Of a stretch of 50,899 bases of DNA, positions 1-50,899 are shown piece after piece. The notes below the pieces were generated by a model. The model had not been told where the DNA came from. It did not search any database and was given only the letters and a program-made list of their open reading frames with translations. The position numbers and the translations under genes are program-made. The DNA is taken from NCBI GenBank assembly GCA_903845115.1, contig CAIMWE010000084.1, positions 1 to 50,899 on the forward strand. Direction: 5' to 3'. The first letter of the stretch is position 1. The number at the start of each line of letters is the position of its first letter. This stretch comes from an uncultured Acidobacteriota bacterium (GTDB taxonomy: Bacteria; Acidobacteriota; Thermoanaerobaculia; UBA5066).

Positions 1-9
1 AGGGCGTAA

Positions 10-103
10 GGCGGCTGCGGGCGATTTCTGCGTTGCGCCTCCTCGGCGGAGAGCCAACTCCAGCCTGCGTCGGCGCGCCTTGAAAGCGCCTCGCAGGCGC
101 CAT
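10..103. repeat. Palindromic intergenic repeat element
   Basis: An imperfect inverted repeat: the left arm around 10-30 (ggcggctgcgggcgatttc) pairs with the right arm around 82-103, which reads ggcgcctgcgaggcgctttc on the other strand. The stretch between is also GC-rich and partly self-complementary. Codon texture typical of the neighbouring genes only appears from about position 148. The element therefore looks like an interspersed non-coding repeat next to, or inserted in, the end of a gene. No second copy was seen in this window. Confidence 0.45.
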
Positions 104-391
104 GCGCGCACGTCACCGTATTTGTGGAGCGGGGTACTAAGGGACCGGCTCGTACTGGAACCGGACGGCCAGAGGCGCTTCCCCTGGCTCGACCCGGAGA
201 GATGGAGAGGGGGGTCGGCCCTCTTCGTGACCGACGACAGCCGCCTCCGGGCCGGGGTCGCGCCGTTCGGGGCGATCCGCTTCCTCGGCTCCGAGAGCGT
301 CCCCTTCCGCGGGGCGCTCCGCCGCGACCTGCTGTTCTTCCTGGGCGAGGGATACCTCCCCCCGGACCCGTCCCCGCGAAGGATCCCTTGA
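80..391 (+). CDS. C-terminal remnant of an unidentified protein
   Basis: The frame is open to the left edge of the window, with a TTG at 80 inside the palindromic repeat. GC-rich third positions typical of local genes start only near 148, so the real coding part is roughly the last 80 codons and its 5' part is missing or displaced by the repeat. The visible tail (ALFVTDDSRL, then a short hydrophobic DLLFFLGEGYL) resembles the ends of some GT39 glycosyltransferases, which is only an impression. Its TGA overlaps the TTG of the next gene as TTGA, which supports this frame being translated and coupled. Function unknown. Confidence 0.45.
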   Translation: MKAPRRRHARTSPYLWSGVLRDRLVLEPDGQRRFPWLDPERWRGGSALFVTDDSRLRAGVAPFGAIRFLGSESVPFRGALRRDLLFFLGEGYLPPDPSPRRIP

Positions 392-2121
392 TCCGGGGCC
401 CGAGAGCGCGCCTCGGAGCGCGGTTGGCCGCCGACGCCGACGAGGCCGCCCTTCTCGGCGCGACGCTCCTGGCTCTCGCCGCGACCGCTTGCGGGATGCT
501 CGTCCCCACCCTCGCGACGAACGACCCGAGCTTGTACGCCGGGATCGCCAAGACCATGGCGGCCAGCGGCGACTGGGTCCAGCTCACTTACAACGGCACG
601 GACTGGCTGGACAAGCCGCATTTTCCCTTCTGGGCGGCCGCGCTCTCCTTCCGGCTCTTCGGAGCCGGCTCCGCCGCCTACATCCTCCCCGCCTTCCTCT
701 TCCACGCCCTCGGCGCCCTCTACACGTACCGGCTGGCGCGGCTCTTCACGGGGCGAAAGGCGGCCCTCGCGGCCGCCCTGGTCTACGCGACGGCGCTGCA
801 CCTCCTCCTCTCGGCGTTCGACGTCCGCGCCGAGGCCTACCTGGTGGGACAGATCGTGCCGGCCTGCTACTACTGGCTCGTCTACGACCGGGAGGGTGGG
901 CCGGGGCCGCTGCTCCTCGGAAGCCTCTTCACCGGCCTCGCGATGATGACGAAAGGGCCCTTCGTCGCCCTGACGATCTTCAGCGGGCTGGCAACCCTCT
1001 GGATCGCCCAGGGGAGAGGGGGGACGGTCTTCCGCCCCAAGTGGCTCCTGGCCTGGCTGGCGAGCCTGGCGGCGATCGTCCCAGAGCTCGTCTGCCTGTA
1101 CCTCCAGTTCGACGCCCACCCGGAGAAGGTCGTCTTCGGGAGGACGAACGTCTCGGGCGTCGCCTGGTACTTTTGGGAAAGCCAGGTCGGCCGGTTCCTG
1201 AATACCGGGGCGATCAAGGGCCCCCGAGGCGGTCCCTTCTACTTCGTCCACACGGGACTCTGGTCGTTCCTCCCGTGGAGCGTCCTCTTCCTGGCGGCGC
1301 TCTACACGGGCGTGCGGAGCTTCCGGGAGATGCCGCGCGCCCGGCGCGAGGCGCTTTTCCTCCTTCACGGAAGCATCTGGCCGACGTTCCTTCTCTTCAG
1401 CGTCTCGCGGTTCCAGCTCGACCACTACGCCAACATCCTCCTGCCCTTCGCCGCGATCGTCTGCGCGCTCTTCCTGGAGGCCGAGGGGATCCTCCCGGAC
1501 GGGGCGGGGGACGGCGAAACGAGCCGAGGACTCGCGGCGATCCAGCGATGGGCCGCCTTCACGATCGCCGCGGCCGGCGCGGCCATCGCCTTCGCGCTCG
1601 TCGATTCGCCGTGGGCCGTCGTCGGGGCCGCTCCGCTCGCGGTGGCCGCCGCCCTGACTTTCGCCGGGGGACGCCTCTCGATCCCGCGGCAGGTGCTCCT
1701 GGCGCCGGCCGCCGCGATCGTCTCCCTCTTCCTCGTCTTCCTGGTCCTGAGCTACCGCTTCGGGGCGAAGTACGACGCGGGCCGCGCCATCGCGTTGGCT
1801 CTCGAGCAGCGGCCGGGCCTCCCCGTCTACGTCCTCCGCCAGCCCGGGCTCGGCAACAGCCTCGGCTTCCACTCCACCAACCCGATCCGGTGCGTCGAGC
1901 AGCTGCCGGACAGGTTTCCCTTCTATGCGGTCGTCCAGAGCGATTCGGCGATTCCGTGGGCCGGGCACGACGTCCAGCGAATCGGCGCCTTTCTCCACGT
2001 CCCGCCGGCCTCGATCGTGAGATCTCTTCTCGACCCTGGCTTCCTCGCCCGCAGCGGCCGGCGATACGACCTGATCCGGGTGGACGGGCCGCAGCTCAGC
2101 GGCGGGCCTCGCGCCAGGTGA
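388..2121 (+). CDS. GT39/ArnT-like membrane glycosyltransferase
   Basis: Predicted 577-residue multi-pass inner-membrane protein of the dolichyl-phosphate-mannose/ArnT glycosyltransferase family, which moves a sugar from a polyprenyl-phosphate carrier to a lipid or protein on the outer face. After a first membrane segment (about residues 20-40) the first periplasmic loop carries the family's acidic site (TNDPSLYAGIA, Asp46) and then a DKPHFPFW motif equivalent to DKPP.xxW. At least ten further hydrophobic segments follow, with a short soluble tail. TTG at 388 is chosen because it overlaps the preceding stop as TTGA; longer in-frame readings upstream are low-complexity. The 3' end overlaps the convergent GtrA-fusion gene by 26 bases, and that neighbour could supply a polyprenyl-phosphate sugar donor. 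The substrate cannot be read from sequence. Confidence 0.82.
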   Translation: MIRGPRARLGARLAADADEAALLGATLLALAATACGMLVPTLATNDPSLYAGIAKTMAASGDWVQLTYNGTDWLDKPHFPFWAAALSFRLFGAGSAAYILPAFLFHALGALYTYRLARLFTGRKAALAAALVYATALHLLLSAFDVRAEAYLVGQIVPACYYWLVYDREGGPGPLLLGSLFTGLAMMTKGPFVALTIFSGLATLWIAQGRGGTVFRPKWLLAWLASLAAIVPELVCLYLQFDAHPEKVVFGRTNVSGVAWYFWESQVGRFLNTGAIKGPRGGPFYFVHTGLWSFLPWSVLFLAALYTGVRSFREMPRARREALFLLHGSIWPTFLLFSVSRFQLDHYANILLPFAAIVCALFLEAEGILPDGAGDGETSRGLAAIQRWAAFTIAAAGAAIAFALVDSPWAVVGAAPLAVAAALTFAGGRLSIPRQVLLAPAAAIVSLFLVFLVLSYRFGAKYDAGRAIALALEQRPGLPVYVLRQPGLGNSLGFHSTNPIRCVEQLPDRFPFYAVVQSDSAIPWAGHDVQRIGAFLHVPPASIVRSLLDPGFLARSGRRYDLIRVDGPQLSGGPRAR

Positions 2122-3217
2122 AGAGGCTCGTGGCGACGTAGTTCCAGACGGCGCCGACCGCGGCGCCGGCCACGCCCGCGGCCCACCACGTCGACCGTGC
2201 GTCGTAGAGCAGGCACGCGACGCCGACGTTGGCCACGGCGCCGACCGAGCAGAGGAGGCAGAAGGAGAGGAGTCCGCGGACGAAAGCGAGGCCCGAGCGC
2301 CTCCGGTCCCGGTACGTGAGGAGGTTGTTCAGGACGAAGTTCGACGTCATCGCGACGAGGACGGCCCCCTCCTGCGCGGTCCGGAACGGGAGGCGTGCGC
2401 GGTGGAAGAGACCCAGCGCCGCGAGGTGAACGAGGACGCCGGCCGAGCCGACGAGGCAGAAGAGGACGAAGCGGACGGGGAGCCAGCGGCCGACCAGCTT
2501 GTCGAGGACGAGGACGCCGAGCTGCCAGGCGACGAGGCTGTCGAGCTTGCTCGTCCCGCGCTCGCGAACGCCGAAGCGGCAAGGAACCTCGGCGACGGCC
2601 AGCGGTCCCGGCGACGAGGCCACGATGTCCAGGAGGACCTTGAAGCCTTCCCGGGAGAGCCGGCGGACGACCCGGTCGAGCGCCTCGCGGCGGATGACGA
2701 AGAAGCCGCTCAGCGGGTCCTCGAGCGGCACGCGGAGCACGGAGCGCGCGAGGGCGATCGCGAGGCGGCTGAGGACCCGGCGCCTCCCGTCCCAGCCCGC
2801 GGTGCTCCCCCCTTCGGCGTAGCGGCTCGCGACGACGAGGTCGAGCCCTTCCTCCTCGAGCCGCCTCAGCATCCGCGGGAGAGCGCTCTCGTCGTGCTGG
2901 AGGTCGGCGTCCATCACCGCGACGACGGGAGACGCAGAGGAGAGGGCGCCGTCGATGACGGCGCCGGCCAGCCCCCGGGAGCCGATCCGCTGGAGGACGC
3001 GGACCCGCGGGTCGCGCCGCGCGAGGGAGCGGACGGCGTCGGCGGTCCCGTCGGCGGAGTCGTCGTCGACGAAGACCACCTCCCAGCTCCAGCCCGCGAG
3101 CGCCCGCTCGAGGCCCTCGACGAGGGGAGCGACGTTCTCGCGCTCCATCAGGGTCGGGACGACGACGGTCACCGCGGCCGGGAGAAGCGGGTTCTCTCCG
3201 GCTCTCTGTCCTGTCAC
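2096..3217 (-). CDS. Polyprenol-phosphate glycosyltransferase (GT2) fused to GtrA domain
   Basis: 373 residues. The N-terminal two thirds is a DPM1-type GT2 enzyme that transfers a sugar from a nucleotide donor to polyprenol phosphate on the cytoplasmic face. Visible motifs are VTVVVPTLMERENV, the nucleotide-binding VDDDSADGT, the metal-binding DADLQHDE and the DPLSGFF signature. From about residue 250 a GtrA-like domain with four hydrophobic segments (SNFVLNNLLTY core) would flip or anchor the product. The GTG at 3217 is the first start before the GT2 fold; frames further upstream are low-complexity shadow. It converges on the GT39 gene, and together they make a plausible donor/transferase pair for modifying an envelope glycan or protein (inference). 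Confidence 0.85.
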   Translation of the reverse strand: MTGQRAGENPLLPAAVTVVVPTLMERENVAPLVEGLERALAGWSWEVVFVDDDSADGTADAVRSLARRDPRVRVLQRIGSRGLAGAVIDGALSSASPVVAVMDADLQHDESALPRMLRRLEEEGLDLVVASRYAEGGSTAGWDGRRRVLSRLAIALARSVLRVPLEDPLSGFFVIRREALDRVVRRLSREGFKVLLDIVASSPGPLAVAEVPCRFGVRERGTSKLDSLVAWQLGVLVLDKLVGRWLPVRFVLFCLVGSAGVLVHLAALGLFHRARLPFRTAQEGAVLVAMTSNFVLNNLLTYRDRRRSGLAFVRGLLSFCLLCSVGAVANVGVACLLYDARSTWWAAGVAGAAVGAVWNYVATSLFTWREARR

Positions 3218-3261
3218 GATTCGAGGATACCAATCCGGGCCCGGCCGACCCCTCCGGCCCG

Positions 3262-3543
3262 GTGGGCCTCGCCCTCCACCTCCTCGTCCCCCTCTTCCTG
3301 CTGCACCTCGTCGTGACCGCCGGCGTGACGTACCTCTTCGGCCACGTCGACCTCCGACCGCACACGTTGACGGGCCTCCTCGCCTTTCCTCTCCTGCAGG
3401 GGGCAGCTCTCGCGAGTCTCCTTCCGTGGCCGGCTCCGGCCTCCCCGAACGCTCCGCCCTCGCGAGCTCGCCGGCTGGAGGTCGCCCTCTCCCTGCCCCC
3501 GCTGGTCCTCGTCGCCGCGGCCGGGATCCGGGAGCGCCGATAG
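3262..3543 (+). CDS. Small hypothetical membrane protein
   Basis: 93 residues with two or three hydrophobic stretches (about 3-25, 35-55 and 72-87) and nearly every third codon position G or C, as in neighbouring genes, which argues for real coding. Start GTG at 3262. It is transcribed away from the GT2-GtrA gene and converges on the SPFH operon. No family is recognised. It could be a small inner-membrane accessory protein, or a chance open frame in GC-rich DNA. Confidence 0.4.
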   Translation: MGLALHLLVPLFLLHLVVTAGVTYLFGHVDLRPHTLTGLLAFPLLQGAALASLLPWPAPASPNAPPSRARRLEVALSLPPLVLVAAAGIRERR

Positions 3544-3545
3544 CC

Positions 3546-3588
3546 GGCCGTCCGGCGCAGTTTGGACAGCCCCTGAGCCAGGACGGCC
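3546..3588. terminator. Possible bidirectional stem-loop between convergent genes
   Basis: Perfect 8-bp arms ggccgtcc (3546-3553) and ggacggcc (3581-3588), with a 27-base loop, lie between the convergent small membrane protein gene and the end of the SPFH operon. There is no T-run, so intrinsic termination is uncertain. Confidence 0.3.
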
Positions 3589-3597
3589 TCCGGGCCG

Positions 3598-4686
3598 CTA
3601 TTTCTTCCTGGCCGCGGGCGGCGCCGCGGGAGCCGGCTCGGCCGGCTCGGCGGCACCGGCCCCCTTCGCCTCCGCCCCCTTGTGGGTCCGGCTGACGAGA
3701 AAGTCGACCATGTCGTTGATGTTCATGGTGTTGACGTTCGACGCCGGGACGAGGATGAACTTCTTCTGGGCGAGCTGCTTGGCGACCTGCATCTTGACGT
3801 AGGCGTCGCCCCCGAGCTTCCCGAGCGCCTCGGCTTCCTTCCTCACCCCTTCGGCGTCGGCCTGGGCCACCGCGATCGTCGCCTTGGCGAGGTTGATCTT
3901 CGTCTGGTAGTAGCCGTCGGCCTCGTTCTTCAGCCGTCCGGCCTCGCCGATGGCGTCCTCGAGCCGCTTGTTCCACTCGGCCCGCTTCCCCTCCAGCTCG
4001 CTCTGCTTCTGGACCGCCATGTTCTTCTGCTGCTCGACCAGCTTCTGGCGGTCGGCCTCGGCCTGCTTCTGCGCGTTGATGGCAGCCTGGTACTCCGGGT
4101 CGAACCGGTGCTGCTGCACCTGGAGGTTGTCGACGATGATCCCGTAGAGGCCGAGGTCCTTGGCCAGGAGCTCCTTCGCCGTCTGCGCCATCTTGTTCTT
4201 GATCGTCACCTGGTAGTACTGCTCGCTCGTGATCTCGTTGAAGATGTCCCGGATCACCGCGCGGGAGAGCGGCCGGACGATCCGCTCCTTGATCTCCGCC
4301 ACCGACTGCCCGACGTGCTGGACGATGAATCCCGCCTGCTTGGGGTCGATCCGCCACATGACGTTGACGTCGATGTAGACGTTGTTCCCGTCCTTCGTCT
4401 TGAACGTGATGTCGTCCGGGACGGGGCGGTCCCCCTCGTTGGGGTTCGCCGTCATCATCAGGTTCTGCTGCGAGATCGGCAGCGTTCGCCACTGGTTGAT
4501 GAAGGGGAGGAAGAAGTAGACGCTCCCGGGCTCGCAGACCTTCTGGTCCCCCCGGTGCTCGAACCAGGGGAGCGGGTTCGGCAGCAGGTTCGTCCGGACG
4601 CCGACCTCCGTGGACGACGTCGTCCCGCAGCCCCCCACCGGGAGGGCGAGCGCCACGACGAGGAGCACCCTGCCGGCGCGCCTCAC
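3598..4686 (-). CDS. SPFH/prohibitin-domain lipoprotein
   Basis: 362 residues. The N-terminus is a lipoprotein signal (RR, hydrophobic core, PVGGC with Cys20), so the protein should be anchored by lipid and face the periplasm. An SPFH domain follows (about 60-210), recognisable from FKTKDGNNVYIDVNVMWRID and the IKERIVRPLSRAVIRDIFNEI stretch. A long charged Ala/Glu/Lys coiled coil (about 210-310) is typical of prohibitin and HflK/C oligomers, and the tail is Ala/Pro-rich and ends in KK. The start GTG overlaps the upstream stop as GTGA, so translation is probably coupled to the prohibitin-like gene before it. The lipid anchor in place of a transmembrane helix is unusual for the family. A partner role with the adjacent SPFH protein is inferred. 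Confidence 0.8.
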   Translation of the reverse strand: MRRAGRVLLVVALALPVGGCGTTSSTEVGVRTNLLPNPLPWFEHRGDQKVCEPGSVYFFLPFINQWRTLPISQQNLMMTANPNEGDRPVPDDITFKTKDGNNVYIDVNVMWRIDPKQAGFIVQHVGQSVAEIKERIVRPLSRAVIRDIFNEITSEQYYQVTIKNKMAQTAKELLAKDLGLYGIIVDNLQVQQHRFDPEYQAAINAQKQAEADRQKLVEQQKNMAVQKQSELEGKRAEWNKRLEDAIGEAGRLKNEADGYYQTKINLAKATIAVAQADAEGVRKEAEALGKLGGDAYVKMQVAKQLAQKKFILVPASNVNTMNINDMVDFLVSRTHKGAEAKGAGAAEPAEPAPAAPPAARKK

Positions 4687-5846
4687 TTCTTCACCCCCGA
4701 CGCCGGAGCGGAAGGGGACGAGGGGGCCGTCCCGCCGGGACTGACCCCGATCACTGCCCAGGCGTTCCGGATGAAGCTGATGTACTGCTCCGGCGTCATC
4801 ACGCCGCCGTCGATGTTGTCGAACATCTTCGCCGTCTCGAGAGCGACGACGTAGCGTCCGCCCGCCGAGGTCAGCGCGTCGGCCTTCAGCCTCTTGGCCT
4901 CCGCCCCCGCCACGTTGACCTCCTTGTCCCCCCTGGCCCGGACCTGCGAGGAGTAGAGCTCCGCCTCGGCCTTGATCTTCGAGATCCTGGCGTTCATCTC
5001 CGACTCGGCGATCGTGATCCCGGCGTTCCCTTTCGACTCGATCTGCTGGAGCTTCGCCTTTTCCTCGTTGACGAGGCTCTCCTTCCGGTTCTTCTCGGCC
5101 ATCTGGACGGCGACCTTCTTCTCCTGCAGCGCCTTCTCGTAGTTGTCGGCGTACCGGTAGTTCCTCACCACCAGCTTCTCCACCTTGAAGCCGCGCGCCG
5201 CGAACTGCTTCGAGAGCGAGTCCTGGGCGTCCGCGATGGCCGGGATCCTCACCGCCTCGTCGTAAAAGGCCTCCGCGTTGATCTTCCCGAGCGTCGAGAG
5301 GACGCCGTTCCGGAACGTGTTCACGACGAACGAGTCGACGTAGAGGGTCCCCCACCCGAAGTCCTTCGCGATCCGGACCGGGTCGACGATCGAGTAGGCG
5401 AGCGTGACGTCGGCGGCCACCGCGTAGCCGTCGGAGGTCTGGATGTTGAGGGCCTCCACGACGCGGTGGGTGTCCTTGCCGAGCACCTTGTCCCTCTTCG
5501 CGAAGTAGGTGTCCACCTGCCGCTTCGTGTCGTCGCCGTGGGCCTTCGCCCTCGCCTCGGCCTGGTCGAACGAGGCCTCGAGGATGTGGATCTCGCGAGG
5601 GAAGGTGTGCATGGTCGTCCCGATGCCGACGAAGTAGAGGCCGGGCCCGAAGGCCTTCTCGACGATGCCGGTCTTCAGGCCGAAGCGGCTCTGCTCGACC
5701 CCGAACTCGTTGGCGCCCACCTTCGCGGTGCAGCTCCCGTAGAACACGAGGAGGAGAACGACGACGCCCCCCACGATCACCGCCGACCGGCGGACGGACC
5801 CGACGAGCGCGGCGAGCGCCCCCGCTTTCCCTGCGATCTCGACCAT
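4683..5846 (-). CDS. Prohibitin-family (SPFH) membrane protein
   Basis: 387 residues: a short cytoplasmic N-terminus, one membrane helix (about 22-38, ending FYGSC), then an SPFH domain (about 45-240, with GPGLYFVGIGTTMHTFP and a conserved VVNTFRNGVLSTLGKI helix) and an Ala/Glu/Lys coiled coil to about 330. The C-terminus is Ser/Pro-rich. Such proteins form ring-like scaffolds around membrane proteases or in lipid microdomains. The Cys just after the helix is not a standard lipobox. Its ATG overlaps the upstream stop (TGATG) and its stop overlaps the next SPFH gene, so all three form one tightly coupled operon. Two SPFH proteins side by side recall the HflK/HflC pair. Confidence 0.83.
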   Translation of the reverse strand: MVEIAGKAGALAALVGSVRRSAVIVGGVVVLLLVFYGSCTAKVGANEFGVEQSRFGLKTGIVEKAFGPGLYFVGIGTTMHTFPREIHILEASFDQAEARAKAHGDDTKRQVDTYFAKRDKVLGKDTHRVVEALNIQTSDGYAVAADVTLAYSIVDPVRIAKDFGWGTLYVDSFVVNTFRNGVLSTLGKINAEAFYDEAVRIPAIADAQDSLSKQFAARGFKVEKLVVRNYRYADNYEKALQEKKVAVQMAEKNRKESLVNEEKAKLQQIESKGNAGITIAESEMNARISKIKAEAELYSSQVRARGDKEVNVAGAEAKRLKADALTSAGGRYVVALETAKMFDNIDGGVMTPEQYISFIRNAWAVIGVSPGGTAPSSPSAPASGVKK

Positions 5847-6637
5847 CAGCTCGCTCCTTCCTTCGTGCCGCCCTGCGCAGCCGCCCCGCGGTTGGCCACC
5901 GAGCCGCGGCCCTCCGCGGCACTGACGTCCGTGGCCCCGCGGCCCGTCGCGATGCTCTCCGGCAAGAGGTCGGCTTCCTCCGCCGCGTTCAGGCTCCCGG
6001 ACACCGCCGCGCTCTCCGTCCCCGCCGTCAGGTAGGCCGTGTCGATCCGCCCGATCTCCCGGTCCCCCCGGTCGACCAGCCCGTTGATCTCGCGCTCGAA
6101 ACGGCGCATCGACAGGAACCGCCGGAGGTTCGGCACGAGGAGCCCCCCGACCATCATCGGAAAGATGAACTCCTTCGCCGAGATCGGGATGAACGGCGCC
6201 CAGACGACGAAAGCCCCGAGCGCGATCCCCGCGGCCCCCCAGGCGAGCCTCTCGGCCCAGTGGAAGGGTCCGGGAGCGAAATAGAAGTCGTTCCTCTCGC
6301 GCGCCGTGTACGGGAGCGCCAGCCGGAGGTACGCCGGGATCACCACGTTCCGGACGAGCTCGTCCACCTTCCGGAAGAGCTCCTCGTGGGCGTCGGCCGC
6401 GAGCAACGGCTCGGACTGCCGGACGACGTCCTTGAGACGCGCCCGTTCCGCCTCGTAGAGGTCGGTGAAGAAGCGGGCGGCCGCCTCTCCCCCCAGGGCC
6501 GCGACGCCGTCGGGAAGTCCGGGGCGGCAGTTCTCGAACTTCTGGAGGAGCGAGTCGAGAAACCCGTCGAACGCGGGCGGGGCCGGATCGTCGCCTCTCG
6601 CCAGGAGAGCCAGGATCCGGCCGAAGGTCGCTTTCAT
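5846..6637 (-). CDS. Membrane protein of unknown function, first gene of the SPFH operon
   Basis: 263 residues with no recognised family. Residues 1-125 are mostly helical and soluble. Two hydrophobic segments follow (about 131-149, WGAAGIALGAFVVWAPF, and 156-170), and the C-terminal 70 residues are Gly/Ala/Ser-rich and probably disordered. It is translationally coupled to the prohibitin-like gene through TGATG. The context suggests an accessory or client of the SPFH assembly, but nothing in the sequence fixes a function. Confidence 0.7.
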   Translation of the reverse strand: MKATFGRILALLARGDDPAPPAFDGFLDSLLQKFENCRPGLPDGVAALGGEAAARFFTDLYEAERARLKDVVRQSEPLLAADAHEELFRKVDELVRNVVIPAYLRLALPYTARERNDFYFAPGPFHWAERLAWGAAGIALGAFVVWAPFIPISAKEFIFPMMVGGLLVPNLRRFLSMRRFEREINGLVDRGDREIGRIDTAYLTAGTESAAVSGSLNAAEEADLLPESIATGRGATDVSAAEGRGSVANRGAAAQGGTKEGAS

Positions 6638-6718
6638 CGTTCCCCTTTGTACGGACGGAGCCGCCCGCGGGGTATTCGTCGTCCGGGAGCGGGTGGCCCG
6701 GACCGCGTGACGTCTCTC

Positions 6719-6751
6719 TTCCTGGGCTATTCCTGGGCTATTCCTGGGCTA
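6719..6751. repeat. Three tandem 11-bp repeats
   Basis: The unit ttcctgggcta occurs three times without change (6719-6729, 6730-6740, 6741-6751). The last unit contains the TAG stop of the M16 gene (minus strand), so the array is the start of that gene's 3' untranslated region and lies upstream of nothing on its own strand except the SPFH operon. Repeat-number variation would not change the protein. Confidence 0.8.
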
Positions 6752-8098
6752 TCGGGTGGAACCGACCCGCCGGCGCCGGACCGCCGGACCGAGCGAGGAT
6801 AGCGCCTTCCCCAGCCGGCGCGCGTCTCCGACGGCCACGACCACCGTCCGCGAGGGGTCGAGGTACCGGCGGGACGCCTCGAGGACCTCCGGCGCCGTCA
6901 CTCGCCCGAACGCCGTCACCCCTTCCCCCAGACGCCCGGGGCCGAGACCGGAGAGCCAGAGCTCGCCCAGTTCCCGCGCGAGGCCCGCCGCCGTCTGCAG
7001 GGAGAGGAGCTCGAGCCCGGACTCCCGGCGGCGCGCGCGATCCAGCTCCTCGGCCGTGACCTCCTCGCTCCCCATCCTCTCCATCTCGCCGAAGATCTCC
7101 GCGAGGGCCGGTCCCGCCACCTCGGTCCGGACCGAGGCCCAGGAGCGGACGACCCCCCTGGCCGCCAGCCAGGTCGAGGCCGCCCCGGGCGAGTAGGTGT
7201 ACCCCTTCGCCACCCTCAGGTTCTGGACCAGGCGCGAGGAGAACGCGCCACCGTAGACGGTGACGGCCAGGTCGAGGGGCCAGGCGTCCGCGTCTGTCCG
7301 GCGGGTCCCGACGTTCCCCACGACGAGGGTCGCCTGGACCGACCCGGGCCGGTCGACGATCACGACCGAGCGCCGCTCCGTCCCGGGCGCCTCCGGGGGG
7401 AGCTCGGGGGCGTCGCCCGCCCCTTCCCAGGTGGCGAACGGCTCCACCGCCCGCCGGACCGCCTCGGGACCGACCGCCCCGGCCACGACGAGGAGCGCCC
7501 TCTCGGGCCGCAGGCGGCGCCGGAGCTCGCCATCGAGCCGCTCCCGGGTGACCGAGCGGATGGTGGTGCGCGTCGGGGCGACGGTCGCGTAGGGATGCCG
7601 GCCGTAGACCGCCCGGGCAAAGGCTCGGCTCGCCAGGAACGACGGCTCGGACTCGTCCGTCTCGAGGTCCTCGAGGGCGAGCGCCTTCACCCGCCGGACC
7701 CCATCCGCCGGGAAGCCGGCGTTCCGGACGACGTCCGCCACGAGTCCGGCGAGGAGGGGCAGCGACGAGGAGAGACCGTGGGCGGAGACGGTCGTGGCGT
7801 CGGTCCCCGCGTCGGCCGTCAGGTCGCCGCCCGCGTCCTGGAGGAGGTCGAAGAGCTGGGTGGCGTTGCGGGTCGTCGTCCCCTCCTCGAGGGCGTCGGC
7901 AAGGAGCTCCGAGAAGCCGGGCATCGGTCCGTCGTCCGATCGGCCCCCCCGGATGACCAGCCGGAGCGTGACGAGAGGGAGGCCGGGGACGGTCACCGTC
8001 CGGACCTGGAGGCCGTTCGCGAGGGCGAACGCATCCACCTCCGGGACGACGAAGGGCCGGTCCGTCCGGAGCGCCGGGAGACCGGCCGCGGGCGTCAC
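6749..8098 (-). CDS. M16 peptidase family protein, non-catalytic partner subunit
   Basis: 449 residues with the two-lobed M16B fold. The N-terminal lobe lacks the HxxEH zinc motif: the equivalent helix reads GFSELLADALEEG. The C-terminal lobe keeps the Arg/Tyr pair of substrate-binding subunits (SSRLVQNLRVAKGYTYSPG). In split M16 systems of this kind one subunit carries zinc and the other the R/Y pair, together making one active peptidase. The GTG start overlaps the stop of the zinc-bearing subunit gene as GTGA, so stoichiometric, coupled translation is likely. No signal peptide is evident. Confidence 0.85.
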   Translation of the reverse strand: MTPAAGLPALRTDRPFVVPEVDAFALANGLQVRTVTVPGLPLVTLRLVIRGGRSDDGPMPGFSELLADALEEGTTTRNATQLFDLLQDAGGDLTADAGTDATTVSAHGLSSSLPLLAGLVADVVRNAGFPADGVRRVKALALEDLETDESEPSFLASRAFARAVYGRHPYATVAPTRTTIRSVTRERLDGELRRRLRPERALLVVAGAVGPEAVRRAVEPFATWEGAGDAPELPPEAPGTERRSVVIVDRPGSVQATLVVGNVGTRRTDADAWPLDLAVTVYGGAFSSRLVQNLRVAKGYTYSPGAASTWLAARGVVRSWASVRTEVAGPALAEIFGEMERMGSEEVTAEELDRARRRESGLELLSLQTAAGLARELGELWLSGLGPGRLGEGVTAFGRVTAPEVLEASRRYLDPSRTVVVAVGDARRLGKALSSLGPAVRRRRVGSTR

Positions 8099-9420
8099 TT
8101 CGGCCCCTTCCCGGAACCGGAGCCGCGACGCCCCTTCGGGCCGTTCGCCCTCCGCTTCCCCGGGGGGACCTTCACGATGGCGGCCCTCGCGGACGGGCCC
8201 AGCCAGCGGCCGGCGGCCCGGGCGAGGTCCGCCGGCGTCACCCGGCCGACCCTCTCCGGGAACGCGAGGAGCGACGACGGGTCGCCGTCGAACGCCACCG
8301 CCACGGCGGCCTCGGTCGAGAGGTCGAGGCGGGACTCCAGCGACCGGAGGAACCCGGCCGCCACCTTCGTCTTCACCCGCCCGAGCTCGCCTTCGTCCAC
8401 GCCCTCCCTCGCGATCCGGGCGATCTCCTCGTCGAGGGCGCCGAGGACCTCCTGGTACGGGGCCGCCCCGCGGAAGGCGATCCGGGAGAGGAAGAGGGTC
8501 GACCCGTGGTACCAGCACCCTCCCTGGAACGGGTTGAAGCCGCCCGAGACGTCGGCGGCCAGCTCGCGACCCTCGACGAGGCCGCGATAGAGCCGGGCGG
8601 TCCTCCCGTCGTGGAGCAGCTCTCCCAGCACGAGGAGGGGCCAGGCGTCCTCGTGGCCGCGCGGCGGGGTCCGCCAGCCGGAGACGAGGGCCGGCGTCCG
8701 GGCGAGCGGGGCCTCGCGGACCTCGACCACCGCCTTTGAACGACGCCCCTCCTCGAGGTCGGGCCTGACGGGCCGGGGACCGGACGGGACGGCCCCGAAG
8801 TACTTCTCGGCCTTCTCGAAGACCTCGTCCGCCCGGACGTCGCCGGCGATCGAGAGGACGGCGTTCGACGGCCGGTAGAACGTCTCGAAGAAGGAGCGGA
8901 CGTCCCCCAGGGTCGCCGCGTCGAGGTCGGTGAAGTCGCCGTACCCGTCGTGGGAGTTGCCCCACCGGCGGAAGAGGAGGCCGGGCAGCTCCTGCCACTC
9001 GAACATCCCGTAGGGGTCGTCCTGCACGTTGAAGCGGATCTCCTCCTTGACGACGTCCCGCTCCGTGTCCAGGGTCTCCTGGTCGAGCGCGAGCGCGGTC
9101 ATCCGGTCCGCCTCCAGCCAGAGGAACCGGTCGAGCGCCGAGATCGGCGCCGCCTCGACGTAGACCGTGACGTCCGGCCGGGTCTGGCCGTTGTTGCTGC
9201 CGCCGGACGCGTCGCAGACCTGGTCGAAGACCCCTTTCGGGGCCCGGGGCGTCCCGTCGAACATCAGGTGCTCGAAGAGGTGGGCGAACCCCGCCCGGTG
9301 GCGCGGCTCCTCCCGCGAGCCGACCTCGTAGAGGACGGTGAGGCCGAAGACCGGGGAGGAGCGGTCGGGCGACACGACGACCCGGAGGCCGTTCGCGAGC
9401 GTCCTCGAACGGAGGTCCAG
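8095..9420 (-). CDS. M16 zinc peptidase, catalytic subunit
   Basis: About 441 residues. The zinc-binding motif HLFEH (in HRAGFAHLFEHLMFDGT) is intact and followed by a Glu-containing helix (ERDVVKEEIRFN). It pairs with the downstream R/Y subunit. The start is uncertain: GTG at 9375 would cut off the conserved first strand (TLANGLRVVV), while the open frame continues upstream to 9471 without ATG, GTG or TTG. A CTG at 9420, 9 bases after a purine-rich gggggga, gives a normal family N-terminus and is preferred here. The gene follows the acyl-CoA dehydrogenase with about 25 bases between stop and start. Confidence 0.85.
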   Translation of the reverse strand: MDLRSRTLANGLRVVVSPDRSSPVFGLTVLYEVGSREEPRHRAGFAHLFEHLMFDGTPRAPKGVFDQVCDASGGSNNGQTRPDVTVYVEAAPISALDRFLWLEADRMTALALDQETLDTERDVVKEEIRFNVQDDPYGMFEWQELPGLLFRRWGNSHDGYGDFTDLDAATLGDVRSFFETFYRPSNAVLSIAGDVRADEVFEKAEKYFGAVPSGPRPVRPDLEEGRRSKAVVEVREAPLARTPALVSGWRTPPRGHEDAWPLLVLGELLHDGRTARLYRGLVEGRELAADVSGGFNPFQGGCWYHGSTLFLSRIAFRGAAPYQEVLGALDEEIARIAREGVDEGELGRVKTKVAAGFLRSLESRLDLSTEAAVAVAFDGDPSSLLAFPERVGRVTPADLARAAGRWLGPSARAAIVKVPPGKRRANGPKGRRGSGSGKGPK

Positions 9421-9445
9421 CGAGAGCCGTCCCCCCGCCTCCGGA

Positions 9446-10636
9446 TCAGGAATGGAGGAGCTGCCGCGCGATCACCATCCGCTGGATCTCGCTCGTCCCC
9501 TCGCCGATCGTGCAGAGCTTCGAGTCGCGCCAGAACTTCTCGGCCGGGTAGTCCTTCGTGTAGCCGTACCCGCCGTGGACCTGGATCGACAGCTCGGAGA
9601 CCCGGACGGCGGTCTCCGACGTGTGGAGCTTCGCCATCGCCGATTCTTTCGTCGTCTTCATCCCCTGGTCCTTCATCCAGGCGGCGCGCATCGTCAGGAG
9701 CCGGGCCGCGTCGACCTGGGTCGCCATGTCGGCCAGGTGGTTCTGGATCGACTGGAACTGGGAGATCGCCTTCCCGAACTGGCAGCGCTCCTTCGAGTAG
9801 GCGACCGCCACCTCGAACGCTCCCTGCGCGATCCCGAGGCCGAGGGCCGCGATCGAGATCCGGCCGCCGTCGAGGACCTTCATCGCCTGGATGAACCCCT
9901 CCCCGAGATGGCCGAGGAGGTTTCCCTTCGGGATCCGGCACTCCTCCATGACGAGGGTGGCCGTGTCCGAGGCGCGCATCCCGAGCTTGTTCTCCTTCTT
10001 GCCCGCCGAGATCCCCTTCTGGTGGAGGTCGACGATGAAGGCCGAGATGCCGTGCGTGCCGATGGTCTTGTCGGTCACCGCCATCAGCACCGCCACGTCG
10101 CCCACCGACGCGTGCGTGATGAAGTTCTTGGAGCCGTTCAGCACCCACTCGTCGCCGTCGAGGACCGCCATGGTCTTCGTCCCGCTGGCGTCGCTCCCCG
10201 CCTCGGACTCCGTGAGGCCCCAGGCCCCGATCATCTCTCCCGTGGCCAGCGGGGTGATCCACCGCCGCTTCTGCTCGTCGCTGCCGAACATCAGGATGTG
10301 GTTCGTGCAGAGGCTGTTGTGGGCCGCGACCGAGAGGCCGATCGCGCCGTCGATCCGCGAGATCTCCTCGATGACGCCGACGTAGTCGACGTACTTCAGG
10401 CCGGCGCCGCCGAGCGACTCCGGCACCAGGACGCCGAGGAGCCCCAGCTCGCCGAGCTTCTTGAAGGTCTCCCGCGGGAAGTGCTGCGCCTCGTCCCACT
10501 CCATGACGTGCGGGGCGATCTCCGACTCGGCGAACTCGCGAACCATCTTGCGGATCGCGAGCTGGTCCTCGCTCAGCTGGAAGCCGAACGTCGCCTGGGC
10601 CGAGGCGGCGGCGGAGGATTCGAGAACGTTGCTCAT
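9446..10636 (-). CDS. Acyl-CoA dehydrogenase (short/branched-chain type)
   Basis: 396 residues. FAD-dependent alpha,beta-dehydrogenation of acyl-CoA thioesters in fatty-acid or branched amino-acid breakdown, cytoplasmic, passing electrons to ETF. The three-part fold is visible: helical N-domain (about 18-130), beta-domain with [13 protein letters not shown] and the [13 protein letters not shown] segment, and a C-terminal helical domain. The catalytic Glu is in the [18 protein letters not shown] signature near the end, the position used by short-chain and butyryl enzymes. [17 protein letters not shown] is also conserved. ATG start at 10636. No ETF or CoA-ligase gene lies beside it, so the exact substrate is unknown. 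Confidence 0.9.
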
Positions 10637-10658
10637 GGCGTGCTCCTCGAGGTGGATT

Positions 10659-12671
10659 TCAGGGGAGGCGGGATTTTACCGCCGACCGGAGCATCGACGC
10701 CTGCACGATCGTCGTCCCCGGATAATAGTGAGACAGGATCTCGCGGTAGGTCCTCCCGGCCAGCGCCTGACCAAACGCCCCGTTCTGACAGAGGCCCACC
10801 CCGTGCCCCCAGCCGCGGCCGTAGAACGTGAAGACTGGCCCCTTCTCGTCCTTTCCGGCCGCGATGGTGAAGAGGCTCTCCGGGATCGACAGGGCGAACC
10901 GGACCTCGAGACCGGTCAGCACCACCGGCCCCACGTCGGTCGTGACCTTCACCTTCGTGGCGCGCCCCGAGACCCCCCGCCCCTCCACTTCGACCTTCCG
11001 CACGACCGTGCCGCGGCGCGAGGAGTCCCGCTCCTTCAGCTTCGCCATCAGCTCGGTCCCCGTGAAGCGCCGGGTCCAGTGGATCCAGGACGACTCCCGC
11101 TCGTAGAGGCCCGCCGCGGGAGCGAGCGTCAGCGCGACGCCGACGACGACGCCTCCCCGGACGAAGAGCTTCACCCGGTCTCCCGGGAACGCGCGGGCCG
11201 CCCCGACGACCGCGTACCGGTCGCCCGACCCGACACACAGCACCGGGCGCTCGGCCAGCGGGTACGGCACCTTTCCCTTCGCGTTCCGGAGCGTGACGGA
11301 CTTCCCGTTCCACCCGACCAGCCGCCCCTCTACCTCCTCGAGGTCTCCCATCCTCGCCAGGAGGCCGGCGAAGAGGCCCGCCACTTCCTCCTGCGTGAAG
11401 GCGCGGTCGGTGGGGAGAGCGGTTCCGCCTCCGAGCTGGAAGCGAAGGGCCACGAGGTATCCCGCCCTCGCCTCGGCCGTCCACTCCTTCGGCGCGAGCT
11501 CCCGCTCCTCCTCGTCCGTGAGGAGGGAGGTGTCGCCGAACCGGGCCGCCTCCGCGAGGTCGGCGAAGACAACCGGGGGCAGAAGCGTCTTCGGGGCGCC
11601 TCCCGCCGGAAGCCCCATCCTCACGCGCAGCTCGTCGCGGGCGGCGACGAGGTCGGCGTAGGCGGTCCCGGTCCTCTCGATCGAGGCGAAGAGGGCCCGT
11701 CCACGGACGCCGAGCGGTGTCGTCGAGCGCCCGGCCGGAAACGGCGTCCGGAGCTCGAGGGGAACCTCGCCGGAGCACTTCACCGAGGCGAGGTACGGGT
11801 AGTCGGCCGCGGCGTAGGACGGGAAGATCGCGGTGACCGCCTCGGTGCGGCCGCCGCAGGTGGAGGTGAACAGCGTGTCGGCCACGGCTCCGTTCCAGGT
11901 CAGGACCTCTCCCGCCGTCGCCTCGACCGCCCTCGACGAGAGCGGGTGCTCGGCCCCGACGCCGCCGTAGACCTGGCACTTCGGCGTGGAGCAGAGGTCG
12001 TAGCCCTCCGCCGCCGAGCCGCCCCGGTGCCGGATCGCGTAGGAGCGGGCCGCGATCGCCTGGGCCTTGAGGGCTTCCGGCTCGTCGTAAACGCGCGGCC
12101 CCATCTCCGCCGGAACGACCCCCTTCAGGTAGTCCTCGAGGTTCACGTGGTTGATCGCGTGGAGCGTCCCGCGCCCGGTCGGTCGAACGATGACCGTCCC
12201 GCGGTACGTCCCGTCCGCGGCGGGAACCGGCTGGCCGCAGGGAGAGGCGATCTCCACCGCTCCCGCGATCTCCCGGGTTCCCTCCAGGGACGTCAACCGC
12301 AGCGCCGTCCCGGGGCCCGGCACGACGGCCACCGGCCCCGTGACGCGGCCGGAGAAGCCCTCTCCCCTGACGAGCCACTCCCCGTTCGCGAGACGAAAGG
12401 CCTGGGCGTTCACCAGGACCGCCACGTCGAGCGCTCCCGGAAAGTCCGGGAAAGGAAGCGGCGGCTGGCCGGCACCGGGAGCCGGGGCGGCCGGAATCGC
12501 CTCCGGCGCCGCCGTCGGCGCCGGCGATGGGGGCGGGGGCGGGGCCGGCGTCCTCGCCGGGGAGGGCGGGATCGCCGCCGGCGGGGACGCGACCGGCGCC
12601 GGTTGCTGGACGCACGAGAGGAGCGGGACGATCACGGCCAGCGCCAGGCCGAGCGCCGGAGACCGCCTCAA
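10659..12671 (-). CDS. SpoIID/LytB-domain lipoprotein
   Basis: 670 residues. A lipoprotein signal (LLSC, Cys20) is followed by a Pro/Ala-rich spacer to about 70. The SpoIID domain begins near 80 and is split: the first part has [10 protein letters not shown] (Glu189, the position of the catalytic Glu in SpoIID lytic transglycosylases) and [13 protein letters not shown] long insert follows (about 280-560), and the domain closes near the C-terminus with [17 protein letters not shown] and [11 protein letters not shown]. SpoIID cleaves glycan strands bare of stem peptides; outside spore-formers these proteins probably act in septal peptidoglycan turnover. The TTG start overlaps the DnaC-like gene's stop as TTGA. 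Confidence 0.83.
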
Positions 12672-13402
12672 AAGGCCCGCCCCTTCCCCTTCACTTCCTT
12701 CCGGAAATCCGGGCCGGAGACGCGGAGGGTCCGGCACATCTCGAAGAGACGGCTCCTGACCGCGCTTCCCACGCGGACCTCGAGCGTCTCGTCGCCCGGC
12801 TTCTCGGGCTCGTCGTCGAAGTTCGTCGTCAGGATCGTGATCCGGTTCCGGTTGTAGCGCGTGTTCAGCAGCCCGTAGAGAACCTCGCGCGCCCAGTCGG
12901 TCGGGCGCCGCGCCCCCAGCTCGTCGAGGACGAGGAGCTCGGCATCCCGGTACGGGGCGAGGATCTCGTCGGGGTTCTCGTCGGCGTTCCGCCCGAAGGT
13001 CGCCTGGATCCGGCTCAGGAGGTCGGTGAAGTCGCAGAAGATGCCGCGGACCCCCTTCTCCCGGATCAGGTCCATGAGAACGGCCACCGCCAGGTGCGTC
13101 TTTCCGCGTCCCACCGGGCCGACGATCAGGATGCCGTGGTCGACGGCCGGCCACTCGCGGACGAACTTCCGGGCCATGGCGCCCGCCACGTTCAGCGACG
13201 ACTCCAGGGCGTTCCAGTTCTGGAGGGAACAGTTCCGGTAGCGCTCGGGGATGCCGGCCGCCTCGATCCGGCTCTCGACGATCGCCGCCTCGCGGCACCT
13301 GCAAGGCAGCAGCTGGCCCGTCTTGGGGTGCTCCAGCACTCCGAAGCCGTGGCAGATGGAGCAGGGGGGAGAGGGTTCGTTCTTCTTCCGGGAGTGCGGC
13401 AC
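12668..13402 (-). CDS. DnaC/DnaI-like AAA+ ATPase (possible helicase loader)
   Basis: 244 residues. An N-terminal zinc-finger-like group (Cys14, Cys17, Cys34, Cys36) is followed by a AAA+ domain: Walker A GPVGRGKT (95-102), Walker B LLVLDE (about 152-157), sensor ILTTNF and an Arg finger region VGSAVRSRLFEM. This layout fits DnaC/DnaI loaders of the replicative helicase rather than IS21 IstB, since no istA neighbour exists. GTG start at 13402. The gene is 34 bases downstream of the sigma factor gene and coupled to spoIID, which is an uncommon setting for a replication protein. Confidence 0.75.
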   Translation of the reverse strand: MPHSRKKNEPSPPCSICHGFGVLEHPKTGQLLPCRCREAAIVESRIEAAGIPERYRNCSLQNWNALESSLNVAGAMARKFVREWPAVDHGILIVGPVGRGKTHLAVAVLMDLIREKGVRGIFCDFTDLLSRIQATFGRNADENPDEILAPYRDAELLVLDELGARRPTDWAREVLYGLLNTRYNRNRITILTTNFDDEPEKPGDETLEVRVGSAVRSRLFEMCRTLRVSGPDFRKEVKGKGRAF

Positions 13403-13436
13403 GCCGCGGATTCTACGGCGACCTCTTCGGACACCC

Positions 13437-14327
13437 TCAGTTGAGGTAGGCCTTCAGCGTCCGCCCCTTGAGGCTCCGCTTGAGGCGCGAGATCGCCTGC
13501 ACCTCGATCTGCCGGACCCTCTCGCGCGAGAGCTTCAGCTCATCCCCGATCTCCTGGAGCGTCATCGGCTCGCGCTCCCCCTCGGACCCGTCGTCCGGGA
13601 TGCCGAACCGCCGGCAGAGGACCGCGCGCTCCTTCTTGGGGAGAGTCTCGAGCAGCTCGTGGGTCTGCTTCACCGACGAGCGGCGGAGAAGCTCGTCGTC
13701 CGCGGAGGCCACCGAGGTCTGCTCGAGCATGTCCCCCAGCGTCCAGTCCTGATCGCTCCCGATCGACCTCGAGAGCGATTCGGACGACCGGCTGAGGGTG
13801 AGGAGAAGCTCGACGTCCCCCACCGGGAGGTCGGCCTCGAGGGCGATTTCCTCGACCGTCGGGTCGCGCTCCAGCTTCCTCGAGAGGGCCTCGCGCACGC
13901 GGGACACGCGGCTGGCCAGGGACGCCTGCTTGTGCGGGAGGCGGACGGCGCCGGTCTGCTCGGCGAGGGCGTGGGAGATGGCCTGCCTCACCCACCAGAC
14001 CGCGTAGGTGTTGAACCGGACGCCGCGCTCGGGGTCGAAGCGGGCGGCCGCCTGGATCAGGCCGATGTTCCCTTCGCTGATCAGGTCGAGGAACGACATG
14101 CCGGGCGAGTGGACCTTGTTCATGACGTACCAGACGACGAACTTCAGGTTCGCCCGCACCAGGTCGTCGACCGCTTCGGCGCGCAGGGACCGCTCCGTCG
14201 CCGGGTCGCGGATCACCCGGCCCAGCGCCCGCTCCTGCTCCGGCGTCAGCACCGGGTAGCGGCTGATCTCCTCCAGGTACTTCTGGCGGATCTTCTGCTC
14301 GTCGTCGGGAGGGCGTCTGATGGCCAC
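13437..14327 (-). CDS. Sigma-70 family RNA polymerase sigma factor (RpoD/RpoS type)
   Basis: 296 residues, a group 1/2-like sigma factor without a long region 1.1. Region 1.2 is at about 15-45 (KYLEEISRYPVLTPEQE). Region 2 follows, with LVRANLKFVVW, DLISEGNIGLIQAA and the -10 recognition helix FNTYAVWWVRQAI. Region 3 is at about 145-220, and region 4 ends in the -35 helix-turn-helix (TLQEIGDELKLSRERVRQIE). It directs core polymerase to a promoter set. Lying next to hspR/dnaK, a stress or stationary-phase role is possible but not shown. GTG start at 14327. Confidence 0.88.
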   Translation of the reverse strand: MAIRRPPDDEQKIRQKYLEEISRYPVLTPEQERALGRVIRDPATERSLRAEAVDDLVRANLKFVVWYVMNKVHSPGMSFLDLISEGNIGLIQAAARFDPERGVRFNTYAVWWVRQAISHALAEQTGAVRLPHKQASLASRVSRVREALSRKLERDPTVEEIALEADLPVGDVELLLTLSRSSESLSRSIGSDQDWTLGDMLEQTSVASADDELLRRSSVKQTHELLETLPKKERAVLCRRFGIPDDGSEGEREPMTLQEIGDELKLSRERVRQIEVQAISRLKRSLKGRTLKAYLN

Positions 14328-14361
14328 CGGGTCCGATTATCGTATCTTCCCGGGAAAGGGG

Positions 14362-14772
14362 TCACTCCCCGCGACGGACGAGCGGCCCCCTGGGGTGGAC
14401 GATCATCGCGCCGGACGAGGCGGCGGCGCGGGTGGCGTGCTCCGCCGCCATCGCCCGGAACGCCTGCATGAGCCGGCCGACCTCCCCCTCCATCTGGGAG
14501 AGGCGCGAGCGGAGGTCGAGGATCACCTCGACCCCCGCCAGGTTCACCCCGAGGTCCCGGGTGAGCGTCAGGATCATCTCCAGACGCTCCACGGTCTCCC
14601 GGTCGTACAGGCGGGTGTTCCCCGAAGACCGCGCGGGCTGGATCAGCCCCTCGCGCTCGTAGAGCCGGAGGGTCTGCGGGTGGACGCCGAACCGCTCGGC
14701 GACCACCCCGATGAAGACGTAGGACTCGCGCCCTTCGCCCCGCGTCCGGCGCCTGCGGCTGTCGTCGTCCAT
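14362..14772 (-). CDS. hspR: HspR-type MerR transcriptional repressor
   Basis: 136 residues. A MerR-type winged helix starts at about residue 18 ([25 protein letters not shown]), with the [13 protein letters not shown] wing and a short coiled coil (about 75-115). There is no Cys-rich effector domain, which matches HspR. In actinobacteria and others HspR binds HAIR elements in front of dnaK and uses DnaK as co-repressor. Here it lies 20 bases downstream of dnaK on the same strand, the usual autoregulatory layout. The palindrome over the dnaK promoter is the obvious candidate operator. Confidence 0.85.
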
Positions 14773-14792
14773 CGTTCTCCGGGCCTCCGCTC

Positions 14793-16721
<1,929 letters not shown>

Positions 16722-16753
16722 GATGATTCCTCCCGAACCTCAGTTCCGGGTGG

Positions 16754-16782
16754 AATCTAAAACCTTAGCGGCCGATTGTCAA
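16754..16782 (-). promoter_or_regulatory. dnaK-hspR promoter
   Basis: On the minus strand a perfect -35 TTGACA (16782-16777) is followed after exactly 17 bases by TAGATT (16759-16754), four of six matches to the -10 consensus. Transcription would start about 25 bases before the ATG of dnaK. The region is conspicuously AT-rich for this genome. Confidence 0.7.
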
Positions 16783-16788
16783 GGTTTT
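16759..16788. promoter_or_regulatory. Palindromic candidate operator over the dnaK promoter
   Basis: Perfect 8-bp inverted repeat aaaacctt (16759-16766) / aaggtttt (16781-16788) with a 14-base spacer, spanning from the edge of the -10 box to the -35 box. It is neither CIRCE nor the exact actinobacterial HAIR sequence, but it lies where a repressor would block polymerase. The co-transcribed HspR is the natural candidate (inference). Confidence 0.5.
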
Positions 16789-16799
16789 ACCAGAGCAAA

Positions 16800-16820
16800 A
16801 TCTACCCACGAAAAGTAGAT
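16800..16820 (-). terminator. Possible terminator after the DUF4388 gene
   Basis: Six-base arms atctac/gtagat (16800-16805 and 16815-16820) with a 9-base loop. On the minus strand the stem is followed by a short T-run (tttt), 8 bases after the stop of the DUF4388 gene. It reads as a weak intrinsic terminator, though it could also be a second operator near dnaK. Confidence 0.35.
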
Positions 16821-16828
16821 CCCGTAAC

Positions 16829-18145
16829 TCATTTAACCGTAATAGCTTCCCTTGAAGTCTTGGGTGCGACGGACGAAACCCCAGGCGAGGTGCTCCGGGC
16901 CCGGTGAGAGATGAAGAGGTCGGGATCGGTCTTTCCTTCCGAGTCGAATCCGATCAGGTAGTACTTGCCGAGATCCCGCTGGAGGACGTACCGGTAGCTC
17001 CTTCCCCAGGGGTCCCTCGTATCCGCCGGCCCGACCAGCTTCCAGTTCTGCACCGCCTCGACCGACTCGGGGAACTTCCCGGTCCCGAGATAGAAGGTGT
17101 CGACCGCCTCCGACAGCCGCCGGAGCCGGAGGAGCGAGAGGGACTTGCCGAAGGTCTCCAGGATCGGGATCCGGCGGGCGGGGAAAGTCCAGACGTTCCA
17201 CGGGTTCCGGCTCTGGGCGCTCCATCCGGCGACCAGGAGCGTCAGGAGGGCGAGCCCCCCGAGCACGGCGAGGGTCGAGAACGGCGACTCGTTCTTCCGG
17301 GTCCGCCTGAGCTCGCCGGTCATGGAACCGTGGGCCGGGCCGGTCACGAGAACCGTCTTCACCTCGGCGATGAGCCCCCGGCTGACGAGGTCGTAAACGG
17401 CCTTGCTACCGTCGAAATCGGAGAGGAACGTCCGGTCGATGATCGCCGCGACGCTGCGGCGGCCGTCGACCAGCTCGTACATCGGCCACTCCTGACGGGA
17501 GATCTTGATCGGTTCGTCCCGGCCTTCTTTCGCCCGGCGGGCGATCGACGCCTCGCCGATCTCCTCCGGCTCCTCGTTCTCCTCGGCCTGGACCACGGGC
17601 TGCGACACCGGCACGCGCTGGAAGACGAGGTTCGACGAATGGACGACCTTCTCGACGATGGGCCATTCGTCCATCATCCGGGCGCCCTCCATCAGGAGGC
17701 TCTCGACCGAGATCGGCACGACGAACTCCCGGTCGTAGTCGACCCGCTCCTGCGCGTCGAACACGTAGTCGCCGTCGGCCCACCGGAACAGGCCGAACGT
17801 GATCTTCCGGATCTGCGTGTCGAGGCCGTTGCGAAGGTCCTGGGCCGTGCAGAACCCGTTCTTGAGGAGGATGAACCCCAGGCGCTGGAGAGTCTGGCCC
17901 TGGATCTCGAGGGCCTTCACGAGCGTCTCGGGGGTGAGACAGCTGGTCTTGACGAGGAGCGTGCCGAGCCGCGTGTCGAGCCGCTTCGCCGACGACTCGG
18001 CGGAGATCAGCTTCCCCTCGTCGAAACCGAGGATGACCGTGTCGTCCGGGCTCCTCAGCGTCAGGAGACCCGTCTTTCGCTGCAGGGCGATGAGCTGCAG
18101 GATGTCCGAGAGGGAGAAGTCGCGGAGGGTCCCTTCCAGCGCCAT
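16829..18145 (-). CDS. DUF4388 (PATAN) protein with GspG-like C-terminal domain
   Basis: 438 residues. Residues 1-100 are a DUF4388/PATAN domain (MALEGTLRDFSLSDILQLIALQRKTG), found in bacterial signalling and gliding proteins. About 55-190 also resembles a GspE N-terminal (MshEN-like) segment (GTLLVKTSCLT...LGFILLKNGF). After a linker there is one membrane helix (about 315-335, STLAVLGGLALLTLLVAGW). The C-terminal 100 residues match the globular part of type II secretion pseudopilins (DTFYLGTGKFPESV, DPWGRSYRYVL, FDSEGKTDPD). A cytoplasmic sensor tied through the membrane to a pilin-like head is an unusual arrangement. ATG at 18145, 10 bases after the upstream stop. Role unknown. Confidence 0.72.
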   Translation of the reverse strand: MALEGTLRDFSLSDILQLIALQRKTGLLTLRSPDDTVILGFDEGKLISAESSAKRLDTRLGTLLVKTSCLTPETLVKALEIQGQTLQRLGFILLKNGFCTAQDLRNGLDTQIRKITFGLFRWADGDYVFDAQERVDYDREFVVPISVESLLMEGARMMDEWPIVEKVVHSSNLVFQRVPVSQPVVQAEENEEPEEIGEASIARRAKEGRDEPIKISRQEWPMYELVDGRRSVAAIIDRTFLSDFDGSKAVYDLVSRGLIAEVKTVLVTGPAHGSMTGELRRTRKNESPFSTLAVLGGLALLTLLVAGWSAQSRNPWNVWTFPARRIPILETFGKSLSLLRLRRLSEAVDTFYLGTGKFPESVEAVQNWKLVGPADTRDPWGRSYRYVLQRDLGKYYLIGFDSEGKTDPDLFISHRARSTSPGVSSVAPKTSREAITVK

Positions 18146-18155
18146 GCCGTTCCCG

Positions 18156-20069
18156 TCAGGCCTTCCGGGCCGGGACCTGGGCGAGGGCCCACCCGTAGAC
18201 GGCGACGAGGAAGGGGAGGACGAACGACAGGAGGGCGGGCGCAGGCATCCCGGGCCGCGGCGAGGAGACGACGGAGGTCCACCCGAAAGCCGTGAAGAGG
18301 CCGAGGAAGAAGAGCGTGAGCGTGAGGACCGCATACCCGGGCCGGCCCTCGAAGAAAGGCGACGTCCCCGGGAGGACGAAGTTCATCGCCGCGCGGAAGC
18401 GGCCGAGGAGGGCCCGGTGGCGCTTGACCTCCTCCACCTTCAGCATCTTCGTCTCGATCGAGACCCCGTCCTTCTTCAGGTAGACGTGGATGCACTGGGA
18501 GCAGAGCCCGATGTTCTCGCCTCGCGGCTTGCAGCGGGCGCAGTACGTCCGGCCGCATTTCTGGCACGCCAGGGCGTATCCCCGGCCGCGAAGGCGGAAG
18601 GCGTCGAGCGCAAGGGCGGCGGCGGGAGCGAGGAGAAGGCCCCAGACGAACGGCATCCCCCACACCCCGACGGACTGCCCGGCCCGGAAGTGCCCGAGAA
18701 GCCTCCGGCTCCTCGGGTCGCGCTCCATCGCGTCCACTTTCATGCGGGCGTCCTCGGGCGTGAACTCGATCGCCGCCACCTTCACGAGCGAGGCCCGATC
18801 CTGAAAGCGCTGGACCAGCCGGGCGTCGAGGGCGCGCGCCTCCTTCAGGGCCCGGGCCGCCTCGATCGTACGGAAGGTCTCGGCATAGACCAGGGAGAGG
18901 TTGTAACGCGCCGCCACGTCCGACGGATTCCTCCGGAGGGCCTCCTGGAAGTCCTCCTGCGCCGACCCGAAGTCGCCGTCGACAAAGCGGATGTTCCCGC
19001 GGTTCACGAGCGCCCGCGTCTCCCCGGGCGAAGCGGCCGCCGCCGTGAACTCCGATACCGCCCGGTCGTTCTGGCCGAGCGACTGGTAGAGGCAGCCGAG
19101 GAGAAAGGCGATGTCGGCGTCGCCCGGGACGACGTTCTTCACGGCTTCCAGGTCGTCGAGCACCCTCTGGTCGTACCGGGACTCCTCCAGGGCCTCCGCC
19201 CCACGGAGGATCGGCGACGCGGTGATCCCGAGCCATTCGCCGACGCGATCGACCACCGGGAAGAGGGGGACGAGAGAGAGGAACGCGGCGGCGACGACCA
19301 CCCGCTCGAACCGCGACGCGTAGCCGAACGCGAAAACGGCGAGGGCGAGGGCCCACCACAACGGGTCGAACGAGAGGAGAAGCGGCGCGAGGAAGAGCCC
19401 CGCCGCCACGACGGGAGCCGCCGCCCCGGTCCTCCACGAGGTCGCCAGCTCTTTCAGGTCGTGAAAGTACCGGCCCGAGTGAGAGAAAACCGAGAAGGCC
19501 AGGATCGACGCTCCGACCGCGGCGATGGTGAACGACGCGAGCAGGAGGAGGCGGGAAAGGAGGATCCTCCTCGTCTCCCGATCGGCGACGTCGGCCCGGA
19601 CCGCCCCCAGCACCTTCCCCGGGACCTCGGCCCAGCGCCCCGAGCTGGTGGCGAGGGAGACGTTGCCCCATCGCGCCTCGGGGAGGTTCGGGTCGAGGAG
19701 CGTGGCCGCCTCCAGTGAGATCCTCGCCTGCTCCAGGCGCCCGGCGGTCAGCTCGTTCTTCCCCGTGATGGTGGCCGCCAGGGAAAGGTCCGAGAGCCTG
19801 GAGATCCCGATCTTCCGGGCGTGCGTGAGGATCTCCTCGAGCTTGGCCCTCGCGAACTCGGAGTCGCCGTCCTCGTGCGCGGCCGTCCACCCGAACCACG
19901 AGCCCCGGATCTCCCTGCGAAAGACCGTTTCGGTCGATTCGCCGGGTCCCACCACCACCTGGGCGGACGCTCCGAGGGCCCCCGCGAGGAGGATCGCGAC
20001 GCCCACGGCGCCGAGGCGATGGAGCCGCCTCGGTGCACCACCGGGACGGAAGCCTCTCCCTCGGCTCAG
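18156..20069 (-). CDS. TPR-repeat membrane protein with zinc ribbon
   Basis: About 637 residues. A signal-like N-terminus (GAVGVAILLAGALGASAQ) precedes an extracytoplasmic helical region, then several membrane segments and a TPR block (about 320-450; ALVNRGNIRFVDGDFGSAQEDFQEALRRNPSDVAARYNL is split here over two repeats). Farther on there is a zinc-ribbon-like group, CQKCGRTYCARC ... CSQC, before two final membrane segments. No standard start gives a signal peptide with a basic end. A CTG at 20069, overlapping the DUF1844 stop as CTGA, does; the first GTG (20006) would fall inside the hydrophobic core. Co-transcribed with the DUF4388 gene. Function unknown. Confidence 0.68.
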   Translation of the reverse strand: MSRGRGFRPGGAPRRLHRLGAVGVAILLAGALGASAQVVVGPGESTETVFRREIRGSWFGWTAAHEDGDSEFARAKLEEILTHARKIGISRLSDLSLAATITGKNELTAGRLEQARISLEAATLLDPNLPEARWGNVSLATSSGRWAEVPGKVLGAVRADVADRETRRILLSRLLLLASFTIAAVGASILAFSVFSHSGRYFHDLKELATSWRTGAAAPVVAAGLFLAPLLLSFDPLWWALALAVFAFGYASRFERVVVAAAFLSLVPLFPVVDRVGEWLGITASPILRGAEALEESRYDQRVLDDLEAVKNVVPGDADIAFLLGCLYQSLGQNDRAVSEFTAAAASPGETRALVNRGNIRFVDGDFGSAQEDFQEALRRNPSDVAARYNLSLVYAETFRTIEAARALKEARALDARLVQRFQDRASLVKVAAIEFTPEDARMKVDAMERDPRSRRLLGHFRAGQSVGVWGMPFVWGLLLAPAAALALDAFRLRGRGYALACQKCGRTYCARCKPRGENIGLCSQCIHVYLKKDGVSIETKMLKVEEVKRHRALLGRFRAAMNFVLPGTSPFFEGRPGYAVLTLTLFFLGLFTAFGWTSVVSSPRPGMPAPALLSFVLPFLVAVYGWALAQVPARKA

Positions 20070-20515
20070 CCCCGCCTCGCAGCCGGCGGCGTCGCCGGTC
20101 CCTTGGGCGCCGACTGGGCCAGGAGGCGCGAATAGACGAGCTGGAGCTCCGAAGCGAGGCCTTCGAGAGCGTCCGCCTCCTCGAAAGAGAGGCGCCCGTG
20201 AGTCTTCTCCCGGAGGGCGAGCAGCGAGTCGATGATCTGCCGCGCGCCGACCAGGTCGACCTGGCGCCGCCCGGTCGCCGGGTCCGCGAACTCCTGGAGG
20301 GAGAACGATGCGGTCTGCGCCAGGATGTCCAGCAGCCGGAGAAACGCCGGGTTCGTCGGCGAGACGGGCTCGGGCGGGGCATCGGCCTCCTTCGGAGGCG
20401 GCTCGGGTGCGGGGGTCGGGTCGACCATCGACGCCGCGACCTCTTCCCGGATCTCTCCGTCGGACGTGAAAAGGCGCCGGTCGACGACCTTGATATCTCT
20501 GGGGTTCTCGGACAT
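20066..20515 (-). CDS. DUF1844 domain protein
   Basis: 149 residues, soluble. The N-terminus has the family start (KVVDRRLFTSDGEIREE), then a Pro/Glu-rich linker. The DUF1844 helices (about 55-130) include FLRLLDILAQTASFSLQEF, PATGRRQVDLVGARQIIDSL and LREKTHGRLSFEE. The family is widespread in Acidobacteriota, Planctomycetes and Deltaproteobacteria and has no established function. It is the first gene of the operon with the TPR/zinc-ribbon and DUF4388 genes, and is transcribed away from mazG. Confidence 0.8.
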   Translation of the reverse strand: MSENPRDIKVVDRRLFTSDGEIREEVAASMVDPTPAPEPPPKEADAPPEPVSPTNPAFLRLLDILAQTASFSLQEFADPATGRRQVDLVGARQIIDSLLALREKTHGRLSFEEADALEGLASELQLVYSRLLAQSAPKGPATPPAARRG

Positions 20516-20585
20516 ACCACCTCGCAGAACAGTTCATTCTAGCGGTCGGCAGGCGGTTTCCTCAACAATCGGGGGGGAGGGCGAG

Positions 20586-21434
20586 ATGCAGGATCGATCG
20601 GACGCCAACTCGAAGGGAGGGCGGGACCATCCCGCCGAGGCGGGAGAGGAGACGGCGCGCCTCGTCGCCCTCATGGACCGGCTGCGGGCCGACTGCCCGT
20701 GGGACCGCAAGCAAACCTTCCGAAACCTCTCCGGGTACCTGCTGGAGGAGTGCTACGAGGTGCTCGAGGCGCTGGCCGAGGAGGACCTTCCGGCCCTCGA
20801 GGGGGAGCTCGGGGACCTCCTCTTCCAGGTCGTCTTCCTGGCCCGGCTCGGACAGGAGCAGGAAGCGTTCGACCTCGCCTCCGTCGCCCGGAGAATCCAC
20901 GCGAAGATGGTGTCGCGCCACCCTCACGTCTTCGGCGAGTCGGCGGTCCGGGACGCCGACGCGGTCCGGGTGCAATGGGAGGCCCTCAAGCGCAAGGAAC
21001 GAAACGACGAGGGGCGGGAGGGCTCGTCGCCGTTCGAAGGCGTCCCCCGCTCCCTGCCCGCCCTCCTGAAGGCGGTCCGGCTCACCTCCCGGGCCGCCGA
21101 CCTCGGGTTCGACTGGCACAAGGACACCGACGTCCTGGCCAAGCTGGACGAGGAGGTCGCGGAGTTCCGCGCCGCGCTCCTCGCCCCGGACGCCACGAAG
21201 GAGCACGTGGCGGACGAGATCGGAGACATCCTCTTCACCGTCGTGAACGTCGCCCGCCGCCACGGGATCGACCCCGAGGCAGCCCTCCAGGCGACCAACG
21301 CCAGGTTCCGTGCGCGGTTCGAGGGGGTCGCCGAGCGCCTCCACGCCGCCGGCCAGGAGGTCGCCGGCACTCCCCTCGAAGAGCTCGACCGCCTCTGGGA
21401 CGAGGTGAAGGCGGAGGAACGTAAGCCGGGCTAG
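20586..21434 (+). CDS. mazG: Nucleoside triphosphate pyrophosphohydrolase MazG
   Basis: 282 residues with two MazG domains. It hydrolyses (d)NTPs to NMP and PPi and so cleans the nucleotide pool. Domain 1 carries CPWDRKQTFRNLSGYL, EECYEVLEAL and ELGDLLFQVVF; domain 2 has the matching EEVAEFRAAL and DEIGDILFTVVN metal-binding motifs. FDWHKDTDVLAKLDEE lies between. ATG at 20586 is preceded by a strong gggaggg ribosome-binding sequence 4-5 bases away; the frame is open further upstream but crosses the divergent DUF1844 gene. Its last bases form a CTAG shared with the stop of the convergent yibQ-like gene. Confidence 0.93.
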   Translation: MQDRSDANSKGGRDHPAEAGEETARLVALMDRLRADCPWDRKQTFRNLSGYLLEECYEVLEALAEEDLPALEGELGDLLFQVVFLARLGQEQEAFDLASVARRIHAKMVSRHPHVFGESAVRDADAVRVQWEALKRKERNDEGREGSSPFEGVPRSLPALLKAVRLTSRAADLGFDWHKDTDVLAKLDEEVAEFRAALLAPDATKEHVADEIGDILFTVVNVARRHGIDPEAALQATNARFRARFEGVAERLHAAGQEVAGTPLEELDRLWDEVKAEERKPG

Positions 21435-22342
21435 TCGACCAGTTCGGAGACCTTCACGAGCCGGAGCCCCTGGCCTTCCAGCCGGGGGATCTCCCGGCCG
21501 AGGAAGTCGAGGGTCTCCGGGTGCGGGTGGGCGATCACGATGGCCGACCCTTTCCGGAGCGCCAGCTTCCTGGCCTTCCCCCACGCGGCGTCCATTCCCG
21601 CCTCTCCCTCCGCGTCGAGGAAGACGTCCCTCACGAGAAGGGGGGCGCCGAGGGATTTCGCCTCCTCCTCGGCGATCCGGGCAGAGGTCGTCCGGGAGTC
21701 GAGGAAGAAGAGGTGACGGTCGCGGACCGTCCGGAGGAGGGCGCGCACGACGCGGCGGTCCCCCATCGCGGCGGACCCCTCGTGGTTGTTGACGCCGATC
21801 GCGCCCGGCAGCCGGTCCAGGGCGCGGGTGGTCGCCTCCACGATCTGCCGGTCGGTGTCGGCGGAGGAGATCGCACTGGGCGGCGCTTCGCCCGACTCGG
21901 CCCGGAGCGGGAGGTGGACGAGGAGATCCCAGCCCTTCAGCCGGGCGAGGGCGGCGGCGCTCTCCGCCGCGGGAGCGTCCGGGAGGACCGCGAGGGCGAC
22001 GGGTCCCGGGAGCTGGCCGGAGCGGGTCACGGCCGATTCACCGTTTCCCATGTCGTCCAGGACCAGGGCGATCACGCCGCGCCCGCCGCTCGCCGGTTCG
22101 AAGTCGACCGGGGTCCCCGCTCCGTTCGACGCCGGAGCCGTCGGAACCGGTACGGCCTTCGTCGCGGCGGGTTTTGCCGGCGGGACCGGAACGGTCTCCC
22201 CGGCGGGCCTGCCGGTCCCCGGGCCGAGGAGGTAGACCGCCGCCCCGCCCAGCAGAGCCCCGACGAGCAGAAAGAGGAGGGCCCGGCCCATCCCGCCGCC
22301 GGACTTGCGCCCGGCCCCGCTCCTCCGGGAACCACCCTTCAC
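21431..22342 (-). CDS. Divergent polysaccharide deacetylase (YibQ family)
   Basis: 303 residues: a basic N-terminus and one membrane helix (about 19-40), a Pro/Ala-rich linker, then a deacetylase-like barrel (about 85-300) with VIALVLDDMG, LLVHLPLRAE, GVNNHEGSAAM, FFLDSRTTS and AIVIAHPHPETL. The YibQ family lies in the envC-ctpA-yibQ neighbourhood of many Gram-negatives and is thought to act on an envelope polysaccharide, though activity is little studied. The GTG start overlaps the S41 gene's stop as GTGA. Last gene of the operon. Confidence 0.83.
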   Translation of the reverse strand: MKGGSRRSGAGRKSGGGMGRALLFLLVGALLGGAAVYLLGPGTGRPAGETVPVPPAKPAATKAVPVPTAPASNGAGTPVDFEPASGGRGVIALVLDDMGNGESAVTRSGQLPGPVALAVLPDAPAAESAAALARLKGWDLLVHLPLRAESGEAPPSAISSADTDRQIVEATTRALDRLPGAIGVNNHEGSAAMGDRRVVRALLRTVRDRHLFFLDSRTTSARIAEEEAKSLGAPLLVRDVFLDAEGEAGMDAAWGKARKLALRKGSAIVIAHPHPETLDFLGREIPRLEGQGLRLVKVSELVD

Positions 22343-23592
22343 GAGGCGGTCTTGGACCTCGCGGCCATCTCCGCGAGCAGCTTCACCCCCCGCTGGAGGA
22401 TCAGGTCGGCGGGCACCGGCTGGCCCTCATCGGCCGGCAACGGATAGACGCGGTCGTCCGGCTCCAGCCCTTTCGGCGAGAGGGCGCGCCCGGCCGGGGT
22501 CCGGACCTTCGCCACGGAGAGCTTCAGGGCGCCGCCGCTGGAGAGGGGCACGACGTCGAGGACCGACCCGGCGCCGAACGTCGGCTCCCCGACGAGCCGG
22601 ACCTTCTTGTCGTTCTTGACGGCCGTCTTCTCCGATTCGCGGATCGCGGCCGCGAAGAGCTCGGCCGGCCCACCCGTCCCGCTGTCGATCAGGAGGACGA
22701 CCGGGCTCTCGTGAATCCGATCCCCCTCGGCCGCCGCCCATTTCTTCCCTTCCACCTTCCGGCCCTTCAGCTCGCCGATCGGTCCCGCGGGGACGAAGAG
22801 CCCGGCCGCCTTGGCGGCCTCGTCGTAGCTGCCGAACGCGTTCCCGCGCAGGTCGATGAGCAAGGGCTTCGTCCGGTCGAAGGGGGCGATCAGCGACCGG
22901 AGGGCCGCCGCGGTCCCCGGGGCGAAGTCGGGGATCCGGATCACTGTCTCCCCTGACGACCGCTCGGTCTTCGGTCCTTCCGGCGTCCAGGAATGGAGGG
23001 TCACGGTGAGGGTCCGGTGCCTCGGCTTCCCTTCCCGGACGACCAGGACCTCCACCTTCGCTCCGCTCTTCCCGGAAAGCCGCGACTGGGCCTCCCAGAT
23101 CGACATCTGTCGGACGCTCTTCCCGCCGATCTTCTCGATCAGGTCGTCGCTCTCGAGCCCGGCGGCCGCGGCCGGACCTCCCGCGACCGCCGAGACGACC
23201 AGCGGATAGCCCAGCCGCCGGGCCAGGATCACGCCCGGGTCGATCGCGTCCCCCTTCTCGCGGGCCGACTCCGCGGCCCGGAAGGCGGCCATCTGCTCGG
23301 CCGGGATGTACTCCGCAAACGGGTCCATCGCCTCGGTCATCCCGCTGAAGGCTCCCGCCAGGAGGGGTTTCATCTCCACCGGCTCGACGTAGTTCGACCG
23401 GACGAGCGTCAGCACCTCGGTGAAGAGTCCGAGCGGGCGGTAGAGGCCGTCTTTGGCCTCCTTCTCGTCTTTCACCGCCTTTCCCTTCGTCGCGGGCTCC
23501 CCTTCCTGCGCCCCGAGGCGCGGAAGGACCACGAAGAGGCTCGTGACGAGGGCGAGGGACGCGGCGACGCCGGAGAGACGGGACTTGCTCAC
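22339..23592 (-). CDS. S41 (C-terminal processing protease) family protein, catalytic residues missing
   Basis: 417 residues. Signal peptide (to about Ala28), helical N-domain (LYRPLGLFTEVLTLVRSNYVEPV), PDZ domain (about 115-200, LVVSAVAGGPAAAAGLESDDLIEKI) and S41 core. Where active members read SASASE the sequence is TGGPAE (306-311), so the nucleophile Ser is Gly308. The Lys of GEPTFGKG is Ala341 (GEPTFGAG). Both halves of the Ser/Lys dyad are therefore gone while the surrounding fold is conserved. It is probably a periplasmic pseudoprotease that binds peptides or partners through PDZ. It lies 60 bases downstream of envC and is coupled to yibQ. Confidence 0.85.
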   Translation of the reverse strand: MSKSRLSGVAASLALVTSLFVVLPRLGAQEGEPATKGKAVKDEKEAKDGLYRPLGLFTEVLTLVRSNYVEPVEMKPLLAGAFSGMTEAMDPFAEYIPAEQMAAFRAAESAREKGDAIDPGVILARRLGYPLVVSAVAGGPAAAAGLESDDLIEKIGGKSVRQMSIWEAQSRLSGKSGAKVEVLVVREGKPRHRTLTVTLHSWTPEGPKTERSSGETVIRIPDFAPGTAAALRSLIAPFDRTKPLLIDLRGNAFGSYDEAAKAAGLFVPAGPIGELKGRKVEGKKWAAAEGDRIHESPVVLLIDSGTGGPAELFAAAIRESEKTAVKNDKKVRLVGEPTFGAGSVLDVVPLSSGGALKLSVAKVRTPAGRALSPKGLEPDDRVYPLPADEGQPVPADLILQRGVKLLAEMAARSKTAS

Positions 23593-23652
23593 GACCGGAT
23601 GATACGCGGCAGGGTCCCCGATGGGTTCAAGCGGAATGGACGGAAATGGGGC

Positions 23653-24852
23653 TCAGCGGAGCCAGAGCTGCGGGTCGACCGAGGCCCGGGCGTCCCGGAC
23701 CTCGAAGTAGAGGCCCGCCACCTCGTCCTCGGGCGGCTGCCCGACGACCCCGACCCGGTCGCCCAGCGCCACCCGGTCCCCCTGCCGCACGGTGTTCGGC
23801 AGGAGGCGGCCGTAGAGCGTGAAGACCCCCTCGCCGTGGTCGAGGACCACCAGGTTCCCGTACCCCTTCAGCCACTGCGCGTAGACCACCTCGCCTCCGA
23901 AGATGGCCCGGGCCTCCGTCCCCGCCGGCACGTCGACGGTCCAGCCCGACGAGCGCAGAAACGTCTTGGGAAACTTGGGGTTGGCGATCCGCCCGAAGGG
24001 GACCGCGACCTTCCCGCGGGCGGGCCAGTCGAGCGCGCCCCGGTACTTCCGGATCGACGCCGCACCGGGACCCAGCGACCTCCCCTTCGACTCCAGCAAC
24101 GCCAGGAGAGCCTCCAGCCGGACCGTCTTGTTCTCCAGAGTCGCCACCTGGCTCCGCTCGTCCTCGGCCGCTCGCGAGACCCGGCGGAGCAGCTCGGCCT
24201 GCTCGGCGCGAGCCGCGGCCAGCTCGGCCTCCTTCGCCCTCGCCTCCCGGACCAGCTCCCGGAGATCGCCCCGCTTCTTCCCCAGCTCGTCCTCGCGCCC
24301 CCTCAGCGCCGCCAGCGCCTTCTCGTACGCCTCGATGAGGAGGGCGTCCTTGCGGGCCTGGTACGACAGGACCTGGAGGCTCCGGAGGAAGGAGTGGCCC
24401 GATTCGATGGTCGCGAGCGTCCGGAGGTACCCGAGCCGGCCCATCCGGTAGAGAGTCGAGATCCGGGCCGCCAGGTCGACCCGCAGCTCGCCGACCTTCC
24501 CCCTCGCCTCGTCGCGGAACCGGACGGCGTCCCTTTCGGCCTTTTCCGCGTCGGCCGTCCGAAGCTCCAGCTCACGGCGCTCGGCGGTGCGGATCTGGAG
24601 GTTCAGCTCGGCGCCCTCGAGGGAGTGCCGGACATCGGCCTCCCTCCTCCTCGTGGCCGCGTACCGGCTTTGCAGCGCCGAGAGCCTGAGCCTGAGGGAG
24701 GCCAGCTCCCGCCTCCGATCCTCCCCCGCGGCCGGCACGGGCGCGACGGAGGGGGCGGCGGCTGCCGGTTCCCTCGGCGCCGTCACCTCGTCCGGGCGGG
24801 CCGGGGGGGACGACGCCAGGAGGAGTGCGAGGACGAGGCGGGCGGGCTTCAG
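23653..24852 (-). CDS. EnvC-like murein hydrolase activator
   Basis: About 399 residues. Signal peptide (KPARLVLALLLASSPPA), a long coiled coil (about 45-270, rich in Arg/Glu/Leu), and a LytM/M23-type domain (about 290-399). The M23 zinc ligands are replaced: SSGWTVDVPAG has Trp for the first His, LYGRL stands for YAHL and LYFEV for HLHFEV. As in EnvC, the domain should activate amidases rather than cut peptidoglycan. A CTG start at 24852, overlapping the previous stop as CTGA, is preferred because the only nearby standard start (a GTG after the signal region) would remove the export signal. Confidence 0.83.
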   Translation of the reverse strand: MKPARLVLALLLASSPPARPDEVTAPREPAAAAPSVAPVPAAGEDRRRELASLRLRLSALQSRYAATRRREADVRHSLEGAELNLQIRTAERRELELRTADAEKAERDAVRFRDEARGKVGELRVDLAARISTLYRMGRLGYLRTLATIESGHSFLRSLQVLSYQARKDALLIEAYEKALAALRGREDELGKKRGDLRELVREARAKEAELAAARAEQAELLRRVSRAAEDERSQVATLENKTVRLEALLALLESKGRSLGPGAASIRKYRGALDWPARGKVAVPFGRIANPKFPKTFLRSSGWTVDVPAGTEARAIFGGEVVYAQWLKGYGNLVVLDHGEGVFTLYGRLLPNTVRQGDRVALGDRVGVVGQPPEDEVAGLYFEVRDARASVDPQLWLR

Positions 24853-27011
24853 AAGAGGGGCACCCCGTCGAGCTTCTCCGGAGGCTCCACGCCGAGCGCC
24901 TTGTAGAGCGTGGCCGGGACGTCCGCCATCACGGGAGCTCGCTCCTTCGGCAGAGGCCGGTTCGCGAAGAGGATCCCCGGGACGACCGACGGGTCGACGG
25001 AGCAGTGGTCGCCCGACCAGACCTGCCTGTTCTCCTCGAACATCTCCTTCGTGACGACTCCGAGGCTCGACTGCCACCCCACCCGGTACCCCTCGTCGTT
25101 CGTCACGAAGAGGTCGGGGATCACCGCGGCGTCGAACGAGCCGTAGATCTCCTCTCGCGTGTAGGCGTTCTTCACCGGCCGCTTCCCGGTGGCCGGGTCG
25201 ACCAGGGTCTTGATCCGCACCTGGATCTCGCTCCGCACCGCCTCGTACTCGGCGCCGGGCGCGACGATCCCCTGCCCCTCGCGCCCCCTCACGTTCAGGT
25301 AGATCTCGCCCAGGCCCATCGAGTAGGCCCTCGTCTTCGACCAGTCGACGTTCGGCCAGAACTCCCCCTGCCCGAAGAGCATCTCCAGGTCGGCCTGCTT
25401 TCCGCCCTCCGCCTTCAGGGTCATGTAGCCGTTCCGCACGAGCCAGGTGTTGTAGTTGACCGACCGCCGCCAGGTGGCGAAGCCGTGATCCGAGAGGACG
25501 ATCAGGAGGTCGCCCGGCGAGAGGTGGCCCATCGCGTCTCCCACGATGCCGTCCATCTCCCGGTACGACGCCTCCACCGACGGGCCGTAGAGGGCCGCCT
25601 TCCTCGCGTCGTAGGCCGGGTGCTCCGGGTCGAGGTACCGCCACATGACGTGCCCGACGCGGTCGGTGAACTCGAAGATCTGGACGAAGAGCCCGATCCC
25701 CTTCTCGTCCAGGAGGCCGTTCATCATCTTGCGGAACTGCCGGACCGTGAAGTTCACGTCCTCGAGGAAGACCGGCTCGTCGATGGTCTCCTCGCTCATC
25801 GACCAGGTGTCGATCGACCACCCCATCGTCTTGTAGAGGCCGAAGCGATTCGCGAGCGACGCCGAGAGCGACGCGGGGGCCGAGATCTTGACCGCCGGGG
25901 GGAGCTTCGCCGGGTGGAAGTGGATCGGCGAGAGGTAGAGCTTGACCTCGGGCTGGAGCGAGATCAGGTAGAAGCGGCCCATCCCCGTCAGCTTGACGAG
26001 GTCGTTGAACGGGAAGGTGAAGACGACCCAGTCCGACCACGAGCCCGGCTTCAGGGTGAGCGGGCCGGATCCCGCCGGCTCGACCGTCAGCCCCCCGCCG
26101 CCGGGCAGGACGGTCAGCGTCATCGGCACCTTCACGACGGGGGGAGTCTTGAAGAGCTTGTTGTACGGGCCGAACACCTCGGTCCTGATCGTCCCGACGT
26201 TCGACTCCAGGCGGACCAGCTCCACCGAGAACTCGTTCTTGTTCCGCGGCGCGAAGAACGGGTCGGAGGTGTAGTAGCTGGGAGTCCCGATCCGCCCCCT
26301 GACGTCGGGGACGCCGAGGCCGGAGAGGAGCTCGCCGTTCTCGTAGTCCTTCGCGGGGAACGTCACCGGCACGTGCATGACGATCGACTTGATCCCCTTC
26401 GCGCCGGCCGCTTCCCAGAACGGCGTCCCGAGGCGGTTGTTGGTGACCGTCGGGAGGGACTCCGGGAGGAGCCGCCCGACCTTCCACCCGCCCCACCCCG
26501 CGAAGGCCGCGACGACGAGGCCCGCGGCGAGCGAAGCCCGGCCGCCCTGCCGCGCGGCGAACCGGACGGCGAGGAAGGCGAGGAGGAACCCCAGGATCCC
26601 GGCGGTGGCGGCCCCGCCCGCGGGGTTCCCCGCGCCGAGGAGAAGCCGCCGCTTCCCCTCGGTGGCGATGGCGAACTCGGGCCGGTAGCTCTTCGGGTCG
26701 CGCTTCAGGAAGTCGAAGATCTGGGTTCGACCGGGCGAGAGCCCCGTCGAGAAGGTGGACCAGGAGACCGGCGTCTGGGCCGGGATGGTCGGCAGGAGGG
26801 GCCGGAACCCGCCCGAGGCAGCCAGCTTCGCGAGGTTCGGGAGCTTCCCCTCGCCGAGCATCCGCTCCACGATCTTGTGATCTGCCCCGTCGAACCCGAG
26901 GACGACCGTCTTTCCGGGCGGGACGCCGGCCGTGCCGCCCGTTGCCCCGAGGAGCCCCTGAGAAGCCGAGAGCGCGACGACGACGCTAAACTTCCATCCC
27001 TTGATCGGCAC
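24849..27011 (-). CDS. Alkaline-phosphatase-superfamily membrane phosphodiesterase-like protein
   Basis: 720 residues. N-terminal signal or anchor (about 6-25), then the superfamily's metal site (VVLGFDGADHKIVERML) and a nucleophile region (TPVSWSTFSTG). A hydrophobic hairpin follows at about 130-185, which is unusual inside the catalytic fold, and the rest of the enzyme carries MHVPVTFP, FTDRVGHVMWR, LIVLSDHGF and a late GDHCSVDP. Such proteins hydrolyse phosphodiesters or transfer phospho-head groups at the membrane surface; the substrate is unknown. It is the first gene of the operon with envC, S41 and yibQ. In many proteobacteria that position is held by gpmI, a distant member of the same superfamily. 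GTG start at 27011. Confidence 0.75.
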   Translation of the reverse strand: MPIKGWKFSVVVALSASQGLLGATGGTAGVPPGKTVVLGFDGADHKIVERMLGEGKLPNLAKLAASGGFRPLLPTIPAQTPVSWSTFSTGLSPGRTQIFDFLKRDPKSYRPEFAIATEGKRRLLLGAGNPAGGAATAGILGFLLAFLAVRFAARQGGRASLAAGLVVAAFAGWGGWKVGRLLPESLPTVTNNRLGTPFWEAAGAKGIKSIVMHVPVTFPAKDYENGELLSGLGVPDVRGRIGTPSYYTSDPFFAPRNKNEFSVELVRLESNVGTIRTEVFGPYNKLFKTPPVVKVPMTLTVLPGGGGLTVEPAGSGPLTLKPGSWSDWVVFTFPFNDLVKLTGMGRFYLISLQPEVKLYLSPIHFHPAKLPPAVKISAPASLSASLANRFGLYKTMGWSIDTWSMSEETIDEPVFLEDVNFTVRQFRKMMNGLLDEKGIGLFVQIFEFTDRVGHVMWRYLDPEHPAYDARKAALYGPSVEASYREMDGIVGDAMGHLSPGDLLIVLSDHGFATWRRSVNYNTWLVRNGYMTLKAEGGKQADLEMLFGQGEFWPNVDWSKTRAYSMGLGEIYLNVRGREGQGIVAPGAEYEAVRSEIQVRIKTLVDPATGKRPVKNAYTREEIYGSFDAAVIPDLFVTNDEGYRVGWQSSLGVVTKEMFEENRQVWSGDHCSVDPSVVPGILFANRPLPKERAPVMADVPATLYKALGVEPPEKLDGVPLF

Positions 27012-28563
27012 ACGTCATTCTAACGGGACGCTTCGGCTCCGATTCCGGGACCGCTCCCTCGCCGCCTGCGTCCTCGGCCTCGTCGCGCTCGCGGGCTGTC
27101 AGCCCCGTTCCCGGGACGCCAGCGACGCCCTGATCGTCGCCCTGGAGACCGGCCCGATCAACTTCGACCCACGCGTCCTGACCGACCAGGCGTCGTGGCG
27201 CGTCCAGGACGTCGTCTTCAACGGGCTGCTGAAGAAGGGGGAGCGCGGCGAGTTCCTGCCGGACCTGGCCGAGGAGATGACCTCGGAGGGAGCGCGTGTC
27301 TGGCGCTTCCGGCTGCGGAAGGGCGTCACGTTCCACGACGGGCGCCCCCTCACGGCCGGCGACGTCGCCTTCACCTTCCGGAGCCTGATGGACCCGGCGT
27401 TCGTCAGCAGCAAGAAGGAGCCTCTCCGCGCCGTCGAGTCGATCGAGACCCCCGGCCCCTTCGAGATCGTCTTCCGCCTTCGCGAGCCGAACGCCTCCTT
27501 CCCCGTCCAGCTCATCCTCGGGATCCTCCCCGACGGGACCACCGCCGACGCGGCCCGCGCCCGGCCGGTCGGCACGGGGCCCTACCGCTTCGTCGAATCC
27601 CGGTCCGACGACCGGGTCGTCTTCTCGCGCTGGGAGGGCTTCTTCGGGGAGAAGGCGCGGTTCCCGGCGCTCGTCTACCGGATCGTCCCCGACGCCACCA
27701 CCCGGGCGCTCGAGCTCCTCCGCGGGAGCCTCCACCTCTCGATCAACAACCTCCCGCCCGACCTCCTTCCCCGTCTCTCGGCGAGCCCCGGCCTGGCCGT
27801 CACGGTCCGTCCGGGAGCCAACTACGCCTACCTCGCGTTCAACCTCCGCGACGCCGTCCTCGGGAAGCGGGAGGTCCGCCGAGCCCTGGCCCTCGCGCTC
27901 GACCGCGACGCCCTGGTCCACGGACTGTGGCGCGACACCGTCGAGACCACCGAGACCCTGCTGCCGCCCGGCCACTGGGCGAGGCTGGAGGACCTCCCGC
28001 CGCTCCGGCGGGACCTGCCCGAGGCCCGCCGCCTGCTCGACGCGGCCGGGTATCCCGACCCTGGGAACGGGCAGCCCCGCCTCACGCTCACATGGAAGAC
28101 CTCCACGGACGAGACGTCGGTGCTGCAGGCGACCGCCGTGGCCGATCAGTGGCGGGAAGCCGGAGTGGAGACCCAGATCCAGTCGAACGACTTCTCGGTC
28201 TTCTACCAGGACATCATCAAGGGGAGCTTCCGGCTCTACTCCCTACGATGGCAGGGGATCGTCGATCCCGACCACTATCGCGACGTCTTCCATTCGGCCT
28301 CGGTCCCCCCGAAGGGATGGAACCGCGGGTACTTCTCGGACCCGCTGGTGGACACCTGGATCGAACAGGCCCGCGCGACGACCGACCGCCCGGCGCGGAA
28401 GGAGCTCTACGCGAGGATCCAGCGCCGCATCGCCGAGGAGCTCCCCTACGTGTCGCTCTACTTCGCGAAAACGGTGGCGGTCCACGACGCCTCGCTGACC
28501 GGCGTCGACACGGTCGCCCCGACCGGCGACTTCACCTTCCTCCCCCGCGTCGGTCGAAGGTAA
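27001..28563 (+). CDS. Family 5 extracellular solute-binding lipoprotein (oligopeptide/nickel type)
   Basis: 520 residues. Lipoprotein signal with LVALAGC (Cys33). SBP family 5 fold: LIVALETGPINFDPR, the VTFHDGRPLTAGDVAFTF motif and RRALALALDRDALVHGL. It should bind peptides or other small ligands in the periplasm and hand them to an ABC permease, but no permease or ATPase gene is near, so it may serve a transporter encoded elsewhere. TTG at 27001 is the only start giving a full signal; it overlaps the divergent phosphatase-superfamily gene by 11 bases, so the two promoters lie inside each other's coding starts. Confidence 0.85.
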   Translation: MIGTRHSNGTLRLRFRDRSLAACVLGLVALAGCQPRSRDASDALIVALETGPINFDPRVLTDQASWRVQDVVFNGLLKKGERGEFLPDLAEEMTSEGARVWRFRLRKGVTFHDGRPLTAGDVAFTFRSLMDPAFVSSKKEPLRAVESIETPGPFEIVFRLREPNASFPVQLILGILPDGTTADAARARPVGTGPYRFVESRSDDRVVFSRWEGFFGEKARFPALVYRIVPDATTRALELLRGSLHLSINNLPPDLLPRLSASPGLAVTVRPGANYAYLAFNLRDAVLGKREVRRALALALDRDALVHGLWRDTVETTETLLPPGHWARLEDLPPLRRDLPEARRLLDAAGYPDPGNGQPRLTLTWKTSTDETSVLQATAVADQWREAGVETQIQSNDFSVFYQDIIKGSFRLYSLRWQGIVDPDHYRDVFHSASVPPKGWNRGYFSDPLVDTWIEQARATTDRPARKELYARIQRRIAEELPYVSLYFAKTVAVHDASLTGVDTVAPTGDFTFLPRVGRR

Positions 28564-28596
28564 GGTTCGCTGCGGCGCGAAGCGCCTCAGCGAACC
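28564..28596. terminator. Bidirectional stem-loop between convergent genes
   Basis: Arms ggttcgctg (28564-28572) and cagcgaacc (28588-28596), extended inward by ggcgc/gcgcc after one mismatch, close a gaa loop. The stem covers the 23-base gap and the last codon of the histidine phosphatase gene. Strong stem, no T-run; most likely ends both convergent transcripts. Confidence 0.6.
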
Positions 28597-29237
28597 GAGT
28601 CGCTGCGTCCGCCGCCCTCCGTCAGCTCCGCCTCGAGGTGGTCCACGGAGTCGAGGAGGACCGGGGTGGCGCCCCCGTTCCCGTCCCACTCGAAGAGCGA
28701 GTAGGAGCCGTTCCGCTGCCGGATCTCGTCCATCCGCGAGAGGTGGCGCCCCAGGAGGACGGCCATCAGGATCCGGTTGAAGCGGCCGTGCGCCACGATC
28801 AGCGGCGAGCGGGCCCCCGATTCCCTCAGCCGGGAGAGGGCCCGGGCCGCCCGCTCGGCCGCGAGGACCGGCGACTCGCCTCGCGGCGTCGGGACGGCGA
28901 CGTCGCCGGCGCGCCAGCGGGCGCGGATCTCCCCCACCTGGCGCTCGAGGTCGTCGTCGAGGGAGCGCCCCGTCCAATCGCCCCAGTCGAACTCGACGAG
29001 GTCGGTGTCGATCCGGAGCGGGACGCCGTGGGGAGCCATGACCGTCGTGGCGGTCTCGCGCGCCCGGAGCATCGGGCTGGAGACGACCACGTCGATCGGC
29101 TCGCCGGCCAGCCGGATCGCCAGCGCCACGGCCTGGCGCCGGCCCCGCGACGAGAGGACCGTGTCCAGCCTGCAACCCTGGAGGGTCGACGCGAGGTTTC
29201 CCTCGCTCTCGCCGTGACGGACGATTCCGACGCGCAT
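28587..29237 (-). CDS. Histidine phosphatase family protein
   Basis: 216 residues, phosphoglycerate-mutase-like fold. The phosphohistidine motif is VRHGESEGN at the very N-terminus. SSPMLRARETA and a Glu/Asp-rich loop (LVEFDWGDWTGRS) follow, and the second active His is in LIVAHGRFNRIL. These enzymes remove phosphate from sugars, nucleotides or proteins; the substrate is not predictable. ATG at 29237. Divergent from the methyltransferase gene with 39 bases between, so both promoters are compressed into this gap. Confidence 0.87.
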   Translation of the reverse strand: MRVGIVRHGESEGNLASTLQGCRLDTVLSSRGRRQAVALAIRLAGEPIDVVVSSPMLRARETATTVMAPHGVPLRIDTDLVEFDWGDWTGRSLDDDLERQVGEIRARWRAGDVAVPTPRGESPVLAAERAARALSRLRESGARSPLIVAHGRFNRILMAVLLGRHLSRMDEIRQRNGSYSLFEWDGNGGATPVLLDSVDHLEAELTEGGGRSDSVR

Positions 29238-29276
29238 GGCGGGGATTCTAGATTGAGCCGCCGCTATGATGAAGCG

Positions 29277-30428
29277 ATGGTCGACACCGCAGCGATGCAG
29301 GGCGCGATCGGCGATCCCGCCCTGGCCGTGTTCTTCACTCCCCGATTCGTCGAGGCGGCCGAACGATTCGACCACCTCGTCGACTCCGCCGCCTGGAAGA
29401 TCCTCGAGCGGCTCGGCGCCCGGCCCGGCCCCGAGGCCGTCGCCCCCGACGAGGCCCCGGCCGCACTCTCGCTCGCGCCGCAGGCCCTCGGCGTCTTCCG
29501 TTTCCTCTACCGGAAGCTGGCCGATTCGGGCCGCCTGGCCGCGGCCGCCGGGCGCTACGCCGCGAGCGGACCCCCGCCCGGCGACTTCGACCTCCTCGCC
29601 CGCGACTTCTCGGCACGGGAGCCGGACGCCGCGACGGGCGCGGAGCTCCTCGCCCTCCTCGTCGAGGAGGCGCCCGCCTTCTTCCGCGGCGAGAAGACCG
29701 GGGAGGAGATCCTCTTCTCCCCGATCCGCCTCCCGCTCTGGTTCCGCTACTTCTCCAACCAGAACCTCCTCTATTCGATCAACAACGGGATCGGCGCCGA
29801 GGTCCTCGCGAGGGCCCTGCCCGTGGCGGGGGCCGAGGTGCTGGAAGTCGGGGGCGGCGCCGGCAGCGCCGCGGAGCTGGCCATCCGGAGAGCCGGCCCG
29901 CAGCTGGCCCGGTACCGGTTCACGGAGGTCGTCCCGACCTTCCTCCGGCGCGGGGAGCGGGCTGCCCGCGCCGCCGCCGCCGGGGCGGGCGCCGGGGCTG
30001 CGGTGGAAGCGTTCAAGCTCGACATGACGAAGCCGTGGGAACCGCAGGGGGTCGCTCCGGCGAGCCTCGACGCCGTCTACTCCGTGAACTGCTTCCACGT
30101 CGCCCCCGACCTGGACGCGCTCCTGTCGGAAGCCCGGACGGCGCTGAAGCCGGGCGGCGCCGTGGTCGTCTCCGAGTGCCTCAAGCCGGGCGACCCCTTC
30201 CGGCCGATCTATGTCGACTTCGTCTTCGAGTTCCTGACGTCCTTCACGAACGTCACGACCCACCCGGTGAGGCGCCCGGCGCACGGCTTCCTCACCCCCT
30301 CGGCCTGGCGCGCCTCCTTCGAGGCGGCCGGGCTGACCGGCGTCGAGGTCCACCCGGACGTGGAGCGGATCGGCAAGGAGTACCGAAACTTCTTCGCCGG
30401 GGCGGTCGTGGCGAGGAAACCGGCCTAG
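29277..30428 (+). CDS. Class I SAM-dependent methyltransferase
   Basis: 383 residues. The N-terminal 170 residues are helical. The Rossmann methyltransferase core starts with the SAM motif VLEVGGGAGSAAEL (about 192-205), followed by ASLDAVYSVNCFHVAPD and LKPGGAVVVSECLKPGD. The size and N-domain recall polyketide- or O-methyltransferases, but no biosynthetic genes are adjacent and the substrate is unknown. The ATG at 29277 is preceded by tatgat, which may be part of a promoter. Immediately after its stop comes copy A of the 125-bp repeat. Confidence 0.8.
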   Translation: MVDTAAMQGAIGDPALAVFFTPRFVEAAERFDHLVDSAAWKILERLGARPGPEAVAPDEAPAALSLAPQALGVFRFLYRKLADSGRLAAAAGRYAASGPPPGDFDLLARDFSAREPDAATGAELLALLVEEAPAFFRGEKTGEEILFSPIRLPLWFRYFSNQNLLYSINNGIGAEVLARALPVAGAEVLEVGGGAGSAAELAIRRAGPQLARYRFTEVVPTFLRRGERAARAAAAGAGAGAAVEAFKLDMTKPWEPQGVAPASLDAVYSVNCFHVAPDLDALLSEARTALKPGGAVVVSECLKPGDPFRPIYVDFVFEFLTSFTNVTTHPVRRPAHGFLTPSAWRASFEAAGLTGVEVHPDVERIGKEYRNFFAGAVVARKPA

Positions 30429-30445
30429 CGGGCGCGGCCGAGGAC

Positions 30446-30570
30446 GCCCACCGCTCCTCCCGGACCAGCCGGACCGCGTCCCGGTACGGCTCTCCAGCCA
30501 GCTACGCCTCCTTCGGCGCTCCCTCGGTCAGGACGCGCGGGTCGCCGTCGGTGACGACGGCGTCGTCCTC
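30446..30570. repeat. 125-bp direct repeat, copy A
   Basis: About 121 of 125 bases match 31526-31650, offset by exactly 1080. On the minus strand it encodes the last residues and stop of the M24 aminopeptidase (VVTDGDPRVLTEGAPKEA) and the first residues of a pyridoxamine-oxidase-like protein (LAGEPYRDAVRLVREERW). Copy A is thus a displaced gene-junction fragment, left of the PIN module. Confidence 0.9.
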
Positions 30571-30703
30571 CACCCTTCCTATCGATTCCGGCTTCCAGAC
30601 CTCTCGCGCAGGCTCGCCGCAGGCAAGGTCGTTCGGCCCACACGACAGCCTTGGCCAGGGTCTGCCGGTAACCCGCCATCCTTACGGGGCGTAGACTCGA
30701 ATC

Positions 30704-31183
30704 GTGAGGAGAGTTTACGTAGAAACCTCGGTCGTCAGCTACCTGACGGCACGCCCAAGTCGCGACCTCGTCGCTGCGGCCCGGCAGAGAATAACGGTTG
30801 AATGGTGGAATCGGCGCGCGGGCAGCTTCGAGCTATACGTCTCGGCAGCCGTGATCCGGGAAGCTTCCTTCGGAGATTCGGCGGCATCAGCGGCCCGCCT
30901 CGCCCTGGCGTCGAGTCTGCCTGTTCTCGCTGCGTCGGCTAGAGCGGAACAGCTTGCCGAGGCCCTCGTCGCGGAAGGGGCCCTTCCCTCGAAGGCTCTC
31001 GAAGACGCGGCACACATCGCGATCGCCGCCGTACACGGGATGGACTTCTTGCTGACGTGGAACTTCCGTCACATCGCGAATGCGGAGCGACGGGAGGACG
31101 TGGCCCGAGTCTGCCGAACCGCTGGCTACGATCCTCCGGTGATCTGCACCCCGGAGGAACTGGACGAGGACGAGGATGTTTGA
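30704..31183 (+). CDS. PIN-domain protein, VapC-like toxin candidate
   Basis: 159 residues. PIN fold nuclease signature: VYVETSVVSYLTARPSRD (acidic residue as Glu rather than Asp), a mid-protein VIREASFGD, and EDAAHIAIAAVHGMDFLLTWNFRHIAN with the later acidic residues. Related proteins cut RNA and are often toxins of type II systems. The next gene overlaps by 8 bases and is probably the partner. Base composition is lower in GC than in neighbouring genes and the module sits between 125-bp direct repeats, both pointing to recent acquisition. Start GTG at 30704. Confidence 0.8.
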   Translation: MRRVYVETSVVSYLTARPSRDLVAAARQRITVEWWNRRAGSFELYVSAAVIREASFGDSAASAARLALASSLPVLAASARAEQLAEALVAEGALPSKALEDAAHIAIAAVHGMDFLLTWNFRHIANAERREDVARVCRTAGYDPPVICTPEELDEDEDV

Positions 31184-31385
31184 CGATCCGATCATCGAAG
31201 AGCTTCATCGCGCCAAAGACGACCTCGGAAGGCGATTTGCAGGCGATCCCCATGCGCTGTTCGAGTTCCTTCGGGAGACCCAGAGGGCTGATGGGCAAGC
31301 CGTGGTCGCGCTCGAGCCGTCGGCCAGAACCGTCGATTCCGGAAAGCCGTCGGCCCCGGACGAGACGTCAACGTCGGACCGCTGA
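31176..31385 (+). CDS. Small partner protein of the PIN toxin (antitoxin candidate)
   Basis: 69 residues (MFDDPIIEELHRAKDDLG start). The N-terminal half is helical and charged (residues 3-37), as in the small proteins encoded beside this class of PIN gene; the C-terminal 25 residues are polar and probably disordered. It overlaps the PIN gene by 8 bases, so translation is coupled. The toxin-first order is the reverse of most VapBC pairs. Antitoxin function is inferred from position only; no DNA-binding motif is clear. Confidence 0.6.
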   Translation: MFDDPIIEELHRAKDDLGRRFAGDPHALFEFLRETQRADGQAVVALEPSARTVDSGKPSAPDETSTSDR

Positions 31386-31394
31386 AGCGACAGT

Positions 31395-31579
31395 GTCCCG
31401 GGTGCAGGGCGCGCGTGTGCGCCGCCAGGCCGCTCAGGAGCATCACCAGGCCTCCGAGCCGCGGCTCCGGGACATAGGCGACCATCGTCGCGAGCGGCAG
31501 ACCGTCGTGGAGAGTGGCGATCGCGGCCCACCGCTCCTCCCGGACCAGCCGGGCCGCGTCCCGGTACGGCTCTCCCGCC
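31395..31579 (-). pseudogene. Truncated pyridoxamine 5'-phosphate oxidase-like (HugZ-type) gene
   Basis: Immediately after the M24 stop, the minus strand encodes about 60 residues typical of the N-terminus of flavin-binding PNPOx-like proteins: EPYRDAARLVREERWAAIATL, then GLPLATMVAYVPEP and GLVMLLSGLAAHTRAL (quoted in pieces). Similarity stops near 31400, where the end of the antitoxin-like gene begins. The remaining three quarters of the gene are absent. It was evidently cut by arrival of the PIN module. Confidence 0.65.
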
Positions 31580-31650
31580 AGCTACGCCTCCTTCGGCGCT
31601 CCCTCGGTCAGGACGCGCGGGTCGCCGTCGGTGACGACCACGTCGTCCTC
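31526..31650. repeat. 125-bp direct repeat, copy B
   Basis: The in-place copy: it contains the true 3' end of the M24 gene (stop at 31582) and the start of the truncated PNPOx-like gene. See copy A at 30446-30570. Four mismatches separate the copies. Confidence 0.9.
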
Positions 31651-32874
31651 GACGCGGATCCCGATTCCGAGGTACTCGGCCGGGACGTTCTTCTCGTCGG
31701 GCCTCACGTAGAGCCCCGGCTCCACCGTCAGCACCATCCCCGGCTCGAGGGCCCGCGACGAGCCGTCCCGCGACGCGTACCGCCCCCGGTCGTGGACGTC
31801 GAGCCCCAGCCAGTGCGACGTCCGGTGGAGCGTGAACTTCTCGTACTTCTTGCTGGCGAGGAGCGTCTTCGCCCTCCCCTTCAGGAGCCCGGCGTCGACC
31901 AGTCCGTCCACGAGGACCTCCTTCGCCGCGCGGTCCACCCCCTCGAACGCGAGGCCCGCGCGGACCTTCGCGGTGCCCGCCTTCAGCGCGGCCAGGACGA
32001 TGCCGTTGAGCCGTTTCTGGGGTTTCGTGAACTGGCCGGAGGCGGGGAAGGTGCGGGTGATGTCGGAGGCGTACCCGAGGTACTCGCACCCGGCGTCGAC
32101 CAGGACCAGGTCGTTCGCCTCGATCCGGCGCGAGTTCTCGACGTAGTGGAGGATGGTCGCGTTCTCCCCTGACGCGACGATGGAGTGGTACGAGGCCCCC
32201 GTCGCCCCTTCCGCGAGGAACCGGCGCATCAGGACCGCCTCCACCTCGAACTCGAACCGGCCGGGCCGCGCGGCGGCCTGCGCCTCGCGGTGGGCCTTCG
32301 CCGCGATCGCGCACGACCGGGCCAGGATCTCGACCTCGGCCGGCTCCTTCCTGAGCCGCATCTCGTGGAGGACCGACGTGACGTCGACGATGCGGCCGGG
32401 GCCGCGATGGGCGTGCCGCGCCTCGCGCCGGAACTGCGAGAGGAGGCCGATGACCGTCCGGTCCGCCTCCGGGTGCAGGCCGAAGCCGTGGAAGAGGGTT
32501 CCGGCCGGCCGGACCATCTCGCCGAGCCTCTTCTCCAGCTCGGCGAGCGGGTAGGCGCGGCTCGCGCCGAAGAAGGCGACCGCCCCCTTCGGCCCGGCGC
32601 GCCGCCCTTCCCACGTCTCGCGCTCCCGGTCCTTCGGCCTCACGAACAGAACGAACTGCTTCTTCTTCCCGTCGAAGAGCGCCACGCTGTCCGGCTCGCC
32701 GAAACCGGTCAGGTAGGTGAAGTCGGGCTCGGGCCGGTACCGGTAGGTCGTGTCGTGGCCGAAGAGCCGCTCGGGCGGCGCGAAGACCAGGGCGACCGCG
32801 TCGTCGCCGATCTCGGCGAAGAAGCGCTCGCGGCGGCGGGAGAAGAGGTCGGCGGGGGGGGCGCTTTCCTTCAT
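31582..32874 (-). CDS. pepP: M24 metallopeptidase, Xaa-Pro aminopeptidase type
   Basis: 430 residues. N-terminal creatinase/AMP-N domain (1-150, with FTYLTGFGEPDSVALF) and a C-terminal pita-bread domain. The five metal ligands are visible: Asp in LVDAGCEY, Asp in SDITRTF, His in HWLGLDVHD, Glu in TVEPGLY and Glu in GIRVEDDVVV. It removes the N-terminal residue preceding proline, using two Mn or related ions, in the cytoplasm. ATG at 32874, transcribed away from rluA. Its last 17 codons are duplicated as copy A of the 125-bp repeat. Confidence 0.9.
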   Translation of the reverse strand: MKESAPPADLFSRRRERFFAEIGDDAVALVFAPPERLFGHDTTYRYRPEPDFTYLTGFGEPDSVALFDGKKKQFVLFVRPKDRERETWEGRRAGPKGAVAFFGASRAYPLAELEKRLGEMVRPAGTLFHGFGLHPEADRTVIGLLSQFRREARHAHRGPGRIVDVTSVLHEMRLRKEPAEVEILARSCAIAAKAHREAQAAARPGRFEFEVEAVLMRRFLAEGATGASYHSIVASGENATILHYVENSRRIEANDLVLVDAGCEYLGYASDITRTFPASGQFTKPQKRLNGIVLAALKAGTAKVRAGLAFEGVDRAAKEVLVDGLVDAGLLKGRAKTLLASKKYEKFTLHRTSHWLGLDVHDRGRYASRDGSSRALEPGMVLTVEPGLYVRPDEKNVPAEYLGIGIRVEDDVVVTDGDPRVLTEGAPKEA

Positions 32875-32908
32875 GCGGACCGAAGTCTACGGCGTGCGAC
32901 GATAGAGC

Positions 32909-34102
32909 GTGACCGATCCCTCCCCGCCCGACGCCGCCCCCCGCCCTCTCCGCATCGTCCGCGCCCTGGCGCCGCTCTACCCGGGCCACTCGGCGACTCG
33001 CCTCAAGCGGGCCGTCCTGGAGGGCCAGGTGACCGTCAACGGCCAGAAGGTCGACGACCCCGGCGCGATCGTCGCCCCCACCGACCTGGTCTCCTGGGAC
33101 GCGAACCGCCGGATCGTGAGGAAGGTCGACACGTCGGTCCAGATCCTCCACGAGGACGACGACGCCGTGGCCGTCGTCAAGCCGGCCGGCCTCCTGACCC
33201 ACCCCACCGAGGCGAAGGAGAAGGACACGCTCCTCTCGCGCGTCTCCGGCTGGGCCGCGTCGAGGACGAAGGGGCGAGCCTACATCTCGGTGGTCCACCG
33301 TCTCGACAAGGAGACCTCCGGCGTCCTGGTCTTCGCGCGGAGCCGGTCGGGCCTGGTCCAGCTCCAGGCCCAGCTGCGGGCCCACACGATGGACCGGCGC
33401 TACCAGGCGGTGGTCGAGGGGAACATGGCCGGCGAGAAGGGGGTCTTCCGGGAGGACCTGGTGGAGGACCGCGGCGACAGGCGGCGCGGCGTGGCGAAGC
33501 CGGGAGAGACCGGGATCCGCGCCGTCACGGAGTGGACCGTCCTGGAGCGCTTTGGCCTCGCCACCCTGGTCGATGCCCGCCTGAAGACCGGACGCACCCA
33601 CCAGATCCGGGTCCACTTCGCCAACGCCGGCCACCCGCTCGTCGGCGACCCGGTCTACCGCGACTCGAAGCTCCCCCCCTTCCCGATCCCCTTCTCGCGC
33701 CAGGCCCTCCACGCGGGGCACCTCGGGTGGCAGAAGGCGGACGGGGCGCGGGTCTCCGTCGAGGCCCCGCCCCCCGCGGACTTCCAGCAGCTCCTCGCGG
33801 CGCTCCGCGCGTTCAAGGGGAAACGGATCGTCGCGGCGCCGCCTCCGCGGCCGGCGGCCGCCCCGAAGCCCCCCTCTCGGCCCGCGCCCCGGGAAGCGCC
33901 CAGGGGCGGGCCGCCGACGAGGCCGCAGGACGGGCCCCGTGGCACGGCCAGGCCTTCGTCTCCCCGCGGGGCCGCGCCCGGCCCGAAGAGCGAGCCGGGA
34001 GGCCCCCCGAAGCCCGGAATGCTCGGCAGCCCCGGCCAGCCGTTCCGGAGGCCCGGCTCCCGCCCAGGGTTCCGCCCGCCCACGCGCCGCCCGAAACCCT
34101 AG
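32909..34102 (+). CDS. RluA-family pseudouridine synthase
   Basis: 397 residues. S4 RNA-binding domain (about 15-75, ATRLKRAVLEGQVTVNGQ) and a RluA/RluC/RluD catalytic domain (about 85-300) with the active Asp in HRLDKETSGVLVFA, plus GRTHQIRVHFANAGHPLVGDP (in two parts). It isomerises uridine in rRNA or tRNA. The last 100 residues are a Pro/Arg/Gly/Lys-rich, probably disordered, basic tail that most RluA proteins lack and that may add RNA binding. GTG start at 32909. Upstream of htpG, 41 bases apart. Confidence 0.9.
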   Translation: MTDPSPPDAAPRPLRIVRALAPLYPGHSATRLKRAVLEGQVTVNGQKVDDPGAIVAPTDLVSWDANRRIVRKVDTSVQILHEDDDAVAVVKPAGLLTHPTEAKEKDTLLSRVSGWAASRTKGRAYISVVHRLDKETSGVLVFARSRSGLVQLQAQLRAHTMDRRYQAVVEGNMAGEKGVFREDLVEDRGDRRRGVAKPGETGIRAVTEWTVLERFGLATLVDARLKTGRTHQIRVHFANAGHPLVGDPVYRDSKLPPFPIPFSRQALHAGHLGWQKADGARVSVEAPPPADFQQLLAALRAFKGKRIVAAPPPRPAAAPKPPSRPAPREAPRGGPPTRPQDGPRGTARPSSPRGAAPGPKSEPGGPPKPGMLGSPGQPFRRPGSRPGFRPPTRRPKP

Positions 34103-34143
34103 AATCCGCCCCTGAAGAGAACTCTCCGGAGGATGAAACGGCA

Positions 34144-36057
34144 ATGACCGAGACACGGACCGAAACACTGGAGTTCCGGAGCGAGCTCCGGCAGGTGCTC
34201 CACCTGATCACCCACTCCCTCTACTCGCACCGCGAGGTCTTCCTGCGCGAGCTGATCTCGAACGCCAGCGATGCGATCGACAAGATCCGCTTCGCCGCCC
34301 TCGCCGACGAGGGGCTCCTGGAAGGGGACCACGACTTCAAGATCCGGCTCCTGGCGGACGAGGCGGCCGGCACGTTGACCGTGTCGGACAACGGCGTCGG
34401 GATGACCCGCGACGAGGCGGTCGAGAACCTCGGGACGATCGCGAAGTCGGGGACGCGCGCCTTCCTCGAGAAGCTCTCCGAGACCGATCCCGAGAAGCGC
34501 CCGGGGCTGATCGGACAGTTCGGCGTCGGCTTCTACTCGGCCTTCATGGTGGCCGACAAGGTGGCCGTCACGACCCGTGCCGCCGGGGCCGGGCACACGG
34601 CCGTCCGGTGGGAGTCCGACGGGCAGGGGACCTTCACGGTCGAGCCGGCGGAGAGGGCGGGCCGGGGAACCGACGTCGTCCTCCACCTGAAGGACGACGA
34701 GAAGGAGTTCCTGAAGGAGTGGCGGCTCCGTCAGCTGGTGAAGCAGTTCTCCGACTTCGTCGAGCACCCGGTCGTCATGGACGTCGAGAGGAGCGAGCCC
34801 GGGCCCGACGGCAAGGGCGAGAAGAAGACCGTCACCGAGACGCTCAACTCGCAGAAGGCCCTCTGGCTCCGCCCGAAGACGGGGGTGACCAAGGAGGAGT
34901 ACGAGAGCTTCTACCGCCTCGTCTCGGGCGACTACGGCGAGGTGGCCAAGACGATCCACTACGCGGCGGAGGGGACGACCGAGTTCAACGTCCTCCTCTT
35001 CATCCCGGCGCGGATGCCGGTGGCGTTCCGGTGGGGAGAAGCGAAGGTCGGGCCCCGCCTCTACGTCCGCCGGGTCCTCATCATGGACCACTGCGAGGCG
35101 CTGCTGCCGCCGTGGCTCCGGTTCGTCTCGGGCGTGGTCGACTGCCCCGACCTCCCGCTCAACGTCTCGCGCGAGACGGTGCAGCGGAACCCGATCCTGG
35201 ACCGGATCAGGAAGAACGTCGTCAAGTCGGTCCTGAAGGCGCTCGAGGAGCTGAAGAAGGACGAGCCCGAGGCCTACGCCTCGTTCTTCAAGGAGCTGGG
35301 GACGGTCCTGAAGGAGGGCGTCGCGCGCGACCACGAGCATCGGGCGGCGCTCGCGGACCTCCTCCTCGTCGAGTCCGTGAAGACCGAGGGAGGGAAGCGG
35401 ACCACCCTCGCCGACTACGTCGCCGCGATGCCGGAGGAGCAGAAGGAGATCTGGACCCTGTCGGGCGAGAGCCGGGAGCAGCTCCTCGGCTCTCCCGTCC
35501 TCGAGGCGTTCCGGGCGAAGGGGTGGGACGTCCTGCTCCTGACCGACCCGGTCGACGAGTTCGCGTTTCCGGCCCTCGAGTCCTACAAGGAGAAGCCGGT
35601 CCGCGCCGCCGACAGGGGAGGCGTTCCCGATGCCGTCGGAGCTCCGCCGCCCGCGGAGGAGTCGGCCCGCTTCGCGTCCCTCTTCGCGACCCTCGCGTCC
35701 CGGATCCCGGACGTCAAGGAAGTCCGTCTCTCGAGCCGCCTCACGGAGAGCGCCTCCTGCCTCGTCGCCGAGGAAGGGGAGATGGGAGCCAACATGGAGC
35801 GCCTCCTCCGGAACGCGGGCGCCGGGGTCGACGTGAAGGAATCCAAGCGGATCCTGGAGCTGAACGGATCCCACCCGGCCGTCGAGGCCCTCCGCGCGCT
35901 CCACGAGAAGGCCCCCGACGACCCGCGCGTCGAGTCGTTCGGGAAGCTCCTCTACGAGCAGGCGGTCATCGCCGAGGGGTCGAAGCTCAAGGACCCCGCC
36001 GGATTCGCGAAACGGGTCAACGAGCTCCTGGTCAAGGGGGCCATCGACCCGGCCTGA
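34144..36057 (+). CDS. htpG: Chaperone HtpG (Hsp90)
   Basis: 637 residues, full length. The N-terminal GHKL ATPase carries ELISNASDAIDKIRF, VSDNGVGM and IGQFGVGFYSAFMV. The middle domain has LNVSRETVQRN, and the C-terminal dimerisation domain ends near LVKGAIDPA. It is an ATP-driven chaperone for late folding of client proteins in the cytoplasm. ATG at 34144 is preceded by ggagga 8-10 bases away. It probably shares a transcript with rluA. Convergent with the sensor kinase gene; both stops lie in one stem-loop. Confidence 0.97.
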   Translation: MTETRTETLEFRSELRQVLHLITHSLYSHREVFLRELISNASDAIDKIRFAALADEGLLEGDHDFKIRLLADEAAGTLTVSDNGVGMTRDEAVENLGTIAKSGTRAFLEKLSETDPEKRPGLIGQFGVGFYSAFMVADKVAVTTRAAGAGHTAVRWESDGQGTFTVEPAERAGRGTDVVLHLKDDEKEFLKEWRLRQLVKQFSDFVEHPVVMDVERSEPGPDGKGEKKTVTETLNSQKALWLRPKTGVTKEEYESFYRLVSGDYGEVAKTIHYAAEGTTEFNVLLFIPARMPVAFRWGEAKVGPRLYVRRVLIMDHCEALLPPWLRFVSGVVDCPDLPLNVSRETVQRNPILDRIRKNVVKSVLKALEELKKDEPEAYASFFKELGTVLKEGVARDHEHRAALADLLLVESVKTEGGKRTTLADYVAAMPEEQKEIWTLSGESREQLLGSPVLEAFRAKGWDVLLLTDPVDEFAFPALESYKEKPVRAADRGGVPDAVGAPPPAEESARFASLFATLASRIPDVKEVRLSSRLTESASCLVAEEGEMGANMERLLRNAGAGVDVKESKRILELNGSHPAVEALRALHEKAPDDPRVESFGKLLYEQAVIAEGSKLKDPAGFAKRVNELLVKGAIDPA

Positions 36058-36093
36058 GGGATTGCGTCGAGTCGCGGGCCGGGCCCTCAGGCC
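36051..36093. terminator. Bidirectional stem-loop spanning both stop codons
   Basis: Perfect 10-bp arms ggcctgaggg (36051-36060) and ccctcaggcc (36084-36093) with a 23-base loop. Each arm contains the last codon and TGA of one of the two convergent genes (htpG and the sensor kinase). It is well placed to end both transcripts, though no T-run follows. Confidence 0.55.
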
Positions 36094-38990
36094 TCGTTAG
36101 CCAGGTACGCCACGAGCCGCTCGTACTCGAAGCGCTCGGCCAGGTCCCGCAGGACCCGGGCGGCGCCGGGGTCGCTCTCGGAGACCTCCTCCGCCAGCGC
36201 CTGCACCCGGTCGAGGTCCGCCCGGACGACGGCCGCCCGGAGCGCCTCGCGCAGCGGGCCGGGGATGCCCCTTCCGGGTGGAGCGGCTCCCTCGGAGGGC
36301 CGGGCGGCGGCCTCGCCCTCCAGGACGAACCGGACGCCGAGGTTGCTGCCCACCACGCGCAGCAGCTCGGCCACGCGGAACGGCTTGCTCACGAAGTCGT
36401 CCCCGCCCGCGCTCTCCACCTCCCGGCGATCCTCCTCGAAGACGCTCGCGGTGACGGCGACGATCGGCACCCTCCCGCCCTTCTCGGCGGCCCGGATCGC
36501 CCGGATGGTCGAGAGACCGTCCATCCCCGGCATCCGGAGGTCCATGAGGACGAGATCGGGACGCCACGCGGAGAAGAGCTCCAGCGCCTGGGCGCCGTCG
36601 TTCGCCGTCCGCACCTCGAAGCCGACCCGGCCCAGCATCTGCTCCAGGAGCTCGCGGTTCTCCGAGATGTCGTCGGCCACCAGCACCCGGCGGCGCGTCT
36701 CGCCGGGCGGCAGACCGATGACCCGCCGGGGCTCGACCCAGGCCGCCGGGCCGGGGGTGGCGAGAGGCGTGACCGGCAGGGAGAGGGTGAACGTGCTCCC
36801 GGCGCCGGGGCGGCTCTTCACCGTGATGTCGCCGCCCATCAGGCGTGCGAAGCCCTGGCTGATCGCCAGTCCCAGCCCGGTCCCGGTGCTCGCCTCCCGT
36901 CCGGTGCGAGTCTGCTCGAAACGCTGAAAGAGCCGCGGGAGGTCCTCCCCGGCGATCCCCGGGCCGCTGTCCTCCACCTCGACGACGAGCCGGAGGCCGG
37001 TGTCCGGGCCCGGCTCGGCCCGGAGCCGGAGCTCCACCCCCCCCTTCGCCGTGAACTTCACGGCGTTCCCCATCAGGTTGATCAGGATCTGCCGGAGCTT
37101 CGTCTCGTCCGTCTCGACGTGCCGCGGCAGGCTCGCCTCCCGGCCGACCTTCAGGAAGAGACCCTTCTCCGCGGCCCTGAGCTGGAACATCGACTCGAGG
37201 TCCCAGACGAGGTTGGCGAGGTCGGTCTCGGCCATGCTCGCGGTCACCCGCCCCGCCTCGATCTTCGACATCTCGAGGACGTCGTTGATCAGGCCCAGGA
37301 GGTGCTCGCCGCCCCGGCGGATCGACTCCAGCTGCCCTCGCTGCCGGGCGTCCAGGCCCGCGTCGTCCAGCAGGAGCTGCGAGAACCCGAGGATGGCGTT
37401 CATCGGCGTCCGGATCTCGTGCGACATGCTCGCCAGGAAGACGCTCTTGGCCCGGTTCGACGCCTCCGCCGCCTCCTTCGCCTCGGCCAGGCTCTTCGCC
37501 TCCCGGGCCAGCAGCTGCTCGGTGAGGTCCTGGAACGTCCCCGTGGTGCGGACCGTCCGGCCGTCCTTCCCGAGCTCGTTCTGCCAGCGCGTCTTCACCC
37601 AGCGAACGCTGCCGTCGGGGAGCAGCAACCGGTGGTCCGCTTCCTGCGGCGCGTCGGTCGAGAGGGACCGGCGGTACGCGCGGTTCACCCGCTCCCGGTC
37701 GTCCGGGCGGACGGCCGCGGAAAGGACGCCCGGGTCGGCTCCCCCGGCCTGCGGCTCGAGGCCGAGGATCCGGTATCCCTCGTCGGAGAGGGAGAGCCGG
37801 CTCCTCCCGAGGTCCAGCTCCCAGACGCCGACGTGCGCCATCCGCTGCGCCTCGCGGAGGAGGGCCTCGTTCTCGAGGAGGACCTGGCGCGACGTCTGGC
37901 GCTCGACGGCGAGCCCTACCTGGGCGGCCACGGAGCTCAGGAACACCCGGTCCTTCTCCGAGTACCGGCCGGGCGTCCCGAAGTCCTGCACGGCCATCAC
38001 GCCGATCGTCCTCGCGCCCTTCTTCAACGGGGCCCCGAGCCAGGAGGCCGAGGGGGTGCCGACCCGGTCGACCTCGCCCCGCCTGGCGAGATCGGCGGCG
38101 ACCTCCGGCGTGACGATCAGCGCTTCGCCGGTCCTGACCACGTACGCTCCCAGGCCCCGGGCGAGGTCTACCCGAGACGGCACCTCGTCGTGCTGGTCGA
38201 CCGCGTAAAGGCTCTCGAAGAGTCCCGTGCGCGGGTCGCCGATCAGGGCGAAGAAGCTCTCGGCGTAGAGGACCCGCTTCAGCGACGCGTGGACGAGCTT
38301 CAGGAACTCGCGCGGGTCCGGAGTGGAGGCGAGCCCCTCCATGATCTCCAGGAGAGCCTGGCGCTCGAGCGTCTCCGCCTCGTTCTGACGCACCCGGATC
38401 TGGATGCGGGTGAGGATCCCGGCCACGACGGCGAGCACCCCGAGGGCGGCGAGGGCGGCGCCGAGGAGCGTGTCGCGCCGCAGCCCTCGGAGGATCCGGT
38501 CGGTCCTCGAGTCGGTCACCTCGAGGCGCAGCCACCCGACCGGCCGGTCCGCGCGGATCAACCGCCAGATCGTCTGGCGGCCGTCTCCGGCCCGTTCGTG
38601 GAGGGCGCCGGTCTGGCTCGCCGGCAAGGGGAGGGTCGCCTCGCCGTAAACCGGCACCAGGTCGTTGCTGTCCGCCGCCTGGCGCACGTGGGCGAGCACC
38701 CGCCCTTCCGTGTCGGCGATCAGCGCCGACTCGAGACTCCGGTCGGCCAGGATCTGCCGGAGACGGCTCTCGAGCAAGCCGTAGTCGCGCGTGAGCGTGC
38801 TGTCAACCAGGGCGTTGGCCAGCCCGTCGGCGAGGCCGAGGGTGGCGCGCGTCCGCTCCTCGTGGATCAGGTCGATCGTCCGGAGGTAGGTCCAGGTCCC
38901 TCCCGCCATCAGGAGGGCCAGCAGGACGACGGCCCCGAGCAGGGCGTTCTCGAAGACGAAGAGGGAGGGAGAGCGCCCCTCCTCAGTCAC
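36087..38990 (-). CDS. Hybrid sensor histidine kinase
   Basis: 967 residues. Membrane helices at about 13-35 and 174-192 enclose a periplasmic sensor domain (36-173). Then GAF (about 210-365), PAS (about 385-495), a dimerisation domain with the phospho-accepting His524 (SMSHEIRTPMNAILGF), and an HATPase domain (about 625-740; NLMGNAVKF, DSGPGIA, TGTGLGLAI). The receiver domain (about 768-885) has DD at 773-774, Asp817 (LVLMDLRMPGMDG) and Lys869. It should pass phosphate to an HPt or response regulator encoded elsewhere. The GTG start lies 8 bases inside the end of the PhnD-like gene, so the binding protein and kinase are co-produced, which suggests ligand sensing through that protein. Confidence 0.93.
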   Translation of the reverse strand: MTEEGRSPSLFVFENALLGAVVLLALLMAGGTWTYLRTIDLIHEERTRATLGLADGLANALVDSTLTRDYGLLESRLRQILADRSLESALIADTEGRVLAHVRQAADSNDLVPVYGEATLPLPASQTGALHERAGDGRQTIWRLIRADRPVGWLRLEVTDSRTDRILRGLRRDTLLGAALAALGVLAVVAGILTRIQIRVRQNEAETLERQALLEIMEGLASTPDPREFLKLVHASLKRVLYAESFFALIGDPRTGLFESLYAVDQHDEVPSRVDLARGLGAYVVRTGEALIVTPEVAADLARRGEVDRVGTPSASWLGAPLKKGARTIGVMAVQDFGTPGRYSEKDRVFLSSVAAQVGLAVERQTSRQVLLENEALLREAQRMAHVGVWELDLGRSRLSLSDEGYRILGLEPQAGGADPGVLSAAVRPDDRERVNRAYRRSLSTDAPQEADHRLLLPDGSVRWVKTRWQNELGKDGRTVRTTGTFQDLTEQLLAREAKSLAEAKEAAEASNRAKSVFLASMSHEIRTPMNAILGFSQLLLDDAGLDARQRGQLESIRRGGEHLLGLINDVLEMSKIEAGRVTASMAETDLANLVWDLESMFQLRAAEKGLFLKVGREASLPRHVETDETKLRQILINLMGNAVKFTAKGGVELRLRAEPGPDTGLRLVVEVEDSGPGIAGEDLPRLFQRFEQTRTGREASTGTGLGLAISQGFARLMGGDITVKSRPGAGSTFTLSLPVTPLATPGPAAWVEPRRVIGLPPGETRRRVLVADDISENRELLEQMLGRVGFEVRTANDGAQALELFSAWRPDLVLMDLRMPGMDGLSTIRAIRAAEKGGRVPIVAVTASVFEEDRREVESAGGDDFVSKPFRVAELLRVVGSNLGVRFVLEGEAAARPSEGAAPPGRGIPGPLREALRAAVVRADLDRVQALAEEVSESDPGAARVLRDLAERFEYERLVAYLANEA

Positions 38991-39864
38991 CGCCGGCCAC
39001 CACGAACGCCTCGAGGCCCAGCGTCTCCAGCGGCCGGTAGTCCCGCGCGTAGTCGGCGGCGACGGGCACGGGGAGGAGGACCTTCTCGAGCAGGGGCCGC
39101 CCCGACGGATCGGCGCCCAGGGCGATGATGGCGGACGCCACCGCTTCGCGCACCGCGGCCGGAACGCGGGGGTGGGCGGAGAGGGGGTGGGACGCGTAGG
39201 AGGGAGTCTCCCAGAGGACGCGGAGGCTGTTCCGCAGCGCTTCCGGCTCTCGAAGGTAGGTGTTGTTGACGCCTCCCCCGGCCACGACGTCCCTGGCGGC
39301 CACCGCCCGGTAGACGTTGCTGTGGGTCTTGACCCACCGCGGCTGGATCGTCACCCGCTGCCGCGCCAGGGAGGCCCGGATCAGAAGCGAGGCCGCGAAG
39401 GCGTTCGGCGCCGGGAACGCGAGGGTGGCGCCGGCCAGCTGGCTGACGGAAGCGATCGGGCTTTCCTTGCGGACCACGAGGAGCCCGGACAGCTTGCTCC
39501 GGTCGTCGCGGACGAGCGGCACGTACCCCTGGCGGCGCTTCGCCATCACCTGGTGATAGGGGTTCATGAAGGCGAGGTCCGGCTCGCCCGCGAGGAGAGC
39601 CTCCTCGAACGACGGGATCGAGGTCGCGACGTGGATCTCGAAGCACTGCCCCGTCGCCTTGCCCACCCGTTCGAGGACGGGCGTCCACGCCGCAAAGAGG
39701 TCAGCGGCGGTGACCTGCGGGACGAGGTGGACCGACAGCGGCTTCCGGGCGGCGCGATCGCCCACGCATTCGGCTCGGGCGTCGATCCCGAGGGCCAGGA
39801 TCGCCAATCCCACGGTCCGGAGAGCGAGCCGCGCCACGACGTTCACCCGAAGATCGCTGACCAT
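38983..39864 (-). CDS. PhnD-like phosphate/phosphite/phosphonate-binding protein
   Basis: 293 residues with a signal peptide (LALRTVGLAILALGIDARA). Periplasmic binding protein type 2 fold of the PhnD family: LSVHLVPQVTAADLFAAW, PDLAFMNPYHQVM, a lobe-crossing KTHSNVYRAVAARDVVAGG and the late ADYARDYRPLETLGL. Family members bind phosphonates or phosphite for ABC uptake. Here no permease or ATPase is adjacent; the next gene is a membrane sensor kinase and overlaps it by 8 bases. Some PhnD-like proteins act as ligand receptors for such kinases, and that is the preferred reading. ATG start at 39864. Confidence 0.82.
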   Translation of the reverse strand: MVSDLRVNVVARLALRTVGLAILALGIDARAECVGDRAARKPLSVHLVPQVTAADLFAAWTPVLERVGKATGQCFEIHVATSIPSFEEALLAGEPDLAFMNPYHQVMAKRRQGYVPLVRDDRSKLSGLLVVRKESPIASVSQLAGATLAFPAPNAFAASLLIRASLARQRVTIQPRWVKTHSNVYRAVAARDVVAGGGVNNTYLREPEALRNSLRVLWETPSYASHPLSAHPRVPAAVREAVASAIIALGADPSGRPLLEKVLLPVPVAADYARDYRPLETLGLEAFVVAGGD

Positions 39865-40000
39865 GCCGCGATTGTAGGCCGTTCGAAGGACCCCGAAACG
39901 GGTGGAGGGACGCGAGGGGGACGGCCTCCCAATCGGGTCCTCGTAGGACGAAGAGCGACCCGGTCGACCCCGGCGAGGTGGTTCTTCCGGGTCAAGGAGG

Positions 40001-40061
40001 GGTAGCGGAGGGCGAAGCCCGACGCGCAGGGGAACACCGGCGGCGCCGGGTTCCCCTGGTC
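40001..40061. repeat. 61-bp direct repeat, copy 1
   Basis: Identical to 40100-40160, offset 99 bases. The right half is itself palindromic (ggggaacaccggc ... gccgggttcccc with a ggc loop), so each copy can form a stable hairpin, as REP-like elements do. Between the copies lies another imperfect stem (cagaggcgcg / cacctctg). Confidence 0.9.
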
Positions 40062-40099
40062 CATGTTGGCCGCCCTCGGCAGAGGCGCGAAGCACCTCT

Positions 40100-40160
40100 G
40101 GTAGCGGAGGGCGAAGCCCGACGCGCAGGGGAACACCGGCGGCGCCGGGTTCCCCTGGTC
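40100..40160. repeat. 61-bp direct repeat, copy 2
   Basis: Exact second copy of 40001-40061, ending 11 bases before the long stem-loop at the end of the phosphofructokinase gene. Confidence 0.9.
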
Positions 40161-40171
40161 AACTGCAGCCG

Positions 40172-40218
40172 ATGACCGTGATTACTGATCGCGAACGCGA
40201 TCAGTAATCACTGGTCAT
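40172..40218. terminator. Long stem-loop over the phosphofructokinase stop codon
   Basis: Arms 40172-40193 and 40196-40218 pair almost perfectly: a core of 16 bp (gtgattactgatcgcg and its complement) plus 6 bp more after one unpaired base at 40212, with a two-base loop. The right arm encodes the last codons and TGA of the phosphofructokinase gene. Likely ends or protects its mRNA; no T-run. Confidence 0.6.
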
Positions 40219-41409
40219 GATGAATAGCGGCTTGTTCTCGAAATTCTCGTACCGCGGGCGCAGCCGGTCGGCCACGTAGTACTTGTTGATGTCGACCATC
40301 TTCTTGCGGCTCGTCACCACGTCGATCGGGACGTTGTCGTAGCGGCCGTTCCGGACGTTCACCAGGCGGCCGTACGTGTGCGAGAGGACCAGGTCGAGCG
40401 CCAGGTTTCCGAAGGCCATCGGGACGATCGAGTCGAGGGCGTCGGGGTCTCCGCAGCGGACCAGGTACCCCAGCCGCTGGCTGATCGAGTTCACGCGGCG
40501 GCCGCCGTTGAACTTTGGTGAGAGGGCCTTCAGCCGGTCGGCGATGACGTCGCCGATGCCGCCCAGCTTCTTGTGCCCGTACATGTCCTTCTCCTGGTCC
40601 GAGAAGACCATCTCGGACATCCCCTCGAACTTCGCCCCTTCCGACACCAGGACGACGCTGTACTTGCTCGGGTTCGTCGTCCGGTCGGCCACCAGGAGCT
40701 CCGTCAGGCGCTCGAGGTTGAACTCGTGCTCCGGGATGACGCACCGGTTCGCCGCGCCGGCCATCGTCGGGAGGAGCGCCGTGAAACCGGCGTAGCGGCC
40801 GAAGACCTCGAGGACCAGGAACCGCTCGTGGCTCCCCGCCGAGGTCCTGAGGGCGTGGGTCATCTCGATGGTCCGGGTGACGCACGTCGAGAAGCCGATG
40901 CAGTAGTCGGTCCCCGGGACGTCGTTGTCCATCGTCTTGGGGATGGCGATCACCTTGACCCCCTCGCGGTGGAGCCGCTCGCCGTAGGAGAGGGTGTCGT
41001 CGCCGCCGATCGGGATCAGGATGTCGATCCCGAGCTTCTCGATGTTCGCGAGGACCTCCGGGGTGAGGTCGTTCGTCTCTCCCGCGTACTTCTCCCGGAG
41101 GTGCTCGGGGACGTTCGCCCTTGGCACGTGGGAGGGGCGCGTCCGGGACGTGTGGAGGAAGGTCCCCCCGGTCCGGCCCACCTTGTTGACGTGCTCCTCG
41201 GTCAACTCCACCGCGCACTCGGGGTCGAGAGCGGCCTGGCTCCGGTCCAGCTCGATCAGTCCCGCCCACCCGCGGCGGATCCCGATGACCCGGTAGCCCT
41301 CCCGCCGGGCCCGCACCGTGATGGCCCGGATCGCCGGGTTGAGTCCCGGGACGTCTCCGCCGCCGGTCAGGATGGCGATCGTTCCGCGTTTCGTGCTCAC
41401 GTTCATCAT
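40201..41409 (-). CDS. Phosphofructokinase, probably PPi-dependent
   Basis: 402 residues. PFK fold with TGGGDVPGLNPAIR at the start, GGDD (135-138) and PKTMDND (157-163), Asp161 being the catalytic base position. In ATP enzymes the two discriminating sites are Gly (GGDGS and PGTIDND). Asp138 and Lys158 here are the combination found in pyrophosphate-dependent enzymes, which catalyse reversible fructose-6-phosphate to fructose-1,6-bisphosphate conversion. ATG at 41409 (a second ATG follows directly) after gcgaggag. The last codons lie in a long stem-loop. An annotation as ATP-PFK would conflict with these residues. Confidence 0.9.
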   Translation of the reverse strand: MMNVSTKRGTIAILTGGGDVPGLNPAIRAITVRARREGYRVIGIRRGWAGLIELDRSQAALDPECAVELTEEHVNKVGRTGGTFLHTSRTRPSHVPRANVPEHLREKYAGETNDLTPEVLANIEKLGIDILIPIGGDDTLSYGERLHREGVKVIAIPKTMDNDVPGTDYCIGFSTCVTRTIEMTHALRTSAGSHERFLVLEVFGRYAGFTALLPTMAGAANRCVIPEHEFNLERLTELLVADRTTNPSKYSVVLVSEGAKFEGMSEMVFSDQEKDMYGHKKLGGIGDVIADRLKALSPKFNGGRRVNSISQRLGYLVRCGDPDALDSIVPMAFGNLALDLVLSHTYGRLVNVRNGRYDNVPIDVVTSRKKMVDINKYYVADRLRPRYENFENKPLFIMTSDY

Positions 41410-41472
41410 GGCTCCTCGCTCCTCTGGCTCGTCGTCAGGGGGGAATGATCTCAGAGCCGGGCCCACGCGAGA

Positions 41473-41501
41473 AGCCGCCCCTCCAGCCGGAGCGGGCGGC
41501 T
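41473..41501. terminator. Possible terminator after the OmpA-like gene
   Basis: Arms agccgccc (41473-41480) and gggcggct (41494-41501) with a 13-base loop, in the 142-base gap between the OmpA-like gene and the phosphofructokinase gene on the minus strand. No clear T-run. Confidence 0.3.
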
Positions 41502-41551
41502 CTGGGTCCGGACAGCGGTGCCGGGGGCCAGCCGGGGCGCCCGGCGCGGGC

Positions 41552-42202
41552 CTACTCGAGGACGACGATGACCACCCGGCGGTTCTTCGCCCGCCCCTTG
41601 GCCGTCTTGTTCGGCTCGACCGGGAGCGTGTCGCCATAGGAGATCGTCGACATCCGGCCGAGAGGGAGCTTGTGCTCTCGCGACAGGTAGCGCCGCACGG
41701 CCTCGGCCCGCTGCTGGCCGAGCATGTCGTTGAACGACGAGTCGCCCGTATCGTCGGTGTGCCCCTGGATCTCGAGGTAGACCCCCTTGCCCACTTCCTT
41801 CACCTTCGCGGCGAATTCGTCCAGGGCGACCTTCGCTTCCTTCGTCAGCTCGTAGGAGGCGGTCTTGAAGCGGACCCGGTCCTCGGTGAACGACTGCTGG
41901 AAGACGACTTTTCCTTTCGCAAGGACGCCGGCCTCCTGAGCGCGCTTGAGCGCCTCGGCGGCGGACTGGCCGAGCTGCTCGATCTGCTTGCCCTGCTCGT
42001 CCACCTTCCCGTCGGTCGCCTTCTGCTTCTCCTGGAGCTCCTCGACCTGCGTCTCGACCGACTCGATCTTCTTGTCGGTCTTCGCCTGGACCTCGGCAAT
42101 CCTCTTGTCGACGTCCGACGTCGTGGCGCAGCCAGTCAGCGCCATCGTCGCGACGGCGATCGCTGCCGCAAGGGCTCCCGAAACGGGGATCGTGCTCTTC
42201 AT
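41552..42202 (-). CDS. OmpA-domain lipoprotein (Pal-like)
   Basis: 216 residues. Lipoprotein signal with ALTGC (Cys25), a coiled coil (about 30-90, Lys/Glu/Gln-rich), and an OmpA C-terminal peptidoglycan-binding domain (about 100-216) with YLEIQGHTDDTG, the LGQQRAEAVRRYL helix and NRRVVIVV at the end. It should tether the outer membrane to peptidoglycan. The coiled coil recalls Lpp or Braun-type spacers more than classical Pal. ATG at 42202; 28 bases downstream of the VWFA gene. Confidence 0.87.
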   Translation of the reverse strand: MKSTIPVSGALAAAIAVATMALTGCATTSDVDKRIAEVQAKTDKKIESVETQVEELQEKQKATDGKVDEQGKQIEQLGQSAAEALKRAQEAGVLAKGKVVFQQSFTEDRVRFKTASYELTKEAKVALDEFAAKVKEVGKGVYLEIQGHTDDTGDSSFNDMLGQQRAEAVRRYLSREHKLPLGRMSTISYGDTLPVEPNKTAKGRAKNRRVVIVVLE

Positions 42203-42229
42203 CAGTTTCTCCTTCAGCGTCTCGTCGGT

Positions 42230-43204
42230 TCAGTTGGGTCTGTCGGATCCGGGGTCGTCTGCTGGACCGCTGCGATAGGGAGGAGCGGTCCCCTTGTAGC
42301 CAGCCCTCATCTTCACGACTCGGACCGGTCTTGCAAGAGTGACGGCAAGGCCCCGAAATCTCACTTGACCGCCGGAAGCGGGGGCGAACCCGAGCAGGTA
42401 CTGGGACCTTAAGTCGTTCTCGATCAACGTGATGGCTTCCCGGAGGTCCTTCGGGTCGTCGGAGACGGCCATCCGGCCGCCAGACACCGTCGCGATCTCC
42501 TCGAGGATCTCGATGTTGATCAGCGCCTCTCCGGTCCTCGGCCCCCGTCCCTTCCCGTCGCGCACGGTCGCCGGGCTCCGGAGGCCGAGCGGGTAGACCG
42601 GTACGTCGATCCCCTCGAGGATCTCCTTCAGCTTATCCCGCGAGAGCGTGGACGCATTGTCGATCCCGTCGGTGAGCAGGATGATCGCCCGCGACCCATT
42701 CTTCCCGAGGAGGCTCCTGTCGGGCATCCGGACCAGCGCGTCGTAGAAGGCCGTCTTGCCGAACGGCTTCACCCGGTCGACCGCGTCGAGAAGGACGCCG
42801 GGCTCCGTGGTGAACGGGATCACCTCCCGGACCTCGCCGGAAGCGAAGACGTGGAGGCTGAAGTCGTCGCCGTTCCGCCTCTGCTGGGAGAGCGCCCGGA
42901 GCGCCTCCTTGGCCCCCTCGAGCTTCCCCGCCAGCGCCATCGACCCGGAACCGTCCAGCAGGATCGTGAAGGAGACGGGCGCACCGCGGCTCTCCTCGAA
43001 CAGGTCGAACGCGACCCGCCGCCCCTCGCAGAAGAGGACGAAGTCGCTCGCCTTGAGGCCCGGCACCGTCCTTCCCTTCGCGTCGGCCACGACGACCGGG
43101 ACCATGACGTACCCGACCGACACGACCTCCTTCCTCACCGGCGGCTCCGGCGAGGGGGCTGCGGGGGCTCCCGCGAGAGCCGCAGCGAGGAGGAAAGGGG
43201 TCAG
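42230..43204 (-). CDS. VWFA-domain protein of the acidobacterial type
   Basis: About 324 residues. N-terminal beta-rich part ([21 protein letters not shown]), then a von Willebrand A domain with MIDAS residues in [15 protein letters not shown] and LLTDGIDN. The final region includes [11 protein letters not shown], a hallmark of the 'VWFA-related Acidobacterial' family. The function of the family is unknown; exported adhesion or assembly roles are likely. A CTG at 43204, overlapping the ndk stop as CTGA, is preferred because it adds a hydrophobic leader ([16 protein letters not shown]); the first standard start (GTG, 43138) has none. Confidence 0.82.
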
Positions 43205-43614
43205 AGGAGCTCGGAGGCCGGGAAGAAGTAGACGACCTCGCGGGCCGCGTCCGCCGGGTTCGCGGAGCCGTGGACCGCGTTCCGCTCGATCGAGGCGCCG
43301 AATTCCTTGCGGATCGTCCCCGCGTCGGCCTTGGCGGGGTCGGTGGCGCCCATCACGGAGCGCCAGTGGGCGATCGCGTTGTCGCGCTCGAGCACCAGCA
43401 CGAGAACGGGACCCGAGGTCATGTAGGCGACGAGCGCCGAGAAGAAGCCCTTCTCCTTGTGCTCGGCGTAGAAGCCCGAGGCCTCGGCCTTGGTGATGGA
43501 GTGCTTCTTGAGGGCGACGATGCGGAAGCCTTCGGCCTCCATCCGGGCCAGGATCTTCCCGGCATTCTTCGATTGGACGGCGTCGGGCTTGACGATGGCG
43601 AACGTCTTTTCCAT
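43201..43614 (-). CDS. ndk: Nucleoside-diphosphate kinase
   Basis: 137 residues, the usual length. It transfers phosphate between nucleoside di- and triphosphates through a phosphohistidine: His115 in NAVHGSANP. The KPDAV start motif (residues 9-13), the [10 protein letters not shown] segment and [10 protein letters not shown] are also present. ATG at 43614. Its TGA overlaps the proposed CTG start of the VWFA gene. Confidence 0.96.
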
Positions 43615-43815
43615 GCGGGCCGGGAGTCTACTACGGCGCTCGACTTCCCCGCGTTGCCGACCCCGTGCCGGCTGGCCCCGTGACGGGACGCGGGAGAGAC
43701 GTCGGACGTACCCGGAGAGGGACGTAATCCGGCGGCACACCTGTTGCGTCGAAAAATAGGACGGTCGAATGGGCCGGTGTGTCCGGTTGGAATCGGCCAC
43801 GAAAGGAGACGATCC

Positions 43816-44352
43816 ATGCGACTCGGACTGAAGACGCTGATCCCGGGGGCGCTGGCGGTGATGGTGGCCGGTTGCTCGACCCTGCAGGTCCACACGGACT
43901 ACGACCCGTCGGGGGACTTCGCCGCGTACCGGACCTTCGCGCTGAAGGACGGGGCGAAGGCGAAGAACTCTCTCGCGCAGGCCCGGGTCACGAAGGCCCT
44001 GGTGGCGACGCTCGAAGCGAAGGGGCTGAAGCAGGTGAGCGGGGAGACCGACCTGAAGGTCTACGCCCACTTCGTCCTGGGCAAGGACGTCCGCCTCTAT
44101 TCCTACGGCTACGGGATGGGAGGCTGGTACGGCTGGCGCTGGGGCGGCGGGTACCAGACGACCGACGTCCAGAACATCCCGACCGGGACGATCGTCATCG
44201 ACCTGGTCGACGGGAAGGAGAACCGGCTCGTCTGGAGAGGGACCGCGAAGGACCAGATCTCGCGCGACATCACCCCGGAGGAGAGGGCGGTCAAGACCAA
44301 GGAAGCGGTCGACAAGCTCTTCGAGGGGTTCCCGCCGAAGAAGCCGGTCTGA
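43816..44352 (+). CDS. DUF4136 lipoprotein
   Basis: 178 residues. Lipoprotein signal (VMVAGC, Cys20) and a DUF4136 domain: [32 protein letters not shown], a Gly/Tyr/Trp-rich loop ([14 protein letters not shown]) and a late [15 protein letters not shown]. The family is a common envelope lipoprotein without known activity. ATG at 43816 with aaaggag 8 bases before. Divergent from ndk across a 201-base gap in which no other gene was seen. Confidence 0.87.
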
Positions 44353-44462
44353 TCCCGGCCCGGCCGGGGCCCTCGCCGGGTGGAGAGGCCGCCCGGTGGT
44401 TCACTCTCGCCGCCCGGGAGACCGAAGCCAGACAACCATGGGCCTCGCCCGACCAGAACAAG

Positions 44463-44656
44463 TCATCGGGGCACGGCTGACGCCGAAGTTCCGAACTTCC
44501 TGTAGACCACTTCTGCAACGAGCATCCCTGCCACCGCCGCCACCGTCAAGTCGCTCAGGAAGTGCGACTGCGCGGCGACCCGGGTGATCGCACAACCAAT
44601 GGCCAGTCCGATCCAGACGACCGAGGCCTTCGGAAAGAAGCGACAGAGAATCCAGA
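44463..44656 (-). pseudogene. C-terminal remnant of a PAP2-family phosphatase gene
   Basis: The last 60 or so codons before the stop at 44463 encode VVWIGLAIGCAITRVAAQ, HFLSDLTVAAVAGML and VVYRKF, which match the end of PAP2 phosphatases: the Arg and the His/Asp of their third motif, then the last membrane helix. The upstream motifs (KxxxxxxRP and PSGH) are missing; the reading frame runs straight back into the transposase gene. The gene was evidently broken by the insertion sequence. The missing part is not on the other side of the element. Confidence 0.65.
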
Positions 44657-44692
44657 CCTCCTGACATAGCCCTGCGGCAGCCTGTCGTGTTT

Positions 44693-46124
44693 TCAGGAGG
44701 CGTGAGGGTGGGGGGCGACGGCGAAGCGTAGGCGGAGGTCGGTGCCGGGGAAGACGGATCCGGTCTCGTTTAGCGATGGCGTCCGCTCCGGCGACGGTCC
44801 AGTGCATGCCGGGGCGCTTACGCCTGGTACCGATGGCGTTGTTGCAGCCGGCCTCGACGACGCCGGTGGAGGTGCAGAGGCTCGCTGCCCTGAACTCCTC
44901 GTAGCGCATGCGTTTGCGGTTGCCGTCGATGTATTCGACGCACTTGCGAGCCTCTTCGTCTTGGGACGAGTGGACTCGTAGGGCGTAGAGGATGGCATCG
45001 ATGTCTCCGGCGTCCAGCTCGTCGTAGCGCTGGTGGGCCCACTGGCGGCCGAGGCTGCCCGGTCCATCGACGGACGTGGCGGCGTCCGAGAGGTGCTGCT
45101 TGGCGTGGAAGCGGTCGACGATCTGGATGGCATCCGGGAAGTGTTCGGAGGCGATGTTCCAGATCCACTTGGCCCCATCGCCGAGGACAGCGCGGCGCGG
45201 AGCGCGCTCGAATGCGCGCCTTGTGGCCTCGCGGACGACGCGCTCGGCGAACTCGCTCGGTATCTCGTCGGTGTCCTTCTGGGCGGCGCTCTCGATGGCG
45301 GCCGAGTAGCTCACCGACCCCTCGTCGCGGACCGGCGTCTCTTCCACGTCCCGCCCCTCGGCGCTCCAGACGGTGCACAGCTTTACCTCGCGAGTCTTGG
45401 AGGAGCCGTCGGGCTGCTTGCCGGGGCGGCCCACCAGCTCCTCCTTGCGAATCGGCACCCCCGCGCCGTCCATGCCCAGGTAGAGCGTCGGAGCCACGGA
45501 TTCGTTGGCGGGCGGTCGTTCGACCACTCGCTTCTCGTCGTTCGAGATTTCACGACCGAGCGCCTCGGCGGCCCGCTCGACCTGCTTGGCCGGCACGCGC
45601 AAGCCCGCCAGCTCAGCGAGCAGTTCGTGGCCCTCCTCGAAACTGACGGTCGCTCCCACGAGGCCGACCATGCGTGTGACGGCGGGCGACAGCGAGCTGT
45701 CCTTCAAGCCGAGCGCCGCATCGCGCGGACAGAAGCCAGTCTGGCAAGCCTGGCAGTGGTAATAGGCGCGTTCGAGCGTCAGCGTCCCGAGTGCGCTGTC
45801 GAACGTCTTCGGATGCCGGCCCGCATAGCGTGCGGGCCGAGCACAACGGGGGCACGCAGCGGTGGGCCCGTCGTGTTCGGAGGTGTCGGCGTTGAGTCGC
45901 TGTTCGATGGCGCGAGCTGCAACGCGTAGCGCCTCTCGGCGCGCAGCCATCTCGACGGCTTCGAAGTCCCAGGCGTCGACGGAGCCTTCGCCTACGAGCG
46001 AGTCGATTTCGGCGAGGATCTCCGTCCTGAGCGCGGCGGCGAGCGCCGTTCTTTTTCCGGGCCCAAGACCTCGGCCGGCCGTGCCTCGCAGATCGTTTGA
46101 TTCACGTCGATGAGTCGGTCGCAC
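44693..46124 (-). CDS. ISKra4-family transposase
   Basis: The coding frame runs from ATG 46124 to a stop at 44463 (553 residues), but residues after about 475 belong to sequence outside the usual transposase. Zinc-finger-like CPRCARPARY ... CQACQTGFCP near residue 90-135 and DDE positions are visible: Asp in LGMDGAGVP, Asp in VLGDGAKWIW (with QIVDRFHAKQHL after it) and Glu in GVVEAGCNNAIG, followed by KRPGMHWTVAGADAI. It overlaps the DUF6788 gene by 133 bases in the -1 frame, with an A5G run in the overlap. The stop may have been lost at the IS end, or the C-terminus shifted. Confidence 0.85.
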
Positions 46125-46402
46125 GTGGCACGGAAACCACGGTACGTCTCGACCTCGCGCTCGATCTTCGAGAGCATCGGCCCTGGTCGCAGCTGTAACG
46201 TCTTGGTCTTCCCGCCGACCTTGGTCGTGAACGCGTAGTACGGACCGTGTCCAGGGTGCTCCGCGGAAGCGCAGGCACAGGTGGGTTTGCCACAGGAGCG
46301 GAAGACCTCCGTGATCGATCCCCGACGCATGTCGCCGGTGGCGGCCAGTTTCTGCAGCAAGGCATCGCGGTCGGCCTGAAGCTTGGTCAGAGGGTCGGAC
46401 AT
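45992..46402 (-). CDS. DUF6788 protein of the insertion sequence
   Basis: 136 residues from the ATG at 46402, which is 9 bases after aaggag; an ATG at 46411 touches the ribosome-binding sequence and is less likely. A helical N-terminus (LTKLQADRDALLQKLA) is followed by a Cys/His-rich segment (SCGKPTCACASAEHPGHGPYY) and KTLQLRPGPMLSKIE. Small proteins of this type precede transposases in many ISKra4-family elements. The last 40 residues overlap the transposase in another frame and are Arg/Ser-rich, as expected of an untranslated or rarely used tail if frameshifting occurs. Confidence 0.78.
   Translation of the reverse strand: MSDPLTKLQADRDALLQKLAATGDMRRGSITEVFRSCGKPTCACASAEHPGHGPYYAFTTKVGGKTKTLQLRPGPMLSKIEREVETYRGFRATCDRLIDVNQTICEARPAEVLGPEKERRSPPRSGRRSSPKSTRS
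46051..46058 (-). promoter_or_regulatory. Candidate -1 ribosomal frameshift site in the IS
   Basis: ggaaaaag lies in the overlap of the DUF6788 and transposase genes. A -1 slip here joins the DUF6788 frame to the transposase frame exactly where transposase-like sequence (RTALAAALRTEILAEI) begins. Confidence 0.4.
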
Positions 46403-46415
46403 GGCGCGCATCTCC

Positions 46416-46441
46416 TTCTGATAGCTATCATACTATCAGAA
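46416..46441. promoter_or_regulatory. AT-rich palindrome before the IS genes
   Basis: Perfect 9-bp arms ttctgatag (46416-46424) and ctatcagaa (46433-46441) with an 8-base spacer, starting next to the ribosome-binding sequence of the DUF6788 gene. It may be the IS end, a promoter/operator or both. Confidence 0.5.
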
Positions 46442-46545
46442 CGGCGCGAGAAACACGGGGCCACGCCCTCCCCGCGCGAACGTGACGTGCGCCCCCGCCG
46501 CCCGGCCGGCTTGCCGCGGCGCTTCCCTGCCGATACGCTGTCGAG

Positions 46546-48441
46546 ATGAGTCTCCTCGAAGAGGTGAGCAACCAGTCGGGTGAGGAGCCCGCCTCCGGGC
46601 GCTCGGGGGCGGGGAACCGGGAGACGGGATTCCCCGGCGGGCTCGGCTATCGCCTGGCCGTCGGCGCCTTCGCGGCCCTGGGCCTGGTCTGGAGGCTCTT
46701 TCACCTGTGCGTCGCCAAGCGCGGTGCGGCTCCCGTGGGCGACGAGTTGTGGTACAGCATGCAAGCGCAGGCCCTCGCCGAGGGGCACGGGTTCGTCCAC
46801 ACCGTGTTCGGGGGGCAGACGGCCCTGCACCCCCCCCTGACGCTCTTCGTCCTCGCGCCGGCCCAGTGGCTCGCCCCGGGCTCCGTCCTGGCGCAACGGC
46901 TCGTGATGACGCTCCTCGGCTGCGTCAGCATCCTCCTCGTCGCCCGGCTGGCCCGCCGCCTTGGGGGCGACCGGGCGGGAGTCCTCGCCGCAGCCCTCGC
47001 CGCCGGGTACGCCGGCTTCTGGATGAACGACGCCGTGGTGATGTCGGAGGGTCCCACGACGCTCGTCGTCTGCCTCGTCCTGCTGGCCTCGATCGGCTAC
47101 CTCGACGCGCCGTCGGGGCCGCGCGCGGCCCTCGCCGGCAGCTTGACCGGCCTGGTGGCGCTCGCCCGTCCGGAGCTCCTACTGGTCGCCCCTCTCGCCC
47201 TCGTCCCGCTGATCGTCAGCCGGATCGGGCCCCGGGCGTGGCGCCGCTGGCTCCGGGACGTCGCCCTCGCGCTCGCCGCGTGCCTGACGCTCCTCGCCCC
47301 GTGGATGCTCTTCAACGCCGCCCGCTTCCGGCGCCCCGTCCTGATTTCGACCAACCTGGGACCGACCGACCTGGGGACCAACTGCCGTCCCGCGTATTAC
47401 GGCGCTGGTGTGGGCTGCTGGCACATCGAGTGCCTCAGTGCGGCCGAGCCCCCCCCCGGCCTGGACGAGTCGGAGATCTCGGAGCGCTGGGTGCGGCTGG
47501 CGTCCGAGTTCGCGGCTGGCCACCGTGGCGACCTGCCTCGCGTGACGCTCGCCCGCCTGGGGAGGCAGTGGAACCTGTTCCGCCCGCGGGACGAGATCGG
47601 GCGGGGACAGGGAGAGGGGCGGGAGCGCTGGGCGTCGCGCCTGGGAATGTGGCAGTTCTGGCTGCTCGCCCCGCTCGCGGCGGCCGGAGCGTTCCAGCTG
47701 AGGCGCCAGCGGGCCGTCCTCGTCCTCTTCGCCTGTCTCGCCCTGGTCGTGAGCGTGGGCGCCGCCCGTTTCGAGGGCCTTGCCCGCCGCCGCGTACCGG
47801 TCGAGGTCGTCGTCGTCTGCGCTGCGGTCGCGCTCGACGCGGCGTTGCGCTCCTTCGCCCGCCGGCGCGTGCCCGTGGGCCTGCTGGTCGTCGCGGGAGG
47901 CACCGTGGCGCTCGGCCTGGCGGCGGGCGCCGGAATCCGCGCCGCCGCGGAGTCCCTGGTCGCGCCGGTGGAGGTCTTCGCCGAGGGACGTCCGCGCCTG
48001 CTCGACGTCAAGCCGGGCGAGGGGGACGCCACGCTCCACGCGTTGCCCGCTCCCTCCTACGACGCCGAGGTGATCTTCGAGCGCACCTCGCTCAACACGG
48101 GCGTGGCCTTCAGGGTCCAGGACCCGGCGAACGGGTGGCGCCTCGTCGCCGTTCCCGGCTACGGCACCTGGATTCTCGTCCGGGTCGTAAACGGGGTGGA
48201 AGAGGTCGTGAGGAACACCGGTCTTTCTACGGTGGACGGCCCCGTGCGCGTGGTCCTCGAGAACCGGCCGGCCTCCATCCGGGTCCTCATTGACGGCATT
48301 CCGGCGCTCCGCCTGGACGACTCGACGTTCGGCACGGCCACCGGGTTCGGGCTCCTCTGGCCGCCGCGAGAGGCGCTCACCCCCGGTGAACCGCGAGCGC
48401 GCGTCTCCTCGATCCAGGTGGTCGCCGGGCCCGGGACCTGA
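46546..48441 (+). CDS. GT39-like membrane glycosyltransferase with lectin-like tail
   Basis: 631 residues. The N-terminal half is GT39-like: GDELWYSMQAQALAEGHGF in the first loop (acidic Asp-Glu pair), ALHPPLTLF and about nine membrane helices to residue 470. A soluble C-terminal region (about 490-631) follows, with TGVAFRVQDPANGWRLVAV, RPASIRVLIDGIPALRL and a terminal VSSIQVV; this reads as a concanavalin/laminin-G-like beta-sandwich. Such a tail is not usual for GT39 and might bind glycan on the periplasmic side. ATG at 46546. It lies just beyond the IS and converges on the FkbM gene. Substrate unknown. Confidence 0.78.
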   Translation: MSLLEEVSNQSGEEPASGRSGAGNRETGFPGGLGYRLAVGAFAALGLVWRLFHLCVAKRGAAPVGDELWYSMQAQALAEGHGFVHTVFGGQTALHPPLTLFVLAPAQWLAPGSVLAQRLVMTLLGCVSILLVARLARRLGGDRAGVLAAALAAGYAGFWMNDAVVMSEGPTTLVVCLVLLASIGYLDAPSGPRAALAGSLTGLVALARPELLLVAPLALVPLIVSRIGPRAWRRWLRDVALALAACLTLLAPWMLFNAARFRRPVLISTNLGPTDLGTNCRPAYYGAGVGCWHIECLSAAEPPPGLDESEISERWVRLASEFAAGHRGDLPRVTLARLGRQWNLFRPRDEIGRGQGEGRERWASRLGMWQFWLLAPLAAAGAFQLRRQRAVLVLFACLALVVSVGAARFEGLARRRVPVEVVVVCAAVALDAALRSFARRRVPVGLLVVAGGTVALGLAAGAGIRAAAESLVAPVEVFAEGRPRLLDVKPGEGDATLHALPAPSYDAEVIFERTSLNTGVAFRVQDPANGWRLVAVPGYGTWILVRVVNGVEEVVRNTGLSTVDGPVRVVLENRPASIRVLIDGIPALRLDDSTFGTATGFGLLWPPREALTPGEPRARVSSIQVVAGPGT

Positions 48442-48516
48442 GCCCGGCGAAGCGCGAGGGGACCCCCCGGACGAGACGGCTGGCTGCGGTGGGAGAGTCC
48501 GCGAACCCGGAGTCGC

Positions 48517-50067
48517 CTACCAGAGCGGATCCGCGACGAGATCCGCCACGAGGCCACGCCGATGCGAGCCCGCGGGAAGGGCGAGCAAGTTGATGTGGAG
48601 CCCCGAGGTGGGCGAGATGCCTCCGGCCAGCTTGGCCTTCACGTACGCGGCCTCGAGACGGCACAGCCGGCGCGCTTCCTCGTGGATCTCGAAGGTCTCG
48701 TAGCCGAGCGCGAGGAACTCGCGCCAGAATCCGAGCGGGTCGTGGCCGGTCTCCACGAGACCCTGCGGCCAGTTCTCCAGGAGCCAGACGGGGCGCCACC
48801 CCTTCGCGAGCAGCCCCTTCGCTCCCTGGAAGATCCCGGCTTCCGACCCCTGCGTGTCGGACTTGACGAGGTCGGGCCAGCGGGGGGAGTTCCCGTACAG
48901 CGCATCGATCGTCCGCACGGTGACCGGCTGCGTCCTCCGTCCAGGCTCGCCCGCCACCAGGCGATGGTCTCCGAGGTTGTCGGAGGACAGGTGGAGGAGA
49001 GCCTCCGCGTCGCGCGGACCGACCGCGAGGTGGTGGAGCCGGACCCGAGTCGCCGTGGCGGCACGCCGCGCGACGTTGCGCGACAGCAGCTCGAAGTTCG
49101 CGGCCTCGGGCTCGTAGGCGTCGACCGATCCCGACGCCCCCACGCGGCTCGAGGCCAGGAGCATGTACCAGCCCAGGTTCGCCCCGAGATCGAGCACGAA
49201 GTCCCCCGGTCCGCACATGCGCGTGAACACCTCGGTCTCGAACGGCTCCCAGATCTGCCCGTTTCCCAGGCGGTTCGAGATGAAGCGGTCCGGACGCCGG
49301 TGGATCTCGAGCTCGAAGCGTCCCGACGACGGGACCTCCGCCGTGACGACCCAGGGAACGGCGGACTCCGCCTGCCGTGCCAGCTGCCGCAACTCCCCGA
49401 GGTCCGGCGCGGGGCAGGGCCTCCCCCGCTCCACCCACGGGCGCGGCGGCTGCCTCAGACGAGAGCGAGAGAGGAGCGTAAATGGCCCCAGCAGGTCGTT
49501 CCGGACGAAGCAGGCGGTCGCGCCACCGAGGCCGCACGCCACCAGCCTGTGACCTGGCAACGCGTCCGCCCAGCTCGCCCAGCCATCGCCTCCCTGCCCC
49601 GGGTCCGCCACGAGGACGCTTCTCGGCTTCGCCCGGGCCAGGAGGGTCTCCAAGAGGCCGGGCCGGGCGAGCGCCCCGGAGAGGACGAGGAGGTCCGGCT
49701 CCGCCGTACCGAGGAAGCGGGTGGAGTCCTCCACGGCGCGCGAGAGAACAGGCGCGTCGAGGCCTCGCGCCAGGAGCCAGAACGTCTGGAACCGCTCTCC
49801 GCCGAGCGCCTCCGAGAGCGGCTCTCCGGTCGGTCCGTCCGCGGCCCAGCAGACGAGGTCCCCGGCCCGAAGCCGGTCTGCCCGGATCCCGACCAGCTCG
49901 AACCCGTCTCCGGCGGCCAGGGAAGCGTGCGGACCCGCGCGACCCGGGCCAGGCACGCCCGGGCGAGAGAGGCGGCCTCCCCGAGCGGTCCGGCCGGGTC
50001 GGTCTCGGTGGCCGGGTTCTGCGGCGCGAGCAGCCGCGCCCGCCAGCGGAGCAGAGACCACCGGCAA
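48517..50067 (-). CDS. FkbM-family methyltransferase, 5' part probably frameshifted
   Basis: The C-terminal half (about residues 280-480) is an FkbM methyltransferase: FVLDLGANLGWYMLLAS (SAM site), DAYEPEAANFELLSRNV, LVKSDTQGSEAGIFQGA and LLENWPQG. These enzymes O-methylate sugars or small molecules and often lie in surface-polysaccharide clusters. The N-terminal half is an unrecognised domain (FELVGIRADRLRAGDLVCW, LLVLSGALARPGLLETLL). The first 45 codons in this frame look non-native, whereas another minus frame starting at GTG 50096 has normal codon texture up to about 49920, so the true protein probably starts at 50096 and changes frame at 49905-49930. Confidence 0.75.
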   Translation of the reverse strand: MPVVSAPLAGAAARAAEPGHRDRPGRTARGGRLSRPGVPGPGRAGPHASLAAGDGFELVGIRADRLRAGDLVCWAADGPTGEPLSEALGGERFQTFWLLARGLDAPVLSRAVEDSTRFLGTAEPDLLVLSGALARPGLLETLLARAKPRSVLVADPGQGGDGWASWADALPGHRLVACGLGGATACFVRNDLLGPFTLLSRSRLRQPPRPWVERGRPCPAPDLGELRQLARQAESAVPWVVTAEVPSSGRFELEIHRRPDRFISNRLGNGQIWEPFETEVFTRMCGPGDFVLDLGANLGWYMLLASSRVGASGSVDAYEPEAANFELLSRNVARRAATATRVRLHHLAVGPRDAEALLHLSSDNLGDHRLVAGEPGRRTQPVTVRTIDALYGNSPRWPDLVKSDTQGSEAGIFQGAKGLLAKGWRPVWLLENWPQGLVETGHDPLGFWREFLALGYETFEIHEEARRLCRLEAAYVKAKLAGGISPTSGLHINLLALPAGSHRRGLVADLVADPLW

Positions 50068-50304
50068 ACGTCGAGGCGTCCCGCGCCCGATCTCACGGCC
50101 GCGGCGCCGGCATCACGCCCACCGGGGACTCCCGGCGGCGAACGGCTGTGGCCCCTGGCACGAGCGCGATCTTATCCTCCGCGCGCGGCGGCTCGGGCCG
50201 CCCCACGAGAGGATCAGGAAGTGTTCAGCGCGGTCTCACGGAAGGTCGCTGCCCGGCGGCTCCTTCGCGCGATCGCGGGAGTCGCGCCCGGAGAGCAGGA
50301 ACCG

Positions 50305-50898
50305 TCAGAACCGGTATCCGATCCCGAGCTGGAAGACGTCGGTGTCCTTGTTGTAGGTGGTGAACACCCGGTTCCAGGTGAACCGTCCGAGCCAGCGTTC
50401 CGAGAACCGGTAGCTGAAGCTCGGGGTGATCATGCCGGCAATCGTGCCGGCGCCCTTGCCCGAGGAGTTCTCCTCGTAGGTGTCGACGGCGATGTAAGGG
50501 CCCAGCCCGATCGAGATGGCGACGTGGTCGTCGAAGAACGAGCGGCCCAACCACCCCTGGACGATGAAGCCCCCGCGCCGGACGAGCTGGGAGTTCCCCT
50601 CGTAAAGGAAGGCGGCCGACACGTCGAAGTACTGGCCGAGGCCCCTCCGGTACTCGAGCGACGCCGCAACCGAGTTCTGGCTGTTGAAGCTGTTGACGAC
50701 CGTCTGCCCCACGAAGGCGGTGACCTCGTTCCGGGTGGTCGGCTGCGCCTGCCGCTCCGGCAAGCTCCGCGGCCCCGGTTCGTCCGGCGCGGTCAGCTGA
50801 TAGCCCAGCCCGAGGAGGAAGTCCCAGGTGTCGACCGACGTCGAGGGGGCCCAGGTGCGGTTGACCTGCAACCGCGTGATCCACCGCTTCCCGACGTA
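50305..50898 (-). CDS. Partial outer-membrane beta-barrel protein
   Basis: At least 197 residues; the frame continues to the right edge, so the start (and probably the signal peptide) is outside the window. Alternating hydrophobic/polar strands run throughout (for instance FLLGLGYQL, EVTAFVGQTV, GGFIVQGWLG, VAISIGLGPYIAV, PSFSYRF) and the protein ends in the terminal Phe of the barrel-assembly signal (GIGYRF). It could be a small porin or an acyloxyacyl/PagL-like barrel, but no catalytic motif is clear. Confidence 0.75.
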   Translation of the reverse strand, partial: YVGKRWITRLQVNRTWAPSTSVDTWDFLLGLGYQLTAPDEPGPRSLPERQAQPTTRNEVTAFVGQTVVNSFNSQNSVAASLEYRRGLGQYFDVSAAFLYEGNSQLVRRGGFIVQGWLGRSFFDDHVAISIGLGPYIAVDTYEENSSGKGAGTIAGMITPSFSYRFSERWLGRFTWNRVFTTYNKDTDVFQLGIGYRF

Positions 50899-50899
50899 G

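Follow-up and report, generated by a model that had tools for sequence, protein, structure and literature searches.

The S41/CtpA-like protein encoded between EnvC and YibQ in an uncultured Acidobacteriota bacterium lacks both catalytic residues of its family, and the loss is conserved across the phylum in this operonic type of gene. With a probability of roughly 60%, the protein is a conserved pseudoprotease whose role is to regulate peptidoglycan remodelling through binding. The gene lies in the window, by which is meant the whole stretch of 50,899 nucleotides that was analysed. The accepted view of CTP proteases is that they trim wall hydrolases or degrade them. Should the operonic copy persist without catalysis throughout a phylum, its binding function would be valuable in itself, and a binding-only S41 protein, if true, raises the question whether active CtpAs also play a non-proteolytic role at the wall. 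The interest lies in a loss that is both phylum-wide and operon-specific and of which no description was found in the open-access literature searched, where nothing on point was met for a bacterial or an Acidobacteriota S41 pseudoprotease. Across Acidobacteriota, the operonic-type protein is probably mislabelled when annotated as 'S41 family peptidase'.

Fold and active site of the operonic S41 protein

The features of the locus are collected in Table 1. In profile searches the window protein matched Peptidase_S41 (PF03572, E 1.5e-25) and PDZ, and its nearest solved structure by sequence is Pseudomonas aeruginosa CtpA (PaCtpA, PA5134), with about 30% identity. The original prediction had assumed that the PDZ and core fold are kept, and this was borne out by an AlphaFold2 model with a confident CtpA fold (pLDDT 88.8, pTM 0.85) that gave Z-scores of 34.9 to HpCtpA, the best match among solved CtpAs, and 34.6 to PaCtpA. 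Compared with the S41 C-terminal processing peptidases (TIGR00225 / MEROPS S41A), the core fold with PDZ is present and the catalytic Ser nucleophile and Lys base are absent, and the TIGR00225 score of 149.9 bits is under the curated NCBIfam cut-off of 218.6.

Table 1. Position of genes, domains and residues in the window, all numbered on the forward strand
Feature	Coordinates	Strand	Remarks
S41/CtpA-like pseudoprotease, 417 aa	22339..23592	minus	signal peptide, N-terminal dimerisation-type region, PDZ, protease core
PDZ domain of the S41 protein, residues about 114-204	22981..23253	minus	
Gly308 codon (GGG), nucleophile position, PaCtpA Ser302	22669..22671	minus	alignment to 7rpq/7rqh, IDSGTGGPAE
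Ala341 codon (GCC), general-base position, PaCtpA Lys327	22570..22572	minus	alignment to 7rpq/7rqh, TFGAGS
Leu345 codon, PaCtpA Gln331	22558..22560	minus	alignment
Phe92 codon, PaCtpA His84	23317..23319	minus	alignment
Phe253 codon, PaCtpA Gly246 (P1 pocket)	22834..22836	minus	alignment
Trp166 codon, PDZ helix	23095..23097	minus	clade-specific conservation
Family-specific insertion, S41 residues 318-331	about 22600-22640	minus	adjoins the former active site
EnvC, coiled coil and LytM without zinc ligands	23653..24852	minus	start uncertain; the CTG at 24852 overlaps with the stop of the gene upstream
Degenerate LytM/M23 domain of EnvC	23671..23949	minus	
YibQ/SddA, divergent polysaccharide deacetylase PF04748	21431..22342	minus	metal residues intact
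PF01663 phosphodiesterase, leading gene of the same-strand cluster	24849..27011	minus	position kept in many relatives
MazG-like nucleotide pyrophosphohydrolase	20699..21424	plus	by eye from the translation

The active site was read against PaCtpA structures 7rpq and 7rqh, the latter titled as the S302A mutant, and the replacement of both catalytic residues was confirmed, Gly308 standing for Ser302 and Ala341 for Lys327. The two helper residues and the glycine of the P1 pocket are replaced as well (Table 1). Activity of PaCtpA in vivo is abolished by S302A and likewise by K327A, and G246M reduces its proteolysis strongly, almost as severely as S302A/K327A (PMC11021448). With the dyad, the helpers and the P1 glycine all replaced, the window protein is therefore, judged by its sequence, very unlikely to be a protease; a total absence of activity is the expected consequence, a missing dyad in itself being no proof. 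An assembly error behind the lost residues was ruled out by an independent metagenome-assembled genome (MAG) of the same genus with the same residues. The insertion that adjoins the former active site comprises about 8 residues in the window protein and some 25-45 low-complexity residues in other genera of the family.

Spread, history and selection of the dyad loss

Across the phylum, both Ser and Lys were lost in 114 of 133 relatives, one of them in 10 and neither in 9, in a sample chosen mainly for similarity to operonic-type proteins, most of the genomes being MAGs. All nine intact relatives fall within one family (f8) of the window's class. In the window's own family the nucleophile position was Gly in 13/13 sampled members and the Lys position Ala (own genus) or Met, and the other two families of the order carry Gly and Met at these positions; a lone mutation was ruled out by these same-family relatives together with the phylum-wide sample. 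Class-wide, the nucleophile is nearly always replaced by Gly and the Lys position varies by lineage between Met, His, Tyr, Trp, Leu, Phe and Arg. The other Acidobacteriota classes show the same loss of the dyad with still other replacement residues. Approached inversely from EnvC genes, EnvC-S41 adjacency was found independently in 14 further families, and the dyad was absent in all 14 adjoining S41 proteins readable at both positions, none of them being intact.

Could the protein still be an enzyme, through catalytic residues that have migrated or through other chemistry? The Gly at the nucleophile position is strongly kept (79% of the 133 relatives), and the old active-site region may thus remain in use. 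Against this, different lineages have A, M, H, Y, W, L, R or other residues at the Lys position, and among the residues kept at 90% or more in the operonic-type clade there is no Ser, Lys, His or Cys that could form a replacement dyad; the other Ser/Lys pair that might have overturned the original prediction did not appear in this sequence conservation, and such an enzyme is very improbable.

When the catalytic columns were masked, all 119 sequences from the first sample grouped in one fully supported clade, apart from the canonical paralogues and PaCtpA. The operonic-type clade was again recovered in the tree of all 133 with a support of 0.9, which fell to 0.68 once outside sequences were added, making monophyly of the whole operonic-type set likely but not certain. 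Deep within this clade sit the intact f8 proteins, and the S41 states of the family (L066-L080) comprise S/K, A/K, G/K, S/R and G/R. On the tree, the f8 dyad was either regained or kept while at least ten losses took place in other lineages. When the canonical copies were included, a reversible model fitted better than a loss-only model (lnL -18.9 vs -23.8), but restricting the comparison to the operonic-type clade left the two models equal (lnL -12.20 vs -12.22). A further reading, in which a phylum-wide S41 pseudoprotease controls septal wall hydrolysis through binding alone and one family re-evolved Ser-Lys from a dead ancestor, is unlikely. The mixed states of f8 form a ready-made series in which the loss or regain of catalysis could be studied.

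The gene without catalytic residues is under purifying selection. Its dN/dS (NG86) was 0.11-0.23 in six of seven pairs, all close, and 0.34 in the most divergent pair, within the range of EnvC and under the YibQ value in every pair. A decaying gene without function would account for the loss of all catalytic residues, but the ratios in the close pairs are far below 1, the open frame is long in relatives and the gene is kept phylum-wide, leaving this explanation a negligible chance. The features of a pseudoenzyme are found together, namely catalytic residues lost, a fold predicted to be kept, purifying selection and long-term conservation. The PDZ domain has a signature of its own in Trp166, which is present in 98% of the class's operonic-type S41 proteins, in 71% of the clade and in 0% of canonical S41 proteins.

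The operon, its neighbours and the septal pathway

The minus-strand cluster consists of the genes for the PF01663 phosphodiesterase, EnvC, S41 and YibQ, with a gap of 60 nt between EnvC and S41 and a 4 nt overlap (GTGA) where the stop codon of S41 meets the start codon of YibQ. The downstream gene converges on YibQ from the other strand and the upstream gene diverges, and by these coordinates the four genes therefore constitute one apparent transcription unit. The convergent downstream gene appears to encode a MazG-like nucleotide pyrophosphohydrolase. The phosphodiesterase has apparent membrane helices inserted and heads the operon in many classes; in two f8 loci that were read, RNase III takes its place upstream of EnvC.

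EnvC gave a full-length match to 8tzk chain E (E 2.6e-30) and also matched E. coli EnvC 6tpi. It has the coiled coil and the LytM domain without zinc ligands of an EnvC amidase activator, with S, R and Y at the ligand positions, and the M23 zinc ligands are absent from the EnvC of class homologues too. This absence had been noticed correctly, but it is no novelty, as E. coli-type EnvC proteins also lack the ligands and the degeneracy is the norm of the family. YibQ, which lies outside the coordinates given with the original prediction, had been called degenerate as well, which was not upheld: PF04748 matched with 202 bits, the Asp-Asp-His-His metal site is present in full (D96, D97, H143, H187), and DDHH occupies these positions in 55/55 aligned sequences covering them. 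The four metal residues are needed in E. coli SddA (formerly YibQ), a deacetylase of denuded septal glycan strands (PMC12440217). The window YibQ is a predicted deacetylase, denuded-strand deacetylation being known for E. coli SddA only. The operon would accordingly be read as a regulator (EnvC), a dead protease (S41) and a predicted enzyme (YibQ/SddA), and not as the purely non-enzymatic unit first proposed.

FtsE and FtsX genes were found side by side in the window genome with NCBIfam models, although a Pfam search of the genome with FtsX_ECD gave no match, and amidase genes are present; the genome therefore has components of the septal hydrolysis pathway. This agrees with the regulatory or scaffolding complex at the septum that the original prediction had suggested, but a scaffold strictly bound to EnvC and SddA is improbable. 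In favour of such a scaffold, EnvC adjoins S41 in 66/81 loci of the class, the substitutions and the gene order being conserved together in related Acidobacteriota as predicted, and the EnvC-S41 order extends to many families of other classes. However, a dead S41 is kept in lineages in whose genomes profile searches gave only LytM-domain matches and no full-length EnvC, namely genus g18 within family f9 and many families besides (G028, G049, G055, families f25, f27, f37 and others). One- to three-contig assemblies are among these genomes. The role of the dead S41 can therefore not depend on EnvC everywhere. Overall, the observation of the original prediction is confirmed and its interpretation partly supported.

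Intact relatives and a role in binding

The canonical S41 paralogues of Acidobacteriota were intact in 22/22 sampled, with Ser, Lys, Gln and His (SKQH), and the loss is therefore specific to the operonic-type gene. The canonical paralogue of the window genome (G000:C4, L001) scores 302.0 bits with TIGR00225; it has family and fold in common with the dead copy but differs from it by its intact SKQH and its place outside the operon. The three genes and their order and strand are shared by the operons of the Alphaproteobacteria Sinorhizobium meliloti and Shinella, in which S41 is SKQH, and Qingshengfaniella has the order gpmI-EnvC-S41 with S41 intact, in a sample outside Acidobacteriota that is small and comes from a plasmid collection including some chromosome-like records. 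P. aeruginosa likewise shares the fold, the layout of PDZ and core and the EnvC-S41-YibQ/SddA order with the window, but its envC-ctpA-PA5135 operon encodes an active CtpA, a Ser302-Lys327 protease (PMC12569750), as opposed to the window protein with dyad and both helpers replaced.

From this comparison, the CtpA-type S41 of the envC-ctpA-yibQ(sddA) operon would have lost its dyad within Acidobacteriota, possibly close to the root of the phylum, with the ability to cut retained by the second, canonical paralogue elsewhere in the genome. The exported dead protein probably still oligomerises and binds protein ligands through PDZ and core without hydrolysis. Its most likely role would be that of a binding regulator at division that holds, shields or presents wall hydrolases and the proteins that regulate them, side by side with EnvC as amidase activator and YibQ/SddA as denuded-strand deacetylase. 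Such a regulator would descend from a protease with which other bacteria control their wall hydrolases through degradation.

The strongest competing explanation is that the dead copy would serve as a decoy for the canonical protease or as a brake on it, so that mixed oligomers, or competition for the adaptor and for substrate C-termini, would shield hydrolases, EnvC or SddA from proteolysis. A dead and an intact copy, or in family f8 two copies, occur together in the window genome and in the 20 other genomes in which the paralogue was read, and CtpA and Prc function through adaptors and oligomers (PMC11021448). The two copies of the window genome lie, however, in different genomic places and have strongly diverged (27% identity), and the decoy is rather unlikely. 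Prc is not mentioned in the main text of the SddA paper (PMC12440217).

For a binding regulator of wall remodelling, as preferred here, a likeness exists outside the bacteria. The interphotoreceptor retinoid-binding protein (IRBP) is a vertebrate protein whose S41-like fold serves binding. It differs from the window S41 in lineage, ligand and compartment, and its fold matched the window model with Z-scores of 14.6-16.9 at only 16-19% identity.
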